This document shows, piece by piece, positions 1 through 64,000 of a DNA stretch of 64,000 nt (positions are counted from its first letter, which is position 1; each line of letters starts with the position of its first letter). The stretch is from Arenibacter catalasegens (GTDB taxonomy: Bacteria > Bacteroidota > Bacteroidia > Flavobacteriales > Flavobacteriaceae), in NCBI RefSeq assembly GCF_002909235.1, contig NZ_PHQQ01000009.1, positions 62,001 through 126,000 on the forward strand, written 5' to 3'. A program made the translations under genes and the position numbers. The notes beneath the pieces are model-generated. The model was not told the origin of the DNA, did no database searches, and worked only from the letters and a program-made list of their open reading frames with translations.

Positions 1-334
1 ACATGACGTAAAGGCTATTGTATGCCCATAAAAGTCCATGTGCATTACCTATTTTTAAAGGAATGGAATCAACTTTAATTTTTTCTTTCGAACCAATTTC
101 GGGTACCTCTACATAATATAAAGCACCATATTGGTCAGATGTAATAAAGCGTCCCTTATCATCTTTGGTAATAGATACCCAAGATCCTTGGTCCATATCA
201 CTTGGACTATATAATTTTTCTACCACGAAACCATCTTTGACTAAAATGTTCGGGTCAGATTCAACTGGGGCCGGGGACTTACAGCCCAAAATCATAATAA
301 AACACACCAATAAGGATGTACTAATTCTACTCAT
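1..334 (-). CDS. Lipoprotein, beta-propeller dehydrogenase-like (N-terminal part only)
   Basis: The reading frame runs off the left edge of the window, so only about 111 N-terminal residues are visible. It starts at ATG 334 with a short hydrophobic signal and a lipobox ending ILGC, so the product is probably an exported lipoprotein. The following residues (KDGFVVEKLYSP, then ITKDDKGRFITSDQYGALY) resemble the first blade of the membrane-bound dehydrogenase / sorbosone-dehydrogenase-like propellers that are common in Bacteroidota and often carry a C-terminal haem domain. That family placement is an inference from this N-terminal stretch. The substrate cannot be told and the C-terminal domains are outside the window. 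Confidence 0.8.
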   Translation of the reverse strand, partial: MSRISTSLLVCFIMILGCKSPAPVESDPNILVKDGFVVEKLYSPSDMDQGSWVSITKDDKGRFITSDQYGALYYVEVPEIGSKEKIKVDSIPLKIGNAHGLLWAYNSLYVM

Positions 335-603
335 ACCTGAATTTATTTAAATGTTTAAGCAATTATTTTTCAAATCATTGATAGTTGGTTGGTTATCGAC
401 TGCGAAATGAACAATAATAACACTATCCTAAGCATCTAATATAGGTAAAAGTTTAAAACCTTTAATAACTGAAATCTATTTCTATAGTGTCATCGGTGTT
501 TTTACTGATTATACTGAAAATTGACACTAAATTTGGCTGTAATGTTAAATAAATATAAAAGCACTATTCGTTGAAACTGGTCGTTATTTGACGGAATGTC
601 TGC

Positions 604-978
604 TTAAAGACGGATGACTCCGCCTTTAAGCGAGTATAGGATTGCCAATACATCTTTCTTGTCTTCATCCCCAAAATTATTTTTATCCATAGCTTCCAAA
701 ATATCATCTACAGCAGCCAAAAATTCTTGTTCCGATATATTCATGCCTTTGTGGGTTGAAACCATATCCCTGCCTTTGTATTCTTGGGGTCCACCGGCAC
801 CGGCACAAAAAAAATGGACCGTATGTTGTTTAATGGCCATTAGGCGTTCTGGTTGATCTTTATAAGGTATAAATCTTGGACTTACATGTGGATTGACCAT
901 ATGGAGATTTACTACATCATCTACTAATTTGGTAATTCCTTTTAGTTCACCTAATCTGTTATAAAGTGTCCGTGTCAT
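604..978 (-). CDS. Truncated haemoglobin, group 1 (TrHbN-like)
   Basis: A 124-residue protein of the right length for a 2-on-2 truncated globin. The block FFCAGAGGPQEYKGRDM around residues 56-72 is the family hallmark, and H76 (in THKGMNI) is the expected proximal haem ligand. Such cytosolic haem proteins bind O2 or NO and are usually linked to NO detoxification or redox sensing; which role applies here is not shown. It stands alone: the upstream lipoprotein gene and the downstream-coordinate anti-sigma gene are separated from it by 269 and 361 bases, so it is probably a single-gene unit. The protein ends GGVIRL. Confidence 0.92.
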   Translation of the reverse strand: MTRTLYNRLGELKGITKLVDDVVNLHMVNPHVSPRFIPYKDQPERLMAIKQHTVHFFCAGAGGPQEYKGRDMVSTHKGMNISEQEFLAAVDDILEAMDKNNFGDEDKKDVLAILYSLKGGVIRL

Positions 979-1268
979 AATATTATTCTTTAGTGGTTTA
1001 TTTCCTTATCAAGATTAGGCTCTTTTTCGGAAAAGCAATGATGTAATTCATTCAAATAATTACATTTTTAATGCATTGGTAACTTATTTGGTCAATTTTA
1101 GCTTGCCAAAGCTGTTGTCCTTTTAGTAAAGAGGATACAATGTATTTTTATTGAATAAAATTTAAACAACAGGATGGGTATTGGAGGGCAATGCCTTAAA
1201 AATTATATAGTTAACAGCTATTTTATTAGTGGAACAATTGTAAGATTATGGCAACATTTTTTAAATAT
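979..1268. other. Intergenic region between the globin and the anti-sigma gene
   Basis: AT-rich non-coding DNA. It must hold the globin promoter (minus strand), but I see no exact TAnnTTTG element in it. No RNA gene or convincing short ORF was found. The remaining part of the gap up to the anti-sigma stop holds the terminator described separately. Confidence 0.5.
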
Positions 1269-1309
1269 AAAAAGGGTTTGCAGCAGAATATTCCGCTACA
1301 ACCCTTTTT
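1269..1309 (-). terminator. Intrinsic terminator after the sigma/anti-sigma pair
   Basis: Ten-base perfect arms, AAAAAGGGTT and AACCCTTTTT, flank a 21-base loop region. Read on the minus strand the A-run of the left arm becomes a U-tract. It lies 31 bases past the anti-sigma stop. Confidence 0.75.
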
Positions 1310-1339
1310 ATTTGTATTGTGGTTAACTTGCCTAATTTT

Positions 1340-2128
1340 TTAAGAAGTGGCCACCCCTAATGTATATAATTGTTCCAAATTGGGTGATGTACTACCACCA
1401 GCAGGTTCCAACGTTATACCAAATGCTTCCGACTCATTGGGATTGGCAAGGGCAAATACTTTATTGTCATCCTCAATAAAGTCCGCTAACAGTCCCATGC
1501 TGGTAGGCGTTAATGGATTCAGTTTTAAGGACCACACCTGGTAAACAAATCCATCCGGGGGATCAGGTAATCCTTGGGCATCTATAAATACTTTCTTTTC
1601 ATGCTTGTTCCAATAAGCTTTGGCGTATGAGGTAGGGGAGACCGTTTGTCCTCCCAAGGCTACTACCGTAATATTTTTATCGCGAATAGTGTTTAATAAA
1701 TCTTCTGTCTTTTCCAAGGAATTTTCAGAATCGGCAATCTGCTGTTCCATGGCACTATTTTCTTGTGAAACCACTTCTATATCCGACAAAAGCTGATTGT
1801 TCTGTTGGTACAGCCAAATTAACCCTCCCATAAATATCAAGGATACTGCCCAGCCCAAATAAGCAGTCCAACCAACGCTATTTCGGGTTTCCACAGTTGG
1901 GGAAGTACCTTCCTTGGCCATTCTATTGCGGATATCACCAAAACCCAATGTTCCGGGGGAAACTGTTTTGGTCAAAGTAAGGACAGATGTTTCAATGGCC
2001 TCTATTTCTTTTTTTATCTCTGGATATTTTTCCGCATTTAGATACACCTCCAAATTTTCTAAATGAGAAAGTGTTCCAGCAACGTAAAGTTCCAATATGC
2101 CTGATCCTATGTATTCCTTTGTATCCAT
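1340..2128 (-). CDS. Anti-sigma factor, RskA-type
   Basis: A 262-residue single-pass membrane protein. Residues 1-80 form the cytoplasmic sigma-binding part, about 87-107 a transmembrane helix (WAVSLIFMGGLIWLY), about 108-150 a probable coiled coil, and about 150-260 the extracytoplasmic RskA C-terminal domain (motifs VYQVWSLKLNP, FGITLEPAGGS, PNLEQLYTLG). Proteins of this family hold the partner ECF sigma factor at the membrane until an envelope signal leads to its release. The gene starts one base after the stop of the ECF sigma gene, so the two are surely co-transcribed and partners. No zinc-binding HxxxCxxC motif is present. Confidence 0.92.
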   Translation of the reverse strand: MDTKEYIGSGILELYVAGTLSHLENLEVYLNAEKYPEIKKEIEAIETSVLTLTKTVSPGTLGFGDIRNRMAKEGTSPTVETRNSVGWTAYLGWAVSLIFMGGLIWLYQQNNQLLSDIEVVSQENSAMEQQIADSENSLEKTEDLLNTIRDKNITVVALGGQTVSPTSYAKAYWNKHEKKVFIDAQGLPDPPDGFVYQVWSLKLNPLTPTSMGLLADFIEDDNKVFALANPNESEAFGITLEPAGGSTSPNLEQLYTLGVATS

Positions 2129-2129
2129 A

Positions 2130-2663
2130 TTATAATGCCATGTTGTTCCTAATTTGGGAAATGCAGCTTCTATTTCTAGTTTTTACGGTCCCCAATGGAA
2201 TATCCAATTCTTTTGATACTTCTTTTTGCGTAAAGCCCTTAAAGTAAAGTAGCTCTATTATCTCTACACACTTTTCCTTTAAATTTACTAATAGTTTTTT
2301 TAAACCGATGGTATCTTCCTGGCCAACTTCACTATCTTCCTTGCTTTCCAAAATACCTACGAAGTAATCTGCGGAAAGGTTCTTTTTACTGTTTTTATGC
2401 GACTTACTACGTATTTCATCGATAGCTGCATTCCTGGCAATATTTAATATCCATGTAAAGAATCTCCCCTTTGAGGCATTATAGCTCGCGGAATTGTTCC
2501 ATGCCTTCATAAAAACATCCTGACAAATTTCTTCAGCAATATCAGTATTCTGAACAATGGTGTTTATTACGCCACATATATTTTCAGAATACATAGTATA
2601 CAGCTTTTCAAAAGCGGCAGTATCCTTTTTTTGAAATTGTTCTACAATTACATCTAATTCCAT
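2130..2663 (-). CDS. ECF RNA polymerase sigma factor (SigK-like), partner of the RskA anti-sigma
   Basis: A 177-residue sigma-70 family protein. Region 2 is visible around residues 20-85 (EEICQDVFMKAW, then FFTWILNIARNAAIDEIR). Region 4 is visible around residues 125-175, with a helix-turn-helix GFTQKEVSKELDIPLGTVKTR. It redirects RNA polymerase to a regulon, probably envelope or redox related; the target genes cannot be read from the sequence. The anti-sigma gene follows after one base. A terminator for the superoxide dismutase gene ends only about 20 bases upstream of this start, so either its promoter overlaps that terminator or expression depends on read-through. Confidence 0.93.
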   Translation of the reverse strand: MELDVIVEQFQKKDTAAFEKLYTMYSENICGVINTIVQNTDIAEEICQDVFMKAWNNSASYNASKGRFFTWILNIARNAAIDEIRSKSHKNSKKNLSADYFVGILESKEDSEVGQEDTIGLKKLLVNLKEKCVEIIELLYFKGFTQKEVSKELDIPLGTVKTRNRSCISQIRNNMAL

Positions 2664-2681
2664 TCAAGAAATTTTTTAAAG

Positions 2682-2709
2682 ATAAAAAAAGCTACTTTAT
2701 AAGCAGCTT
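2682..2709 (-). terminator. Intrinsic terminator after the Cu/Zn superoxide dismutase gene
   Basis: On the minus strand AAGCTGCTT and AAGTAGCTT pair as a 9-base stem (one G-U) with a 3-base loop, followed by a run of seven T. It sits between the superoxide dismutase stop (2730) and the sigma factor start (2663). Confidence 0.75.
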
Positions 2710-2729
2710 CATGATTTTGTTAATAGTTA

Positions 2730-3317
2730 TTATTCAATAATTCCTGCGCAACTTATTCTTCCTCCAGCATCTCCAGTGGGTTGGGTAATAAAATCATCGA
2801 CCCCTTGATGTACGATTACTCCCTTCCCCAAAAGGTTTTTGGCCTCATCATCACATCCCAAACACCATTCATTGGTAGAAAATTCCACCGTGGCATTGCC
2901 ATCGGTATCTGCAGTAAAATTACCAATATCCCCTTTATGATAGCCATCCTCAGAACCCCATTTGCCATGAGGGGCAAAGGTAGGATTCCAATGTCCTCCA
3001 GTAGATTTCCCATCGGCAGAAGAACAGTCGGCCTTTTCATGAATATGGATTGCATGTTCACCAGGTGTTAATCCAGACAGTTTTGTTTTCATGCTCACCG
3101 TTCCGTTTTCTTCAGTAAAACTAACTTCTCCTTTCACATTACTGTCGCTTTTTGGCTCCAATGCGAATGTAAGTGTCTTTACATTTATTTTTCCCTTAAT
3201 TTTCGTAGCTACAGATTTAACCTCTTCTATACCCTCCTTTGAATCTTTTTTCACTTCTTTACAGCTATAAGCAGTAATAAATAGAACTGCCAAGAACAAT
3301 GCATTTATATATTTCAT
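2730..3317 (-). CDS. sodC: Cu/Zn superoxide dismutase, lipoprotein form
   Basis: The product is a 195-residue exported enzyme converting superoxide to O2 and H2O2. I chose ATG 3317 over the in-frame ATG at 3353 because it places a proper signal peptide directly at the N-terminus, with a lipobox ending at C19 (TAYSC). The metal-binding region is complete: HIHEKADC, GGHWNP, APHG and GVIVHQG carry the expected copper and zinc histidines, and the paired cysteines of the family (ADC ... RISCAG) are present. It acts outside the inner membrane. A terminator directly follows, separating it from the sigma gene; the next gene upstream encodes a YceI lipoprotein. Confidence 0.93.
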   Translation of the reverse strand: MKYINALFLAVLFITAYSCKEVKKDSKEGIEEVKSVATKIKGKINVKTLTFALEPKSDSNVKGEVSFTEENGTVSMKTKLSGLTPGEHAIHIHEKADCSSADGKSTGGHWNPTFAPHGKWGSEDGYHKGDIGNFTADTDGNATVEFSTNEWCLGCDDEAKNLLGKGVIVHQGVDDFITQPTGDAGGRISCAGIIE

Positions 3318-3437
3318 TTTTAAGTTATTTTTTGTTATGAATAAAATTACCAATTAATAAAGGAGATATCAAGCTACCGCATGATATGTGTTATTATTGA
3401 ACTGATTAGAGTTAAAAATACAATTTGCTTAAACTGA

Positions 3438-3474
3438 AAATCCCCGTTTTTGATTATTTCAAAAACGGGGATTT
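3438..3474 (-). terminator. Strong hairpin terminator after the YceI gene
   Basis: A perfect 16-base inverted repeat (arms 3438-3453 and 3459-3474) around a 5-base loop, with core CCCCGTTTTTGA. On the minus strand it ends in a short T-run. It lies about 100 bases past the YceI stop. Confidence 0.8.
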
Positions 3475-3575
3475 ACTATTAAACTATGTTTCACAATTCT
3501 ACTGAACGGGCATTGTCAATTGGTCCTACCAGCTCATTTGGAATTATTCTTATGAAACATTATGCGCTACAAGTC

Positions 3576-4217
3576 TTACTTTTCTTGCAAAAGAACATCA
3601 GCATGTACGGCAACTTCACTCCATGTTTTACTTACACCATCTTTTCCGGTGTGCAATACTTCGCAAGCTTTGTTTATGGAGGTTACCGCATTTAAGGCGT
3701 CCCAATTCTCCAAATTCATTACTCCGCTAAATGAATACCTGTTATCCCCTGATATTGTATGGTCTAAAGGAATATTTGCCGTTTTTCCATTTAAAGTAAC
3801 GTCTATAGAGCATTTATCCGCTCCTGAAACTTTAAATTCCCCAGAAATAAGTTCTGTATTCTCCATAACACCAAAGAAGAACTCCAAAATTTTTGGGTCT
3901 CTTGTACCGGTGGCATCATTGGTAAACAAGCTACTTACAGGAATACTAAATGTAGTTCCGTTTAGGGCTTGCAGTGCAGTAATACCCTCATTGGTTTCTT
4001 TAATATTGATTTTGGTAAACTTGCCACCAACAGGTAATTTTTCGGTGGTCTTATAGGCCGTGAAACTAACTTTGGTAGAATCTTTTACCAAACTAAATTT
4101 TTGGGAAGATGTGGCCTCCAATTCTACGGCCTGTTCATCTTGTCCCTTTTTAGCATCCTTACAGCTTATTCCAGTAATTAGAAGCAAGCTTAAGCATGCA
4201 AAAGCAATTTTTTTCAT
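3576..4217 (-). CDS. YceI-family lipoprotein
   Basis: 213 residues. The N-terminus is a lipoprotein signal (cleavage before C19, TGISC) followed by a charged linker. From about residue 40 it shows the YceI lipocalin-like pattern: FSLVKDSTKVSFTAYKT, the conserved stretch on small deviations (FFFGVMENTELISGEFKV), and a closing TWSEVAVHADVLL. YceI proteins bind isoprenoid-like lipids in a hydrophobic pocket; the ligand here is unknown. It is a single-gene unit with its own terminator and sits next to the exported superoxide dismutase, which may suggest an envelope-stress theme, though no shared promoter is seen. Confidence 0.88.
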   Translation of the reverse strand: MKKIAFACLSLLLITGISCKDAKKGQDEQAVELEATSSQKFSLVKDSTKVSFTAYKTTEKLPVGGKFTKINIKETNEGITALQALNGTTFSIPVSSLFTNDATGTRDPKILEFFFGVMENTELISGEFKVSGADKCSIDVTLNGKTANIPLDHTISGDNRYSFSGVMNLENWDALNAVTSINKACEVLHTGKDGVSKTWSEVAVHADVLLQEK

Positions 4218-4341
4218 GTTGTTTTATTTGAAATATTAGCTATAAAGTTAAGCATAAATAATATCGTTGAACAATTCTTTAAAATGATTTAATAATATTT
4301 TAATTGAGCAACTTGATATAAGGTTGAAGGCGGAAATAGTT

Positions 4342-5559
4342 CTATTTATTTATCAATGTGGTGATCACCCTTGTTTCACTGTGCAAAGTTCTGTGGACGG
4401 GGCATTTATCGGCGATTTCCAAGATTTTGGAAATTTGTTTCTCGTCTAGGTCCCCAGTCAGTTTTATGGCTCTATTAAACGTGTCTATTTTTGCCTCACT
4501 CGATTCACAGTTCCCGCAATCGGCTGCGTGTATTTTCTGATAGGACGTATGCACTTCTACGTTTACCAAAGGCCATTTTTTTCTTTTGGTGTACATCTGA
4601 ATGGTCATCACAGTGCAGGCCGATAGTCCTGCCGAGACCAATTCATAGGGAGAGGGTCCAAAATTGTTCCCGCCATAGGAAACAGGCTCATCAGCAATCA
4701 TATAATGGCTACCAACTTTCATTTGGGTGGTAAATCCGTCTTCCTTGTCTAAACTGGCTATGACCTCTTGTTCAGTTTCAAGGGCTATAGGACCAGGCAT
4801 ATCCAAATACCTTTTGGACCAACCTCCTATAATTTCACCAGCATAGGAAGCGTCTATAGGGTCGTTCAGTAAATGATCTGCCCCATCTAGGGAAACAAAG
4901 CTTTTGGGATGGTGTGCCGCTATGTAAATTTCCTCGGCATTTTTAATTTCGACAATAGTATCTTGTGGTGAGTGTAAGATTAAAATTGACTTATCGATAT
5001 TTCTTAGGGTTTCTTGAAAGCTGTGTGATTTTAGATCTTCCAAAAACTGTTGTTTTATAGTAAAATTTCTGCCTCCAATATTTACTTCAGCAACACCTTT
5101 ATTGTTGATAGCATCAATATCATTTTTAAAAATATGTTTAACATGTAACGGACTGGATGGAGCACCAATAGTAGCAATAGCCCTAATGGAGGATATTTTT
5201 TTCGAAGCTAGAATGGCCGCAGCTCCCCCTAAAGAGTGACCAATAATCAATGTAGGGGAAGTGTAGTTTTCTTTTAGGTAGTTGGCGGCTTCCAATAAAT
5301 CTTCAACGTTTCCTGAAAAATTGGAATCGGAAAACTCACCTTCACTTTCCCCAAGACCGGTAAAATCGAATCGCAAAACGCCAAAGCCCAGATCAGTAAG
5401 GGCTTTACTTATATTTTTAACAGCCTTAAAGTTTTTATTGCAGGTAAAACAATGGGCAAATAGCACAAAATTATGTGGAAGTTGGTTGACCGGGAAAGCC
5501 AAACGTCCTACCAAAGTTTCACCATTGGCATTCTTAAAAGTTACTTTTTGCAGATTCAT
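4342..5559 (-). CDS. Fused alpha/beta hydrolase - OsmC family protein
   Basis: 405 residues with two domains. Residues 1-250 are an alpha/beta hydrolase with nucleophile elbow GHSLGG and late Asp/His motifs (SPQDTIV, GADHLL). Residues about 270-405 are an OsmC/Ohr-type domain: one conserved cysteine lies in SAGLSACTVMTIQMY and the other near the end in ADKCPVHRTL. OsmC domains reduce organic hydroperoxides through these two cysteines; the hydrolase part probably acts on an ester or lipid-derived substrate. This fusion is known in many bacteria. The gene starts 4 bases after the DUF2490 gene stop, so the two form an operon. Confidence 0.93.
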   Translation of the reverse strand: MNLQKVTFKNANGETLVGRLAFPVNQLPHNFVLFAHCFTCNKNFKAVKNISKALTDLGFGVLRFDFTGLGESEGEFSDSNFSGNVEDLLEAANYLKENYTSPTLIIGHSLGGAAAILASKKISSIRAIATIGAPSSPLHVKHIFKNDIDAINNKGVAEVNIGGRNFTIKQQFLEDLKSHSFQETLRNIDKSILILHSPQDTIVEIKNAEEIYIAAHHPKSFVSLDGADHLLNDPIDASYAGEIIGGWSKRYLDMPGPIALETEQEVIASLDKEDGFTTQMKVGSHYMIADEPVSYGGNNFGPSPYELVSAGLSACTVMTIQMYTKRKKWPLVNVEVHTSYQKIHAADCGNCESSEAKIDTFNRAIKLTGDLDEKQISKILEIADKCPVHRTLHSETRVITTLINK

Positions 5560-5563
5560 AGCA

Positions 5564-6247
5564 CTATTTTTTTTTCAGGATACTTCTTAAGTCGGGATTA
5601 TAGGTAATACCTATCTGAAGTCGCTCATAATTTAAGGAAGAAAATTGATTTTTTAAGTACCCTAGTTGTAGGCTCATATTATCGGTCACGTTAATTCCAA
5701 GAGCAGCGTAAAGGCGATTTTGATTAAAAAAATCATCTTGCAAGTTGACCATAATCTCGTCATAAAAATTAAGGAAAAAGGTATTGGTTAAGGGAAGGGT
5801 GAGCTGCAAACGATACCGTATCCTATGCTGAACATCATTGAGGATACCATAATCCAAAAAACGTTGTTCCAAGATATATCTGTGTTCCAAATTAAATTCC
5901 CATACTTTGTTTTTTAAGAAAAATCGTTCAAAAATGCGATGCTCATAAAGGTGCGTTTCATTGGAAAACTCCATAAAAGAAGCATCTGTGGTAATATAGC
6001 CATACCCAAAAGTGGCAATTGTGTTTGAGTCTATATGGTAGTTTAATCCGGTACGTAAAAGTAATTGGTTAAAATTTTTGGCTTGTTCATAATAACGTAA
6101 TTGTGCTTCCGTATGAATACTTAATTTGTTGGTAATCCTATTGGTACCGAAGTACATGTGCCAAGACCCCAACTTGTTTTCACCATTTTCCTGGGCCAGT
6201 ACTGTAAACGTTGAGATAAGGATAAGTAAGCCTAAAATTTTCTTCAT
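5564..6247 (-). CDS. DUF2490 outer-membrane beta-barrel protein
   Basis: 227 residues with a cleavable signal (MKKILGLLILISTFTVLAQ). The rest is built of alternating hydrophobic/polar strands rich in aromatic residues (LGSWHMYFGTNRI, TEAQLRYYEQ, LEHRYILEQRF, RYRLQLTLPL), ending in a strand with ITYNPDLR, as in the DUF2490 family. This looks like a small outer-membrane barrel of unknown function. It is the first gene of a pair with the hydrolase-OsmC fusion 4 bases downstream. Confidence 0.87.
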   Translation of the reverse strand: MKKILGLLILISTFTVLAQENGENKLGSWHMYFGTNRITNKLSIHTEAQLRYYEQAKNFNQLLLRTGLNYHIDSNTIATFGYGYITTDASFMEFSNETHLYEHRIFERFFLKNKVWEFNLEHRYILEQRFLDYGILNDVQHRIRYRLQLTLPLTNTFFLNFYDEIMVNLQDDFFNQNRLYAALGINVTDNMSLQLGYLKNQFSSLNYERLQIGITYNPDLRSILKKK

Positions 6248-6463
6248 AGTGTAAACTAGTTTCTTGTTATTGTATTTAAGGTATTAATGTAGTTTTAATG
6301 ATCTGCTGTCTAAAAATGCATATTCTACCAAAATCCCCCATCTTTTAGGGTTTCTAGTAAAATTTTATCGAATTTAATATTGATTTCGGGTTAATTCAAG
6401 GTTTCAAAATAGCATTAGAATTCTTCCTTGTTTGCTTAAGGATTATTTTTTGAATGACCAATA

Positions 6464-7840
6464 TTAGTTATTTTTTGAATTATTGGCAATTTCCTTCAAC
6501 TTTTCGTCAATGGATTCTTTGGACAACCATTTTCCACGGACCATAACACCTATAATTTCTTTTAAGGCGGAAATATCTTTCAAGGGATTGGAATGTAATA
6601 AAACCAGATCTGCGTCCAATCCTTCTTTTATGGTACCGAAAGTATCTTCCATTCCAAAAAACACAGCCGGGTTCACTGTTCCTGACTGTAAGATTTCCAA
6701 TGGGGTAAGTCCGGCTTGGATCATCCCTTCGGCTTCATGGTGAATTGAGAATCCAGGAACGTTGAACAGTTGGGGGGCATCCGAACCCAATAGTAGACCA
6801 TGTCCATTATGCTGTAATTTATAAATCAACTGCCTTCTTATGGAGGTAAACTCATTCCATTGCTCCTCATTAAAACCGGTATCCGCGCCGGTGGACTCAT
6901 CTTTCCTTCTTTTCCATTCTTCCAAGGTGGAAACGGGCATATATTTCATTTCAGGTTGCTCCAACAATTTATCGGAACTTATAGGGGCAAACCATCTTTC
7001 AAATAAACTTTGTGTGGGAACTACCCACACCTTTTTTTCCTTTGCCAGCGCCACCAATTCATCTATCTTGGAAGTATCGGCAATAGGGGTAAAGGCAAAG
7101 CCGAAAAATCCATTTGCTGAAGGGTCAACACCTTCCGATTCCGGTACAAGTCCTTCCAAAAATCCATCTACATGGTCTATGGAGGCGTATTTACTGTCCA
7201 AAGCGTGACGTATGCCTACCATTACCGGAACGTGCCCTGAAAAGGGAATGTTGAGTTCATCGGCGGTTTCTGCCATCTGATCAAATACTTCCAATTGCAT
7301 CCCGGGATGAATTTTCAAAAAGTCGTATCCAGCATCTTTATACGCCGTAACTTTCTGTATTGCCCCCTCTTTGGTGGCAACGGAATTTCCATTAAAAGAG
7401 GGACTTGAAGTAAAAATACGGGGACTCAAAATATCGCCATTCCTAGCTTGCTCCTTTAATTCTAGATGGGTAGGGTGACCCAACATACCCCGAATAGTGG
7501 TTATGCCATTGGATAGGTATAAAAACAAGGTTTCCTTAATGCGCTCATCACTAGTAGGAGGTTGTGGAATATGCGCATGCATTTCCGCAAGTCCAGGGAT
7601 TAGAAATTGATCTTTACCTTGTATTATAGTAAGGTAATCATCTACCTTTTCGATCGATTCCACTATTTTTTTGATCTTCCCCGAATCAATCACCACCTGC
7701 TGATTTTTCAGAATATTTCCGTTTCCAACATCAACAATATTGACGTTGGTTATCAATATGGCGGTAGGACTAACTTCCTTCTTGGTTGGGGAACAAGCAA
7801 GAAAGGCAATAAAACAAATGAGTAAACTAATTTTTTTCAT
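6464..7840 (-). CDS. Amidohydrolase-family lipoprotein (imidazolonepropionase-like)
   Basis: 458 residues with a lipoprotein signal (lipobox LAC at C16). The metal site of the amidohydrolase superfamily is intact: H88-A-H90 in GLAEMHAHIP, a likely bridging region FLKIHPG, a further His in SGHVPVM, another in SIDHVDG, and Asp in LLGSDAPQLF. The C-terminal small domain (GTIKEGLDADLVLL) is typical of exported prolidase- or imidazolonepropionase-like enzymes. It probably hydrolyses a cyclic amide or dipeptide in the periplasm; the substrate is not known. It is flanked by gaps of 115-216 bases and appears to be monocistronic. Confidence 0.9.
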   Translation of the reverse strand: MKKISLLICFIAFLACSPTKKEVSPTAILITNVNIVDVGNGNILKNQQVVIDSGKIKKIVESIEKVDDYLTIIQGKDQFLIPGLAEMHAHIPQPPTSDERIKETLFLYLSNGITTIRGMLGHPTHLELKEQARNGDILSPRIFTSSPSFNGNSVATKEGAIQKVTAYKDAGYDFLKIHPGMQLEVFDQMAETADELNIPFSGHVPVMVGIRHALDSKYASIDHVDGFLEGLVPESEGVDPSANGFFGFAFTPIADTSKIDELVALAKEKKVWVVPTQSLFERWFAPISSDKLLEQPEMKYMPVSTLEEWKRRKDESTGADTGFNEEQWNEFTSIRRQLIYKLQHNGHGLLLGSDAPQLFNVPGFSIHHEAEGMIQAGLTPLEILQSGTVNPAVFFGMEDTFGTIKEGLDADLVLLHSNPLKDISALKEIIGVMVRGKWLSKESIDEKLKEIANNSKNN

Positions 7841-7955
7841 TTTGATATAGGTTTTAAGTTAGTGCCATTGCTTTTATGACCAAAATAAGGATATTCCAAA
7901 AAAAAATTATTGTAAACTAAATTGTGTTTTAGATCTTACTAAAAAAATGGGGAGT

Positions 7956-8690
7956 TTATCTATTCCTAACGTAGATCAATTTAAACCTTCCCTTCACATT
8001 TTCACGTTGGTCTATTTCAAAGTTTTTAATGGATTTTATTAAGGGAGTCAATTTTTGAAAACCATAGTTTCTAGAATCAAAATTAGGTTGCTTCTTTTGA
8101 AGTAGACTTCCTACATCACCCAAGAATGCCCAGCCATCGTCATCGGCAAGGTCGGAAATAGTAGAAGCAATGAGTTTAATTTCCTTTTGGGTAATTTTGT
8201 CCACATTGTCCTTCTTTTCCCGCTTGCTATCCGTTGTTTCCGAAGCATTTTCCAATGTTTGATTTTTAAGGATCTCTATATAGATAAACTTGTCACAGGC
8301 TACAATAAAGGGGTTGGGAGTCTTCTTTTCTCCAATACCAATTACATTCATGCCAGCTTCCCTTAACCTTGTAGCCAAACGTGTAAAATCACTATCACTT
8401 GAGACAATGCAAAATCCACCAACCTTATTGGAATACAGGATATCCATAGCATCAATGATCATAGCCGAGTCAGTGGCATTTTTTCCGGTTGTGTACGCAT
8501 ATTGTTGAATAGGAGTTATGGCGTTTTCCAATAACAAGTTCTTCCATTTGGACAATTTGGGATTGGTCCAGTCGCCATATATTCTTTTTATTGTAGGGTT
8601 GCCATATTTCGCAATTTCCTCCATCATCTCCTTAACATAAGCAGAAGGGATATTGTCTCCGTCTATTAATACTGCTAGATTTATTTCCAT
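7956..8690 (-). CDS. NYN-domain protein with C-terminal LOTUS/OST-HTH domain
   Basis: 244 residues. Residues 1-145 are a PIN-like NYN (LabA/DUF88) domain with its acidic site: D10 and D12 in VLIDGDNI, Asp in KNATDSAMIIDAMD, and Asp pairs in VSSDSDFTRL. After a charged linker (about 150-170), residues 170-244 fit the OST-HTH/LOTUS winged helix (IASTISDLADDDGWAFLGDVGSLLQKKQPNFDSRNYG). In eukaryotes LOTUS domains bind RNA or RNA helicases, and NYN domains are nucleases, so RNA processing is the likely role; this is inference. No operon partner is evident. Confidence 0.9.
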   Translation of the reverse strand: MEINLAVLIDGDNIPSAYVKEMMEEIAKYGNPTIKRIYGDWTNPKLSKWKNLLLENAITPIQQYAYTTGKNATDSAMIIDAMDILYSNKVGGFCIVSSDSDFTRLATRLREAGMNVIGIGEKKTPNPFIVACDKFIYIEILKNQTLENASETTDSKREKKDNVDKITQKEIKLIASTISDLADDDGWAFLGDVGSLLQKKQPNFDSRNYGFQKLTPLIKSIKNFEIDQRENVKGRFKLIYVRNR

Positions 8691-8733
8691 TATAAGTGAT
8701 TTATTGTATTAAGATTTTTACTAAGCTAACCAT

Positions 8734-9306
8734 TTATTGGTTTCTCGACTTTATATTTTGTTTGCAGAGCGATATAATTTCGGTAATACGCTTTTGTCTA
8801 GTGTCTTCCCGTTTAGCTTGGTGGAGCCAGTAGAGATAGTTTTTTCTATAACTAGGTGCAAAACCTTGATAATTTATATGGGCTACTTTCTCTCTGTTGA
8901 ACACTAGTTGTAAATCTTCTGGGATTATGCCATTTTCAACATCGTCCAAGGCCTTCCAGGAACCATCAATTTTTGCTATTTTAACTTTTTCAAGCCCACT
9001 GAAGTGCATTTTTTTCGAAGCGGTAAGCTCTTTAATATAGTTTTTGTTTAACCTACTCCAAACGCTTTTTGGTTTTCTGGGGCAGAAATATTGCCTTCTT
9101 TTCCCTTCTCCAAGGCTTTTGACCGTACTGTCTATCCATCCATAACAGATGGCAACTTTTACGGCATCTTCCCACCGCATGCTATCCTGTTCATGTGCTA
9201 CCTTGTAAAAAATAAGATGTACTCCAGAACTACTCGCATGATTATTGTGCAACCAGACTCGCCATTCAGTGTCGTTTCTAAAATAAAATTCTTCAATTAC
9301 TTTCAA
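8734..9306 (-). CDS. YdeI/OmpD-associated family protein
   Basis: 190 residues with the YdeI pattern: FRNDTEWRVWLHNNH at the start, the central WEDAVKVAICYGWIDSTVKSL, YFCPRKPKSVWSRLNK, and a basic C-terminal segment (FAPSYRKNYLYWLHQAKREDTRQKRI). Members were linked to bacteriocin or antimicrobial resistance by association in enterobacteria, but the biochemical function is unknown. It begins 3 bases after the M1 peptidase stop and so is probably the last gene of that transcription unit. Confidence 0.88.
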   Translation of the reverse strand: MKVIEEFYFRNDTEWRVWLHNNHASSSGVHLIFYKVAHEQDSMRWEDAVKVAICYGWIDSTVKSLGEGKRRQYFCPRKPKSVWSRLNKNYIKELTASKKMHFSGLEKVKIAKIDGSWKALDDVENGIIPEDLQLVFNREKVAHINYQGFAPSYRKNYLYWLHQAKREDTRQKRITEIISLCKQNIKSRNQ

Positions 9307-9309
9307 AAA

Positions 9310-10932
9310 TTAGATTTTTTTGGAGTCCACATAAAAATTTTCATCCACACCAAAAGATTGTACGGTCTTTTTCAAGGTTTCTGATTTCCACTCCGCTGTA
9401 GGGTACAACCAGTTTACGGCACCATTTACATTGACCTTTAGGGGCATGTCAAAACCATCTACAATATGTACATAACGGTATTGTAATTGTTTGCCCTTCA
9501 CGCTATATTCTAATGTAGGAATCTTATTATTGCGCAGGTATTGATCAAAAAATTGGGTAAGGTCTATACCTGAATTTTTGCTAATATAATCCTCTATTTG
9601 TTTGGTAGTAACGGTTTTATGGTAAAATTCCTTATTGAGCCCTCGAAGAATAGTCCGCCATTTTTCATCATCTTCCACCAATTGCCTTAAGGTGTGCAAC
9701 ATATTTGCTCCCTTATAGTACATGTCTCCTGAGCCTTGCTTGTTAACGTTATAAGGACCAATTATAGGCTTGTCATTTTGAATATTTTCACGGGTACCAA
9801 CAACATAGTCTGAGGAGGCCTTTTTCCCGAAGTGGTAATCTAAATACAGGTTTTCCGAGTAGGCCGTAAAACTCTCATGAATCCACATATCTGCCATATC
9901 CTTGTAGGTAATATTATTGGCAAACCACTCATGTCCGGATTCATGGACCAATATGAAGTCGAATTTTAATCCCCAGCCCGTTTTTGAAAGGTCTTTGCCC
10001 AGATATCCGTTCTGGAATTGATTGCCATAAGTTACAGAACTTTGGTGCTCCATACCCAGATATGGTACTTCTACCAGCTTATAGCCGTCTTCGTAAAAAG
10101 GGTAGGGGCCAAACCAATGCTCAAAAGCTTCCATCATTAATGGGGCCTGTTTAAACTGTTTTTTTGCTTTTTCCAAGTTGTCTCGAAGAACATAATAGTC
10201 CATCGCCAATTTTCCCTTTTCGCCATTGTAGGTTTCGTCAAAATGGACATAATCGCCCATATTTATATTTACCCCATAATTGTTGATTGGGTTGGCCACG
10301 TACCAATGATAGGTATTGCTATCTTTATATTCTTCCACTTCTAAAAGATTACCATTCGAGACATCCATCAATCCTTTTGGAGTAGTAATGCTTATAGCCA
10401 TACTATCTACTTCGTCGTACATGTGGTCTTTATTAGGCCACCACACACTGGCGCCTAGACCTTGGCAGGAAGTGGCTACAAAGTGTTTGCCATTGTTATC
10501 TTTTTTCCATGAAAAACCACCGTCCCATGGTGCTCTTACTGCTTCTTTAGGATGTCCTGAATAATACACCACTACCTCATTTACATCTCCTTTAAGCTGT
10601 GGTTTTTGCAAGGTGATAAAATGTGCATTCCCATTCGATTCTATCTTGAGAGTTTCTCCATCTTGGGTAACCTTTTCAATAATTAAAGGCGGTTGTAGGT
10701 CTACTTGTAGCCGCTGTTGCTCTTCTAAAACGGTGTAACGAATTAGGTTACTGCCCGAAATGTATTTCTCGTCGGGTTCAACCCTAACATTTAAATGATA
10801 AAAATTAAGGTCCCACCAGCTCCGCCCAGGGGTTATACTTCCCCTAAGGGAATCCTGTTCCGTGAAATTTTGCTGTTGTGCATAGGAGAAGACCCCTAAG
10901 ACCAGCAATAATGCTGAGATTATTTTTTTCAT
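9310..10932 (-). CDS. M1-family zinc aminopeptidase, secreted
   Basis: 540 residues. The start at 10932 puts a clean signal peptide (MKKIISALLLVLGVFSYAQ) at the N-terminus and creates a 4-base ATGA overlap with the upstream hydrolase gene; an in-frame ATG at 10959 would add nine residues before the signal. The gluzincin site is HESGH (H330-H334) with the third zinc ligand E353 in WIHESF. The upstream LGMEH replaces the GAMEN exopeptidase loop. A C-terminal ERAP-like domain follows (YYKGANMLHTLRQLV, then YISKNSGIDLTQFFDQYLR). It probably removes N-terminal residues from peptides in the periplasm. The lack of a long helical C-terminal domain fits the short Bacteroidota M1 forms. Confidence 0.93.
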   Translation of the reverse strand: MKKIISALLLVLGVFSYAQQQNFTEQDSLRGSITPGRSWWDLNFYHLNVRVEPDEKYISGSNLIRYTVLEEQQRLQVDLQPPLIIEKVTQDGETLKIESNGNAHFITLQKPQLKGDVNEVVVYYSGHPKEAVRAPWDGGFSWKKDNNGKHFVATSCQGLGASVWWPNKDHMYDEVDSMAISITTPKGLMDVSNGNLLEVEEYKDSNTYHWYVANPINNYGVNINMGDYVHFDETYNGEKGKLAMDYYVLRDNLEKAKKQFKQAPLMMEAFEHWFGPYPFYEDGYKLVEVPYLGMEHQSSVTYGNQFQNGYLGKDLSKTGWGLKFDFILVHESGHEWFANNITYKDMADMWIHESFTAYSENLYLDYHFGKKASSDYVVGTRENIQNDKPIIGPYNVNKQGSGDMYYKGANMLHTLRQLVEDDEKWRTILRGLNKEFYHKTVTTKQIEDYISKNSGIDLTQFFDQYLRNNKIPTLEYSVKGKQLQYRYVHIVDGFDMPLKVNVNGAVNWLYPTAEWKSETLKKTVQSFGVDENFYVDSKKI

Positions 10933-11717
10933 TTTAAAAGTGCTACTAATTTTTTCCAAGACTTTTCATAGGCCATTGTGTTGGGACCATAGGCTTCTTC
11001 GGCCCCTCTTCTCATAAAAGCATGTCCTGCGCCTTCGTATATATCAAAAGAATAGAGGTTACCATATTCTTTCATAGTTTTTTCCGTATCGGGAATAGTG
11101 GCATTTACCCTATTATCGGCTCCACCATAAAAACCATAGACGGGGGATTTAATATTTTTTAAGGTCGATAAATCTTTGGGGGCAGTTCCGTAATAAACCA
11201 TGATACTTTCAAGGTTCGGGTTTTGTGTGGCATAATTGAAACTCTGAGATCCACCCCAACAAAATCCAATAACCGAAACTTTTCCATTGCTCGATGGCTC
11301 ATTTATTACATGGGTATACACCATGTCTAAATCCTTGGTAACTTGCTCTTGTTGCAAGGCATAGATGGCTTCCCTAGCTTTATCCGAATTTTCAAAATCG
11401 GTCGTTTTATCAATACCCTCAACAGTATTGGATATAAGGTCTGGAGCAATTACCAAAAATCCCTGGGCGGCCAATTCGTCCGAAAAGGTCCTTGCCCAGT
11501 CGTTTAGGCCCAAATTTTCGTGAATCAGGATAACCGCCTTGGTCGATGCATTACTTTCAGGGTATACCACAAAAGCCTTTAGTACACTGCCATTATCCCT
11601 TGTGAAATCTACCCATTCCTGATGTCTTGGGGATTGCGACAATTTATTTGATTCTTGGCCTAACAATAACCCGTTAAAACCCAACATTACGATAAGTAAT
11701 TGAAAATTTAACTTCAT
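10929..11717 (-). CDS. Dienelactone hydrolase family protein, exported
   Basis: 262 residues with a signal-like N-terminus (LLIVMLGFNGLLLGQ). The alpha/beta hydrolase core carries the DLH-type nucleophile C153 in IGFCWGGSQS, the conserved Glu in ILIHENLGLN, and a His in GAGHAFMRRG. Classical members hydrolyse dienelactone in chloroaromatic degradation, but exported versions have broad or unknown substrates, so the name is only a family label. Its stop overlaps the start of the M1 peptidase gene by four bases, which implies translational coupling. Confidence 0.91.
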   Translation of the reverse strand: MKLNFQLLIVMLGFNGLLLGQESNKLSQSPRHQEWVDFTRDNGSVLKAFVVYPESNASTKAVILIHENLGLNDWARTFSDELAAQGFLVIAPDLISNTVEGIDKTTDFENSDKAREAIYALQQEQVTKDLDMVYTHVINEPSSNGKVSVIGFCWGGSQSFNYATQNPNLESIMVYYGTAPKDLSTLKNIKSPVYGFYGGADNRVNATIPDTEKTMKEYGNLYSFDIYEGAGHAFMRRGAEEAYGPNTMAYEKSWKKLVALLK

Positions 11718-11741
11718 AAAATTTTATTCTAACCTCTTATA

Positions 11742-13073
11742 TTATCTTAAAATACCATTTGGAAAAACCACAACACTTTCAAACCCATCCTTCCCAATGG
11801 CTGAAACCCCAAAGAAAAAATTATCAATTACCACTCCCTCCAAAGTAAATTCAGTGACATCACCTACAAACCTACTATGATCCCAAGTAGGGCTTGTGGT
11901 ATCCCGCCAATATATTTTATATCCCACTGCTCCGGGAACCTTGCTCCAATTAAACCTTGCCGAAGGTGCTACGATCCCTCCAATTTTCACATCATTGGGA
12001 GCGGGAGGTGCCCAAGCCAAAGAGGCTAGGTTAATGGCATTTACAGAGGTTAGTTTTTTTGCATATTCAAAATTTACATGCTCCAGAACATCGCCATAGG
12101 CAATTCCATTTTCTACCCTAATGTCCTGGTGCTGTTGGGTGTAATTTTCGTGGGCTTCCATTATCCTTATTCCGGCATACCCGGCGTCATTAAATGGTCG
12201 ATGGTGTCCCCCACGTCCAAATCGATCCAATCTATAGATCATCATGGGGTTCATTTCGGGCATATAGGTTTTTACGTTTTTATGCACATAACGCGCCAAT
12301 TGTCTTGAAATACCATCGACTTCACCGCCATAAAAACGGCGCATATTTCTTTCCCTTTCTGTCTCAGTGGGGGATACAGCCTCTGAAAAAATTCTAAAAT
12401 CGGTATTGCTAATAGTTCCATCAACACCTTTTATGTTACCGATCATATCGTTATTGAATATCCCAATAATATCCCACTCCTTTTCCTTGGCACTCTTGGC
12501 CAAACCCTGACCTCCAAAAAGACCCTGCTCTTCTCCAGAAAGCCCTAGGTATATTATACTGTTCTCAAATTTGTATTGTGAAAGGACCCTTGCAGCTTCT
12601 ATGGTTCCAGCCATACCACTGGCATTATCATTGGCACCAGGGGAATCGAAAGTATAATTGTTGGCATCGCTGACACGTGAATCTATATCCCCGCTCATAA
12701 TAATATACCTATCAGGATATTTTGAACCCCTTTGAATGGCCATTACATTAACCACAAAAACATCTTTAGGTATTCGGTTGTTCTCGTCCTTTTTTACCAA
12801 GTCCTTTTGGAAGGACACTTCAAGACAATTATTGCAATTGTTGGAAATCTTGTCGAATTCACTCTTTATCCATCGCCTTGCCGCACCAATGCCCCTAGTA
12901 TTGGAAATTGTATCGCTCAGCGTATGCCGGGTACCGAAATTAGCTAATATGGTGACATCATTTTTTATTCTTTCGGATGACACCTTGTCTATTATATCAT
13001 ATATACGCTGGTCTGTCTGCGCAAAAAGGCAGTAAGAAAACAGAAATAAACATGCAGTAGTTATTTTGAGCAT
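11742..13073 (-). CDS. M28-family metallopeptidase with C-terminal fibronectin-like domain
   Basis: 443 residues, exported (signal MLKITTACLFLFSYCLFAQ). The M28 zinc site is visible as SPGANDNASG, then LSGEEQGLFG, and FNNDMIGN. The position usually held by the first His (GHxDS) reads GDIDS here, so that ligand is Asp or the site is modified. Residues from about 350 form a fibronectin-like beta-sandwich (ARFNWSKVPGAVGYKIYW). It is likely a periplasmic or surface aminopeptidase. The dienelactone hydrolase gene begins 24 bases downstream, then the M1 peptidase gene, so this is probably the first gene of a peptidase/hydrolase operon. Confidence 0.91.
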   Translation of the reverse strand: MLKITTACLFLFSYCLFAQTDQRIYDIIDKVSSERIKNDVTILANFGTRHTLSDTISNTRGIGAARRWIKSEFDKISNNCNNCLEVSFQKDLVKKDENNRIPKDVFVVNVMAIQRGSKYPDRYIIMSGDIDSRVSDANNYTFDSPGANDNASGMAGTIEAARVLSQYKFENSIIYLGLSGEEQGLFGGQGLAKSAKEKEWDIIGIFNNDMIGNIKGVDGTISNTDFRIFSEAVSPTETERERNMRRFYGGEVDGISRQLARYVHKNVKTYMPEMNPMMIYRLDRFGRGGHHRPFNDAGYAGIRIMEAHENYTQQHQDIRVENGIAYGDVLEHVNFEYAKKLTSVNAINLASLAWAPPAPNDVKIGGIVAPSARFNWSKVPGAVGYKIYWRDTTSPTWDHSRFVGDVTEFTLEGVVIDNFFFGVSAIGKDGFESVVVFPNGILR

Positions 13074-13127
13074 TAGTCTTTGATTTGTATTGGTAATTTA
13101 CGTTTATCCATAAAAATAGCTTCTTAA

Positions 13128-14297
13128 TTATTTGTTAAGTCCTCTTTTTTGCAGCGCCAATATCCCTAGTATTGGACCAATGGCCAAGAAGGTGAAAATA
13201 TAGCTCGGATCAACAACATCCAACCAAAAAGTTAGCAATTGGATACTGATTATACTGATGCTGAAGCCTATACAATTTACAATAGTAAGTGCGGTACCCT
13301 TCAATTGTTGAGGAACTGCATTGGCAACCAATGTGGAGAATTGTGGCGAATCGGATACTACAAATATTCCCCAGAGGCAAAATAATAACAGGAATAGGTA
13401 GTTTGGCAAGAGAAAAAATAAGGGGGAAGCAATGCACAGGAATCCGGAGATTAACAACGAGGCCATGGCTACCTTTTTACTACCCATTTTTAGTGATATA
13501 TGTCCGCCAATGGCACAGGAAATCCCTCCTAGGGCAATAATAGCCCATGTCCATAAGGAAAATGGAAGCTGTATTGTATGCAAGGCGTTGTAGGATTTTA
13601 TGGCAAATGGAATAAAAGCCCAGAACGCATAAAGTTCCCACATGTGACCAAAGTAGCCTATTGCCGCTTTTTTAAAATCTGGTATTTTAAAAAGGGCAAT
13701 TCCAGCTCTTAATTTTAAAACCTTGCTTGGTTTTCTGTATGGGCCATTGGGGACCAGAAAATACATGGCTGTCCCACCCAGAATTGCCATCAAAGAGGTT
13801 ATTTTAATTACAATGGTATAGTCTTCCCCTAATTCCAAACCCTTTAATAAGTGCGGGAATGCAGAACCTAAGACCAGTGCACCCACCAAATATCCCAAGG
13901 CCTTGCCCAATCCTTGTTCATAATAATCTGCGGCAATCTTCATGCCTACGGGGTATATCCCAGCCAGAAAGAATCCGGTACCCAACCTGGCCATAAAAAG
14001 TACAGTCTTAGAAATATCCCCGGCAAGTAGCAGCGCATTGCAAAGGGCTGCTAAAAAGGCACAGGTCATAAAGACCTTGGCAGGCGAATACCGGTCGGCA
14101 ATCATTAAAAGAGAAAAAACCAAGGTGCCTATTATAAAGCCTAATTGTACTGAAGTAAGCACATAGCCAATTATTTCTGTCCCCAAGCCGGTTTTTAAAA
14201 TCAGGTCATCTACTACGGCATTCCCTGCAAACCACAAGGAGGTACACGCAAATTGCGAAATAATAATGATAGGAAGAATAAATGACTTTTGCTTCAA
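13128..14297 (-). CDS. Major facilitator superfamily transporter
   Basis: 389 residues with about 12 predicted membrane helices and the loop RYSPAK after helix 2. The frame has no ATG near the start: an in-frame stop lies a few codons upstream of TTG 14297, so translation most likely begins at that TTG, directly before the first helix (FILPIIIISQFACTSLWFAG). The substrate cannot be predicted; the start resembles MFS proteins loosely annotated as nitrate or cyanate carriers, but this is weak. The peptidase genes lie 54 bases downstream on the same strand and could be co-transcribed with it. Confidence 0.88.
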   Translation of the reverse strand: MKQKSFILPIIIISQFACTSLWFAGNAVVDDLILKTGLGTEIIGYVLTSVQLGFIIGTLVFSLLMIADRYSPAKVFMTCAFLAALCNALLLAGDISKTVLFMARLGTGFFLAGIYPVGMKIAADYYEQGLGKALGYLVGALVLGSAFPHLLKGLELGEDYTIVIKITSLMAILGGTAMYFLVPNGPYRKPSKVLKLRAGIALFKIPDFKKAAIGYFGHMWELYAFWAFIPFAIKSYNALHTIQLPFSLWTWAIIALGGISCAIGGHISLKMGSKKVAMASLLISGFLCIASPLFFLLPNYLFLLLFCLWGIFVVSDSPQFSTLVANAVPQQLKGTALTIVNCIGFSISIISIQLLTFWLDVVDPSYIFTFLAIGPILGILALQKRGLNK

Positions 14298-14386
14298 ATC
14301 ATAACCTTATTAGGAAATGGACAATAAAGAATATATTGGGCCAAAATGAATTAAAGTAACCCTCAGCGCAACAAACCGGTTGTCCA

Positions 14387-16606
14387 CTATTTTTTTGGTT
14401 GATCAATAAAATGTTCAAGCAAGCCCCGAACGTTCTTAATACTGTCCACGTAATATTGGGCCTGAGTTTTTTGTCGCCCTACTTTTACGGTGATAGCGCT
14501 ATCCGGTAATTCCTGGAACATAAATTCATCGGTCCAGTCATCTCCTATGGCAAAAACAAAATCATACTCCTTTTGGGCAAGTACGCGCGTTGCTGCCCGC
14601 CCTTTGTTTACATTACTACTCTTTATTTCTATAACCTTATTTCCGTTCAGTATACTCAAATCGTCATTAGCGATTAAACTAGTGAGAACCGTATTGAGTT
14701 CTGTAGCCCTTTTTTGTCCAAAATCTGGATCGGTCTTTCTGTAGTGCCACGCGAGCGAATAATTTTTTTCCTCAATAAAGCTACCAGGTGTCCTGTCCAC
14801 AAAAGATTCCAATACGGGATGAATTTTTTCCATCCAATCCCTTTTTACATTTTCCAACATTCTAAACTCTTCTCCATCCTCTGAAATCCATACCCCATGC
14901 TCCACGATCATATTATACTTCTTTGGCAGAAACCATTTCGTAAAGGTGTCTTTGTCCCGACCACTTATTAGATACATATCCGTATTTTCCTGTGCTGCAA
15001 TTTGATCTAAAAGCTCGTATAATTGCTTATCGGGATTTGCCTTTTGCGGATCAGTGTTGAAGCCTGCTAGGGTGCCATCATAATCTAGAAACAGTAATCT
15101 TTTTTTGGCTGTCCTATAATCGTTGGTAATAACTTTCAACATATCGTTGGACAACCTGTGGGACTTATAAGAATGGTCTATTTCTTTTTGATTTTGTAAA
15201 GAGGTCATAAAGTCATTGGCCCATTTTTCAACATTATATCGTTCAAGTCTTTTTTGTAGTATTGAATTTCTTGCTTGTTGCTCTTCTACGGGCATATTGA
15301 TGGCCTCATAGAGCGTGTCTGCGATTTCTTCAAAATTATTGGGATTTATGAGTAGTGATTCGTTCATCTCATTGGCGGAACCTGCCATTTCACTAAGGAT
15401 AAGTACACCGGTTTGATCTGTTCTTGTGGCAATATATTCCTTGGCCACAAGGTTCATCCCATCCCTTATGGGCGTTAACCAGGCAATATCACAAGAGGTA
15501 TAAAGATCTATAAGGTTTTCGAACGGCATAGAGCGATAAAAATACCAGATGGGTGTCCAACTTACGGTAGAAAATTCACCGTTGATTCTCCCTACCAACT
15601 CATCTATTTCCTTTTTCAACAATTGATATTGAGGCACATTTGATCTAGAGGGCACTGCAAGGACTATAAGCCTAACCTTTTCTTTGTATTGGGGGTATTT
15701 GTTCAAAAAATACTCAAAAGCATTGAGTCGCTTAGCAATTCCTTTGGAATAATCCAACCGGTCTATTGATAAAAAGAACTTGGCATCAGGGGCCGATTCT
15801 TTGTGCATATCCAGTCTACGTTGTAATTCCGATCTTTGGCTAGATTTGTTGTCATCATGTTTTTTCGCAGCATCACTAAATTTCTTATAATCAATTCCCA
15901 TGGGAAAGGAATCTACTTTTATAACACGGTCCTCAAGATGGATATCGTTAAAACTCACTTCCAATCCCAACAATCGCCTTACCGAACTTAAAAAATGTCT
16001 TTCGTAGTCATAGGTATGAAATCCGATCAAATCCGATCCCAACAGTCCCATTAGTACTTCCTTACGCCAAGGCAAGGTTCTAAATATCTCATAGGAAGGA
16101 AAAGGAATATGTAAAAAGAAACCAATGGAAATATCCGGGCGTTGTTCCCGGACCATTTGGGGCACGAGCATCAATTGGTAGTCATGTACCCAAATGGTAT
16201 CATTGTCCCCTGCTTTTTCCAAAATTGCATCCGCAAATTTCTGGTTCACGGATTTGTAGGTATTCCAGCTTTCAAGCTCAAATTCTGAATATTCCAAAAA
16301 ATAGTGAAATAGTGGCCATATTGTACGGTTGCTAAAGCCATAGTAAAAACCATCTACCTCTTCTGAACTAAGATTTACTTTAGAAGATCCGTGCTTTGCC
16401 AGAGCTTTGTCAATTTCAGGAGCGAGTCCGTCAGGGATTTCTTCGTCCGTTAACCCACTCCATCCAATCCATAAGCTATCACCTCCTTTATGAACAGATT
16501 TCATACCAGTTGCCAATCCGCCTACACTTGGTATTGCAGTGATGCTTCCATTATCAATTTGTAATTGTACGGGTAGTCTATTTGAGATTATGATAGTTTT
16601 GGCCAT
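14387..16606 (-). CDS. Bifunctional trehalose-6-phosphate synthase / trehalose-6-phosphate phosphatase
   Basis: 739 residues. Residues 1-475 are a GT20 synthase (OtsA): ISNRLPVQL at the start, WIGWSG, VHDYQLMLVP (about 140-149), SFPMGIDY, and the donor-site SIDRLDYSKGI (about 281-291). Residues about 500-735 are a HAD phosphatase (OtsB) with nucleophile motif DYDGT at 508-512, SGRDKD, VEHGVW and GDDWTDEFMF. It makes trehalose from UDP-glucose and glucose-6-phosphate in one polypeptide. A GH15 glycosidase gene starts 103 bases away on the other strand, a pairing that suggests linked synthesis and breakdown of trehalose, probably for osmotic or stress control. Confidence 0.95.
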   Translation of the reverse strand: MAKTIIISNRLPVQLQIDNGSITAIPSVGGLATGMKSVHKGGDSLWIGWSGLTDEEIPDGLAPEIDKALAKHGSSKVNLSSEEVDGFYYGFSNRTIWPLFHYFLEYSEFELESWNTYKSVNQKFADAILEKAGDNDTIWVHDYQLMLVPQMVREQRPDISIGFFLHIPFPSYEIFRTLPWRKEVLMGLLGSDLIGFHTYDYERHFLSSVRRLLGLEVSFNDIHLEDRVIKVDSFPMGIDYKKFSDAAKKHDDNKSSQRSELQRRLDMHKESAPDAKFFLSIDRLDYSKGIAKRLNAFEYFLNKYPQYKEKVRLIVLAVPSRSNVPQYQLLKKEIDELVGRINGEFSTVSWTPIWYFYRSMPFENLIDLYTSCDIAWLTPIRDGMNLVAKEYIATRTDQTGVLILSEMAGSANEMNESLLINPNNFEEIADTLYEAINMPVEEQQARNSILQKRLERYNVEKWANDFMTSLQNQKEIDHSYKSHRLSNDMLKVITNDYRTAKKRLLFLDYDGTLAGFNTDPQKANPDKQLYELLDQIAAQENTDMYLISGRDKDTFTKWFLPKKYNMIVEHGVWISEDGEEFRMLENVKRDWMEKIHPVLESFVDRTPGSFIEEKNYSLAWHYRKTDPDFGQKRATELNTVLTSLIANDDLSILNGNKVIEIKSSNVNKGRAATRVLAQKEYDFVFAIGDDWTDEFMFQELPDSAITVKVGRQKTQAQYYVDSIKNVRGLLEHFIDQPKK

Positions 16607-16709
16607 AATTTGACATTTTTCAGTGTTATTCGAATTTAATTTTCCTAAATTTCGGTAAAATGATGTGTAAATCCTACTAATGAGGGTTATTTAAAGGATA
16701 AAATATAAT

Positions 16710-18521
16710 ATGGATAATTTAGATTACGGAATAATAGGAAATTGTAGAAGTGCTGCATTAATTTCTAAGAAAGGCTCATTGGATTGGTGTTGTTTACCTG
16801 AATTTGATTCCTCTTCCATATTTGCTAAAATTCTTGATGAAGAAATAGGGGGAAGTTTCGAAATTTTAGTGGATGATTCATACGCTATAGACCAAAAGTA
16901 TATTCCTTTAACTGCTATTTTGGTTACGACCTTTTCGGATGGTAAAAATAGTTTTGAAGTTCAGGATTTTATGCCACGTTATCATAAGCAAAGCGGAGGC
17001 CATAATGCACCTCCAGAAATTATCCGTTATATAAAGTTAATTTCTGGCAAACCCGTGTTCAGGGTGCTTTACAATCCCAAATTGGAATACGCCATGGGAA
17101 AAACAAATACCTATGTCAAAAAACATTTCATAGCCAGTTTAACCCATGAAGTTAAGTTCGATACCTTTTTTCTCTACACTTCCTTTGATAAAAAAAGTGT
17201 TTTGGAACAGGGAGAAGTAGTTTTGGAAAATGATGGTTATTTTCTCTTGGGTTATAACGAAAAGATATTGGAACCTACTTTGGAAAGGGTATACCTAGAA
17301 TTGGAGCGCACCAAGGTATACTGGTTAAATTGGTCTAGTAAGACGCCCACTTATAAGAAGTACGATACTGAGATAAAAAGAAGTGCCCTAACCTTAAAAA
17401 TGTTGAGTTATGATAAATCTGGGGCAGTGCTGGCAGCCATAACTACATCACTACCAGAAACTATTGGTGAGGTTAGAAATTGGGATTATCGTTTTTGTTG
17501 GATTAGGGATGCCTCGATGGTCATCAAGGTTGTTGCTCAATTGGGGCATAAGAATATTGCCAAGCGGTATTTACAATTTATCATAGACCTCATGCCCGAT
17601 AAGGATGAGAAATTGCAAATAATGTACGGCATCAACAAAGAGAAAAAGTTAACGGAAGAAACCTTGGACCATTTAAACGGGTATAAGGGCTCCAAACCTG
17701 TTAGAGTAGGGAATGCGGCCTATAAGCAGCGTCAGAATGATATTTATGGAATCTTAATGGATGTCATTTATACCCAATTGGAAAAATTTGATACGGAAAT
17801 AGAAAATGGTGAGGAACTTTGGGGAATTACTAAGGGAATTGTTTGGATCGTAAATAAGCATTGGCAAGAGGCCGATAAGGGGATATGGGAATTTCGTACG
17901 GAGGATAGGCATTTTACATTTTCTAAAGTTCTCTGTTGGACGGCTGTTGATAGAGCTATTAAAGTGGCCGAAATTTTTGGCAAGCAACGTAAAATTGATA
18001 AATGGCGAACCTTGGAAAAGGAAATTCGAGAGGATATTCATATGCACGCCTGGAATGAAGAAAAACAGGCATTTACCCAATCTTATGGGTCACCACATTT
18101 GGATGCCTCGGTTTTATTAATGGAGTCTTACGGTTTTATTGACCCTAAAGATCCTAAATATGTAAGCACGGTGCTGGCCATTGAACGTGAACTATGTAAT
18201 GACGGACTTCTATATCGTTACAAGAATGAAGATGATTTTGGATTGCCCTCGTCCTCCTTTACTATTTGTACTTTTTGGTTTATCAATAGTCTATTTAAGA
18301 TAGGCCATGAAGAAAAGGCCATGAAACATTTTGATCAATTATTGAGTTACAGCAACCATTTAGGTCTGTTCAGTGAGGATATAGATTTTAAGACCAAGAG
18401 ATTATTGGGGAACTTTCCACAGGCCTATTCGCATTTGGCATTGATAGAATGTGCTATGAATTTTTCAAAAAAACACAGTGAAATGGAAATTTTAGAATCC
18501 CTTAAGGATCACGATAAATAA
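16710..18521 (+). CDS. Glycoside hydrolase family 15 protein (trehalase/glucoamylase-like)
   Basis: 603 residues and cytoplasmic (no signal). Residues 1-200 form the N-terminal trehalase-like beta-sandwich (GIIGNCRSAALISKKGSLDWCCLP). Residues 220-595 form the (alpha/alpha)6 barrel with the GH15 hallmark RNWDYRFCWIRDASM, a catalytic acid region DKGIWEFR, and a late GLFSEDID ... GNFPQAYSHLALIECA block that carries the general base. GH15 members include trehalases and glucoamylases. Its divergent neighbour is the fused trehalose synthase/phosphatase, which makes trehalose the likeliest substrate; this is inference from context. Confidence 0.92.
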   Translation: MDNLDYGIIGNCRSAALISKKGSLDWCCLPEFDSSSIFAKILDEEIGGSFEILVDDSYAIDQKYIPLTAILVTTFSDGKNSFEVQDFMPRYHKQSGGHNAPPEIIRYIKLISGKPVFRVLYNPKLEYAMGKTNTYVKKHFIASLTHEVKFDTFFLYTSFDKKSVLEQGEVVLENDGYFLLGYNEKILEPTLERVYLELERTKVYWLNWSSKTPTYKKYDTEIKRSALTLKMLSYDKSGAVLAAITTSLPETIGEVRNWDYRFCWIRDASMVIKVVAQLGHKNIAKRYLQFIIDLMPDKDEKLQIMYGINKEKKLTEETLDHLNGYKGSKPVRVGNAAYKQRQNDIYGILMDVIYTQLEKFDTEIENGEELWGITKGIVWIVNKHWQEADKGIWEFRTEDRHFTFSKVLCWTAVDRAIKVAEIFGKQRKIDKWRTLEKEIREDIHMHAWNEEKQAFTQSYGSPHLDASVLLMESYGFIDPKDPKYVSTVLAIERELCNDGLLYRYKNEDDFGLPSSSFTICTFWFINSLFKIGHEEKAMKHFDQLLSYSNHLGLFSEDIDFKTKRLLGNFPQAYSHLALIECAMNFSKKHSEMEILESLKDHDK

Positions 18522-18597
18522 TTACGGTTATAATCTAGACTCATCAGTTTATAGAAGGTTATGTCTATAACGGTCCAAGAGAAAAAGGTTTAATACT

Positions 18598-19362
18598 TTA
18601 GAATTTTTCAAACACCCCCAACCCAAATAAGGCAAAATCGTACTTTACGGGGTCATGGGGGTCTAATTTTCTAAGATTGGCATCCAATTCGGCCAAGGCT
18701 TTTCCGTCATTCTGTTTACGAAGGATTAAGCCTAGTTTCCGGGCCACATTACCGGAATGGACATCCAATGGACATGACAGTTGCGAAGGTTTAATTTTAT
18801 TCCAAATGCCAAAATCCACGCCAGTGGTATTGTCTCTAATCATCCAACGCAGAAACATATTTATTCTTTTTGCAGCAGATCCCTTTATGGGGTCTGACAC
18901 ATGTTTTGTGGTCCTTGGTAAGTGGTCCAGTTCAAAAAATACAGTCTTAAAATGGGAGATGGCAGATTGTAGTGAAGTTATATCGCTTTTCTGGGCAAAT
19001 AACTCTTCCAAACCTGAATGACGGCTGTAAATGTTATTCAAACTGCGTATAAAATACCTCAAGTCTTCTCCGTTAAAGGTTCTATGTACAAAGGCTTGAA
19101 GTTTTTCAAGATCCCGCTCCTCATGGTTCATTACAAAGTCGAAAGGGGAGGAGTCCAACATTTCCATCATTCGTTCCGCATTGTTGATAATGCTTTTTCG
19201 GTTGCCCCAGGCAATCGTAGCTGTTAGAAAGCCACTGATCTCTATATCTTCCTTCTTTGTAAATTTATGTGGAATCTGGATAGGGTCCGTAGTTAAGAAA
19301 TCGGGATGATTGTATTGTTCTACTTTGGCATCCAAAAATTCTTTTAGTTCTTGCTGTGTCAT
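18598..19362 (-). CDS. TIGR02757 (DUF2400) family protein
   Basis: 254 residues with the TIGR02757 pattern: DPIQIPHKFTKKEDIEISGFL, IAWGNRKSIINNAERMM, FVHRTFNGEDL, and SAAKRINMFLRWMIRDNTTGVDFGIWNKI followed by CPLDVHSGNVARKLGL. The last part resembles a helix-hairpin-helix DNA glycosylase fold, and a DNA-related role is possible, but the function is unknown. The gene overlaps the CPBP protease gene upstream by four bases (ATGA) and is the last gene of a three-gene unit. Confidence 0.92.
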   Translation of the reverse strand: MTQQELKEFLDAKVEQYNHPDFLTTDPIQIPHKFTKKEDIEISGFLTATIAWGNRKSIINNAERMMEMLDSSPFDFVMNHEERDLEKLQAFVHRTFNGEDLRYFIRSLNNIYSRHSGLEELFAQKSDITSLQSAISHFKTVFFELDHLPRTTKHVSDPIKGSAAKRINMFLRWMIRDNTTGVDFGIWNKIKPSQLSCPLDVHSGNVARKLGLILRKQNDGKALAELDANLRKLDPHDPVKYDFALFGLGVFEKF

Positions 19363-19922
19363 TCCAGGGGAATATTTAAAATTTTATAAAGAAGTATTGG
19401 CGTAATGAGTATGGCATTGTAGGAAGCGTGCAGACCAATAGACCAAATTAGTCCTAATTTAACACGGACATAACTTAAAAACGCCCCTAAAATAAGTTGG
19501 GGTAACACCAATAAAGGCGCTATATAATATATCTCTTTGGGCAGGTCAAAATTGGTTATATGAACCCCAGCAAACAATAAAATGGAAGCGTATAGAATGT
19601 AATTGAAATATTTTTTTCCCCTGAACCAGATCAAAGGACCTCTAAACAGCGTCTCCTCTGCTATTGGAGCAACAATTACCGTTATAAAGAATAATGAGAT
19701 TGTTGAATAGTTCTCAAGAAAGCTTTCTATGGCATGCTCCCCAAGGTCTATGCCCAAAAAGCCTATTAACCTCTCATTTAATATGCCAACACCCATGCCG
19801 AGCAAGATTCCCCAAACGAGAAGGGCAGAAATAATTCTTAGCCTTAACGGATTTTGGATATGGAGCAATCTAGTATATTCCGGAGCCTTAATAAATATCC
19901 ATACTTTATAAAGTATTTTCAT
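19359..19922 (-). CDS. CPBP-family intramembrane glutamic protease
   Basis: 187 residues with several membrane helices. The catalytic signature of the CPBP/Abi (CAAX protease-like) family is present: E89-E90 in [11 protein letters not shown] with R94, a His in [11 protein letters not shown], and GLHASYNAI in the last conserved motif. Family members cleave or modify membrane substrates; in bacteria some are linked to bacteriocin immunity or lipoprotein processing. It overlaps the ATPase gene before it and the TIGR02757 gene after it by four bases each, so all three are translationally coupled. Confidence 0.92.
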
Positions 19923-20581
19923 CGAGTAATGGATCCATCCACCATAGTGAGTTTTCTATCCGCCATATTTGCCAATTCCTCATTATGCGTGACAATGACA
20001 AAAGTTTGTCCAAATTTGTCCCTAAGATCAAAGAATAACTTATGAAGATTATCGGCACTTTCAGAATCTAAATTACCGCTGGGTTCGTCGGCAAAAATAA
20101 CGGAAGGGTTGTTGACCAAGGCCCTAGCCACTGCCACGCGCTGTTGTTCCCCACCGGAAAGTTCATTGGGTTTATGTTGTAATCTGTGCGAAAGTCCCAA
20201 GAAATCCAAAAGTTCTACCGCTCGTGCCTCGGCTTTTTCTTTTTTTGTTCCCTTAATAAAGGCAGGGATACATACATTTTCCAAAGCGGTAAACTCGGGT
20301 AGTAACTGGTGGAATTGAAATATAAACCCAATATGGCTATTACGAAATTTGGCCATGGCCTTGTCCGATAGTTTAGTTACGTCCTCTTCATTAATCAGTA
20401 AGGTACTGTCATTTTTATTACTTTGCGTATCCAAAGTTCCCAGTATTTGTAAGAGAGTGGTTTTGCCGGCTCCAGACGGTCCAACAATGGATACAACCTC
20501 TCCTTTTTGTATGTGAAGGTCCACTCCTTTAAGTACCTGGAGATTTCCGTAAAATTTATTGATATTTGTAGCCTTGATCAT
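19919..20581 (-). CDS. ABC transporter ATP-binding protein, LolD/MacB-like
   Basis: 220 residues. I place the start at ATG 20581 ([12 protein letters not shown]) because ABC ATPases of this type begin there; an in-frame ATG at 20611 would add ten residues. Walker A is GPSGAGKTT (34-42), the signature [15 protein letters not shown], Walker [13 protein letters not shown], and the switch His in VTHNEE. The sequence is of the LolD/FtsE/MacB group, which powers lipoprotein release or macrolide/peptide export with a separate permease. No permease is encoded beside it; instead a CPBP protease overlaps its end. Confidence 0.92.
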
Positions 20582-20851
20582 CGTTTTGAAATATGGGTTG
20601 AAAGTAAACATTAACGAGAAGATTACAAAATGCTTATGCTTTACGATGCCTTTTTAATAGTGTTTAAATGTGATATTAACATCGATTATATTACACTTTA
20701 ATTCTATTTTTATATTCTTTTTTAATTATGTGGTAATGCTTATATTGTGAATGCGACAAATTCATAATCCATCAAAAGGAAGTAGGATGTTAGTTTATAA
20801 TACTGTTGGGATAAACGAGCCGATTAAAAATAAATTTAGGACTAGAAATTT

Positions 20852-21451
20852 ATGAAACAATATAGAAGTTTGGAAGAATACAATCTAGAAATTACTGACG
20901 AGGTTAAGTCTAGATATTCATCGATCATCAATGAAATTGGAGAAGATCTCACTAGGGACGGATTGGTTAAAACACCTGAGAGAGCAGCGAAGGCAATGCT
21001 TTTTTTAACTCAGGGGTATAAACAAGATGCTGTAGAGATACTCAAGGGGGCGATGTTTAAGGAGTCTTACAATGAAATGGTCATTATAAAGGATATTGAA
21101 ATGTATTCTTTGTGCGAACATCATATGTTGCCCTTTTTTGGAAAAGCCCATATAGCCTATATTCCCAATGGCCACATTGTTGGTCTGAGTAAGATACCTA
21201 GAGTAGTCGATGTCTTTGCAAGGCGATTGCAGGTACAGGAAAGATTGACCAATGATATCCTAGAATGCCTTAACAATACTTTAAAGCCACAGGGCGTAGC
21301 TGTAGTGATCGAGGCATCTCACATGTGCATGATGATGAGAGGGGTGCAAAAACAAAACTCAGTTACCACTACTTCAGGATTTAGAGGTCAGTTTGAAAAG
21401 ATAGAAACCCGAAACGAGTTCTTAAAATTGATCAGTTCAGATTTATCCTAA
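20852..21451 (+). CDS. folE: GTP cyclohydrolase I
   Basis: 199 residues, full length. It converts GTP to dihydroneopterin triphosphate, the first step of tetrahydrofolate and pterin synthesis. Zinc ligands C88 and H91 lie in [10 protein letters not shown] and C159 in SHMCMMMRG. The block [27 protein letters not shown] and the closing [11 protein letters not shown] are typical of FolE. It is followed at 80 bases by a small membrane protein gene. It is probably a single-gene unit, as the gene upstream is divergent and 270 bases away. Confidence 0.97.
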
Positions 21452-21531
21452 AACCAGTCAAGATCAAGGGGTCCATATTTTGGCACTCTATTTGATTTAA
21501 AAGCTGTTGTAAATTATTATTATTATTAAAT

Positions 21532-21834
21532 ATGTCAACATTAAAAGACCATAAATTAAGAAATCTATTTTTGGGATTGCTTTTTGACGGGATAGGAATG
21601 CTTTCCTTTATAATTCCTGGTATTGGTGAATTTTCAGATGTTATTTGGGCTCCTGTGGCCGGATGGCTAATGACCAGATTGTACAAAGGGAAGATAGGAC
21701 GGGTTGCTGGGGTAGTAACCTTTGTAGAAGAAATGCTTCCTGGCCTGGATGTTATCCCCACCTTTACGATTATGTGGTTTTATACCTATATTTTTAAATC
21801 TTTCAAAAAAGAAAAATTTATATCGGTCAAGTAG
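21532..21834 (+). CDS. Small conserved membrane protein of unknown function
   Basis: 100 residues with two or three hydrophobic stretches (LFLGLLFDGIGMLSFIIPGIG, IWAPVAGWLM, TFTIMWFYTYIF) and a basic C-terminus (KSFKKEKF). The overall shape (two short amphipathic halves, a conserved DVIWAP and an EEMLPGLDVIPTFT motif) resembles a small conserved family I associate with Bacteroidota, but no function is known to me. The start follows an (ATT)n run. It sits between folE and the sulfite oxidase genes with gaps of 80 and 118 bases. Confidence 0.8.
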   Translation: MSTLKDHKLRNLFLGLLFDGIGMLSFIIPGIGEFSDVIWAPVAGWLMTRLYKGKIGRVAGVVTFVEEMLPGLDVIPTFTIMWFYTYIFKSFKKEKFISVK

Positions 21835-21952
21835 TTTAACCATCAGCCCATTATAGAATAAGATAGGCCGATCCAAATGTATTAAGTGACCATTGTTACT
21901 TAAAATTTCCAATATCTTTCTTAGATTTATCTTCTATTACAATTCAAGTTAA

Positions 21953-23173
21953 ATGAAAAGAAGAAATTTTGTCAAAAAAACCACCTTAGGTTCTTTGGCT
22001 GGAATACTAGGTATGGAAATTGTTTTTGGATCTAACATACCAGAAAACTATACCTTATTGGGGCTTCAGGACCCAGACCCATTTCAATTGTTCAATAAGG
22101 ATAAGGAAATGGTAGTGCTCAATAGCAAACCGTGGAATATGGAGGCTGTGGCCCATTTATTGGACGACAGGATAACGCCCAACAAATATATGTTTATCCG
22201 CAACAATGGTTTGGTTCCGGAAAATATAAATGAAAAGGAGTGGACCATTACATTCGATGGGGAATCGGTCAAAGAAAAGAAATCTTTTACATTGGAAGAA
22301 CTCAAATCAAAATTCTCCCATCACACCTATCAACTTACCGTAGAATGTGGAGGTAATGGTAGGAGCGAATTTGATCCGCCGGCGAAAGGGAACCAATGGA
22401 CTATTGGAGCAGTTGGCTGTGCTTCTTGGACAGGGGTTCGTCTCAAAGATGTTTTGAAGGAGGTTGGAATAAAGGATGATGCCGTCTATATCGGCTATCA
22501 TGCGGCAGATCAGCATTTAAGTAGGGACCCTCAAAAAGAGCCTATATCTAGGGGTGTACCTATGTCAAAGGCTTTGCAGGACGAAACATTATTGGCTTTT
22601 AAAATGAACGGAGAGGATATTCCCTTGGTTCATGGATACCCATTGCGTTTGGTTTGTGGTGGATGGCCCGCATCTACTTCTGGTAAATGGGTAAACAGGA
22701 TTAGTATTAGAAATATAGTCCATGATGGCGAAAAAATGATGGGAACTTCCTATAGGGTTCCTTGTCACCCAGTGGCTCCAGGGGAGGAAGTTAAGGATGA
22801 GGACATGTGCATTATAGAATCCATGCCAGTAAAATCTTTGATTACCTATCCAAAATCAGGCGCCATTATTTCCAAGGGTAAAAAACTTAATATTAGAGGT
22901 CATGCTTGGGCAGGGGAATTAGAAATATCCAAAGTCTCGTATTCTATTGATTTTGGGGCCACTTGGTCCGATTGTACTTTGGAAAAGCCCGCGAACAGGT
23001 TGGCTTGGCAGCATTTTAAAGCCAGTATCGGTTTTCCAAAAACAGGATATTACGAAGTATGGGCTCGGGCCACAGATACCCACGGAGTGAGTCAGCCCAT
23101 GTTATTGCCAGGTTGGAATCCCAAAGGATACCTGAATAATGCATGCCATAGAATTGCTGTTAAAGTTAGTTAA
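21953..23173 (+). CDS. Sulfite oxidase-like molybdopterin oxidoreductase
   Basis: 406 residues. The N-terminus KRRNFVKK is a twin-arginine export signal. The molybdopterin domain carries the molybdenum-ligating cysteine C132 in TVECGGNGR, with ASWTGVRLKDVL and YPLRLVCGGWPA typical of the SorA/SoxC group. The C-terminal dimerisation domain (about 300-405) shows the beta-sandwich with SYSIDFGATWSDC and YEVWARATDTHG. It probably oxidises sulfite to sulfate in the periplasm. The next gene, abutting it with no gap, encodes a membrane-anchored c-type cytochrome that is the obvious electron acceptor. Confidence 0.92.
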   Translation: MKRRNFVKKTTLGSLAGILGMEIVFGSNIPENYTLLGLQDPDPFQLFNKDKEMVVLNSKPWNMEAVAHLLDDRITPNKYMFIRNNGLVPENINEKEWTITFDGESVKEKKSFTLEELKSKFSHHTYQLTVECGGNGRSEFDPPAKGNQWTIGAVGCASWTGVRLKDVLKEVGIKDDAVYIGYHAADQHLSRDPQKEPISRGVPMSKALQDETLLAFKMNGEDIPLVHGYPLRLVCGGWPASTSGKWVNRISIRNIVHDGEKMMGTSYRVPCHPVAPGEEVKDEDMCIIESMPVKSLITYPKSGAIISKGKKLNIRGHAWAGELEISKVSYSIDFGATWSDCTLEKPANRLAWQHFKASIGFPKTGYYEVWARATDTHGVSQPMLLPGWNPKGYLNNACHRIAVKVS

Positions 23174-23659
23174 ATGAACAAGCAAAATAATTTTAGAAAA
23201 CAGGTCAAGTCCATTTATAGTGTTTTAGTGGTTTGCTTCGTCATGGTGATACTTATAGGCGTTTTGGGAATTGCCTATATGATGGATCCATCTGCCTTTT
23301 CGTTTAAAGGGGATGCACCCAGTTCAGAAATAATTGGCACAACCTCCGAAGATGATGATTGGGATAAGATAGAAAATGGCATTCATTTACGCACGGGATT
23401 TAAAGACGGAGAAGGGTTAATGGCCGTAGTGAATAATTGCACCAATTGTCATTCCGCCCAATTAGTGATACAGAACAGAATGAATGAGGAGCGATGGGTA
23501 GAGACCATTCGTTGGATGCAAAAAACCCAGAACTTATGGGATTTGGGAGATAATGAAAAGGTAATTATAAATTATTTGGTCACAAATTACCCTCCAATGA
23601 GTAAGGGAAGGAGAGAAGCGCTGACCAATATCCAATGGTATCCATTGAAGGAGGAATAG
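23174..23659 (+). CDS. Membrane-anchored c-type cytochrome, partner of the sulfite oxidase
   Basis: 161 residues. It has one N-terminal transmembrane helix (about 15-36, LVVCFVMVILIGVLGIAYMM) and one haem-binding motif CTNCH at residues 89-93; the segment MQKTQNLWDLGDNEKVIINYLVTNYPP is typical of small sulfite-oxidase-associated cytochromes. A Met in this C-terminal half is the probable sixth ligand. The start codon directly follows the sulfite oxidase stop, so the pair is a tight operon and the electron path is sulfite to molybdenum to this cytochrome to the terminal oxidase. Confidence 0.9.
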   Translation: MNKQNNFRKQVKSIYSVLVVCFVMVILIGVLGIAYMMDPSAFSFKGDAPSSEIIGTTSEDDDWDKIENGIHLRTGFKDGEGLMAVVNNCTNCHSAQLVIQNRMNEERWVETIRWMQKTQNLWDLGDNEKVIINYLVTNYPPMSKGRREALTNIQWYPLKEE

Positions 23660-23689
23660 GGGAGTGGGACAATGTTAAGGAAATAGATC

Positions 23690-24571
23690 TTGGGAAAATA
23701 TTTTGAAGCTTTTATTAATGCGTTTATAGGAACTGCGAATTGGACATGGAAGTCCATTATATTCGAAGTGCCTTGGTATACCAATTATTTCTGGGGGTTG
23801 ATTATTATTTCCCTATTGGTTTGGATGCTGGAAATTTTATTTCCTTGGCGTAAGAATCAATCTATTTTTCGAAGGGATTTTTGGTTGGACGGCTTTTATA
23901 TGTTTTTTAATTTCTTCCTTTTTGCCATTGCCATAAGTGGTTTTTATAAGTTATTGGGACTACTTTTTGGAGACTTGGGGATTAATAAAAATAGCTTGGC
24001 TATATTGGATATGTCACAATTTCCTTCTTGGGTCCAATTATTGATTTTCTTTTTGGTTTTGGATTTTGTCCAATGGTTTACCCATATTTTACTACATAAA
24101 TATCCATTTTTGTGGAAATTCCATCAAATACACCACAGTGTTAAGGAGATGGGCTTTGCCGCCCACTTAAGGTATCATTGGATGGAAAACGTTTTTTACA
24201 AACCTTTAAAAACTTTTGGGGTAATGATCTTAGGGGGATTTGAACCGGAACAAGCCTATATTGTACATTTTTTGGCAATTTCCATTGGTCATTTTAACCA
24301 CGCCAACATAAAAATTACCTGGGGTCCCTTGAAATATGTTTTAAACAATCCCGTAATGCACCTGTATCATCATGCGCACGATTTGCCAGATGGGAAATAC
24401 GGCGTAAATTTTGGAATCAGCCTTAGTCTTTGGGATTATATTTTTAAAACCAATTATATCCCGGAGGATAGTGGCACTATTGAATTGGGCTTTAAAGGAG
24501 ATGAGAAAATTCCGAAGTCTTTTTGGAAACAATTAACCTACGGCCTAGGTAAGCCTAAACCGTCGGGATAA
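23690..24571 (+). CDS. Sterol desaturase / fatty acid hydroxylase superfamily membrane protein
   Basis: 293 residues with four or five membrane helices and the di-iron histidine clusters of the superfamily: HILLHKYPFLWKFHQIHH, HFNHANI and HLYHHAHD. It likely oxidises a membrane lipid (hydroxylase or desaturase); the substrate is unknown. The only reasonable start is TTG 23690: the ATG just upstream is in another frame and stops at once, and AAGGA lies about 9 bases before the TTG. It starts 30 bases after the cytochrome gene and may belong to the same transcript, although a functional link to sulfite oxidation is not obvious. Confidence 0.9.
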   Translation: MGKYFEAFINAFIGTANWTWKSIIFEVPWYTNYFWGLIIISLLVWMLEILFPWRKNQSIFRRDFWLDGFYMFFNFFLFAIAISGFYKLLGLLFGDLGINKNSLAILDMSQFPSWVQLLIFFLVLDFVQWFTHILLHKYPFLWKFHQIHHSVKEMGFAAHLRYHWMENVFYKPLKTFGVMILGGFEPEQAYIVHFLAISIGHFNHANIKITWGPLKYVLNNPVMHLYHHAHDLPDGKYGVNFGISLSLWDYIFKTNYIPEDSGTIELGFKGDEKIPKSFWKQLTYGLGKPKPSG

Positions 24572-24604
24572 TTTATTTAAATGTCATACAGTCATATTTG
24601 GACC

Positions 24605-26821
24605 TTAAAAAGGAATGCTTAATCCAACTGAAATATTCCTTCCTGGATTTAATATTCCATCGGTCTTCAATCGGGACAAATGGGATATATAATTTTCGTT
24701 CAGTAGGTTGTTTGCGCTTAGCCTAACATTAATATCCTGATTGGCCACAATAAGTTGGCCACCCAATCCTATATTTAACAAGGTGTAGCCGTTTGTAGGT
24801 GTCTCAAAATCACTTATTTTATTTTGTTTAAATACTGAGTTTAAGGTTGCAAATGCATAACTACTGTGTATCCATTCTTTATTTTTTTGAAATTCCACTC
24901 TTAGCGTATTGGTCATTGAGTTGGCAGGGATTAGGGGTAGATTGCTTCCATTTTTTAATTTGCCCCTCACGGTCTGATAACTGCTTTCCAAGTGCAGCCA
25001 ATCCAGGGGGTGGGGGTGAAGATGAAATCCAAATTCCCCACCGTACAACTCGGCATTTTCCTGCTCATACCTAAAAACGGCGTCCGCTCCCTCAAAAGTT
25101 CCATCGGGCGCAATAAACACGTAATCCCTAATGGTGTTGTAAAAACCGTTGGCGTAAAATTCCAAATGTTCACTTTTATATTCCAAGGCCAAATCTGTTT
25201 GTAGATTTTGTTCGTTACCTAAATTGGCATTACCTATTTCGTATCTATTGGTACCTTCGTGCACTCCATTGGAGGTTAGTTCTGCCAAGTTTGGGGCCCT
25301 AAAGCCAGAGGCTATGTTTAATCGGGTGTTGAAGTTCTTGGCAAAATTATACTTGTATCCTATGTTGGCATTAAAGCTGCTGAAATCTCTACTTAATTCG
25401 GCTATATAACCTTCTTCCCCAACAATACCATTTTGGTCACCATTAATGGCTCTATGGTCGTATCTAATACCGAGCTGTACATCATTTTTGTCATTAAAAT
25501 GAATATGAGAGGTTGCCAAAAACCCAATATCATTGGTGGTTGCATCCGGTATCAGGGCTTCTTCCCCATAATTGGTGTTGGTCTGATGTATGCCCTGTGC
25601 GCCCACAATGGTCTCAAACTTTTTCCATTTAGGAAGGTGATATAACAAATTGTAGTTTAAGGTAGACAAATTCATATCCAAGGCGGCTGATCCCACGTCT
25701 TCAAATTCCTTTCTATTATTAAATATATAACCAAGGGTTAAATCCAAACTCGACCTATCAAAAAACATGTTGGTTTTAGAGCTTAGTATGTGGTTGTTTA
25801 TAGTTTGGAAAGGGAGGTCAGGTTTGCGTTCATTGGTCTGAATCCCTATTTCTTCCGGAATGCCCAAATCAGATTTGTTGTAATTGTACCTAACTTCTGT
25901 TTTAAAGTTGGTGGACTGATATGCGGTCCCCAATTTGATGTCACTTTCCTTAAAACGGGAATTGGTTACCTTATCGCCTTTTCCAGTGGTATAATCCACA
26001 TGTGAAGTAGTTCCGGCCCTGAGTAAATACTTCATTTTATTTGCTGAGGTCCTTATTCCGAAGTCCCCATTTAATCCTTGGGTGTTGGAATAGTAATTAA
26101 GGTTGAGATCTCCCTCTGTTTTTTTTGCATCGGCGAATTTCTCTGGATTAAGATAAATTACACCGCCCATGGCATCGGACCCATATAACAAAGAAGCAGG
26201 TCCCTTAATTACTTCCACACTCTCAATGCCGGCATCATTCACCCCAAGTCCATGTTCATCTCCAAATTGTTGATTTTCCAAACGGATTCCTTGAGTGTAT
26301 ACCAAAACCCGATTGGAGGTAAGCCCCCTAATAACAGGTTTTCCAATGCCTACTCCTGTAGAAACTACATTTACACCGGGAATATCTGTAATTCCTTCTG
26401 CCAGTGTTGTGGCTCCTTTGGTCTTTAGTGTAGCCATTTTTGAATACTCCACCTTCATGACATTTTCACTTTGTAATTTATGGAAAGGAGTAGAAACTAT
26501 TACCTCTTCCATTTCAATGGCACTGGGCATTAATGTAATATTTAATTGGTTTTCCCCATTCGTAATGTTTATGGTACTTGAATAGCTTTGAAACCCAATA
26601 TATGAGGCTACCACTTTGTAGGATCCAACGGGAAGCTTATCTATTTTATACTCCCCACTAGTATTGGTAACACTTCCCTTTTCCAATTGAGGGAAGTATA
26701 TGGATACCTGTTCCAAAGGCTCTCCATTCTCTTGATCGGTTATCTTACCGCTAAGGTTATTTTGGGAACTGACGACAATGAATGTCAACATGCTTAGCAA
26801 TGACAAGAATATTTTTTTCAT
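24605..26821 (-). CDS. TonB-dependent outer-membrane receptor
   Basis: 738 residues. Signal peptide (to about SSQN), then a carboxypeptidase-regulatory-like domain (SGKITDQENGEPLEQVSIYFPQ, about 22-110), a plug domain (TTLAEGITDIPGV, GKPVIRGLTSNRVLV, VEVIKGPASLLYGSDAMGGV), and a 22-strand barrel ending in the outer-membrane signal NISVGLSIPF. The substrate is unknown; the plug is similar in style to metal/siderophore receptors (CirA/ZnuD-like). The small His/Cys-rich exported protein 349 bases upstream and an extracellular loop rich in His (FHLHPHPLDWLHL) would fit a metal ligand, which is inference only. Confidence 0.92.
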   Translation of the reverse strand: MKKIFLSLLSMLTFIVVSSQNNLSGKITDQENGEPLEQVSIYFPQLEKGSVTNTSGEYKIDKLPVGSYKVVASYIGFQSYSSTINITNGENQLNITLMPSAIEMEEVIVSTPFHKLQSENVMKVEYSKMATLKTKGATTLAEGITDIPGVNVVSTGVGIGKPVIRGLTSNRVLVYTQGIRLENQQFGDEHGLGVNDAGIESVEVIKGPASLLYGSDAMGGVIYLNPEKFADAKKTEGDLNLNYYSNTQGLNGDFGIRTSANKMKYLLRAGTTSHVDYTTGKGDKVTNSRFKESDIKLGTAYQSTNFKTEVRYNYNKSDLGIPEEIGIQTNERKPDLPFQTINNHILSSKTNMFFDRSSLDLTLGYIFNNRKEFEDVGSAALDMNLSTLNYNLLYHLPKWKKFETIVGAQGIHQTNTNYGEEALIPDATTNDIGFLATSHIHFNDKNDVQLGIRYDHRAINGDQNGIVGEEGYIAELSRDFSSFNANIGYKYNFAKNFNTRLNIASGFRAPNLAELTSNGVHEGTNRYEIGNANLGNEQNLQTDLALEYKSEHLEFYANGFYNTIRDYVFIAPDGTFEGADAVFRYEQENAELYGGEFGFHLHPHPLDWLHLESSYQTVRGKLKNGSNLPLIPANSMTNTLRVEFQKNKEWIHSSYAFATLNSVFKQNKISDFETPTNGYTLLNIGLGGQLIVANQDINVRLSANNLLNENYISHLSRLKTDGILNPGRNISVGLSIPF

Positions 26822-27169
26822 TTATTGAAATTTTATATGTTGTAAATTGGCTTATTGGCCATTTACATGCACTTTGTTATTTTTTAATTGAATTTATAAG
26901 CTCCGGTTTTTACTTATTGACTTATGGGCAGATTGTGCATATTTTAAAAATTAAGACATGCACTTTTTAAAATTTTTTAGCTATTGCCCAAAGTTGTGTC
27001 AAATCATGATAGTTCGTTATATGGCAATAGGCGCATATATGTCCAATCAAGAGCTTATTAGGTAGCAGTGAGTAATTGTCCACAGACAGATTTCAATCGT
27101 TATATATTTTAACTGGATTGAGTATCCTCCGTGATGAAAACCATACGCTACTAATTTATTATTGGCAAT
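26822..27169. other. Upstream region of the TonB receptor, with repeats
   Basis: A 348-base AT-rich non-coding stretch between the TonB receptor and the small His/Cys-rich protein gene. It contains a direct repeat ACATGCACTTT and a matching inverted half-site GTGCAT (given separately). I find no RNA gene or exact TAnnTTTG element in either orientation. Confidence 0.6.
26865..26966. repeat. Direct repeat ACATGCACTTT (two copies)
   Basis: Exact 11-base copies at 26865-26875 and 26956-26966, with the inverted half-site GTGCAT at 26935-26940. They lie 44 and 135 bases upstream of the TonB receptor start and could be operator sites. No regulator is identified. Confidence 0.45.
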
Positions 27170-27502
27170 TTATGATAGACGGGGAGGGCCTCTACGGGAG
27201 AAATGAAGTTTTTGATACTTGCTTAAGAAATTATAGAAGTTTATGATTTTCGTGGATTTGGGGATCACTGAAAATGTCAGGAACTCTTGTTGTAGACTAG
27301 AATAAAAAGGGGTTAAATTGAATTTATGATAATCGCAATCCAGTTCTACCTCATGTATGTGCAGTTTACCTTTTTCTTTACAAACAAAGGTATGATGCTC
27401 AAAGATGGCATGTTTTAGTTTTAAAACAGAAGGAAGCGTTATTAAGCCGACCAAGAGGGCAGCAATAAAAGAAAATAAGGTATTTCTTAAATTAATCTTC
27501 AC
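27170..27502 (-). CDS. Small exported His/Cys-rich protein upstream of a TonB receptor
   Basis: 110 residues. GTG 27502 is the start: no ATG precedes it in frame. The N-terminus has a hydrophobic segment (LFSFIAALLVGLITLPSVLKL), then a polar part with clustered metal-binding residues (HAIFEHHTFVCKEKGKLHIHE, DCDYHKF). The end RGPPRLS recalls the C-terminal RGPP/RAPP motif of short proteins encoded directly upstream of TonB-dependent receptors in Flavobacteriaceae. It is on the same strand as the receptor gene, 348 bases away. It could be a periplasmic metal-binding or chaperone protein for that receptor; this is inference, and I do not recognise a named family. Confidence 0.78.
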   Translation of the reverse strand: MKINLRNTLFSFIAALLVGLITLPSVLKLKHAIFEHHTFVCKEKGKLHIHEVELDCDYHKFNLTPFYSSLQQEFLTFSVIPKSTKIINFYNFLSKYQKLHFSRRGPPRLS

Positions 27503-27553
27503 TCTTCAAATCTAGTGGTATAGCCACAAAATATTTGTTAAGAAAAATATAAA

Positions 27554-27874
27554 TTATTTAATTATAAAACCTAAACCGAGACGGCTTAACATTTTTTTTT
27601 CAAATTCCCAGAAGAATTTGAATTGGCCAAACAACCACCCGTAGATTACTAATAGAAATTGATAAATGGGGAAGATTAATAAAATTCTAAAACATAAATA
27701 AATAAGACCTCCCCAAATAAAATCGGGAGAAAAATTATCCCTATTCAATCCGATCCAATTAAGAAAGGGTTTTGCAGCATAAACCGCTGATGAACCTGTA
27801 ATGGAGAATACTATAAAAATTATCGTGAGCTGCAGATTAGAGCTTACTCCCCAACGTTGTTTTAATTTCTTCAT
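27554..27874 (-). CDS. DUF6787 family membrane protein
   Basis: 106 residues starting KKLKQRWGVSSNLQLTIIFIVFSITGS, with hydrophobic segments around residues 14-35 and 48-85 and the aromatic block LLVIYGWLFGQFKFFWEFEKKML. This matches the DUF6787 pattern of small two- to three-helix membrane proteins. Function unknown. Its own promoter (27892-27922) lies inside the end of the upstream gene, so it can be expressed apart from it. Confidence 0.85.
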   Translation of the reverse strand: MKKLKQRWGVSSNLQLTIIFIVFSITGSSAVYAAKPFLNWIGLNRDNFSPDFIWGGLIYLCFRILLIFPIYQFLLVIYGWLFGQFKFFWEFEKKMLSRLGLGFIIK

Positions 27875-27891
27875 ACGCTAATAAATCGACA

Positions 27892-27922
27892 CAAAGATAA
27901 CTTTTTATACACGGGGAACAAA
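27892..27922 (-). promoter_or_regulatory. Bacteroidota promoter for the DUF6787 gene
   Basis: Minus-strand TTTG (27922-27919), 19 bases, TATCTTTG (27899-27892), then about 17 bases to the ATG. This fits the Bacteroidota consensus spacing. The TTTG box lies within the last codons of the upstream DUF6146 gene. Confidence 0.75.
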
Positions 27923-28360
27923 TGGCCCCAATCTTTGATTGTATTTACGTTGGAAATAAATAAAGTAATTATATAGTTTATAATTCACCTCATAACCATA
28001 ATCAGTATTGGAGTTATAGTCGATCTGCAATTCATAAAGATTGGGACTATATCTAAAGGGTTGTGTTACCCTTGAATTCCACTCCAGGACATAGATTCTG
28101 TTTCTATTTTCCAAATAAGATTGGGAATAAAAACCTTCGGGCTTGGCAATGCTCTGTAGCCAAAAGTCAAATCCAGGTTCTATAATAATAATTTCATATG
28201 CCGTTTTATCGTCCTTGATGGATATGGTGTCACCTTTGGTTTGGGAAAAAGCCGCCTTCTCATCATCTGTAATGGAAATTGCTTTCTTGGAACTGCTGCA
28301 ATTGACTATAGATAAGATAAACAACGCCAGGATGCCGATAGTAAATATATATTTTTTCAT
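27905..28360 (-). CDS. DUF6146 family lipoprotein
   Basis: 151 residues. Lipoprotein signal with a hydrophobic helix and lipobox ending SIVNC at about residue 21. The central part (IIIIEPGFDFWLQSIAKPEGFYSQSYLENRNRIYVLEWNSRV) and the ending FIYFQRKYNQRLGPFV are characteristic of DUF6146, a flavobacterial family of unknown function. The 3' end carries the -33 element of the next gene's promoter. A 145-base gap and a terminator separate it from the DUF937 gene upstream. Confidence 0.87.
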   Translation of the reverse strand: MKKYIFTIGILALFILSIVNCSSSKKAISITDDEKAAFSQTKGDTISIKDDKTAYEIIIIEPGFDFWLQSIAKPEGFYSQSYLENRNRIYVLEWNSRVTQPFRYSPNLYELQIDYNSNTDYGYEVNYKLYNYFIYFQRKYNQRLGPFVPRV

Positions 28361-28456
28361 TGCTCTTTATTTTCAATACTCCTTATTAAAATGTGGGAAA
28401 ATAATGTGTTTTACTCCTACCATTATTATATCCGATTCTTCCTTATAAGGTACAAA

Positions 28457-28485
28457 AAAAGCCATTTGAATAACAAATGGCTTTT
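28457..28485 (-). terminator. Intrinsic terminator after the DUF937 gene
   Basis: Perfect 12-base arms (AAAAGCCATTTG / CAAATGGCTTTT) around a 5-base loop, with the U-tract on the minus strand. It is 20 bases past the DUF937 stop. Confidence 0.85.
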
Positions 28486-28505
28486 CATAAAAAATGTTAA
28501 ATCTG

Positions 28506-29138
28506 TTATTTTCCAAAAAGCCCACCAAGTAAGCCTCCTAATCCACCTTTCTTTTTACTGGTTCCCATAACCATTCCTGCAACATCATCCAAAATGCTTC
28601 CATCACCATCGGCATCCAACAGGGTTGTAATTAAACTTTGGTTCTGTTGTGGCTGTCCTCCCAACATGCTGCCCAATAAACTATTTAATCCATTGGAATC
28701 ATTTACATTGCTTTGAGCCTTTTGTTTTCCCAAATACGCCATTACCAAAGGAGCTGCTATTTTAAGGATTTGTGCTACAGAACCAGCATCCAAACCTGAT
28801 TTCTGACTCAAAGCATTCTCAACATTAGCTTGCTTTCCTCCAAAAACATGTCCCAATATACCAGCACCGTCATCCATTACTGACTGATCTACACCGCCTC
28901 CGAATAAACCTCCAAGGTTATCCAATAACCCGCCATCGTGTTTGGATGATAATGCATTCATTAGTCCCTCGGCCCCTTGAGGTGAGGAAGCATTTTTTTT
29001 CATTGCACCTAACAGCAGTGGCATTGCCATACTTAAAACGTCTGCTGTTTTACTTTCCGGTTGTCCTGTTTGACCAGCAACACCACTAATTAGTTGTTTT
29101 CCAAGAGGGCTACTTAATAAATCCAATAATCCTGACAT
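28506..29138 (-). CDS. DUF937 domain protein
   Basis: 210 residues of glycine- and leucine-rich sequence with repeated short helices: LLDLLSSPLGKQLISGVAGQTGQPESKTADVLSMAMPLLLGAM, then a GLLDNLGGLFGGG region, DAGSVAQILKIAAPLVMAYLGK and a C-terminal GGLLGGLFGK. This is the DUF937 (YidB-like) architecture with a helical repeat of about 50 residues. Function unknown. It lies downstream of serA behind a terminator and carries its own terminator, so it is probably monocistronic. Confidence 0.88.
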   Translation of the reverse strand: MSGLLDLLSSPLGKQLISGVAGQTGQPESKTADVLSMAMPLLLGAMKKNASSPQGAEGLMNALSSKHDGGLLDNLGGLFGGGVDQSVMDDGAGILGHVFGGKQANVENALSQKSGLDAGSVAQILKIAAPLVMAYLGKQKAQSNVNDSNGLNSLLGSMLGGQPQQNQSLITTLLDADGDGSILDDVAGMVMGTSKKKGGLGGLLGGLFGK

Positions 29139-29183
29139 TTTTATAGTTATAAGGGTTAGAAATTAATTTTCATCAAGGTACAA

Positions 29184-29210
29184 AAAAGAGATTAAATGGT
29201 CTGTTTAATC
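29184..29210 (-). terminator. Intrinsic terminator after serA
   Basis: On the minus strand GATTAAA and TTTAATC pair around a 7-base loop and are followed by TCTTTTTTG. It starts 12 bases after the serA stop. Confidence 0.6.
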
Positions 29211-29221
29211 CCATTGGGCAA

Positions 29222-30172
29222 TTATTTGTAAAGTTCTATAATTTGGGATGCCAATTCCAGCCCTATCCGATCTTGGGCTTCCTCGGTTGCAGCTCCAATA
29301 TGTGGACTTAAGGAAATATCGGGGTGCATTAAGATCCTTATTTCCGGTATAGGTTCAGACTCATAAACATCCAATCCGGCAAAGGCAACCTTCCCGCTTT
29401 CCAAGGCATCAACAAGGGCCACCTCATCCAGGATACCTCCGCGTGCAGCATTTACAATACCAACACCATTTTTCATCAATTCAAATTCCTTTTTCCCAAT
29501 CACATACGATTTTTGGGCAGGCACATGCAGACTGATAAAGTCCGAAGTTTTTAATAGATTTTCTAAAGAGATTCCTGTAAGTTGGAACGAAATGGATTGG
29601 CCATCGAAAAAAGGAACCGTAACGGTAGCCTCATCCAATAGGGAGTCGGTAAAAATAACTTTCATACCTATCCCTAAAGCTATTCTTGCAGTTGCTACAC
29701 CAATTCTTCCCAATCCGATTATTCCTAAAGTTTTGCCTCTTAGCTCAATGCCTTTGGCATAGGCATTTTTAAGTTTTTTAAAATTACTATCCCCTTCCAA
29801 GGGCATATTTCTATTGGCATCGTGTAAAAACCGCACCCCGCTGAACAAGTGGGCAAAGACCAATTCGGCAACAGAGGATGATGAAGCTTCCGGAGTGTTT
29901 ATTACATGTATGTCTTTGGATTTGGCGTGTGCTACATCTATATTATCCATACCTACACCACCGCGGCCTATTATTTTTAAGGTAGGGCAAGCATCTATAA
30001 GGTCTTTATTTACTTTAGTGGCACTTCTGACCAATAACACCGAAATTTTATTCTGATTGATATAGGCAACAAGTTGTTCTTGGGCCACATTGACCGCGAG
30101 AATTTCGAACCCAGCATTTTCCAATGTCTCTATACCACTTTTTGATATTCCGTCGTTTGCTAAAATTTTCAT
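29222..30172 (-). CDS. serA: D-3-phosphoglycerate dehydrogenase (short form, no ACT domain)
   Basis: 316 residues. A D-2-hydroxyacid dehydrogenase with NAD-binding GLGRIGVA, the signature NAARGGILDE, and catalytic Arg, Glu and His within LLVRSATK...RGGILDEVAL...SPHIGAAT. Short forms like this, without the C-terminal ACT regulatory domain, are the usual phosphoglycerate dehydrogenase in Bacteroidota, so allosteric serine control is absent. It catalyses the first step of serine synthesis; serC, the second enzyme, lies just upstream on the same strand, which supports the assignment over other hydroxyacid dehydrogenases. Confidence 0.88.
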   Translation of the reverse strand: MKILANDGISKSGIETLENAGFEILAVNVAQEQLVAYINQNKISVLLVRSATKVNKDLIDACPTLKIIGRGGVGMDNIDVAHAKSKDIHVINTPEASSSSVAELVFAHLFSGVRFLHDANRNMPLEGDSNFKKLKNAYAKGIELRGKTLGIIGLGRIGVATARIALGIGMKVIFTDSLLDEATVTVPFFDGQSISFQLTGISLENLLKTSDFISLHVPAQKSYVIGKKEFELMKNGVGIVNAARGGILDEVALVDALESGKVAFAGLDVYESEPIPEIRILMHPDISLSPHIGAATEEAQDRIGLELASQIIELYK

Positions 30173-30481
30173 TATAAATGCTATTTATTAAATTCTAAAT
30201 TTTGAGTGTCCGTATAAACTTTACCGGAATTAAAAATTTTAGTCAATATGTGGTTGATGTGCCATTTACCAACGAATATTGACGTCAAATTCCCATAAAC
30301 GATTCAATTCCCATTGATCAACCTAAACGTCATCCAATTTATCAAGGGTATATTCTATGGCCTTGGCTCTTTTTACAATGAAATCATTTTTGATTAAGAC
30401 AGCACTGGAATCAGAGGTCATGATCTTCATTTTTACTAGAGTTTCCAGAATTGGTCAAAGTTGGCAAAGCAATTTAGTTTT
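30173..30481. other. serC-serA intergenic region
   Basis: 309 bases between the serC stop and the serA start. Apart from the possible 35-codon ORF at 30323-30430 it holds no recognised promoter, RNA or terminator, so serA may be transcribed from serC by read-through. Confidence 0.5.
30323..30430 (-). CDS. Possible 35-residue ORF between serC and serA
   Basis: A minus-strand frame of 35 codons (ATG at 30430, TAG ending at 30323) reading MKIMTSDSSAVLIKND then KRAKAIEYTLDKLDDV. It is on the coding strand of the operon and has a plausible amphipathic helix in the second half. It could be a small protein, a remnant of a larger gene, or chance. I do not recognise a family, so confidence is low. 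Confidence 0.25.
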   Translation of the reverse strand: MKIMTSDSSAVLIKNDFIVKRAKAIEYTLDKLDDV

Positions 30482-31546
30482 CTAGGCCTTCCTCTCCAAT
30501 TCGCTCATCACATCTACTAAGGTACCAACACTTTCCAAAGAAAGGGCATTGTACATAGAGGCTCTGTAGCCTCCAACCGAGCGATGTCCGTTTAATCCAA
30601 TTATTCCGGCCTCCTTGCACATCCCATCAAATACGGCTTTAAGTTTTTCCTCGCCAAGGGTGAAGGTGGCGTTCATATTGGAACGATCTTCATTTTGTGC
30701 GTAGCCTTTAAATAAAGGATTCAAATCTATTTCTGAGTACAATAGCTGCGCCTTCTTTTCATTAATCTCCTCAATAGCAGCAATTCCTCCCAAGTTTTGA
30801 AGCCATTCCAAGGTAAGCATTGAAACATAAACGGGAAAAACAGCAGGTGTATTAAACATACTTTCCTTATCTATATGCACTTTATAATCCAACATTGAAG
30901 GGATTTTTCTGGTTACCTTTCCCAAAATTTCTTCCTTTATCACCACTAAAGTAGTTCCTGCCGGTCCCATGTTCTTTTGGGCCCCAGCATAAATAAGGTC
31001 AAATTGGGAGAAATCCAATTGTCGGGAAAATATGTCGGAACTCATATCGCAAACCAAGGTAGCCGCTGTTTTTGGAAATTTCTTTATTTGAGTTCCAAAA
31101 ATGGTGTTATTGGAGGTAAGATGTAAGTAATCCAGGTCGTTGGGAATGCTATAGCCTTTAGGTATATAACTAAAATTTTCGTCTTTGGAGGAACCAACTT
31201 CGATAACCTCTCCGAAGAGTTTAGCTTCCTTAATGGCTTTATCTGCCCAGGTACCTGTATTGAGATACCCTGCTTTCTTTTCCAGTAGATTATAGGCGAC
31301 CATTAAAAATTCCATACTAGCACCGCCATGTAAGAACAAGGCTTGATAGCCCTTCCCCTCCAAATTCAATAGCTCTAGGGCCAATGATCTGGCTCTATCC
31401 ATAACGGCTACGAAATCCTTACTTCTATGTGAAATTTCGATAAGGGAAAGTCCCATACCATTAAAATCCATTACAGCTTCAGAAGCTTTCATAATTACTT
31501 CCTGTGGTAAAATACAAGGGCCAGCACTAAAATTATGTTTTTTCAT
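30482..31546 (-). CDS. serC: Phosphoserine aminotransferase
   Basis: 354 residues. A class-V PLP aminotransferase: FSAGPCILPQEV at the start, GMGLSLIEISHRSKDF, FLHGGASMEFLMV (cofactor phosphate region), and the PLP lysine in YAGAQKNMGPAG. It converts 3-phosphohydroxypyruvate to phosphoserine using glutamate, and also serves in pyridoxine synthesis. serA follows on the same strand, giving the two sequential enzymes together. No exact TAnnTTTG box precedes it; a TATAATCTTTG stretch lies about 28 bases upstream. Confidence 0.96.
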   Translation of the reverse strand: MKKHNFSAGPCILPQEVIMKASEAVMDFNGMGLSLIEISHRSKDFVAVMDRARSLALELLNLEGKGYQALFLHGGASMEFLMVAYNLLEKKAGYLNTGTWADKAIKEAKLFGEVIEVGSSKDENFSYIPKGYSIPNDLDYLHLTSNNTIFGTQIKKFPKTAATLVCDMSSDIFSRQLDFSQFDLIYAGAQKNMGPAGTTLVVIKEEILGKVTRKIPSMLDYKVHIDKESMFNTPAVFPVYVSMLTLEWLQNLGGIAAIEEINEKKAQLLYSEIDLNPLFKGYAQNEDRSNMNATFTLGEEKLKAVFDGMCKEAGIIGLNGHRSVGGYRASMYNALSLESVGTLVDVMSELERKA

Positions 31547-31759
31547 TTATCTTATTTTATGGTTGATCAAAGATTATACTCCATGCCCAAGGTATTTTTA
31601 GTAATAGCAATGACATGGCAGCAATAATCTTAATTAATTGTCATTTGTCTTAATTACTGTTATTATTGAAAAATCGCAAAATTCAGTCTTTATATTTTAC
31701 AAGGGTTAAAGGTCATAAATATTTTAGGAAGTTAGGTACTGTCCTCAAAAATTATTGTA

Positions 31760-32821
31760 TTATGTTTTCAACAAAAAATCAACAGTATCAATATTATCGG
31801 CGTAATCGCTTAAAGATGGTTTTTGGGTTTGGCCAAAAAGAATCTCATCATTCTTAAAGCCATTGGCCACTACACACTGAATCTTTTCCTTTTCATTTGT
31901 TAGTCTGATTTTTAACTCCTCAAGGGTATCATAAAACTCATAAAAAACGGTGGCAATTGGAGAGCCATAGTTTTTATCTTCTTTTAACATAAGAAAACCA
32001 TTTTCCAATATTTTGTACAAACTCATAAGGTATACAGCCTTGTTATAGTCATAATTATTGGCATACTTATGATGTTCTATGATGGTATTGAAGGGGTAGA
32101 CGGCTTTAAAAAGGGCATCAAAATTATAATCTTTAGGTACAAATAATTTTGAAACGCTCCTACAGCCCAAGCCGTAATATCTAAAAATATCCTCTCCTAA
32201 AGCTTCTAATTCTTCACTGGTTTCGGTACCGCTTAGAATGGCTACCGAATTCCGATTTCTTCTAATGATATTAGGTTTTTTTCCGAAATAGTGCTCAAAA
32301 TATCGCGATGTATTGTCGCTTCCCGTAGCAATTACAGCATCAAAATCCTCTAGTTTGCCATCGGCAAAGGAAATTTGGTCCTTAAGGGAAGGTTCCATTT
32401 CAATTAAATATTGGCCAACAAAGGGCAGTAATATTTTGTCATTGGAAGAGAGTTTTACTAGGGCCTTATTTCCAGTGATTATAGTGCTTAAAAAATCATG
32501 AAATCCCACCAAAGGAATATTGCCAGCCATAATCAAGGCGACACATTTTGGATTGCTTTTATCCAATTCATAGGCCGCTAACCAATTTTCCAAAGTTGAT
32601 GGTGTCAATAATTCCGCCCAACTCTCTAAACTAAATAAAATGTTTTCAGGGGTAAACCAACCATTCTTATGTCCGGCCAAGGTCAGTATTTCATCGAATT
32701 TTATAAACCATGTATGCTGATTATCATCTATTTGAGTTTGGTTTTTTGCATATTTGCAATATTCTTTGAAAAAACTACCAAGTTTAACAAAAGCATCAAG
32801 TCTATGTCTAAGGTCAGTCAT
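31760..32821 (-). CDS. Acyl-CoA reductase (LuxC-like)
   Basis: 353 residues. It matches the LuxC acyl-CoA reductase pattern: ENWLAAYELD, VALIMAGNIPLVGFHDFLS, LVKLSSNDKILLPF, an ATGSDNTSRYFEHYF cofactor segment and the catalytic cysteine in GLGCRSVSKLF. In luminous bacteria LuxC makes aldehyde for luciferase; here there is no lux operon, so the physiological substrate is unknown, perhaps fatty acyl-CoA or another thioester. A ferredoxin gene is divergent 86 bases away and serC lies downstream on the same strand, a grouping I believe is common in Bacteroidota. Confidence 0.9.
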   Translation of the reverse strand: MTDLRHRLDAFVKLGSFFKEYCKYAKNQTQIDDNQHTWFIKFDEILTLAGHKNGWFTPENILFSLESWAELLTPSTLENWLAAYELDKSNPKCVALIMAGNIPLVGFHDFLSTIITGNKALVKLSSNDKILLPFVGQYLIEMEPSLKDQISFADGKLEDFDAVIATGSDNTSRYFEHYFGKKPNIIRRNRNSVAILSGTETSEELEALGEDIFRYYGLGCRSVSKLFVPKDYNFDALFKAVYPFNTIIEHHKYANNYDYNKAVYLMSLYKILENGFLMLKEDKNYGSPIATVFYEFYDTLEELKIRLTNEKEKIQCVVANGFKNDEILFGQTQKPSLSDYADNIDTVDFLLKT

Positions 32822-32825
32822 TATA

Positions 32826-32857
32826 TTTGTAAAAGATTTTATTAGGCTTTACCTTTG
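32826..32857 (+). promoter_or_regulatory. Bacteroidota promoter for the ferredoxin gene
   Basis: TTTG (32826-32829), 20 bases, TACCTTTG (32850-32857). Textbook spacing for the primary sigma factor of Bacteroidota; the leader is about 48 bases. It overlaps the divergent acyl-CoA reductase control region. Confidence 0.8.
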
Positions 32858-32859
32858 TA

Positions 32860-32867
32860 CAAAAGTA
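32860..32867 (-). promoter_or_regulatory. -7 element for the acyl-CoA reductase gene
   Basis: Minus-strand TACTTTTG matching TAnnTTTG, about 38 bases upstream of the start. No clear TTTG lies at the usual distance, so this is a weaker call. It is only 2 bases from the -7 box of the divergent ferredoxin gene. Confidence 0.4.
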
Positions 32868-32907
32868 TTGATACTGAAATTAAATCAGCATAAAGAAATA
32901 GAAAAAT

Positions 32908-33258
32908 ATGGCAATTATAATAACAGATGAATGCATAAATTGTGGAGCTTGTGAACCAGAATGCCCAAATACTGCAATTTATGAAGGTGCGGATGATTGG
33001 CGTTATAGCGACGGAACCCTTTTAAAGGGCAATGTAGTTTTACCTAATGGTAAAGCAGTTGATGCCGAGGAATCACAGGAGCCAGTAAGTGACGAGATAT
33101 ATTTTATTGTTCCGGATAAGTGTACGGAATGTAAAGGATTTCATGACGAACCCCAGTGTGCCGCGGTTTGCCCTGTGGATTGCTGTATTCCGGATGACGC
33201 CAATGTAGAGTCTGAAGAAGTACTTTTGGGCAAGCAACGTTTTATGCACCCTGAATAG
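32908..33258 (+). CDS. 4Fe-4S dicluster ferredoxin
   Basis: 116 residues. Two cluster motifs: [11 protein letters not shown] near the start (with a Pro-rich CPN), and [22 protein letters not shown] in the second half. The extra spacing in the second motif is typical of the bacterial dicluster type (FdxA/YfhL-like) with two 4Fe-4S centres. It is a soluble low-potential electron carrier. It is divergent from the acyl-CoA reductase gene and has a strong promoter of its own. Confidence 0.93.
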
Positions 33259-33387
33259 GTCATTTAATAATATTTTTCAGCAATCCCTTTGTGGTTTTTG
33301 GGTTGAATATTTGTTTCCTTAGGTTGTTGGGGAGATTTTAGAATGATTCCTCCTAAGGAATAAGGGTTGTTGAATTTTGACGAAATA

Positions 33388-33417
33388 AAGAAGGTTGCCT
33401 TTAAAGGCAACCTTCTT
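33388..33417. terminator. Bidirectional terminator between ferredoxin and TonB receptor
   Basis: A 15-base perfect palindrome (arms 33388-33402 and 33403-33417, core GGTTGCCTTT) between two convergent genes. It can serve both strands; the folded loop is a few central bases. Confidence 0.8.
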
Positions 33418-33437
33418 GCATTTTTACATAATGTTTT

Positions 33438-36113
33438 TTAAAATGTAAATCCTACTTTGGCGTAGTAATAAGCCCCTCCAAATCCCATTTGGACAGAATC
33501 CCAATAACCACCACCTTCTACCCAGTCATCCTGCTGATCTGGATATACATTAAGTAAGTTATTGGCACCGACATTTAATTTGAGGCCATCACACAATTCG
33601 TAACCAAAAACAAGATCGGTTATCAGCCTGGCGTCATAGGTATCAGTTGCCTGATTTATTTGGTCATCAAAACTGTCGTAATCCGCGGTGGGTTCCAACA
33701 TCTGATAATCCAATAATTCTACCTTGCTAAAATGGGTAAAAGCCAGCCCGGCATCAAACTTGTCCTTCTTATAATTCATATTTAGGGTAAATTTACTTTT
33801 TGGTGCGGAAGCCAATAAGAATCCTTTATCCCTCTCTCCAAAGAAGGTTTGCTCATCCAAATTTCCATTATTTACCTTGTCGATCTTCATGTCATTTATA
33901 TTACCTGTAAAGGTCGCCGATAGCCTATTGCCATCGAAGTTTTTCTTCCAGGCCAATACAATATCCAAACCGGTGGTTTTTGTGTCCACGCCATTAACAA
34001 AAAATTGCGCGGCTTCCACGTTGGGAATCTGTGGGGCATCAAAATTACCCGTTAGCACTATCCGATCGTCTACTTTAATATAATACCCGTCCACTGTCGC
34101 GGTGAAATCCCCAAAAGTTGCGGCAAAACCTAAACCGGCATTAAGTGCCTTTTCTTCTTTTAACTGGTCTATTCCAAATGAAGCAGTAACAGGACTGTTA
34201 TTAGGTGATAACAATGATTCCAATGCCGCGCCACCTACAAAATTCGTGAACTGTAAGTTATAGTATTTCTGGGCTAGGGAAGGGGCTCTAAAACCTGTAC
34301 TCACAGAACCTCTTATATTTACATTGTCCGATGCCTTTAACCTTGCGGCCAATTTCCCGTTCAGGGTACTTCCAAAATCACTAAAATTCTCAAAACGCGC
34401 TGCAGCGTTTAAAAGAAATGTTTCAGTAAGATCAAATTCTCCATCAGCATAGAGGGAAAAATTGCTTCTACTTCTATCAACTTCGTTTTTAGGACTATAT
34501 CCTGGAAAGCCTTGTGAACCGCCTGGACGAGCATCACCCGAGTCTGGATCTGTAGGCTGGGTCTGATTGGCAGGGTCCGTTATTAAGAGGCCATTTACGT
34601 CATAAGTGCCCCAGGATCCTTCTTCACCGGCGAAAATGATGAAGTTTTCGGTTCTATACTCGGAGCCAAAAGCCAAGTTCATGCCTTCCAAAACATCTTC
34701 ATAATATTTGGAAAAATCTAAATTCACCGTGTTTTGTGTCAGGCTATGCCCCCCTGCATCAAAATCGGTAGGGGAAACATCTTCTAAAGAAGCATTAAGT
34801 GTTCCTTTAATGTAATAATGAAAGTTATTCTTGCCATAGGTATTGCTTATATCCAGTTTCCAGCCACTATCCAATTCTGTTTTAAATCCGGCCGAAAAAG
34901 AATTATCTATGATGTTCGAGGTGATTCTTGGTGTAAAACCGTTTGGATATATTGAGGGGATTACCCTGTTACCGCCATTTCTTGTAAAGGCATAGGCATC
35001 GGTATCCCTATAATTTCTTCCACCAAAAGCATATACTTCAGAATGGTCGGAAAGGGGTACAGAGGCATTTAACATTAAATTAAATCCATCTATGGCAGCT
35101 TCTCCAAAGCCTCGTCTAAAATCGAATCCAGGTCGCAAGGTCTTATTCTTACTAACATATTCTGTAGTAACATTTACAAAGCCACCATCATTTCCAATAG
35201 CGGCACCAAAATTAACACCTGCCTTTATGGAACCTCCGTCAAAATTTCGGTCACTAGCCATAGCGTTTCCATCTTTTTCGGTATCCAATCTATTACCATC
35301 GGTATTGGGTGTTCCAGCAGGAAAATCTCCTTTGGCATTAGTGCTGTACGCGCCATAACTTACGAAACCTGATACTTTATCCGTTTGGTTTTTCAGGACA
35401 ATGTTGATTACCCCTGCTATGGCATCCGAACCATATTGTGCGGCTGCACCGTCACGTAATATTTCTATTCGTTTAATGGAAGATGCAGGAATCGCATTTA
35501 AATCGGTCCCGGTATTACCTCGGCCCCTAGTTCCAAAAACATTGACCAAAGAAGACTGATGCCTTCTTTTTCCGTTAATAAGTACCAAGGTCTGGTCTGG
35601 TCCAAGCCCTCTAAGTGTGGCCGGGTCAATATGGTCAGCACCATCTGATCCTGATTGTTTATTGGCGTTGAAGGAAGGAGCTGCATACTGCAAAAGTTCA
35701 TTCACTTCAACACGGCCGGATTGGGTAGCAATTTCTGCGATGTCAATTACGTCTACCGGTACTGCCGTGTCAGTTGAAGTTCGTTTCGGGCTCCTTGAGC
35801 CTACCAATTGAACTTCGTCCAACATCATCCCTCCGGATAGAGAAACATTGATTACCGATTTTCCAGAAACAACTTCCTCCTGGGTGTTATATCCTATATA
35901 GCTAAAAACTAGGGTTGCATTATCAAATATGGATATTTGATAATTGCCATCAAAATCCGTTGTTGTTCCATTGGTAGTACCTTTTTCCACAATGTTTACA
36001 CCGACCAAGGGTTCGCCACTTTCATCTGTTACGTTACCGGACACGGAGTTTTGCGCAACCAACAAAGAAAGATTGCCTAACAAAACAAGTGTCAATAAAA
36101 TAGTTTTTTTCAT
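33438..36113 (-). CDS. TonB-dependent outer-membrane receptor
   Basis: 891 residues. Signal (MKKTILLTLVLLGNLSLLVAQ), carboxypeptidase-regulatory-like domain (VSGNVTDESGEPLVGVNIVEKG, about 22-100), plug (RGLGPDQTLVLINGKRRH, IPASSIKRIEILRDGAAAQYGSDAIAGVINIVLK, about 110-240) and a long barrel ending in YYAKVGFTF. The plug sequence is of the broad RHQSSLVN-type class often seen for carbohydrate, peptide or siderophore receptors; the ligand is not deduced. There is no SusD-like gene beside it, so it is not a classical polysaccharide utilisation locus. Confidence 0.93.
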   Translation of the reverse strand: MKKTILLTLVLLGNLSLLVAQNSVSGNVTDESGEPLVGVNIVEKGTTNGTTTDFDGNYQISIFDNATLVFSYIGYNTQEEVVSGKSVINVSLSGGMMLDEVQLVGSRSPKRTSTDTAVPVDVIDIAEIATQSGRVEVNELLQYAAPSFNANKQSGSDGADHIDPATLRGLGPDQTLVLINGKRRHQSSLVNVFGTRGRGNTGTDLNAIPASSIKRIEILRDGAAAQYGSDAIAGVINIVLKNQTDKVSGFVSYGAYSTNAKGDFPAGTPNTDGNRLDTEKDGNAMASDRNFDGGSIKAGVNFGAAIGNDGGFVNVTTEYVSKNKTLRPGFDFRRGFGEAAIDGFNLMLNASVPLSDHSEVYAFGGRNYRDTDAYAFTRNGGNRVIPSIYPNGFTPRITSNIIDNSFSAGFKTELDSGWKLDISNTYGKNNFHYYIKGTLNASLEDVSPTDFDAGGHSLTQNTVNLDFSKYYEDVLEGMNLAFGSEYRTENFIIFAGEEGSWGTYDVNGLLITDPANQTQPTDPDSGDARPGGSQGFPGYSPKNEVDRSRSNFSLYADGEFDLTETFLLNAAARFENFSDFGSTLNGKLAARLKASDNVNIRGSVSTGFRAPSLAQKYYNLQFTNFVGGAALESLLSPNNSPVTASFGIDQLKEEKALNAGLGFAATFGDFTATVDGYYIKVDDRIVLTGNFDAPQIPNVEAAQFFVNGVDTKTTGLDIVLAWKKNFDGNRLSATFTGNINDMKIDKVNNGNLDEQTFFGERDKGFLLASAPKSKFTLNMNYKKDKFDAGLAFTHFSKVELLDYQMLEPTADYDSFDDQINQATDTYDARLITDLVFGYELCDGLKLNVGANNLLNVYPDQQDDWVEGGGYWDSVQMGFGGAYYYAKVGFTF

Positions 36114-36209
36114 AATGATTGAGTTTTAGTGTTTAACTTCTAAATTTAAGTAATTTATTTTTACCTAATTTAAGATGGGCTTTGTATGTTTATAAATGGA
36201 CATAAATAG

Positions 36210-36217
36210 TATCTTTG
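36210..36217 (+). promoter_or_regulatory. -7 element for ychF
   Basis: TATCTTTG matches TAnnTTTG. The nearest TTTG upstream (36181) is 25 bases away, which is longer than usual, so only the -7 box is claimed. The leader to the ATG at 36285 is about 65 bases. Confidence 0.45.
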
Positions 36218-36284
36218 CAGCTGTTTAAAAAAAGCTGGGAGAAAGGTTTTTAATAATAGCTCCAGTTTGTAATTGATCTAGACC

Positions 36285-37379
36285 ATGAAAGCAGGTATCG
36301 TAGGATTGCCCAATGTTGGAAAATCAACACTTTTTAATTGTTTGTCCAACGCAAAGGCACAAAGTGCCAATTTTCCATTTTGTACCATAGAACCTAATAT
36401 AGGTGTCGTAAATGTACCGGACGCAAGATTACAGAAATTGGAAGAACTTGTGAATCCAGAACGTGTATTACCGGCAACTGTGGAGATTGTGGATATTGCG
36501 GGATTGGTAAAGGGAGCCAGTAAGGGGGAAGGCCTTGGCAACCAGTTTTTAGGTAATATTCGTGAAACAGATGCAATTTTGCATGTACTCCGTTGTTTTG
36601 ATAACGAGAATATAGTCCATGTCGATGGTTCGGTCAATCCAGTAAGGGATAAAGAAACGATTGATATCGAATTGCAACTAAAGGATTTGGAGACGGTGGA
36701 TAAAAAACTTGAAAAAGTAAAGCGGGCCGCCAAAACCGGAAATAAGGAAGCTCAAAAAGAGGAAGCAGTTTTATTAAAAATAAAACAAGGTCTTGAAACA
36801 GGTACATCGGTACGAGCCCTTGATATTAGTATTGATGATAGGGTGGAGTTTGTTAGGCCTTTACAGTTTATAACGGATAAGCCTGTAATGTATGTTTGTA
36901 ATGTTGACGAAGATGCAGCCACCACAGGTAATGCCTATGTGGAACAAGTTAAAGCCGCAGTTGCCAATGAAGAGGCCGAGGTTATCTTTTTGGCTGTGGG
37001 TACTGAAGCCGATATTACGGAATTAGAGAGTTATGAGGAGCGACAAATGTTTTTGGAAGATTTGGGGTTAACAGAGCCCGGTTCTGCCAAATTAATTAGG
37101 GGAGCTTATAAATTATTGGAATTGGAGACTTATTTTACGGCAGGAGTGAAGGAGGTACGCGCGTGGACCATTCCAGTGGGTGCTACAGCACCACAAGCCG
37201 CTGGCGTTATTCATACCGATTTTGAAAAAGGGTTTATTCGAGCAGAGGTTATTGCCTATAATGATTTCGTTTCTTTTGGAAGTGAGGCTAAAGTGAAGGA
37301 AGCTGGAAAAATGCGTGTGGAAGGTAAAGAATACATTGTAAAAGATGGCGATGTGATGCATTTTAGGTTTAATGTGTAA
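36285..37379 (+). CDS. ychF: Redox-regulated ATPase YchF (Obg-like)
   Basis: 364 residues. The G1 loop GLPNVGKS is at 7-14, the G3 region reads [25 protein letters not shown], and NVDE replaces the NKxD motif, which is why YchF proteins prefer ATP over GTP. A coiled-coil insert (about 130-160) and a C-terminal TGS domain ([27 protein letters not shown]) complete the family layout. It binds the ribosome and is linked to oxidative stress responses. The neighbours are unrelated and it is monocistronic with its own terminator. Confidence 0.97.
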
Positions 37380-37440
37380 TCCACTTAATTAAAAATATTA
37401 AACGTTTGACCCGCAGTATTTCGGATGCGGGGAAAAGAAA

Positions 37441-37470
37441 AAGCCAACTTGTACAAGTTGGCTTTTTTTT
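37441..37470. terminator. Terminator between ychF and the GNAT gene
   Basis: A perfect 12-base palindromic stem (AAGCCAACTTGT / ACAAGTTGGCTT), then eight T on the plus strand; the A-run upstream also gives a U-tract on the minus strand, so it serves both convergent genes. Confidence 0.9.
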
Positions 37471-37507
37471 GTTTGGCCCAATAACTAAGGGCTACGAAAT
37501 TCTTCGG

Positions 37508-38626
37508 TTATAATTCAAATTTATAGGTTCTCCTTCGTTTATGGATTTTTGGATCAAAATGCTTCCATAACTGGCGAATAGCTACATTATCCGCCAATTC
37601 TGGGGTCCTAACGCAACCCTCAATGCCCTTTTGCGTAAAAGTTTTGTGATATTCGCTGAACATAACTGCTGTAACACCTTTGTTTTGATATTCCGGATGA
37701 ACCCCGATCAAATAAAAAATAACCTCTTTGCTATTTTTTTTGGCATTCAATAGGTGGAATATTCCGAATGGAAATAACTTTCCCTTAGCTTTTTGTAACG
37801 CCTTGGAGAACGAAGGCATAACTATTCCGAAAGCAATTAGTTTATCTTCCTTGTCGAGGATAAATTTAATGTATTCGGGATTTATAAAACTGATATATTT
37901 TTTCTTAAAATATTCTTTTTGGATATCGGTAATCGGCACAAACGAGGATAGGGAAGCATAGGATTCATTGAAAAGATCGAACATTTTATCCGCCATGGGC
38001 AGGACATCCTTGGTTTTGGTAAAATTAAGTGCTTTAACACCATACCTTTTTTTTACCAAGTCGTTCGCCTTTTCAAAAAATTTGGGATTTGCGTTGCTAA
38101 ACGGAAATTTATTTTCCACGTATTCCTTTTCCTTGATAAAACCGAACTTCTCAAAATGATTTAGATAATAAGGATGGTTGTACCAAGTAATCATGGTACC
38201 TATATGGTCAAACCCTTCCGTAAGTACGCCAACCTTGTCCAAGTTGGAAAAACCCACAGGGCCTTCCATATAAGCTAACTTATGTTCTTTTCCAATTTCG
38301 GCCACTTTGCTTAATAGTGCTTCCGTTACCTCGTAGTCATCAATAAAATCGAACCAACCAAAACGCATTTTCTTAACGTTTTGCTGATGTACTTCCAGTC
38401 GATTGACAATGGCAGCCACCCTACCTACTATTTTGTTGTCCTTGTAAGCCAGATAGAACCAAGCATCCGCATCTTTAAAGACGGGATTTTTGTTTTTGTC
38501 AAAGGATTCCAACTCGTCATTGATGATAGGAGGAACCCAATAAGGGGAGTCCTTATATAGTGAAAATGGGAATTTTACGAAATCTTTAAGTTCCGATTTT
38601 GTTTTTGCTTCTTTTAAAGTAACCAT
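37508..38626 (-). CDS. GNAT-superfamily acyltransferase (YghO-like)
   Basis: 372 residues. N-terminal motif FVKFPFSLYKDSPYWVPP, a region AWFYLAYKDNKIVGRVAAIVNR typical of GNAT beta-strand 4, and a C-terminal half with FYLIGVHPEYQNKGVTAVMF, where acetyl-CoA pyrophosphate contacts (QNKGV) are expected. The family is often mis-labelled as GTP cyclohydrolase in databases; nothing supports that here. Substrate unknown. It follows the outer-membrane transporter gene by 68 bases on the same strand. Confidence 0.85.
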   Translation of the reverse strand: MVTLKEAKTKSELKDFVKFPFSLYKDSPYWVPPIINDELESFDKNKNPVFKDADAWFYLAYKDNKIVGRVAAIVNRLEVHQQNVKKMRFGWFDFIDDYEVTEALLSKVAEIGKEHKLAYMEGPVGFSNLDKVGVLTEGFDHIGTMITWYNHPYYLNHFEKFGFIKEKEYVENKFPFSNANPKFFEKANDLVKKRYGVKALNFTKTKDVLPMADKMFDLFNESYASLSSFVPITDIQKEYFKKKYISFINPEYIKFILDKEDKLIAFGIVMPSFSKALQKAKGKLFPFGIFHLLNAKKNSKEVIFYLIGVHPEYQNKGVTAVMFSEYHKTFTQKGIEGCVRTPELADNVAIRQLWKHFDPKIHKRRRTYKFEL

Positions 38627-38694
38627 ACTATATTTCTTGTATGGTCCAATATTAGCAATATTAATCTATAGGAAAAAGTACTATTGTTAATTTG

Positions 38695-39741
38695 TTAGAA
38701 ATCTATTTCGGAATCGTCCCTATTCCTTTCCTTTTTCTTTAATTTTTTCAATTGTTTTTTTGTAGGCCCTAAATCTATATCCTCAGCACCGGAACCTTTA
38801 TTCTTTCCTTTTTTCTTTTTCTTCATGGCGTTCTTGCCTATAGGGCCTCCATTTTCTCCTGCATTTTGATCTTCAATGGCCTTTACCTTATCCTTGTGCA
38901 TGTCTATCCTATAAGAAAATCCCATTGCCGCAAAAATCCTGCTAGGGGTATTTTTAAAACTGGCCCCGAGGTGCATGTCTACTTGCATATTTTCACCTAA
39001 CAAATGGGCAACACCGCCTCTTAGCAGCACGTCGGAGTACCTGTCACTTTTTATACCTTGGTTTTCTACGAATACACTCCATTTAGGGTCTCTAAACGCA
39101 TGGGATAATGACACGGTATAATTCCATTCCGGAAAATCGGTACCCAGTCTGTCATAGGCGATATTGGAAATAAGTACAAATCTTGGGGTAAGCCTACTTT
39201 GGGTAGCCAACATAACCCTTGGAGAGACTATTGGGTCGCCCCTATAAAATGGATTGTCGCCCAATACAAAATTGGCACCTGCATAGATCGAGATGGCGGG
39301 GATCAGGTTTTTTAGCTTAAAACCATAGTTTGCCTTCCAACTGTATAAATTGGGTTTATTGTTTTCAGGATTCTTAAATGGATCGTAGACTAAATATTTT
39401 AACCCTATCCTGTTTCTGGAGAAATCGGTGTTCTTAATTTCAACACTAGTATTGGTATATGTTTTAATTTGGTTATCGAAAGTACCTTCATAATTCAATT
39501 CCAAGGTTTCAAAAAGTAGGCCATAGCGCAAGGATAGATCTGCCCCAAAAATATTGGATTCGGTAGCAAGCCTTGTATGGTCCTGTTGTTCATAGGCAAC
39601 ACCAAATTCAGCTTGCAACACATTTGTACCAACGGCATAAGCACTTACAGACAGCCCAGGTCGGTTGGAGTTGATAACATCGGTATATTGTGAAAAACCG
39701 GCCAATGGAATGGCGAAAATTCCCAATATTAGCATTTTCAT
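38695..39741 (-). CDS. Outer-membrane transporter-like beta-barrel protein
   Basis: 348 residues from ATG 39741, which places the signal (MKMLILGIFAIPLAGFSQ) at the N-terminus; an in-frame ATG at 39771 would precede it with ten extra residues. The body alternates hydrophobic and polar strands as in the PF13557-type transporter barrels (SNRPGLSVSAYAVGTNVLQAEFGVAYEQ, NPFYRGDPIVSPRVMLATQSRLTP). The C-terminal 55 residues are very basic and Lys-rich (KKKKKGKNKGSG, KKQLKKLKKKERN), an unusual tail for such a barrel. Function unknown. Confidence 0.82.
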   Translation of the reverse strand: MKMLILGIFAIPLAGFSQYTDVINSNRPGLSVSAYAVGTNVLQAEFGVAYEQQDHTRLATESNIFGADLSLRYGLLFETLELNYEGTFDNQIKTYTNTSVEIKNTDFSRNRIGLKYLVYDPFKNPENNKPNLYSWKANYGFKLKNLIPAISIYAGANFVLGDNPFYRGDPIVSPRVMLATQSRLTPRFVLISNIAYDRLGTDFPEWNYTVSLSHAFRDPKWSVFVENQGIKSDRYSDVLLRGGVAHLLGENMQVDMHLGASFKNTPSRIFAAMGFSYRIDMHKDKVKAIEDQNAGENGGPIGKNAMKKKKKGKNKGSGAEDIDLGPTKKQLKKLKKKERNRDDSEIDF

Positions 39742-39829
39742 TAGGCAATTCGTTGAAACATTATATTCCATAGGTACTATTTTATTATTATTTTAAGACT
39801 TTTGCACTATTATTACAACGTTAGAATTG

Positions 39830-39837
39830 TATTTTTG
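39830..39837 (+). promoter_or_regulatory. -7 element for the DUF4834/YfhO operon
   Basis: TATTTTTG fits TAnnTTTG, 22 bases upstream of the ATG at 39860. The nearest TTTG is 25 bases further upstream, slightly too far, so this is a moderate call. Confidence 0.4.
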
Positions 39838-39859
39838 ATATAAAATTTGTCAACTAATT

Positions 39860-40123
39860 ATGGGTTTTTTAAAAACGATACTAATTGTACTCTTAGTATA
39901 CTATTTGCTTAAAATATTGGCTAAATGGTTTGCTCCTAGAATGTTTAGATATGCTGCAAAGAAAACGGAGGAGCATTTTAAGGAAAAGTTTGAAGGTTTT
40001 GCCCAACAAAACAATCAAAATGAAGAACATATAGGCGATGTTATAGTTGATAAGAAAACCACCAAAAACAAGAACACCTCAAAAAATGTTGGAGAATATA
40101 TAGATTTTGAGGAGATTGAATAA
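39860..40123 (+). CDS. DUF4834 family small membrane protein
   Basis: 87 residues. An N-terminal transmembrane helix (LKTILIVLLVYYLLKILAKW) is followed by a charged soluble tail rich in Lys, Glu and Asn (EEHIGDVIVDKKTTKNKNTS). This is the DUF4834 pattern. It is 19 bases upstream of the YfhO gene and heads an operon of envelope/glycan genes. Function unknown. Confidence 0.87.
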   Translation: MGFLKTILIVLLVYYLLKILAKWFAPRMFRYAAKKTEEHFKEKFEGFAQQNNQNEEHIGDVIVDKKTTKNKNTSKNVGEYIDFEEIE

Positions 40124-40142
40124 CTTTTTACCATAGCCAACC

Positions 40143-42578
40143 ATGAGAAACGGTCTAAGAGCCTTTTTTATCCATTTTTTTGCAACCGCATTTTTTATTA
40201 TTGTCGCCCTCGCTTATTTCCATCCCGTATTACAAGGCAAGGTAATAGAACAATCTGATATTGTTCAGTTTACAGGAATGGCCAAAGAACAAAACGATTT
40301 TCGAAAGAAAACCGGGGAAGAGCCTTATTGGACCAATAGTGCCTTTGGTGGTATGCCTACCTATCAATTAGGGGCATATTACCCACATGACTATGTTAAA
40401 AAATTGGATCGGATAATCCGTTTTTTACCAAGACCTGCAGATTATCTCTTTATATATCTTATCGGTTTTTACATTTTACTCTGTTGTCTTAAGGTAGATT
40501 ATAAATTAGCTGTTTTAGGTGCTCTGGCCTTTGGTTTCTCCACCTATATGATAATTATTTTGGGGGTTGGGCATAATGCCAAGGCCCATGCAATAGGGTA
40601 TATGCCCATGCTTTTGGGTGGAATTATTCTGGTTTTCAGAAAAAAATACCTTTGGGGGTTTCTTCTTACGGCTATAGCCATGGCCTTGGAGGTGGGCGCC
40701 AACCATTATCAGATGACCTACTATTTTATGTTATTGGTACTTATACTTGGAGGTGTTTATTTAGTAGATGCCATTAAGGAAAAGAAAGTGAAGCATTTTG
40801 GGGTGTCGGTCGGAATCTTAGTTTTAGCTGTGATAATTGGAATAGCCGCCAATGCTACTAGTCTATTGGCTACTAAAGAATATGCAGATTGGAGTACAAG
40901 GGGTTCATCCGAGCTTACGATAAATGCCAATGGAGAACCTCAAGATAAAGGTTCCGGTCTGGATCGGGATTATATTACCCAATTTAGTTATGGTATTGCG
41001 GAGTCCTTAAATCTGTTTGTTCCTAGACTGTTTGGAGGTTCTGGGGGTGAAGATCTGGGAGCCGATTCCAAAACATATACTTTTTTAACGGAAAATGGAA
41101 TTTCCAGGACCAAAGCTCTGGATTTCACAAGTACATTGCCTTTGTATTGGGGAGACCAACCCATTGTTGCCGCTCCGGCCTATATTGGGGCAATTGTGTT
41201 TTTTCTCTTTGTGATGGGACTTTTTTTGGTAAAAGGAAAGATGAAATGGTGGCTTCTGGGGGGTACAATTATGGCCTTGCTACTCTCTTGGGGCAAGAAT
41301 TTTGGACTACTTACGGATGTCATGATCGACTATTTTCCGATGTACAATAAGTTTAGGGCGGTATCATCAATTCAGGTTATTCTTGAACTATGTGTACCTG
41401 TTTTGGCCATCTTGGGTCTTGCACAACTTTTTGATAATAAGCTGGACGCTTCTAAGAAACTAAAGGATTTAAAACTCACTTTTTTCATTACTATGGGAAT
41501 CGGAATAGTACTTTTTTTAGTAAAAGGAATGTTCGATTTTGTAGGACAAAGTGATGAAACTTACAGGCAGTATTACGGTGATGACATTGTTGCCTTAATT
41601 GTAGCAGATCGAAAGTCTGTTTATAATTCAGATATTTTACGGTCATTGATCTATGTTGCTTTAGCAGCTCTAGTAATTTGGTTCTTTCTAAAAAATAAAT
41701 TGAAACAGAATCTGGCGATTGTTATTTTGGGGGTTCTACTCTTGTTCGATTTGGTAGGTGTGGCCAAGCGTTACGTAAACGAAGATGATTTTGTAGCACA
41801 AAGGAGAATGCTGGAGCCCTTTCAAGAAACTGATATGGACAAGCAGATTGCCAAGGACACCTCTATTTTTAGGGTATACGACCCTTCCGAGATAGGTGGT
41901 GGAGGCCGTACGGCATATTTTCACCAGTCCATTTGGGGCTACCACGCTGCTAAACCGTCTGGAATCCAAGACTTGTTCGACTTTCATATCTCAAAGAATA
42001 ACGTTCGCGTTTTAAGTATGCTCAATGTGAAATATGTGGTGCAACAAGACGAAGAAGGTAAAAATTATCCAGCAGTAAATCCTGATGCCAATGGCAATGC
42101 GTGGTTTATAAATGAATTGGTGCCGGTTTATAATGCCAATGATGAAATAATGGCGTTAAATTCTTTGGAAGTAAAGAACAAAGCCGTTTTTAATAAATCC
42201 AAATTTGCCGATTTGGAGGAGCTTAATTATATTACAGATTCTACAACGACCATTAAGCTTACCGATTATAAACCCAATCATTTGATTTATAGTTCTAATA
42301 ATGCCAAACCGGGCATAGCTGTATTTTCCGAAATGTATTATCCACATGGTTGGAATGCCTATATCGATGGGAAATTAAAGGAACATTTTGAGGTGAATTA
42401 TGTGTTAAGGGCTTTGGAAATACCTGCTGGCCAACACAAAATTGAATTTAAATTTGAGCCGACCCTTATTAAAATTGGGGGAAATATTACCATGGCCAGT
42501 TCTATACTGATGATACTTGTGTTATGTTTTGGAATTGGACATGCCTTTTGGAAATCTAGAGAAAAACCAACGGCTTAA
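40143..42578 (+). CDS. YfhO-family polytopic membrane protein
   Basis: 811 residues with about 12 membrane helices and a large C-terminal soluble part. The luminal/exofacial block EEPYWTNSAFGGMPTYQLG and the GT-C-like N-terminal architecture fit YfhO (PF09586). The C-terminal soluble stretch (SEMYYPHGWNAYIDGK, LRALEIPAGQHKIEFKF) is the typical beta-rich YfhO tail. YfhO proteins are thought to add sugars to cell-envelope polymers as GT-C glycosyltransferases. The stop overlaps the GT4 start by one base (TAATG). Confidence 0.9.
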   Translation: MRNGLRAFFIHFFATAFFIIVALAYFHPVLQGKVIEQSDIVQFTGMAKEQNDFRKKTGEEPYWTNSAFGGMPTYQLGAYYPHDYVKKLDRIIRFLPRPADYLFIYLIGFYILLCCLKVDYKLAVLGALAFGFSTYMIIILGVGHNAKAHAIGYMPMLLGGIILVFRKKYLWGFLLTAIAMALEVGANHYQMTYYFMLLVLILGGVYLVDAIKEKKVKHFGVSVGILVLAVIIGIAANATSLLATKEYADWSTRGSSELTINANGEPQDKGSGLDRDYITQFSYGIAESLNLFVPRLFGGSGGEDLGADSKTYTFLTENGISRTKALDFTSTLPLYWGDQPIVAAPAYIGAIVFFLFVMGLFLVKGKMKWWLLGGTIMALLLSWGKNFGLLTDVMIDYFPMYNKFRAVSSIQVILELCVPVLAILGLAQLFDNKLDASKKLKDLKLTFFITMGIGIVLFLVKGMFDFVGQSDETYRQYYGDDIVALIVADRKSVYNSDILRSLIYVALAALVIWFFLKNKLKQNLAIVILGVLLLFDLVGVAKRYVNEDDFVAQRRMLEPFQETDMDKQIAKDTSIFRVYDPSEIGGGGRTAYFHQSIWGYHAAKPSGIQDLFDFHISKNNVRVLSMLNVKYVVQQDEEGKNYPAVNPDANGNAWFINELVPVYNANDEIMALNSLEVKNKAVFNKSKFADLEELNYITDSTTTIKLTDYKPNHLIYSSNNAKPGIAVFSEMYYPHGWNAYIDGKLKEHFEVNYVLRALEIPAGQHKIEFKFEPTLIKIGGNITMASSILMILVLCFGIGHAFWKSREKPTA

Positions 42579-43858
42579 TGCAGAGGGTCCTCATCATTAC
42601 GTATTATTGGCCGCCTGCAGGTGGACCTGGAGTGCAGCGATGGTTGAAATTTGTGAAATACCTAAGGGATTTTAATATAGAGCCCATAGTTTATACCCCA
42701 GAAAACCCCAATTATCCTATTATAGATAACACTTTTTTGGAGGAAGTGCCAGAGGGCATTAAAGTTTACAAGAAGCCTATTCTTGAACCCTATGGATTTG
42801 CGCGAATATTTTCCAAGAATAAGACAAAAAAGATTAGCTCTGGTATAATAGATCCCCATAACCAATCCGTTATGGAAAAATTGTTGTTATGGATTCGTGG
42901 CAATCTGTTTATTCCCGATGCAAGAAAGTTTTGGATAAAACCATCTGTTACTTTTTTGGCGACTATTATTGAACAAGAAGGTATTGGAACTGTTATAACC
43001 ACAGGGCCACCCCATAGCATTCATCTTATTGGTCTTGAATTAAAAAAACGAAGCAAAGTGAGGTGGATTTCTGATTTTAGAGATCCTTGGACCTCTATTG
43101 GATATCATAATAAATTGAAACTTACGGTTTCCTCCCGAAAAAAACACAAGCGTTTAGAACAATTGGTATTAAATGAAGCCGATAAAATTATAGTTACCAG
43201 CGAAACTACAAAACAGGAGTTTTCAAATCTGACCAAAAAACCTATAGAGGTAATAACTAATGGGTATGATACCGTAAATGAAGGTCCAGGGATATTGGAC
43301 ATAGATTTCACGGTTTCACATATTGGGTCTCTTCTAAGTGGTAGAAACCCCAAAAACCTTTGGAAGGCTATTTCTGAATTGATTCACGAAATTCCCGACT
43401 TTAAAAAGTACTTTAAGTTACAATTGGCGGGGGTTATAAGTTCGGATGTCTTGGAAAGCATCTATTTTTTTGGGCTTCAACCTTATACCCAACTTCTAGG
43501 TTATGTTTCCCATGAAGAAGCGTTGCAGTATCAAAAAAAATCCCAAGTATTATTATTGATAGAGATAGACTCAGAAGAGACCCAAGGAATTATCCCAGGA
43601 AAAGTATTTGAATATATGGCTGCAAAAAGACCTATATTGGGCGTAGGCCCAACCAATTGGGAGGTAGGAAGCCTTATTTCAGAGTCTAATACCGGTAAAA
43701 CTTATGACTACCAACAGGCTAATGAATTGAAGAGCACTTTGTTGGCGTGGTTTCAGGATTATAAGAAGGAACAATTGGTATTGTCTTCTGCAAAAATAGA
43801 GCATTACCACAGAAGGGAATTAACTAGGAAGTTGTCCAAGTACTTAGCATGGGAATAG
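42578..43858 (+). CDS. Glycosyltransferase family 4
   Basis: 426 residues. GT-B fold: the N-domain starts MQRVLIITYYWPPAGGPGVQRW with the glycine loop, and the C-domain has a donor-binding region EVITNGYD ... HIGSLLSGRNP, ending with EYMAAKRPILGVGP and a Glu (DSEETQGIIPGKVFEY) in the EX7E-like motif. It likely transfers a sugar from a nucleotide donor to a lipid-linked glycan in the cytoplasm. It is coupled to YfhO by a one-base stop/start overlap and overlaps the flippase gene by ten bases. Confidence 0.92.
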   Translation: MQRVLIITYYWPPAGGPGVQRWLKFVKYLRDFNIEPIVYTPENPNYPIIDNTFLEEVPEGIKVYKKPILEPYGFARIFSKNKTKKISSGIIDPHNQSVMEKLLLWIRGNLFIPDARKFWIKPSVTFLATIIEQEGIGTVITTGPPHSIHLIGLELKKRSKVRWISDFRDPWTSIGYHNKLKLTVSSRKKHKRLEQLVLNEADKIIVTSETTKQEFSNLTKKPIEVITNGYDTVNEGPGILDIDFTVSHIGSLLSGRNPKNLWKAISELIHEIPDFKKYFKLQLAGVISSDVLESIYFFGLQPYTQLLGYVSHEEALQYQKKSQVLLLIEIDSEETQGIIPGKVFEYMAAKRPILGVGPTNWEVGSLISESNTGKTYDYQQANELKSTLLAWFQDYKKEQLVLSSAKIEHYHRRELTRKLSKYLAWE

Positions 43859-45318
43859 TCTTAAAACAATCATTGAACAATACATTGATTACCTATGGTG
43901 GTTTTGCCATAGGGGCTTTGAATCTACTCTTTTTATATACACGATTTTTGTCGGATGAATATTTTGGATTGGTCAATGTAATACTTTCGGCATCTTCTGT
44001 TTTGATGCCACTTTTGGCATTTGGGATTCCAAATACCATGATCAAATATTATTCCGGTTTTCAAGAACTTAAAAGTAGAGATAGTTTTTTGACCTTAATG
44101 GTATTATTGCCACTTGTTCTTGTGATACCTATTGCAATGGTGTCCTATTTTGCCAATGAGGCTATCGGCGATTTTTTATCCAAGGAGAACCCTATAGTTA
44201 AAGGGTATGTTTGGCATATTTTTATTATTGGGATGGCGATGGCTTATTTTGAGGTATTTTATGCCTGGGCCAAAGTTCAGATGAAGTCCGTTTTTGGGAA
44301 TTTCATGAAAGAAGTTTTCAGTAGAATAGTGGTTACCATTTTACTTTTAATGGTGTATTGGAACTTTATTTCTGTATTAACCTTTCTAAATACATTGGTG
44401 GGGATGTATGTTCTCAGGACCCTGATAATGCAGCTATATGCCTTAAGATTACTGAATTTAAAGTTAGATTTTAAGCTTCCGGACAACACTCGTGAAATTA
44501 TTAATTATAGCGCACTTATTATTTTAGGCGGATCGGCAGCAATTGTTTTACTGGAGGTAGATAAGGTAATGCTCAATCAATTTATTGAAATTAAAAATGT
44601 GGCCTACTACAGTGTGGCTGGTTATATTGCAACTGTTATAGCTGTTCCGTCAAGATCCATGCATAATATAACCTATCCTTTAACCGCTGAGATACTTCAT
44701 AAAAAGGATTTAAAGGCACTAAAAATACTATATCAAAAGAGTTCCCTGACTTTATTTATAGTATCTGGGCTCATATTTATTTTGATTGTTTTAAACCTAA
44801 ATGATCTTTATAATTTATTGCCCAATTCTTATCGCGGTGGATATGTTATTGTTTTCATCATCGGCATTGCCAAGGTATATGATGCCTTATTGGGCAATAA
44901 CAATGCTATAATGTATAATTCAGATTATTATAGGTCACTGCTTCTAATGGGGGTTATATTAGCCATTTTAGCCATATTGTTGAACCTGTGGCTTATTCCA
45001 AAATATGGTTTGGATGGAGCAGCAATAGCTAGCTTTATGGCCTTTTTTATTTACAATACCATAAAACTGGTTTTTGTAAAAATGAAATTTGGTATTCAAC
45101 CCATTACCAAGGAAACTTTTAAGGTTGTATTTTTACTCTTGATCTTATCTGCCATATTCTACTTTATATCATTTCCTTTTCATCCTGTTGTTAATATTGC
45201 TCTTAAGAGTATATTGATTATCCTCTGTTATGTCCTTATTTTATATAAATTTAGAATATCGGAAGATGTCTATGGAGCAATTTCATTTTATTTAGGTAAG
45301 TTGGGGAAGAAGAAATAA
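43849..45318 (+). CDS. Polysaccharide/oligosaccharide flippase (MATE/Wzx-type)
   Basis: 489 residues with about 14 membrane helices and the MOP-superfamily N-terminus (NNTLITYGGFAIGALNLLFLYTRFLSDEYFGLVNVILS). Wzx-type proteins move lipid-linked glycans across the inner membrane. The start overlaps the end of the GT4 gene by ten bases. Its grouping with YfhO and GT4 supports a small surface-glycan or lipid-linked sugar pathway; the product is unknown. Confidence 0.9.
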   Translation: MGIVLKQSLNNTLITYGGFAIGALNLLFLYTRFLSDEYFGLVNVILSASSVLMPLLAFGIPNTMIKYYSGFQELKSRDSFLTLMVLLPLVLVIPIAMVSYFANEAIGDFLSKENPIVKGYVWHIFIIGMAMAYFEVFYAWAKVQMKSVFGNFMKEVFSRIVVTILLLMVYWNFISVLTFLNTLVGMYVLRTLIMQLYALRLLNLKLDFKLPDNTREIINYSALIILGGSAAIVLLEVDKVMLNQFIEIKNVAYYSVAGYIATVIAVPSRSMHNITYPLTAEILHKKDLKALKILYQKSSLTLFIVSGLIFILIVLNLNDLYNLLPNSYRGGYVIVFIIGIAKVYDALLGNNNAIMYNSDYYRSLLLMGVILAILAILLNLWLIPKYGLDGAAIASFMAFFIYNTIKLVFVKMKFGIQPITKETFKVVFLLLILSAIFYFISFPFHPVVNIALKSILIILCYVLILYKFRISEDVYGAISFYLGKLGKKK

Positions 45319-45330
45319 GACAAAGTAAAA

Positions 45331-45357
45331 CCCCGCAGGAACGAATTCGCTACGGGG
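45331..45357 (-). terminator. Hairpin between the flippase and the Arg/Ser-rich gene
   Basis: CCCCG at 45331-45335 pairs with CGGGG at 45353-45357, with further partial pairing inside. Read on the minus strand it is followed by TTTTAC, which suits termination of the Arg/Ser-rich gene. Both genes are convergent. Confidence 0.5.
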
Positions 45358-45387
45358 CTAAACAACTAACCAACCTAAAAACTATTT

Positions 45388-46767
45388 TTAATTACTTCTA
45401 GAACTTCTTCCTCTCGAGGAAGTTGTTGACGTTTTTCTTGCACTACTGGAAGAAGACTTTGCCACAGACCTTTTCGCAGTACTTTTCGACTGTACATTTG
45501 GTCGTTTTACGGACGTATTCCTTACGGATGAACCGCTATTACTTCTACTGGAAGAACTGCTTCTAACAGAAGTATTTCTTGGGCTTCTACTAACCTCCTT
45601 TTTTACCGTTGTTCTGGTATTTCCGGAAGGTCTGGAAACAACAGCTTTGCTTCTTGTTATAGAACTACCATTTCCATTATTACTTCTTGTAGTCGTTGTT
45701 CTACTTACTGTTCTTTGACCATTGCCCTTATCATTAGAGCGAATTGAAGAACTTCTGGAAACGGATTTGTTATTTCTAGAGCTAGGAGAATTACTCCTAA
45801 CCGTGGTGCTTCTCTTTACTGTATTATTTCCATTGTTATTACTGCGTTGAGCAGTGGATCTTGAAACATTATTATTTCGACCTACAACATTGTTACTTCT
45901 GGACGTTGTACTTCTTGAAACATTATTGTTCTTTCTATATCCATCATTGTTGTTTCTGGACGTTGTACTTCTTGAAACATTGTTGTTCTTTCTATAACCA
46001 TTGTCTCTACTTGCTACAGACCTATTTGACCTAAGGTTGCTTTGACTTCTATATCCATGGTCCCTCACGGCAACTCTTTTATCATTTCGGTAAACTGAGC
46101 TTCTATTGTTATGATGCCCTTTATCGTACTTATAATGGTGACCTACCTTAGCATATGCTTTTCGGTAGTTTTTATGATAGGGCCTATAGTATGAGTATCT
46201 AACAGGTTCGTAATACCTTCTGTAAGGGCTGCCAAATACAAAGCCAAAACCTAAGGCCGGTCTTACAAAATAGCTGTGGAAAGGACTATATACGTAATGC
46301 CTGTTGTAAACATTTATATATCCACTTTGATGGCTAAAATGACCATTATGGTTATAATACACATATAAACCACCAACCCTGGATACTCTTCCTCTGTTAT
46401 AGTTGATATTTACTTCCCCTATTTGACTTACCCTTCCGTAGTAGTCATAATATACAGGAACATTCTCAACCTGAATAACTGCACCGTAATCGTCATACTG
46501 TACATAGGGGTTATAATCATAACCTGAATTAAAAGTTATATTAGCATTTCGAAAATTTACATTGGCATTCACACCACCTCCATTGTCAATATAAAAATCG
46601 AACTCACCATCTGGGTAAACTGAAAATGTTATGCCATTTTCAACAAAAATAAATGAGTTATCATTTCTATAAGTATTGCTTGTGGCAACCTTATCTTCCA
46701 ATGAAGCGGCCATGGTACCTGTAGTACCTAATATAAGCGCTGTAAAAAGGAGTATTAAATTTCTCAT
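45388..46767 (-). CDS. Exported Arg/Ser/Asn-rich repeat protein
   Basis: 459 residues from ATG 46767 (an in-frame ATG at 46794 would add nine). Signal peptide MRNLILLFTALILGTTGTMAAS. Residues about 30-130 form a Tyr/Asn/Gly-rich beta-type module of short repeats (VYYDYYGRVSQIGEVNINY, RVSRVGGLYVYYNHNGH). The C-terminal half is low-complexity, highly basic sequence with 19-residue repeats of the kind GYRKNNNVSRSTTSRNN. Function unknown: the basic tail could bind nucleic acid or acidic polysaccharide outside the cell, which is speculation. Homology searches would be dominated by composition. Confidence 0.82.
   Translation of the reverse strand: MRNLILLFTALILGTTGTMAASLEDKVATSNTYRNDNSFIFVENGITFSVYPDGEFDFYIDNGGGVNANVNFRNANITFNSGYDYNPYVQYDDYGAVIQVENVPVYYDYYGRVSQIGEVNINYNRGRVSRVGGLYVYYNHNGHFSHQSGYINVYNRHYVYSPFHSYFVRPALGFGFVFGSPYRRYYEPVRYSYYRPYHKNYRKAYAKVGHHYKYDKGHHNNRSSVYRNDKRVAVRDHGYRSQSNLRSNRSVASRDNGYRKNNNVSRSTTSRNNNDGYRKNNNVSRSTTSRSNNVVGRNNNVSRSTAQRSNNNGNNTVKRSTTVRSNSPSSRNNKSVSRSSSIRSNDKGNGQRTVSRTTTTRSNNGNGSSITRSKAVVSRPSGNTRTTVKKEVSRSPRNTSVRSSSSSRSNSGSSVRNTSVKRPNVQSKSTAKRSVAKSSSSSARKTSTTSSRGRSSRSN
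45898..45996. repeat. 57-base in-frame tandem repeat inside the Arg/Ser-rich gene
   Basis: A 42-base block recurs at 45898-45939 and 45955-45996 with only one or two changes, giving a 57-base (19-codon) period. A third, more degraded copy lies at about 45841-45897. This would make the coding length prone to slippage. Confidence 0.8.
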
Positions 46768-46983
46768 GATATAAGGTTTTAAATTAGAATGCAACTATTT
46801 ACATTCAGTTAGTATATACCAAACAACATGCCAAAAATTACCAAATAACTATAAATATCTCATTACAAGGTACTTATGATTTAAAATTCATAGCCAACTT
46901 GGAGAGCGGTTTTTATTATAGTGTTTAAAACAGATGGTAATTAGTATTTAACCATTTCTAAAAGCCAAGTACGATTACGGTTA

Positions 46984-49767
46984 TTAGTGCGGTAATTTTT
47001 CTTTTAAATACTTGGCTGTAAAGGAAGTTTTGTTTTTTGCAACTACTTCAGGCGTACCCTGTACCAAAAGTTGGCCTCCTTTATTTCCACCTTCCAGACC
47101 TAGGTCTATAATGTAATCGGCACACTTGATCAAGTCTATATTATGTTCTACTACAATTATAGAATGCCCTTTGGCAATTAGCGCGTCGAATGATTTGAGT
47201 AATTTCTTTATATCGTGAAAATGCAGACCTGTAGTAGGTTCGTCAAAAATAAATAGGGCTTTGTCCTTTGTATTTCCTTTTACTAAAAATGAAGCTAATT
47301 TTATACGCTGGGCTTCTCCTCCAGAAAGGGTAGAGGAGGATTGTCCCAAAGTTACATACCCTAGGCCTACATCCTGGAGTGGCTTTAGTTTTGTTACTAT
47401 TTTAGATTGATTGTTTTTTTCAAAGAAGGCGACTGCATCATCAATGGTCATGTTGAGGACGTTGTCTATATTGGCATCTTCAAATTTTACCTCCAAGACT
47501 TCTTTTTTAAATCTTTTGCCTTGGCAGGTTTCACATTCCAAATGTACATCGGCCATAAACTGCATTTCTACAGTAATCTCACCCTCCCCCTTACATTTTT
47601 CACACCTTCCCCCATCTACATTAAAGGAAAAGTGTTTAGCCTGGTACCCTCTTAATTTGCTTAATTTTTGACCGGCAAAAAGATTGCGGATATCGTCATA
47701 GGCCTTTATATAGGTTACGGGGTTTGATCTGGAGGATCGTCCTATGGGGTTCTGATCCACGTATTCTACATGCTTAAGGGATTCAAACTTCCCTTCCATG
47801 GAACTAAACTGTCCTGCTTTTTCGCCATAGCCACCCAGTTCCTTTAGAATTATAGGATAAAGTAGTTTTTTTACGAGTGTACTTTTACCACTGCCCGATA
47901 CCCCGGTGATTACGGTTAATATATTTAAGGGAAAGGTGACATCTATATTTTTTAGGTTGTTTTCACGTGCTCCCTTAATTTCAATGTAATTTTTAAAAGG
48001 CCTTCTGGTTTTGGGAACGGCAATTTCCATACTGCCATTTAGGTATGCCGCTGTAAGGGAATTGGATTTAAGTATTTCATCCATGGTGCCATGGGCAACC
48101 ACCTCACCACCATGTGTGCCAGCTTCTGGACCAATATCTATAACCTCGTCCGCAGCCTTCATTATATCCTCATCATGTTCTACTACAATTACTGTATTCC
48201 CTAAATCACGCAGCGATTTCAAAACTGTAATTAGGTTTTCGGTATCTTTTGGGTGTAGTCCTATACTAGGTTCGTCCAGAATATACATGGAACCTACCAA
48301 ACTACTCCCTAATGAGGTAGCCAGATTAATCCGTTGACTTTCCCCACCAGATAAAGAATTGGATTTTCTATTTAATGTTAAATAACTAAGTCCTACATTA
48401 AATAGAAATCCCAATCTACTTTCTATTTCCTTAAGTAGGCGGTCAACAATTTTCTGCTCATTGGAAGTTAGTTTAATTTCTTTGAAAAAGGTGATAAGGT
48501 CTTCTATGGGCAATTCTACAAGATCGGAAATAGATTTTCCAGAGACTTTAATATAGTCGGTCTCTTTTCGTAAACGTTTTCCTTTGCAGGTACTACATTT
48601 AGTTTTACCGCGATAACGGGAAAGCATGACCCTGTTCTGTATTTTGTAACTCTTTTCTTCCAGGCCCTCAAAGAATTTATGGATACCGTTAAAATAGCTG
48701 TTCCCTTCCCAAACCAGTTGTTTATGTTCTTCGGATAGTTGAAACCATGGTTTATGGATAGGAAAATCGAATTTGTACGCCACATTTACCAATTCATCCC
48801 TGTATCTGCCCATACTTTCTCCCCGCCATGGAAAAATGGCATTTTCATAAACCGAAAGCGAAGTATTGGGTATCACCAAGTCTTCATCTATTCCAATAAC
48901 GTCCCCATAGCCCTCACATTTAGGGCAGGCACCATATGGATTGTTAAAACTGAATAAATGTACATTAGGTTCTAGGAATTGAATTCCGTCCATCTCGAAC
49001 TTATTGCTAAAATGGGTGTTTATTCCTGTTGCAAGTTCCTGCACTATGCATTCGCCTTTCCCTTCAAAAAAAGCAGTATCAATAGCATTGCCCAATCTAT
49101 TAAAGAAATCGTCATCATTTTTAAAGACAATTCGATCTACCACCAGCTGGAATTCCCTACCTACTTCTTTTAAATCCTCATCTATCCTTGTTACCACCCC
49201 ATTGTGCAGTATTCTAGCAAACCCTTGCTTAGAAAGCAATTGGAGCGATTTATCAGGATCTCTATCTTCACTAATGCTAATAGGGGCAAGTAAAAGCATT
49301 TTTGTACCTTCCTCAAAAGTCTTTATATGTTCCACGACGTCCGATACGGTATGTTTTTTTACCTCTTTACCGGATAATGGGGAAACAGTTCGGCCAATGC
49401 GAGCAAACATTAATTTTAAATAGTCATATATCTCTGTTGAAGTGCCAACGGTGGATCTGGGGTTGGTAGAATTTACTTTTTGTTCAATAGCAATGGCCGG
49501 AGCTATACCTTTAATATAATCTACCTTGGGTTTATCCAATTTTCCTAAAAACTGTCTTGCGTATGAGGATAAGCTTTCTACATATCTTCTTTGCCCTTCA
49601 GCGTAAAGGGTATCGAAAGCTAAACTGGATTTTCCGGAACCGGACAATCCAGTAATGACTACTAGCTTATTGCGTGGTATTACAACATCTATATTCTTTA
49701 GATTATGGAGCTTTGCTCCCTTAATTATTATATTATGCTTTGGATTAACATCTGTAATAGTGGTCAT
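46984..49767 (-). CDS. uvrA: Excinuclease ABC subunit A
   Basis: 927 residues. Two ABC modules: Walker A at 40-48 (GLSGSGKSS) and again GVSGSGKST, signatures [13 protein letters not shown] and [13 protein letters not shown], and Walker B motifs ILDEPSIGL and [11 protein letters not shown]. Zinc-binding pairs CPKCEG and CSTCKGKR lie in the first half, and [10 protein letters not shown] ... CETCQGKRF in the second. It recognises DNA damage for nucleotide excision repair with UvrB. The only exact -7 box upstream on the minus strand is at 49785-49792. It is monocistronic; the ECF sigma genes upstream are on the other strand. Confidence 0.97.
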
Positions 49768-49784
49768 GCTCGTATTTAAGTTGG

Positions 49785-49792
49785 CAAAGATA
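49785..49792 (-). promoter_or_regulatory. -7 element for uvrA
   Basis: Minus-strand TATCTTTG, 17 bases before the uvrA ATG. No clear TTTG is present at the usual upstream distance. Confidence 0.45.
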
Positions 49793-49861
49793 CGATATGT
49801 GATTTTTATTAGCTAGTAGGCTTTGTCTTACAGTTAAATATTATTCATTGAAGGAAAGTTC

Positions 49862-49891
49862 TTTGAATCGATTTAATTTTTTCTATATTTG
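49862..49891 (+). promoter_or_regulatory. Bacteroidota promoter for the first sigma cassette
   Basis: TTTG (49862-49865), 18 bases, TATATTTG (49884-49891). The leader to the ATG at 50011 is about 115 bases. It fits the primary Bacteroidota sigma consensus, so the sigma gene itself need not be autoregulated. Confidence 0.65.
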
Positions 49892-50010
49892 ATGCAGAAT
49901 AAACCCTAAATAGCCTATACGTAACAAATTACTTTTTAAAATCTTATTTGCTCTAGTGCACTTGTAACAGAAAACAGGTATAGCATTTTAGCCTTAAAAA
50001 AGTAATTTGT

Positions 50011-50592
50011 ATGGAACTATTAATTGAGGATTCAGTATTAGTAAGAGACTACATGAATGGGGACGAAAGAGCCCTTGAAACACTAATCAACCGTCACAAC
50101 CAACGTCTAAGCAGTTTTATTTATTCCAAAGTCCAGGACAGGGAGACCACCGAAGATATTTTTCAAGACACCTTTATTAAGGTTATTAAGACCTTAAAGA
50201 AGGGCAATTATAATGAGGAAGGAAAATTTTTACCTTGGGTAATGCGGATTTCACATAATTTAATAATCGACTATTTTAGGAAGAATAAACGAATGCCCAG
50301 ATTTGAAGGCAATAGTGATTTTAATATTTTCTCCATAATTAGCGACGATAAGTTAAATGCAGAAAAACAACTTATTAAAGATCAAATAGATTTTGATCTT
50401 AAGATTCTGATCAAAGAATTGCCTAAAGATCAAATGGATGTTCTGGAAATGCGTTTATATAGGGACATGAGCTTTAAGGAAATATCAGAAAATACGGGAG
50501 TGAGTATTAATACTGCCTTGGGCAGAATGCGATATGCACTTATTAACCTTCGTAAGATAGTAGAAAGGCATAATATAATTTTAACGAATTAA
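50011..50592 (+). CDS. ECF RNA polymerase sigma factor, copy 1
   Basis: 193 residues. Region 2 (EDIFQDTFIKVIKTL, LPWVMRISHNLIIDYFR) and region 4 with a helix-turn-helix (MSFKEISENTGVSINTALGRMRYALINLRK). I count about 35 differences from copy 2 (82% identity) with no length change. No anti-sigma gene is beside it; instead a 47-codon ORF follows at 71 bases. The start context TAATTTGT-ATGGAACT is shared with copy 2. It lies between uvrA and nth. Confidence 0.93.
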   Translation: MELLIEDSVLVRDYMNGDERALETLINRHNQRLSSFIYSKVQDRETTEDIFQDTFIKVIKTLKKGNYNEEGKFLPWVMRISHNLIIDYFRKNKRMPRFEGNSDFNIFSIISDDKLNAEKQLIKDQIDFDLKILIKELPKDQMDVLEMRLYRDMSFKEISENTGVSINTALGRMRYALINLRKIVERHNIILTN

Positions 50593-50663
50593 TAGGCTTT
50601 ATAACTGCTTTTAGTTAATTTCTTCATAACACTTGCGTTATTTGATACTAGACGTATAAGATT

Positions 50664-50807
50664 ATGAAGAAAATTACCGTTACTAATAAGAACAAAAGCA
50701 AACTAATGTCCACACGCAGGTCGAAGATAGATTTTTTACTGAACTACTCTAAATCACTGCACATCATTAAATGTAATGATGAAAAGCAGGAACATTGTTT
50801 GAACTAG
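50664..50807 (+). CDS. 47-residue ORF downstream of sigma copy 1
   Basis: ATG 50664, stop TAG ending at 50807. The protein is small and basic, with the sequence KIDFLLNYSKSLHIIKCN in the middle and HCLN at the end. It aligns without gaps over its whole length to the 47-residue ORF after sigma copy 2: 21 of 47 residues are identical, including FLL-YS-SL-II, E43 and a final LN. The distance to the sigma stop is conserved (71 against 72 bases). It is likely a real, rapidly evolving small protein co-expressed with the sigma factor; its role is unknown. Confidence 0.65.
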   Translation: MKKITVTNKNKSKLMSTRRSKIDFLLNYSKSLHIIKCNDEKQEHCLN

Positions 50808-51332
50808 ACTTTTCCAATAATTTTCCCAATAGCCTTATTTAACCAATATTTGTTGGTTCCCATATGTATAAAGGAATAAGTAGGTAAAGTTGTTGGAATG
50901 GCATCCAAAGACTCTATTTATACTTTATCCCTGGAGACCTATTCTTTACTGTTATCTCTATATGGCCTATTTTCCATAGATTGGGAATATACCTCTGTAT
51001 AAACATAGGGATTTCTATACTCCTTATTATATAGGTATTTTAACCTTTATATAATCCAACAATAATTATTACTCTTCTAAGTAATCCCATTAAGCACATC
51101 CAACTTCAATTTTGGCCAATTATTATGTGTAAAATAAGAAAATCGGCATTTGACATCATTTAATGGGGGTTTTACAACATAGTTTTTTTCTCACATGTGC
51201 ATTTATATACTTTTATCCTGTTGCTAATCAACAATGAAGATTTTAAGTCTTCATTTAAAGAAGAAGTAATAAAAAATAAAGTCCGAACCGAAAGGGGAGG
51301 CCCCCTAGTTTAACCATAAAACAATAATTTGT
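50808..51332. other. Region between the two sigma cassettes
   Basis: 525 AT-rich bases with no convincing ORF. They include a weak hairpin (AATGAAGA / TCTTCATT, 51233-51255) and a short GGGG-AGG-CCCC hairpin (51294-51304) 29 bases before the second sigma start. The promoter of copy 2 must be here, but no exact TAnnTTTG box with proper spacing was found. Confidence 0.5.
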
Positions 51333-51914
51333 ATGGAACTGCAAATAGATGACTCAGTATTAGTAAAGGATTACATTAATGGTAATGAAAAAGCTTTAGA
51401 GGTTTTGATCAACAGGCACAACCAACGTATTAGTAGCTTTATTTACTCTAAGGTTTTGGACCGTGATGTTTCAGAGGACATTTTTCAGGACACCTTTATT
51501 AAAGTAATCAAAACCTTAAAAAAGGGAAATTATAGCGAAGAGGGTAAATTTTTACCTTGGGTTATGAGAATTGCCCATAATTTGGTGATCGATCACTTTA
51601 GAAGGAACAAAAGAATGCCAATGTTCGAGGGAAATGATGATTTTAATATTTTTTCTGTAATTGGTGATGATAAACTAAATGTAGAAAAGCAGTTGATCAA
51701 AGATCAGATCGATACTGATTTGAATTTGTTGATCGAAGAATTACCTGATGATCAAAAAGAGGTTCTTTTAATGCGTATTTACAGGGATATGAGTTTCAAG
51801 GAAATTTCTGAAAATACCGGTGTTAGTATTAATACCGCTTTAGGGAGAATGAGATATGCGCTAATTAACCTAAGAAAAATCATTGAAAAGAATAATATCG
51901 TTTTAACGAATTAA
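51333..51914 (+). CDS. ECF RNA polymerase sigma factor, copy 2
   Basis: 193 residues, same length as copy 1 with about 82% identity. Conserved blocks are identical in the -35-recognition helix (SINTALGRMRYALINLRK) and the core of region 2 (EDIFQDTFIKVIKTLKKGNY), so both copies probably recognise the same promoters. A homologous 47-codon ORF follows at 72 bases. There is no anti-sigma gene of the RskA type beside either copy, unlike the sigma/anti-sigma pair at 1340-2663. Confidence 0.93.
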   Translation: MELQIDDSVLVKDYINGNEKALEVLINRHNQRISSFIYSKVLDRDVSEDIFQDTFIKVIKTLKKGNYSEEGKFLPWVMRIAHNLVIDHFRRNKRMPMFEGNDDFNIFSVIGDDKLNVEKQLIKDQIDTDLNLLIEELPDDQKEVLLMRIYRDMSFKEISENTGVSINTALGRMRYALINLRKIIEKNNIVLTN

Positions 51915-51986
51915 TAGGTCATAGGTCGAGGAGTACAATATTTCCAATTTAGTGGCGTTATCTTATCATAACAATACTATAATCCT

Positions 51987-52130
51987 ATGGAAAAAATTTA
52001 CTCTGAACATCGAAACAAGTGTAAACTTGCGAAAGCGAGTCCTGAAACTATCAAGTTCCTATTGGGCTATTCCAACTCTTTACAAATAATTGAATATAAT
52101 AATGTTCAGTTTGAAAATAATTTAAACTAG
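51987..52130 (+). CDS. 47-residue ORF downstream of sigma copy 2
   Basis: ATG 51987, stop TAG ending 52130. Small protein with ETIKFLLGYSNSLQIIEYNN in the middle and NNLN at the end. Its ungapped match to the ORF after copy 1 (same length, 21 identical residues) and the conserved spacing to the sigma stop are the main evidence that it is a gene. The terminator at 52134 begins 4 bases after the stop. It could be an anti-sigma, adaptor or antitoxin-like partner of the sigma factor; I do not recognise it. Confidence 0.68.
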   Translation: MEKIYSEHRNKCKLAKASPETIKFLLGYSNSLQIIEYNNVQFENNLN

Positions 52131-52133
52131 AAC

Positions 52134-52165
52134 AAAAAATCCCAACCTACGAGTTGGGATTTTTT
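52134..52165. terminator. Terminator shared by the sigma cassette and nth
   Basis: 13-base arms (AAAAAATCCCAAC / GTTGGGATTTTTT) around a 6-base loop. The nth stop codon (52147-52149) lies in the loop, so the last codons of nth form one arm. Confidence 0.9.
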
Positions 52166-52812
52166 GCTTTATAATAGGCATGTAACACTGGTTTCCTGCC
52201 AATTGTTTTAGTAATAATGTCTTTTTCTAAATTCCATCCCCTTGCAGGGGAGTATTCCCGTCCGTACCATATAATCTGTAAATGAAGATCATTCCATATT
52301 TCTTTGGGGAATAATCTTTTGGCATCCTTTTCTGTTTGAACCACATTTTTTCCATTGGAAAATCCCCAGCGGTACATTAGCCTATGTATATGGGTATCTA
52401 CAGGAAATGCAGGAATGCCAAATGCTTGGGAAACTACCACGCTCGCCGTTTTGTGTCCAACCGCCGGGAATTGCTCCAATAACTCAATCTCTTGCGGTAC
52501 TTGTCCGTTATATTTCTCAATAAGGATTTTCGAAAGCCCGTAAATACCTTTAGACTTCATAGGGGATAAGCCGACAGGTTTAATAATTTCCCTAATCTCC
52601 TCCGCGGTCATTTTAACCATGTCATAGGGATTATCCGCCTTTTTAAATAATAAGGGTGTTATCTTATTTACACGTACATCCGTACTTTGAGCGGATAATA
52701 ATACAGCAATTAACAGCGTATATGGGTCTTTGTGGTCTAAAGGAACAGGGATGGTCGGGTAGATTTCTTGTAGAGTTTTAATAGTAAAGTTTACTTTTTC
52801 CGCTTTCGTCAT
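52147..52812 (-). CDS. nth: Endonuclease III homologue without iron-sulfur cluster
   Basis: 221 residues. The helix-hairpin-helix is FPAVGHKTASVVV, with catalytic K121 and D139 (PVDTHIHRL) matching K120 and D138 of E. coli Nth. It would remove oxidised pyrimidines and nick the AP site. The usual C-terminal cluster (C-X6-C-X2-C-X5-C) is absent: the end reads YGREYSPARGWNLEKDII and the whole protein has no cysteine. Such cluster-free forms occur in some Bacteroidota, to my knowledge. The bcp gene is divergent 87 bases away. The stop lies inside the terminator hairpin. Confidence 0.92.
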   Translation of the reverse strand: MTKAEKVNFTIKTLQEIYPTIPVPLDHKDPYTLLIAVLLSAQSTDVRVNKITPLLFKKADNPYDMVKMTAEEIREIIKPVGLSPMKSKGIYGLSKILIEKYNGQVPQEIELLEQFPAVGHKTASVVVSQAFGIPAFPVDTHIHRLMYRWGFSNGKNVVQTEKDAKRLFPKEIWNDLHLQIIWYGREYSPARGWNLEKDIITKTIGRKPVLHAYYKAKNPNS

Positions 52813-52899
52813 TTATTACGTAATTTTATAACTTTTAAATAAAGGAGCACCCACTAAAATGGCCGTGTTTTAGAATATAAATTTACTTAAATTTTCACT

Positions 52900-53349
52900 A
52901 TGAATACTTTAAAAGTAGGGGATAAGGTACCCGAATTTACAGCTAGGGACGAAAATGGTAACGACATAAAATTATCTGATTACCAAGGAAAAAAATTAGT
53001 TGTCTTTTTTTATCCTAAAGCAAGTACTCCAGGATGTACAGCAGAAGCCTGCAACCTAAGGGATAATTATGATCAGCTAAAAGCGGAGGGTTATGAGTTA
53101 CTCGGAGTAAGTGCAGATTCGCAAAAAAGGCAACTTAATTTCAAGAATAAGTATCAATTTCCTTTTCCCTTATTGGCAGATGAAGACCACACCATTCTCA
53201 ATATTTTTGGCGTATGGGGCCCAAAGCAATTTATGGGGAGAAAATATGATGGGATTCATAGAATGACTTTTGTTATTGATGGCGATGGAGTAGTAGAAAA
53301 AGTGATCGAAAAGGTAAAAACCAAGGATCATGCCGCTCAATTACTTTAA
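52900..53349 (+). CDS. bcp: Thiol peroxidase Bcp/PrxQ
   Basis: 149 residues. A 2-Cys atypical peroxiredoxin with peroxidatic C46 and resolving C51 in STPGCTAEAC, plus FAVFD-like RMTFVIDGDG. It reduces hydroperoxides, drawing electrons from thioredoxin. Single-gene unit with its own strong terminator; the divergent neighbour is nth, another oxidative-damage gene, which may be coincidence. Confidence 0.96.
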   Translation: MNTLKVGDKVPEFTARDENGNDIKLSDYQGKKLVVFFYPKASTPGCTAEACNLRDNYDQLKAEGYELLGVSADSQKRQLNFKNKYQFPFPLLADEDHTILNIFGVWGPKQFMGRKYDGIHRMTFVIDGDGVVEKVIEKVKTKDHAAQLL

Positions 53350-53363
53350 AAAGTAATAAATAG

Positions 53364-53404
53364 AAAAAGGCTGCCATAATCTTTAAGTTTAAGGCAGCCT
53401 TTTT
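53364..53404. terminator. Terminator between bcp and the unknown protein
   Basis: 12-base arms (AAAAAGGCTGCC / GGCAGCCTTTTT) with an internal AT loop; U-tracts exist on both strands, so it serves both convergent genes. Confidence 0.9.
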
Positions 53405-53421
53405 TATATAAGCACTTTAGT

Positions 53422-54882
53422 TTATACTTTTTCCTGTTCTTCCTCAATTGGTTTACGGATAAAGAGTTTCTTCCTTTTTATTATTTCCGCAATACCCTCT
53501 GGAAGCACAGATTCCCAGCCATCTTCGCCATTAATTATTTTTTTGAGAACATCCCTAGAGAAAACATGTAAAATTTCTGGATCGTAATCAATTATATCCA
53601 TCACCTTTCCATTGTATTTAAAGAATTTGTACAATTCTTTCATTCTGGGATGTACCTTAATGGTATTACTGGTCATGATTTGACCAGTTTCCTCATTACG
53701 CATGGGGTATAGGTAGACTTTAAGGTCTTTAAAGAATAACTTGCCAAAAGCTTCTAGGATGCCGCCGCTTAAGTGACGGTAATATTTTTCATCAAAAATA
53801 TCGACCAAATTGTTTACCCCCATGGTAAGACCAATCTTAGACTTGGTATAATTGCTAAAATATTCAACTAGTTTAAAGTACTCTTGGAACTTCGAGATCA
53901 TTACGGTATGGCCTAAAGAACATAAAAGTTCTGCACGGTCCATAAAATCCTGTTCATCTATTTCACCTGAAGCCCGCAGGTTGGAGAGCGTAATTTCAAA
54001 AATAACAATGGTATTTTCTTCCTCAACACTAGGTTCCCTGATGAATATTTCATAGGATTTTTTAAACATATCCATATTCACATTGGTCACTGGTCTAAAG
54101 CTTCCACGTAGGGCCAAAATATTCTTTTTGTAAAGTAAGGTCGCCGGTAAAAGATTATTACCATCGGGTCCAAACATTACAGCGTCAGTCATATCATTTT
54201 TAACAAGTTGCAGGCTCATTAATCTATTATCGACATCGGCGAAATTGGGTCCAGAAAAATTAACCATATCTAATTCAACAGTATCCCTGTCGATATGGTC
54301 ATAAAGATATTTTAATAACTTTCTAGGTTTGTCGTATTTATAAAATGCACCATAAATAAGATTTACGCCTACAATTCCCAAAGTTTCCTGTTGTAGTCTC
54401 GCCTCATTCTGTTTAAAACGGATATGAAGGATAATTTCATTTAACTCCTTTTGTTTGGGATCCAGTTGATAACGGATTCCTATCCAACCGTGCCCTTTAT
54501 ATCTCTTGGAAAAATCAATGGTAGCAACTGTATTGGCGTAAGAAAAGAATAATCTGTCCGGGTGTTGTTCACGACTGATTCTGTTGTCCATGTTCTCCAT
54601 TTCATGGGCCAGCATTTTCTTTAACCTGGATTGGGTTACATATCTTCCATCCTCCTCGATACCATAAATGGCATCGCTAAAATCTTTGTCATAGGCGCTC
54701 ATTGCCTTGGCAATGGTTCCCGAAGCACCTCCAGATTTAAAAAAATGCCCAGATGTCTCTTGTCCGGCACCAATTTCAGAAAAGGTACCATAAATATCGG
54801 GATTTAGGTTTATCCTTAAGGTCTTCGCCTTTATTGACGGTACGTTGGTAAAAGCAATTTCTTTCTTAAAAATAGAGGACAT
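53422..54882 (-). CDS. Conserved protein of unknown function, 486 residues
   Basis: A soluble-looking protein with the start SIKAKTLRINLNPDIYGTFSEIGAGQE, then ASGTIAKAMSAYDKDFSDAIYG and later motifs FSGPNFADVDNRLMSLQL and KVHPRMKELYKFFKYN. I recall highly similar proteins across Bacteroidota and some other phyla; databases sometimes carry doubtful names for them (adenylyltransferase or TonB-related), none of which is supported by visible motifs. No signal peptide, no membrane helix. The -7 box TAACTTTG 21 bases upstream suggests its own promoter. Confidence 0.85.
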   Translation of the reverse strand: MSSIFKKEIAFTNVPSIKAKTLRINLNPDIYGTFSEIGAGQETSGHFFKSGGASGTIAKAMSAYDKDFSDAIYGIEEDGRYVTQSRLKKMLAHEMENMDNRISREQHPDRLFFSYANTVATIDFSKRYKGHGWIGIRYQLDPKQKELNEIILHIRFKQNEARLQQETLGIVGVNLIYGAFYKYDKPRKLLKYLYDHIDRDTVELDMVNFSGPNFADVDNRLMSLQLVKNDMTDAVMFGPDGNNLLPATLLYKKNILALRGSFRPVTNVNMDMFKKSYEIFIREPSVEEENTIVIFEITLSNLRASGEIDEQDFMDRAELLCSLGHTVMISKFQEYFKLVEYFSNYTKSKIGLTMGVNNLVDIFDEKYYRHLSGGILEAFGKLFFKDLKVYLYPMRNEETGQIMTSNTIKVHPRMKELYKFFKYNGKVMDIIDYDPEILHVFSRDVLKKIINGEDGWESVLPEGIAEIIKRKKLFIRKPIEEEQEKV

Positions 54883-54902
54883 AGTGTCTTTTTTACTTGT
54901 AG

Positions 54903-54910
54903 CAAAGTTA
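54903..54910 (-). promoter_or_regulatory. -7 element for the 486-residue protein gene
   Basis: Minus-strand TAACTTTG matching TAnnTTTG, 20 bases before the ATG at 54882. A TTG lies 15 bases further upstream, closer than usual. Confidence 0.5.
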
Positions 54911-54944
54911 AAAAGTTTGAGCTATCAATTAAATAAATTAGTTA

Positions 54945-54952
54945 TAAATTTG
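54945..54952 (+). promoter_or_regulatory. -7 element for the MBL hydrolase gene
   Basis: TAAATTTG, 18 bases before the TTG start. A TTTG sits 25 bases upstream, beyond the usual spacing, so only the -7 box is claimed. Confidence 0.45.
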
Positions 54953-54970
54953 GATTAAATAGACATAGGA

Positions 54971-55735
54971 TTGAAAATAACTTTTTTAGGAACAGGAACA
55001 TCACAGGGAATCCCAGTAATTGGGAGCAAACACCCTGTGTGTTTAAGCAAAAATCAAAAGGATAAAAGGCTTCGGGTATCCGTAATGGTCTCATGGGATT
55101 CCTACAATTATGTAATAGATTGCGGCCCCGATTTTAGACAGCAAATGCTGACCAACAATGTTGAAAAAATTGATGGAATATTGTTTACCCATGAACATTC
55201 AGATCATACGGCGGGAATAGATGACATAAGACCATTTTTTTTTAGACAGGGAGATATTCCCATTTATGCCCATGAACGTGTTGTTGAATCAATTAAAGAG
55301 CGATTTCATTATATATTTGCTGATGAAAATCGATACCCCGGTGCACCGGCCGTAGAGATCAATACCATTAGAAATAATAAGCCATTCAAAATAGGTGACC
55401 TAATGGCTATACCTGTAGAAGCACAACACAATAGATTGCAGGTTTTTGGGTTTAGAATACAGGACTTCGTGTATTTAACCGATGTAAAAAGTATGGAAAA
55501 GGAAGAAATGGAAAAAATAAAGGGAGTAAAGACATTAGTGATCAACGCCTTAAGGGTAGAACCACACCATTCACATTTTAACCTAGAGGAAGCCTTGGCG
55601 TTTATTGCCATTATTAAGCCTACTAGGGCATATATAACCCATATAAGCCATTTAATGGGGTTCCATGATGAAGTTGAGAAGCAGCTTCCACAAAATGTGC
55701 ATTTGGCCTATGATAACCTAGTGCTGGATGTGTAA
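54971..55735 (+). CDS. Metallo-beta-lactamase-fold hydrolase (PhnP-like)
   Basis: 254 residues. The family start KITFLGTGTSQGIPVIG falls exactly on the TTG at 54971, which is therefore the start. The metal site HEHSDHTAGIDD, a further Asp in YLTDVKSM and His residues in PHHSHF and THISH fit the PhnP/Elac-type MBL fold. It may be a phosphodiesterase; the substrate is unknown. The divergent neighbour has its own promoter. The gene for a coiled-coil membrane protein follows 68 bases downstream. Confidence 0.9.
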   Translation: MKITFLGTGTSQGIPVIGSKHPVCLSKNQKDKRLRVSVMVSWDSYNYVIDCGPDFRQQMLTNNVEKIDGILFTHEHSDHTAGIDDIRPFFFRQGDIPIYAHERVVESIKERFHYIFADENRYPGAPAVEINTIRNNKPFKIGDLMAIPVEAQHNRLQVFGFRIQDFVYLTDVKSMEKEEMEKIKGVKTLVINALRVEPHHSHFNLEEALAFIAIIKPTRAYITHISHLMGFHDEVEKQLPQNVHLAYDNLVLDV

Positions 55736-55803
55736 ACCACTTTTATAGTCCCGGAAATCAGTTTAACTTTTGAATCATAACCAATAAATCGAAAAATCAA
55801 GGC

Positions 55804-56298
55804 ATGAAACATAAAATTTACCTGTATCTATTCATATTTGTAGCTTTAATAGCGCTCTACCAATTTGTGAGTGCCAGCAATATGGTGACGGCAAAAAACA
55901 CTAAAATAGAATCGCAAGCGGATCAACTTGTTCAATTGGAGGATTCTATACAGAAATTGCATTTAAAGGTGTTGGACAACCAATATTTTTCTTTGGAGAA
56001 TAATGATGATGCCTTGGCCTATTACGATCACTTAAAACTAAAGGACCCTAGTCGCTATATCTCGGATAAGTTATTGGAAACTAATGAGAGTAAGGGAGAC
56101 AACCCGTTAGTTCCTTATGAGGGTATGGAAAATGATTTTAAAATAAACAAGATTAAGATTCTAAACCATAAATGGATCCTGGCCGATTTCTCGGATGGCA
56201 AATATTGGGGCGAAGTGTTGATCAAATATGAACTGAAAGATGATCTTGGAGTAGATTTTTCATTAATAGACCATCTTTTGTATACCCGTAGTAATTAA
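55804..56298 (+). CDS. Membrane-anchored coiled-coil protein, unknown function
   Basis: 164 residues: an N-terminal membrane helix (IYLYLFIFVALIALYQFVSAS), a short coiled coil (KIESQADQLVQLEDSIQKLHL) and an acidic soluble domain ending LIDHLLYTRSN. No known family comes to mind. Its stop overlaps the stop of the convergent esterase gene by four bases. Confidence 0.82.
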   Translation: MKHKIYLYLFIFVALIALYQFVSASNMVTAKNTKIESQADQLVQLEDSIQKLHLKVLDNQYFSLENNDDALAYYDHLKLKDPSRYISDKLLETNESKGDNPLVPYEGMENDFKINKIKILNHKWILADFSDGKYWGEVLIKYELKDDLGVDFSLIDHLLYTRSN

Positions 56299-56954
56299 AT
56301 TTTATCTTTCAACCAAGTACTAAAGGAATGAAAATTTTGTGGCGCCACACCATGGCCAACAGGAAATTCTTCATAAATATGATCAATCTTTAAATCTTTA
56401 AGGATTCCAGGTATTTTCTGTGCCCAAGAAACGGGGATTACCTGATCTACACTGCCATGAGAAGCGTATATCTTTAAATTTTCATAGTTGTTTTTCTTAT
56501 AATTTTCAACTAGCATGTTTTCATTGACATAACCACTTAAAGCAATTACATTTTTAATCATAAGCGGATAGGAGAGGGCAAGGGCATAACTTAATATAGT
56601 ACCTTGGCTAAACCCTAAAATAGTTACATTTTTTTCATCCAGCCCATAGGTTTTGCAGGCTTCCTCTATAAACACCTTTATTTTTTCCCTAGACAAAACG
56701 GCTTGTTCCTCGTCGTTCCACTTGCCCTTGTCAGCCTCAAAATTAATGGCATACCATGCATTACCGTATGGTTGCATGGGATAAGGCGCTCTTGCCGATA
56801 TTACACAAAGTTCCTTTGGCAGTTCAGGGGCAAAGGAAAATAGATCTTCCTCGTTGCTTCCATAGCCATGGAACATAAATAGTACGGGCGGTTTCCCGGA
56901 GGTAACGGTGGATGGTCTAATAAGGTGTTCCAGTGATAAGGGGGCTGTAGTCAT
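56295..56954 (-). CDS. Alpha/beta hydrolase, phospholipase/carboxylesterase type
   Basis: 219 residues. Nucleophile elbow GFSQGT, Asp in ASHGSVDQVIP and His in VGHGVAPQNFHSF fit the YpfH-like carboxylesterase fold, with the lead FMFHGYGSNEEDLFSF. It is a cytosolic esterase of broad or unknown specificity. It starts 1 base after the small membrane protein gene upstream, so they share a transcript. Confidence 0.9.
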   Translation of the reverse strand: MTTAPLSLEHLIRPSTVTSGKPPVLFMFHGYGSNEEDLFSFAPELPKELCVISARAPYPMQPYGNAWYAINFEADKGKWNDEEQAVLSREKIKVFIEEACKTYGLDEKNVTILGFSQGTILSYALALSYPLMIKNVIALSGYVNENMLVENYKKNNYENLKIYASHGSVDQVIPVSWAQKIPGILKDLKIDHIYEEFPVGHGVAPQNFHSFSTWLKDKI

Positions 56955-56955
56955 T

Positions 56956-57282
56956 TTAAGATATAAAAGTAAACCATTTTTGAAAATAGGGGCCTAATAC
57001 AGGCACTTCTTGTTTTTTATTGTTTAGGGCAGCAAGAAAGCCATAAAACCACAATACCACATAAAAGACATAAAGGCCATACCAGGCATACTCGTTGTAC
57101 CAGTTGCTTAAAAAAATAGCAAAGCCTAGAAAAGCAAGATGTAGACCAAATGCCTGTCTTATATGAAATCGGGCAAATTCGTTCTTAGTATCGGAATTCA
57201 TAGAAATGGCAATAAGAGCCCCAACCATAGTTAAATAGGCCACAATTGCAGTAGTCTTTCCTTCCTTAATAACATTATCCAT
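56956..57282 (-). CDS. DUF4870-like small membrane protein (paralogue 1)
   Basis: 108 residues with three or four helices. The N-terminal phrase KEGKTTAIVAYLTMVGALIAISMNSD, the block FARFHIRQAFGLHLAFLGF and the end ALNNKKQEVPVLGPYF match those of the neighbour at 57365-57682, so the two are paralogues. DUF4870 (TIC20-like) family, function unknown. A promoter sits so close upstream that its transcript may have no leader. The esterase gene follows at once. Confidence 0.86.
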   Translation of the reverse strand: MDNVIKEGKTTAIVAYLTMVGALIAISMNSDTKNEFARFHIRQAFGLHLAFLGFAIFLSNWYNEYAWYGLYVFYVVLWFYGFLAALNNKKQEVPVLGPYFQKWFTFIS

Positions 57283-57287
57283 AGCGG

Positions 57288-57319
57288 CAAAGTTAGATCA
57301 AGTTTAATATGTGTACAAA
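57288..57319 (-). promoter_or_regulatory. Promoter that may give a leaderless transcript
   Basis: Minus-strand TTTG (57319-57316), 20 bases, TAACTTTG (57295-57288), then only 5 bases to the ATG. The spacing is ideal for the Bacteroidota consensus, so transcription should begin at or next to the start codon. The TTTG is part of the U-tract of the preceding terminator. Confidence 0.7.
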
Positions 57320-57344
57320 AAAAGAGGCCTAATTAGACCTCTTT
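57317..57344 (-). terminator. Terminator after DUF4870-like paralogue 2
   Basis: Minus strand: AAAGAGG and CCTCTTT pair around a 10-base loop and are followed by TTTTTTTG. It lies between the two paralogous membrane-protein genes and overlaps the downstream promoter's TTTG. Confidence 0.75.
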
Positions 57345-57364
57345 AAATGTTTTTATAATAATTT

Positions 57365-57682
57365 TTATTCTCCAATAGTGCCTATGATGGGCAATTTTTC
57401 CGCTTTACCATTATTGGCATTTATTGCGCCCATTATGGCCAAAATCCATGGCGCCCATTGCAAAATTCTCAGGAAACCCATTCCCATTAAAGTTGCAATA
57501 ATTCCAAGGACAATAGACAGGGCAATTGCCAATATCCAGACCCTTAAGGATTGGCCAATATGGAATTTCACAAATTCATTTTTTTTATCATTGTTCACGA
57601 TAAAAGCAATCAGTAGACCAATTACGGTTATGTAACTGATTATTGCCATCGTTTTTCCTTCACTTATAGTTTTCTGGTCCAT
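57365..57682 (-). CDS. DUF4870-like small membrane protein (paralogue 2)
   Basis: 105 residues with three helices. SEGKTMAIISYITVIGLLIAFIVNNDKKNEFVKFHIGQSLRVWI parallels paralogue 1, and the end PWILAIMGAINANNGKAEKLP closes the family pattern. It lies 24 bases after the dihydroorotase-like gene and ends before the terminator, so it is the last gene of the BatA/dihydroorotase-like transcript. Confidence 0.88.
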   Translation of the reverse strand: MDQKTISEGKTMAIISYITVIGLLIAFIVNNDKKNEFVKFHIGQSLRVWILAIALSIVLGIIATLMGMGFLRILQWAPWILAIMGAINANNGKAEKLPIIGTIGE

Positions 57683-57706
57683 CTTATATATTTTATTACC
57701 CTAAAT

Positions 57707-58960
57707 TTAGTTAATTATTTTGTTGTTGGAAATAATACCGTACACCTTTCCCTTAAGTTTGCTTCCCAAAAAGCAGCTATTTTTGGAATTGGAAATTATA
57801 TCTTGCTCTTCAAAAGTATATTCTGGGTCCGGATCGAATAAAGTAAGACTAGCAACTTCACCAACTTTCAGGCTTGGTGTCTTAATTTTATACCTTTCCC
57901 TTCCTTTGGTCAATAAGGCAATGGTGGTTTCTAGGTCAAAAATTTGACTTAACATTCCAAAAGCGCTTTCCAAGCCAATGGTACCATCGGAGGCGTTGTC
58001 AAATTCCACTCTTTTGTGTTCAATATCCATGGGTCTATGGTCCGTAGTAACAAAATCTATAGTACCGTCCTTTAAGCCTTTGATCAAAGCCTTGGAGTCC
58101 GATTTGGTTCTAAGTGGTGGCATCAATTTAAAATGGGAATCAAATTCCACCAAAGTCTCATCGGTAAAACACAAGTTGTGTATTGCCACACTGCAAGTAA
58201 TATCCAACCCCTTCTTCTTGGCCTCAGCAATTAGTTTTACCGCATTGGCGGTAGAAATAGTTGGAATATGCATTTTTTCTCCTGTGTATTCCAATATAAA
58301 AAGATCTCTCACAATATTGAGTTCTTCGGCCAGATTGGGTATCCCCTTTAGCCCTAACTTTGTAGAAACCTCCCCCTCATTTACAATACCTTTTCCGGCA
58401 ATCTGCAAATCCATAGGGAAAGAATGTACAAGTCCATCAAAATTATGGGCATATTGTAGTGCAACTTTTAATAGGTTTGAATTTTTTAAGGGTAATTTGT
58501 AATCATAAAACCCAACGGCACCGGCACTCTGCATATCAAAAAGTTCCGCCAAACATTCACCTTCAGATTTTACCGTCAATGTTCCCAATGCGTGTAAAGT
58601 TGTAGCGCTATGTTTAGATGCATTCTTTAAAAAAACAATATCGGAGCTACTATCCGGGAGGGGGTTGGTATTGGGGTTTAAGACAATATCGGTAAAGCCA
58701 CTCTTGGCTGCTGTTAAAAGGCCATTTTCAATGGTTTCCCTTTCTTCATAGCCAGGTTCCCCAAAACTTACACTGGAATCAAACCATCCAATGGATATAT
58801 GTAAATTTTTGAAACTGAGGACTTTCGTTTTGCCTTGAACATCCAAATTCACTGCAATATTTTCAATCACTCCGTTCTTAATAAAAATATCCCGCTTTTT
58901 TAAGTGAAGATCCTTGTTGCCTGGATCTACTATTTTGGCAGATTTTAAGAGTATGTTCAT
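57707..58960 (-). CDS. Dihydroorotase-like protein without metal ligands
   Basis: 417 residues with the dihydroorotase fold: SAKIVDPGNKDLHLKKRDIFIKNG start, EPGYEERETIENGLLTAAKSGFTDIVLNPNTNP, and a late TTDHRPMDIEHKRVEFDNASDGTIGLESAFG. The DxHxH metal motif has become D61-S-S63-V-S65, so both histidines are lost, and the later His of H-x2-H is replaced by T234 (HIPTIST). H179 and D307 remain. It is therefore unlikely to be a zinc amidohydrolase; it may be an inactive partner like the PyrC-prime chains that scaffold aspartate transcarbamoylase. It overlaps the BatA gene by four bases. Confidence 0.9.
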   Translation of the reverse strand: MNILLKSAKIVDPGNKDLHLKKRDIFIKNGVIENIAVNLDVQGKTKVLSFKNLHISIGWFDSSVSFGEPGYEERETIENGLLTAAKSGFTDIVLNPNTNPLPDSSSDIVFLKNASKHSATTLHALGTLTVKSEGECLAELFDMQSAGAVGFYDYKLPLKNSNLLKVALQYAHNFDGLVHSFPMDLQIAGKGIVNEGEVSTKLGLKGIPNLAEELNIVRDLFILEYTGEKMHIPTISTANAVKLIAEAKKKGLDITCSVAIHNLCFTDETLVEFDSHFKLMPPLRTKSDSKALIKGLKDGTIDFVTTDHRPMDIEHKRVEFDNASDGTIGLESAFGMLSQIFDLETTIALLTKGRERYKIKTPSLKVGEVASLTLFDPDPEYTFEEQDIISNSKNSCFLGSKLKGKVYGIISNNKIIN

Positions 58961-60879
58961 TTTAAAAATTTTTGTATAAGAACTTCAGCAAATATAAAAG
59001 CCAATGCTAAAATAACAAACCATTTCCAAAGCTCGATTATGCTGTTGTCTTTTTCTATATTTTCGAATAAAGTTGCGACATTGTTATTTAAACTATAACC
59101 GTTGCCTTGATTTAGATCCAGATAATTTAACTGACTTTCCGCTCTGGAAAAATTAAAACTCATGTTTCTAATGGTCTTATCTTGGTCTTTAATTTGAAAT
59201 ATCCCTGCTGTTACAGGGTAATTATCAAAAGTTATGGTTGTTTTATTGGTGAAGGATTGTTGGAAAGGGATAAATTCATCATTTTCATTGGACACTTTTA
59301 AAATCCGATCTTTTGTAAGATTAATAGCTATATCAACCATGGTTTTATTACCTATTATTTCATAAATTCTGGGAAATTGAAGGCTACCCATTCCCATATT
59401 GTAAAATGTGGGGACTATTAAAGGAGAATTGATGAAGTTGGAATTGTCCTGGGAGATAGAGGCCGTAAATATATATATCCCGTCTCCGCCTACTAAAAAT
59501 GGATTGCCACTCTGATAGGAGAGGATCTTAGGCATGTTCGATTTAATTGTATAGAAGGCCTTTATGGAGGGGTACTGGAAATTAGTAACCTCATTCTCGA
59601 ACACATTTGAAAATAAAGGATTGGAAAAGGCTATCCCACTAATTTTTCGTTCTTCCACAACGGTAGAAATCAACGAGGTATTGGACAAACTATTTAGAAA
59701 TGTATTGTAATTAGGGATATCTACTTCTCTACTTGGAATAACAACCAAACTTCCGCCGGCCTTCTTGAAGGCTGTTAAAGCATTTTGCAAGGCCAGGGGC
59801 AGAGTATCTAGTTCATTGATTATAATGAGGTTTTGCGAGTCCAATAGACTGTAATTCAAAGAATTTAAACTAAAATTGGAATATCGGAAACCCTCGCCAT
59901 TGAAAATACGACTCAAGTAATTACTATTGTCATTACCAATGGATAATACCTTGATTTTCTCCTGCGTATTTATGTTAAAGTAAAGTTGATTATCATAATT
60001 AAGCCCTGTGTCTGAGATAAGGATTTTCCCGTTAATGACCTCTTTGGCAGGGATAGTAAATATGACCTCACCTTTTTTATTCTCACCGAATGTAGCAGAT
60101 GTTTTCGCAATCAATCTTTCTCCATTATATAGCGAAACTGGAACGTTATCTATTTTTTTATTAATGGACAGGATACTTTTTAGTTCTACATTTTCCGAAG
60201 AAACAGTGCTTATAAATACGGTGTCAATTGAAACGTTTACAAGAGGATCAGCCAAGGTTTGTACAAAATGTTTTTTTATGTTGGGCAATGAATCTTGGGC
60301 AGGTGAATAAATATTTTTCTGAAAATCTGAAATCAGGACTAGGTCATTTAGTGCGGTTTCATTGTCCGTGAACAATGTTTTAGCTTTTAAATAGATTTCA
60401 TCCAACTGTAGTTGATTGTTGGAATAGGGGAGGGTTAGCAAATCGTTTTTTATATCTTTTATGCGTACATCCTTGAAAACTTTGTCATTGGTAAAAAGGC
60501 TAAAAGTATTTTCTTCAGGAACCGATTTTAATATCTCCTGAATTGTGTTTTCCAATAAAGTGCCGGTTCCGGTATTTGCCTGCATACTCAGGGAATTATC
60601 AAGATAAACCACTATTTGCTGCCTCTTCATGGCTGATTTTCCTGGAATAAATGGTTGGGTAAAGGCAACGATTAACAAACTTAGGATTAAAAGGCGGGTA
60701 CATAATAGGAGCCATTTTTTCAGGGTATTGCTCTTCCTGGATTCCGCAACTACCTTTTTCAAGATCTTCACATTGGTGAACGGCGTCTTCTTAAATCTAC
60801 GAAGTTGAAAAAGGTGAATGAAAATAGGAATAAGTAGAAGAAAAAGGGCCCAAAGGAGTTCCGGATGTTTAAACAGCAT
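58957..60879 (-). CDS. BatA-domain VWA membrane protein
   Basis: 640 residues. The N-terminal BatA/aerotolerance segment has two membrane helices (LLWALFLLLIPIFIHLFQL and LLLCTRLLILSLLIVAFTQPF), then a von Willebrand A domain whose metal-site start reads YLDNSLSMQA, a long extracytoplasmic region, and a C-terminal helix (WFVILALAFIFAEVLIQ). This type is found in Bacteroidota, of unknown function, and is distinct from the bat operon genes. The -7 box TATATTTG lies 18 bases upstream. The next gene overlaps by four bases. Confidence 0.91.
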   Translation of the reverse strand: MLFKHPELLWALFLLLIPIFIHLFQLRRFKKTPFTNVKILKKVVAESRKSNTLKKWLLLCTRLLILSLLIVAFTQPFIPGKSAMKRQQIVVYLDNSLSMQANTGTGTLLENTIQEILKSVPEENTFSLFTNDKVFKDVRIKDIKNDLLTLPYSNNQLQLDEIYLKAKTLFTDNETALNDLVLISDFQKNIYSPAQDSLPNIKKHFVQTLADPLVNVSIDTVFISTVSSENVELKSILSINKKIDNVPVSLYNGERLIAKTSATFGENKKGEVIFTIPAKEVINGKILISDTGLNYDNQLYFNINTQEKIKVLSIGNDNSNYLSRIFNGEGFRYSNFSLNSLNYSLLDSQNLIIINELDTLPLALQNALTAFKKAGGSLVVIPSREVDIPNYNTFLNSLSNTSLISTVVEERKISGIAFSNPLFSNVFENEVTNFQYPSIKAFYTIKSNMPKILSYQSGNPFLVGGDGIYIFTASISQDNSNFINSPLIVPTFYNMGMGSLQFPRIYEIIGNKTMVDIAINLTKDRILKVSNENDEFIPFQQSFTNKTTITFDNYPVTAGIFQIKDQDKTIRNMSFNFSRAESQLNYLDLNQGNGYSLNNNVATLFENIEKDNSIIELWKWFVILALAFIFAEVLIQKFLK

Positions 60880-60896
60880 TCCTAAATTTAATTTTT

Positions 60897-60904
60897 CAAA
60901 TATA
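60897..60904 (-). promoter_or_regulatory. -7 element for the BatA operon
   Basis: Minus-strand TATATTTG, 17 bases before the ATG at 60879. No clear upstream TTTG at 18-20 bases. Confidence 0.4.
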
Positions 60905-61007
60905 AGAAAAGAAATTCGAGGCGGTCTTAATTTTATTGACGATCTAAAGGCTAATTAAGCTCTTGGCGAAAGTCTTGATGTTTTATGGCAAGGCGTTAAT
61001 ATTTATG

Positions 61008-62015
61008 TCAACAAAAAAAGAAATAATCTTGGACCGGTTTCTTTCCTTTTGCCAATAAATACTCACTTATAAATTCTTGAGCCTCCTTATTGGCCACAGT
61101 AATTATGATTTGAGGGTGTTGCAGTTTGTTTACTTCTAAATAGTGAGCCATTTTTTTTTCATAGATGTCCAAACCAATTTTATTGGAGTTATTACATACC
61201 CAGGTAAAATCTATGTTGTGTTCAATAAGGTTTTTGGCTAATTTTTTCCCCTTGTTTCCTGCTCCCCAAAGTACGAGCGGTCTTTGATCATCATAGTCGA
61301 GTTTTAGAAAATAGGAGCGTTTAATATCCAAGAAATAATTTTGAGCGTAGTGTTCACTGGTTCTGGATGTTCTATAACTATAATCGCGCCAGTGGTGCAG
61401 TACTTCATTACACGGAATACATTTTAGACCTTGTTCATAAAAGCGAAAAGCAAGGTCATAATCCTCCGGATAACGATCGGATAAAAAAGCTCCAGCCCTT
61501 TCCAAATCGCTTTTATATACCATCCAACATGGAGAGGGTATTACGCATTCTTTATAGATTTCCGAATAATTTGTTCCTTGTTCAGTTAAGCCATTTAACC
61601 ATTTTTCATAGTTAAGATAGCCACCGCCAAGTCCTTCATTGGAAAAGTATTTCACTTTTCCAAGGGCCACATGTCCTAACCCATGGTTTTCCAGTGCCTT
61701 AACCATGGTTGCCAGTTTATCTTCAGTCATTAAGTCATCGGAATCCATCCTGGTTATAAAGGAGCCCTTAGAGCGGGAATAAGCCGTTCTTAACGCTTCT
61801 ATAATACCTTTTCCTTCATTTTGCAGTACTTTAATTCTGGAATCTTTTTTAGCAAAAGAAAGCATAGTATTAAGGCTATCGTCCGAAGATGAATCATTTA
61901 CCGCTAGAATTTCCCAGTCGTCATAAGTTTGGTCGATGATAGACTGAATACAGTCCGGTAAAAATATTTCGGTGTCCTTAAAAGGGATAAGAATACTGAC
62001 ACTTCTTTCTTTCAT
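61008..62015 (-). CDS. Glycosyltransferase family 2
   Basis: 335 residues. GT-A fold with SILIPFKDTEIFLPDCIQSIIDQTYDDWEILAVNDSS at the start and the DXD-like RMDSDDLM near residue 100. The C-terminal third (PLVLWGAGNKGKKLAKNLIEH) is an added Rossmann-like segment that is not part of the standard catalytic domain. It transfers a sugar of unknown type. It follows the GH20 gene on the same strand after 107 bases. Confidence 0.9.
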   Translation of the reverse strand: MKERSVSILIPFKDTEIFLPDCIQSIIDQTYDDWEILAVNDSSSDDSLNTMLSFAKKDSRIKVLQNEGKGIIEALRTAYSRSKGSFITRMDSDDLMTEDKLATMVKALENHGLGHVALGKVKYFSNEGLGGGYLNYEKWLNGLTEQGTNYSEIYKECVIPSPCWMVYKSDLERAGAFLSDRYPEDYDLAFRFYEQGLKCIPCNEVLHHWRDYSYRTSRTSEHYAQNYFLDIKRSYFLKLDYDDQRPLVLWGAGNKGKKLAKNLIEHNIDFTWVCNNSNKIGLDIYEKKMAHYLEVNKLQHPQIIITVANKEAQEFISEYLLAKGKKPVQDYFFFC

Positions 62016-62122
62016 GCGCCTAAATTAGAATTTTATTTCTCCATTGATGCATCCAGCGAGCAGCGATTGAATGAAGTATTGAAAATTTGAGGCTTATTTT
62101 AAATGATATGTAGCTGTAAAAG

Positions 62123-63223
62123 CTAATTTGAATTTTGACTGGTGTTCTCCAACTCTTTTATGGTGGCCAACATGGCCCTAAGGCAGGCTTCTTGGTTACC
62201 GGGATTTATTTCTTTAGCTTTTTGGGAATGGTAGCTTTTAATAAATTCACTGGCTGATGACCAAACCGTATGCATAGTGCCCAAAAGGTGTTCCTTTATT
62301 TCGGGAGTAGCATTTTTTTTAAAATTATACATCATTTTAACCTGTTCCACGGCAACTTCGGGTTTCCTCCAAGGGCAAGCAATAACATCCAGTCCCTTTA
62401 AAGCAAACATGGCAGGTGTTGGTAAGGCCCTTTCGTAATGCCAGTCACATACTACCACAGATTTATCAATAAGATCTACTGCCCTGGCGGTATTGTTCAT
62501 ACTGGCTTCCCACATCCCAATACCAGAGGTTGTTGCATCTATTAATCGATCTCCCCAAATCCAAAGCCGTTTGTTTGTTTGCGCTAAATGCCTACTAATT
62601 TTATTAACCTCATTGGCGAACAAGGTAGCGGGGTCTTTACCTTGGCAACGAGGACATTTCTCATCGGCTATGTAGAATACCTCATCCATTCCTGCGTGAA
62701 AGGCGTTGGCTTCAAAAACACCCACAATTTCATCTACTAGGTCGAATACCACATCATGTACCTCAGGATGCAATGGACAATAACTTTTGCAGTATAGGCC
62801 ATCGGCATTTGGCCATTCGTATTTTTTTGGAATTACAACATGGGGTGTTTCGTCAAATTGCGGGTAAACTTCCAGAAGTTTATTGGTTTTATCTGCCCAA
62901 CTCTGATGGCCCAACAAATTTACCTGGGGGATTAAATTTATGTAGTGTTTTTGGGCAACCGTTACCAATTGCTTTATTTGTGCTTTTGATAAGGGATTAT
63001 CGCCCCTTAATTCAGGCCTAGATTCATAGGCGTAATTAAAATCCACCCTAAGTACTAAGGTGTTGATGCCATTGGGCCCTAATTCCTCATCTATAAACTT
63101 AACAAAATCCGCTACCCCATCGGTATTTGGAGCAGCTATACAAAGGCCTTTCACTTCAAAAATGCTTTGTGCATTACCTATTATGGTCGTTAGGGCCAGC
63201 AGCAGTGGAAGTAGTTTGCACAT
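62123..63223 (-). CDS. Glycoside hydrolase family 20-like protein, secreted
   Basis: 366 residues. Signal peptide (CKLLPLLLALTTIIGNAQ). The TIM-barrel has VDFNYAYESRPELRGDNPLSKAQ, the line PQVNLLGHQSW, and the Asp-Glu pair of the GH20 catalytic site in HAGMDEVFYIADEKC. It would cleave terminal N-acetylhexosamine from glycans, but the sequence is short compared with typical hexosaminidases (no N-terminal GH20b domain), so substrate assignment is open. It starts 24 bases after the SGNH hydrolase gene, suggesting an operon for glycan breakdown. Confidence 0.88.
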   Translation of the reverse strand: MCKLLPLLLALTTIIGNAQSIFEVKGLCIAAPNTDGVADFVKFIDEELGPNGINTLVLRVDFNYAYESRPELRGDNPLSKAQIKQLVTVAQKHYINLIPQVNLLGHQSWADKTNKLLEVYPQFDETPHVVIPKKYEWPNADGLYCKSYCPLHPEVHDVVFDLVDEIVGVFEANAFHAGMDEVFYIADEKCPRCQGKDPATLFANEVNKISRHLAQTNKRLWIWGDRLIDATTSGIGMWEASMNNTARAVDLIDKSVVVCDWHYERALPTPAMFALKGLDVIACPWRKPEVAVEQVKMMYNFKKNATPEIKEHLLGTMHTVWSSASEFIKSYHSQKAKEINPGNQEACLRAMLATIKELENTSQNSN

Positions 63224-63247
63224 AATTTTTAATGTTTAAGACAGAAT

Positions 63248-63940
63248 TTAATTTTGATGTAGGGCTTGGTTTATGGCAGCTTCGACCATGGGTTCCATGA
63301 CCGCATATCCTGCCGCGGTTGGATGTACTTCGTCTTTGGCATATTTTTTAGGAAGCCCGTTGCGGTCATCGGCCATAGCCGTAAAATAATCTAAATAAAT
63401 ATGGCCGTTAGCTTCTGAATATTCTTTTAATAGGCTGTTTAATGCGGGTATTTTTTCATTAGGTTTTAGTCCTGGTCTCCAGGGATAATCATAAGCGGGG
63501 AGTACTGAGGAGATAATAACTTTAATGCCATTGGCCGTTGCCAGTTCGGCCATAGATTTCATATTGTCCACTATCATTTTCAAGGTAGCGGGTCCAGTGT
63601 TGCCGGCAATATCATTGGTGCCAGCCAAAATAACCACTACTTTTGGTTTTAAGTCGATTACATCCGGTCTAAATCGCAACAGCATTTGAGGTGTCGTCTG
63701 CCCCCCTATGCCCCTGTTAATATAGGGCTTATCTTTAAAGAATTCCGGTCTGGTGTTTATCCAACCTATGGTAATGGAATTGCCCATAAATACAACACGA
63801 TTTTCGTTTGCAGTTGGCATCCCTACCTTAGTGTTATCTTCTGCAAAGCGTTCTAGATTTGGCCAATCCTGAGAAAAACTATTGTTCATGGTAAAAACGG
63901 TCAGTAGAAAGAGGGCAATGGATATTTTCATGGTTTTCAT
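63248..63940 (-). CDS. SGNH/GDSL hydrolase, secreted
   Basis: 230 residues with signal MKTMKISIALFLLTVFTMNNSFS. The four SGNH blocks are present: Ser in VVFMGNSITIGW, Gly in NRGIGGQTTPQM, Asn in VVILAGTNDIAGN, and the Asp-His pair in KDEVHPTAAGYAV. It probably removes acetyl or acyl groups from carbohydrate. It is first in a row with the GH20 gene (24-base gap) and GT2. The ATG at 63940 is a natural start. Confidence 0.92.
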   Translation of the reverse strand: MKTMKISIALFLLTVFTMNNSFSQDWPNLERFAEDNTKVGMPTANENRVVFMGNSITIGWINTRPEFFKDKPYINRGIGGQTTPQMLLRFRPDVIDLKPKVVVILAGTNDIAGNTGPATLKMIVDNMKSMAELATANGIKVIISSVLPAYDYPWRPGLKPNEKIPALNSLLKEYSEANGHIYLDYFTAMADDRNGLPKKYAKDEVHPTAAGYAVMEPMVEAAINQALHQN

Positions 63941-64000
63941 ATTGGTAAAAGTGGTTAAAAAAAATATTAATACTTGGACTAGTCTTGAATTTTTATTGAT

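Follow-up and report, generated by a model that had tools for sequence, protein, structure and literature searches.

The ECF sigma factors described here, from Arenibacter catalasegens, each form a real and conserved unit with a micro-protein encoded 3' of the sigma gene. By sequence comparison, we best interpret this partner as a class I anti-sigma factor in reduced form, which would be new, and it is from this resemblance that we infer its function. Two such units lie between uvrA and nth in the window, by which we mean the whole stretch of DNA that was analysed, 64,000 nucleotides of contig NZ_PHQQ01000009.1. The locus is laid out as follows, with the evidence in parentheses.

46984-49767, minus strand: uvrA, one flank of the sigma pair
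50011-50592, plus strand: sigma1, ECF sigma factor of 193 amino acids (ORF, Pfam, genus conservation)
50664-50807, plus strand: micro1, putative reduced anti-sigma-like partner of 47 amino acids (partner HMM, dN/dS, genus survey)
51333-51914, plus strand: sigma2, ECF sigma factor of 193 amino acids (ORF, Pfam, genus conservation)
51987-52130, plus strand: micro2, putative reduced anti-sigma-like partner of 47 amino acids (partner HMM, dN/dS, family and genus surveys)
52133-52166, plus strand: terminator-like hairpin directly 3' of micro2 (14-pair stem, then a T-rich tail)
52147-52812, minus strand: nth, the other flank of the sigma pair

Unit 1 (sigma1-micro1) covers 50011-50807 and is 797 bases long, unit 2 (sigma2-micro2) covers 51333-52130 and is 798 bases long, and with 525 bases between them the two form a direct, spaced tandem. 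Within the units, sigma and micro-ORF are separated by 71 and 72 bases, respectively. These coordinates bear out the original prediction of two direct units, each with a 47-codon ORF, and the prediction was also right that the sigma genes are of equal length, about 82% identical (82% in protein, 75% in DNA) and alike in their start context, TAATTTGT-ATGGAACT. The micro-ORFs are 46% identical in protein and 56% in DNA. Both sigma proteins score above the Pfam cut-offs for Sigma70_r2 and Sigma70_r4, which qualifies them as ECF sigma factors, and neither micro-protein matched an NCBIfam model at E<=1 or any Pfam model except one irrelevant one (E of 0.13). The prediction had contrasted the tandem, as having no conventional anti-sigma gene, with a sigma/RskA-like pair at 1340-2663 on the minus strand; that description holds only in the sense that the micro-ORF appears to be a remnant of such a gene. 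The terminator-like hairpin after micro2 is consistent with sigma2 and micro2 sharing one transcript. We note that 5' of sigma2, at 51139-51190, the block GGCATTTGACATC...GTTTTACAACATAG is kept across most of the genus and is perhaps sigma2's own promoter region.

Both sigma copies are present in all 18 genomes examined from the window's genus, and thus the tandem is not due to chance; micro2 accompanies them in 18/18 and micro1 in 16/18. The copy-1 micro-ORF was not found in genomes G008 and G012, where the 600 bases 3' of sigma1 gave only short tblastn matches, the best of 11 residues (E of 0.016). A GC-rich stretch is common to loci L044 and L048, 3' of sigma copy 1, at the place where the micro-ORF was not found.

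Pairing extends well beyond the genus. In a survey of the family that took one genome from each of 80 genera (thresholds of E<=0.001 for the micro-ORF and E<=1e-40 for sigma), a micro-ORF match occurred in 73 genomes and a sigma match in 76. A micro-ORF begins 43-157 bases past the end of the sigma match in 81 of the 85 sigma units, which places the partner beside an ECF sigma factor, as expected of a class I anti-sigma factor; no micro-ORF could be found at the other four units (G021, G033, G172 and G189). A broader genome scan, with 583 confirmed candidates, gave the same picture: among its 80 best named records, each of the 88 sigma units has a partner. Flavobacterium records L230, L234 and L235 are among those with the pair. 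Conversely, 3 of 84 family micro-ORF matches lacked a sigma, two of them weak matches in G204 and one in the window's own genome. The latter is a third, intact micro-ORF with no adjoining sigma, on contig 44 (L089; 257-469, minus strand, match at 260-400), and the remaining 17 genus genomes gave no strong-scoring orphan.

The sigma factor itself is a class-wide ECF sigma. One sigma match was found in 88 of 99 genomes of a class sample and two in the window's own, and in the class loci the orthologues often adjoin uvrA. Two copies occur in only 9 of the 80 genera of the family, Maribacter stanieri (L167) being another tandem example, and pairing is therefore not tied to duplication, as single-copy relatives have it too. 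The proposal that sigma and its small partner are retained as a unit is strongly supported. In the rooted sigma tree, which did not resolve its deep branches, the single-copy sigmas of Cellulophaga and Flagellimonas group with copy 2; either copy 1 was lost there or the duplication came later. Two IMG/VR contigs of 61-63 kb (L240 and L241) carry more distant relatives of the sigma, with 37% and 34% identity to the query.

The micro-ORFs are under purifying selection and are genes. Pooled pairwise dN/dS over the genus and three near genera was 0.24 for micro1 (29 pairs) and 0.15 for micro2 (83 pairs), when the same DNA read out of frame with stops masked gave 0.97-1.41 and the sigma genes in the same comparison gave 0.041 (sigma1) and 0.012 (sigma2). 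The samples comprised 19 and 20 rows, only pairs of equal length with pS <0.6 were used, and the search pattern failed to pick up one micro2 row. Conservation of the small frames 3' of orthologous sigma genes and an excess of synonymous changes within them, the two points on which the original prediction could have failed, are thus both observed.

What the micro-protein derives from is suggested by its longer relatives. A class-wide survey covered 143 sigma units at 122 loci, the window's genome included, and an HMM found a homologous partner within 600 bases 3' of 110 of the sigma orthologues; five further partners were identified by eye, their start overlapping sigma or their sequence being divergent, and 28 units had none by either approach. 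The partners form a series of lengths, from 45-50 amino acids in the window's family (44-50 for short forms in general) through 55-70 and 72-90 to 173-174 amino acids. The longest occur in one family (f17) and carry a hydrophobic segment, probably a membrane segment. An alignment of 16 hand-chosen full-form rows (A1) has the pattern DLIRFLYxE...ExxxLxxxLxxDxxL...LD...PSxxTIxxILxYS, in which the pattern and register of helices 1-3 resemble NCBI anti-sigma models. The NCBI model NF052375 matched four of the 16 at E<=1 (0.13, 0.0013, 0.00044 and 5.4e-8), and a putative anti-sigmaE model matched three (best 0.0033), all of these NCBIfam matches lying far under the curated cut-offs. A partner of 188 amino acids on a contig from a viral collection also matched NF052375 (7.8e-6); its sigma is 46% identical to sigma2, and the contig looks partly chromosomal, with ParA and ParB genes following. 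Every NF052375 match begins near the N-terminus of both model and partner. None of the 16 full forms matched a Pfam anti-sigma model, and the A1 profile recovered no anti-sigma factor from the PDB chains. The long forms show no Cys/His zinc motif, and folding the L239 anti-sigma domain from its sequence alone gave a poor model (pLDDT of 54). The longest partners resemble, in sequence, a zinc-less class I anti-sigma domain.

The short forms appear to join this series through its helix-4 part. An HMM of 13 full forms, tested on the other partners of <100 amino acids with database size set to 1000, matched 79 of 100 at E<1, of which 76 on the helix-4 segment, and gave a mean of 0.35 matches to shuffled sequences over 20 rounds. 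Forms of <=52 amino acids matched it in 40 of 58 cases, nearly always on the helix-4 part. In the other direction, an HMM built from the family micro-ORFs alone matched 41 of 61 partners outside the family at E<0.01 and failed to match nine, mostly full forms. Comparison with hhalign gave E of 0.0015 (probability 17%) and 6.7e-5 (64%), the probabilities being modest. The helix 1-3 segment, whose pattern is present in the long relatives of A1, is absent from the 47-amino-acid peptides of the window. The micro-protein is, on this homology, most likely an anti-sigma factor reduced to helix 4 and a tail. The anti-sigma domain is widespread in bacteria, and for that reason, rather than from a tree, we take helices 1-3 to have been lost and not gained.

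The tail of the reduced forms ends in a nearly invariant residue. Asn ends 132 of 133 partners of <=52 amino acids, 45 of 46 of 53-70, 12 of 22 of 71-95 and one of three longer ones, and altogether 182 of 196 distinct partner sequences; the sigma proteins themselves end in Asn in 131 of 232 units. AlphaFold2, run with 148 alignment rows on one continuous chain that reads from sigma2 through the spacer into micro2, modelled the micro2 part as one helix (residues 19-31) and two strands (32-37 and 40-45) with block pLDDT of 64-85, and the tail is thus predicted to be a beta hairpin. The spacer and first 12 micro residues were disordered (pLDDT <50), and the pTM of 0.48 is uninformative on docking. 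Foldseek with the fused model returned ECF sigmas, many from the AlgU-MucA, RpoE-RseA and SigW-RsiW complexes, a result that informs the sigma half only. Mutual information between sigma and partner (203 pairs, Neff of 97) was not enriched for sigma region 2 or the micro helix: the top 50 pairs included 14 in region 2 and 10 in the helix, where 19 and 18 were expected, and docking thus gained no support from covariation.

Upstream of sigma1, at 49880-50013, lies a second conserved element, a leader with three parts.

49884-49891, plus strand: TATATTTG, a match to the Bacteroidota housekeeping -7 box TAnnTTTG, where leader alignment A6 starts (sequence)
49913-49919, plus strand: GCCTATA, conserved leader block (alignment A6, 93 leaders)
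49924-50010, plus strand: sigma1 leader hairpin reaching the start codon, with its arms at 49924-49937 and 49996-50010 (covariation, fold, covariance model)

The order of TATATTTG box (for the consensus, see PMC7366714 and PMC9723704), GCCTATA and stem ATTACTTT / AAAGTAAT is found 5' of sigma1 and of single-copy sigmas, and in most leaders the 3' arm stops 0-5 bases before the start codon. Across the 93 leaders, the TAT of GCCTATA (letters 4-6) is invariant, the first G is kept in 90 and the second C in 89. In the stem, 89.5% of cells pair, and 81 double changes occur against 37.2 in shuffles, none of 500 shuffles reaching 81; sliding the arms gave <=34. Stem pairs with any double change number 6 against 4.2 in shuffles (5/500). 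These counts were made on a stem named by hand and not on RNAalifold output, as RNAalifold by itself returned no consensus pair for A6. The sigma1 hairpin has a fold z of -2.43, and a covariance model of the leader found one place in the whole genome, the sigma1 leader (150 of 7254 first-look candidates scored). Within the window the model gave E of 9.6e-9 at that leader and nothing at sigma2. Folds beat all 20 shuffles in 3 of 29 copy-2 leaders versus 72 of 112 others. We conclude that sigma1 has a conserved, covarying leader to which copy 2 has no counterpart. Rfam gave no match in the window at gathering score and only 13 weak, chance-level matches in 49760-52200.

The leader reaches beyond the family in weaker form. 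At 85 loci outside it, the covariance model gave 24 matches at E<=0.1, 23 of them adjoining a sigma start, and 44 at E<=5, 38 of them so placed. The bare stem is weak there: just 10 of 81 leaders did better than every one of 20 shuffles. Bacteroidia ribosomes rarely use Shine-Dalgarno sequences (PMC9976891, PMC8710568). Outside the order, GGAGG or AGGAG stands within 22 bases of the start in 22 of 64 sigma leaders versus 6 of 113 controls (ORFs of >=200 amino acids from the same loci), and a strong Shine-Dalgarno sequence occurs in none of 17 sigma leaders within the order and none of 145 in the family. At L102, L115, L122 and L136 it coincides with the 3' arm of the stem. We note that at outside-order loci including these four and L140 the strong Shine-Dalgarno sequence can pair with an upstream arm. 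The Shine-Dalgarno-dependent control of rpsU in Bacteroidia is comparable in that some outside-order sigma leaders also carry a strong Shine-Dalgarno sequence, but rpsU control relies on pairing with 16S rRNA, whereas the start-adjacent sequence of the sigma leader can pair with its own upstream arm.

How the micro-protein might act can be framed by known complexes. In class I complexes, helices 1-3 of the ASDI hold sigma region 4. Helix 1 lies on that region, and helix 4 lies on the RNA-polymerase face of region 2 (PMC7406223). For the ancestral partner we propose a class I anti-sigma domain with four helices and no zinc, joined in some lineages by a probable membrane segment; in the window's family helices 1-3 would have gone, leaving a helix-4 equivalent and a tail with its nearly invariant C-terminal Asn. 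The peptide would clip onto sigma region 2 and hold sigma off RNA polymerase, and helix 4 alone could still suffice for that block. Release would follow once sigma outnumbers the peptide or the peptide is removed, perhaps through degradation from its C-terminus, and translation of sigma1 would additionally be gated by the hairpin against its start codon. That each unit is a sigma/anti-sigma pair in which a shrunken anti-sigma inhibits through helix 4 on region 2 seems to us fairly probable. A narrower version, combining a one-helix anti-sigma on region 2 alone, contrary to the rule of two contacts, release by degradation through a C-terminal Leu-Asn signal and a leader hairpin that hides the sigma start and came from a hidden Shine-Dalgarno sequence, is doubtful as a whole.

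Known systems resemble the units in part. The class I anti-sigma domains (RseA, RskA, ChrR and RsiW) share with the long relatives a helix 1-3 pattern and register, and it is to the fourth-helix part of these relatives that the window peptides appear to align. The peptides, however, lack helices 1-3 and are too short to hold a sensor domain or a membrane segment, and their -LN tail occurs in none of the rows of 72-81 amino acids in A1. In the class II pair CnrH-CnrY, the sigma-binding segment of CnrY is likewise very short, and its last helix binds sigma region 2 as ASDI helix 4 does (PMC7406223); CnrY, however, lays two helices over both sigma domains, whereas a model of moderate confidence gives the window peptide a single helix and a hairpin. 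EcfO-Reo and other Dma-type Bacteroides pairs also join an ECF sigma to a regulator in the same phylum, but Reo reportedly extends from the cytoplasm to the outer surface (PMC13114119), and partners of 47 amino acids have no room to span inner and outer membranes. That published description rules out EcfO-Reo as the identity of the system.

Inhibition has points against it. ECF anti-sigma factors have been argued to contact both sigma domains (PMC7406223), something that a one-helix peptide may fail to do. The missing Pfam matches, the modest hhalign probabilities and the mutual-information result also count against this reading, as do sigma1 without micro1 in two of 18 genomes and the units for which no partner was found in the family (4/85) and the class (28/143). 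Perhaps, having lost helices 1-3, the micro-protein changed its role and became a positive cofactor that stabilises sigma or aids its loading onto RNA polymerase. Long co-retention with sigma and purifying selection would be expected of a cofactor, and the part that holds sigma region 4 is the part that is gone, a one-helix inhibitor being unusual by the account in PMC7406223. The homology of the partner points instead to an inhibitor, however, and the two genomes that keep sigma1 alone indicate that this sigma needs no partner of its own. We consider a cofactor unlikely.

Two further explanations would deprive the peptide of any function. The micro-ORF might be a decaying anti-sigma relic, translated but functionless, as its reduced length and its absence beside sigma1 in two genus genomes and at four family units would allow; with dN/dS well under 1, retention in 81 of 85 units and a conserved motif and C-terminus, we think this very improbable. 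Alternatively, the micro-ORF might work mainly through RNA or translation, by coupling or as a decoy ORF, and such a role would fit a short frame that soon follows the stop codon of sigma and, at micro2, is itself followed by a terminator-like hairpin. Sigma-micro spacing, however, varies over 43-157 bases, and it is the amino acids that are under purifying selection. Moreover, among 199 partners the terminal Asn is kept with both of its codons (AAT in 104, AAC in 85), the penultimate Leu uses all six, and all three stop codons occur. Because codons vary while residues stay, selection acts on the peptide, and a role through RNA or translation is hardly credible. The preferred reading thus remains a sigma factor paired with a shrunken inhibitor.

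Among the open-licence papers listed by our searches, none describes the micro-partner or the sigma leader; for Flavobacterium psychrophilum, PMC9723704 reports a sigma/anti-sigma pair, which may or may not be the present one, and a promoter motif of ECF type. A class I anti-sigma factor was found nearby for only 6% of Bacteroidetes ECF sigmas in PMC7406223, from whose set domains under 50 amino acids were removed. Reduced partners would fall under such a cut-off, and part of the missing regulation may therefore hide in small ORFs. Ultimately, the series from 173-174 to 44-50 amino acids allows a test of how small an anti-sigma factor can be and still suffice.
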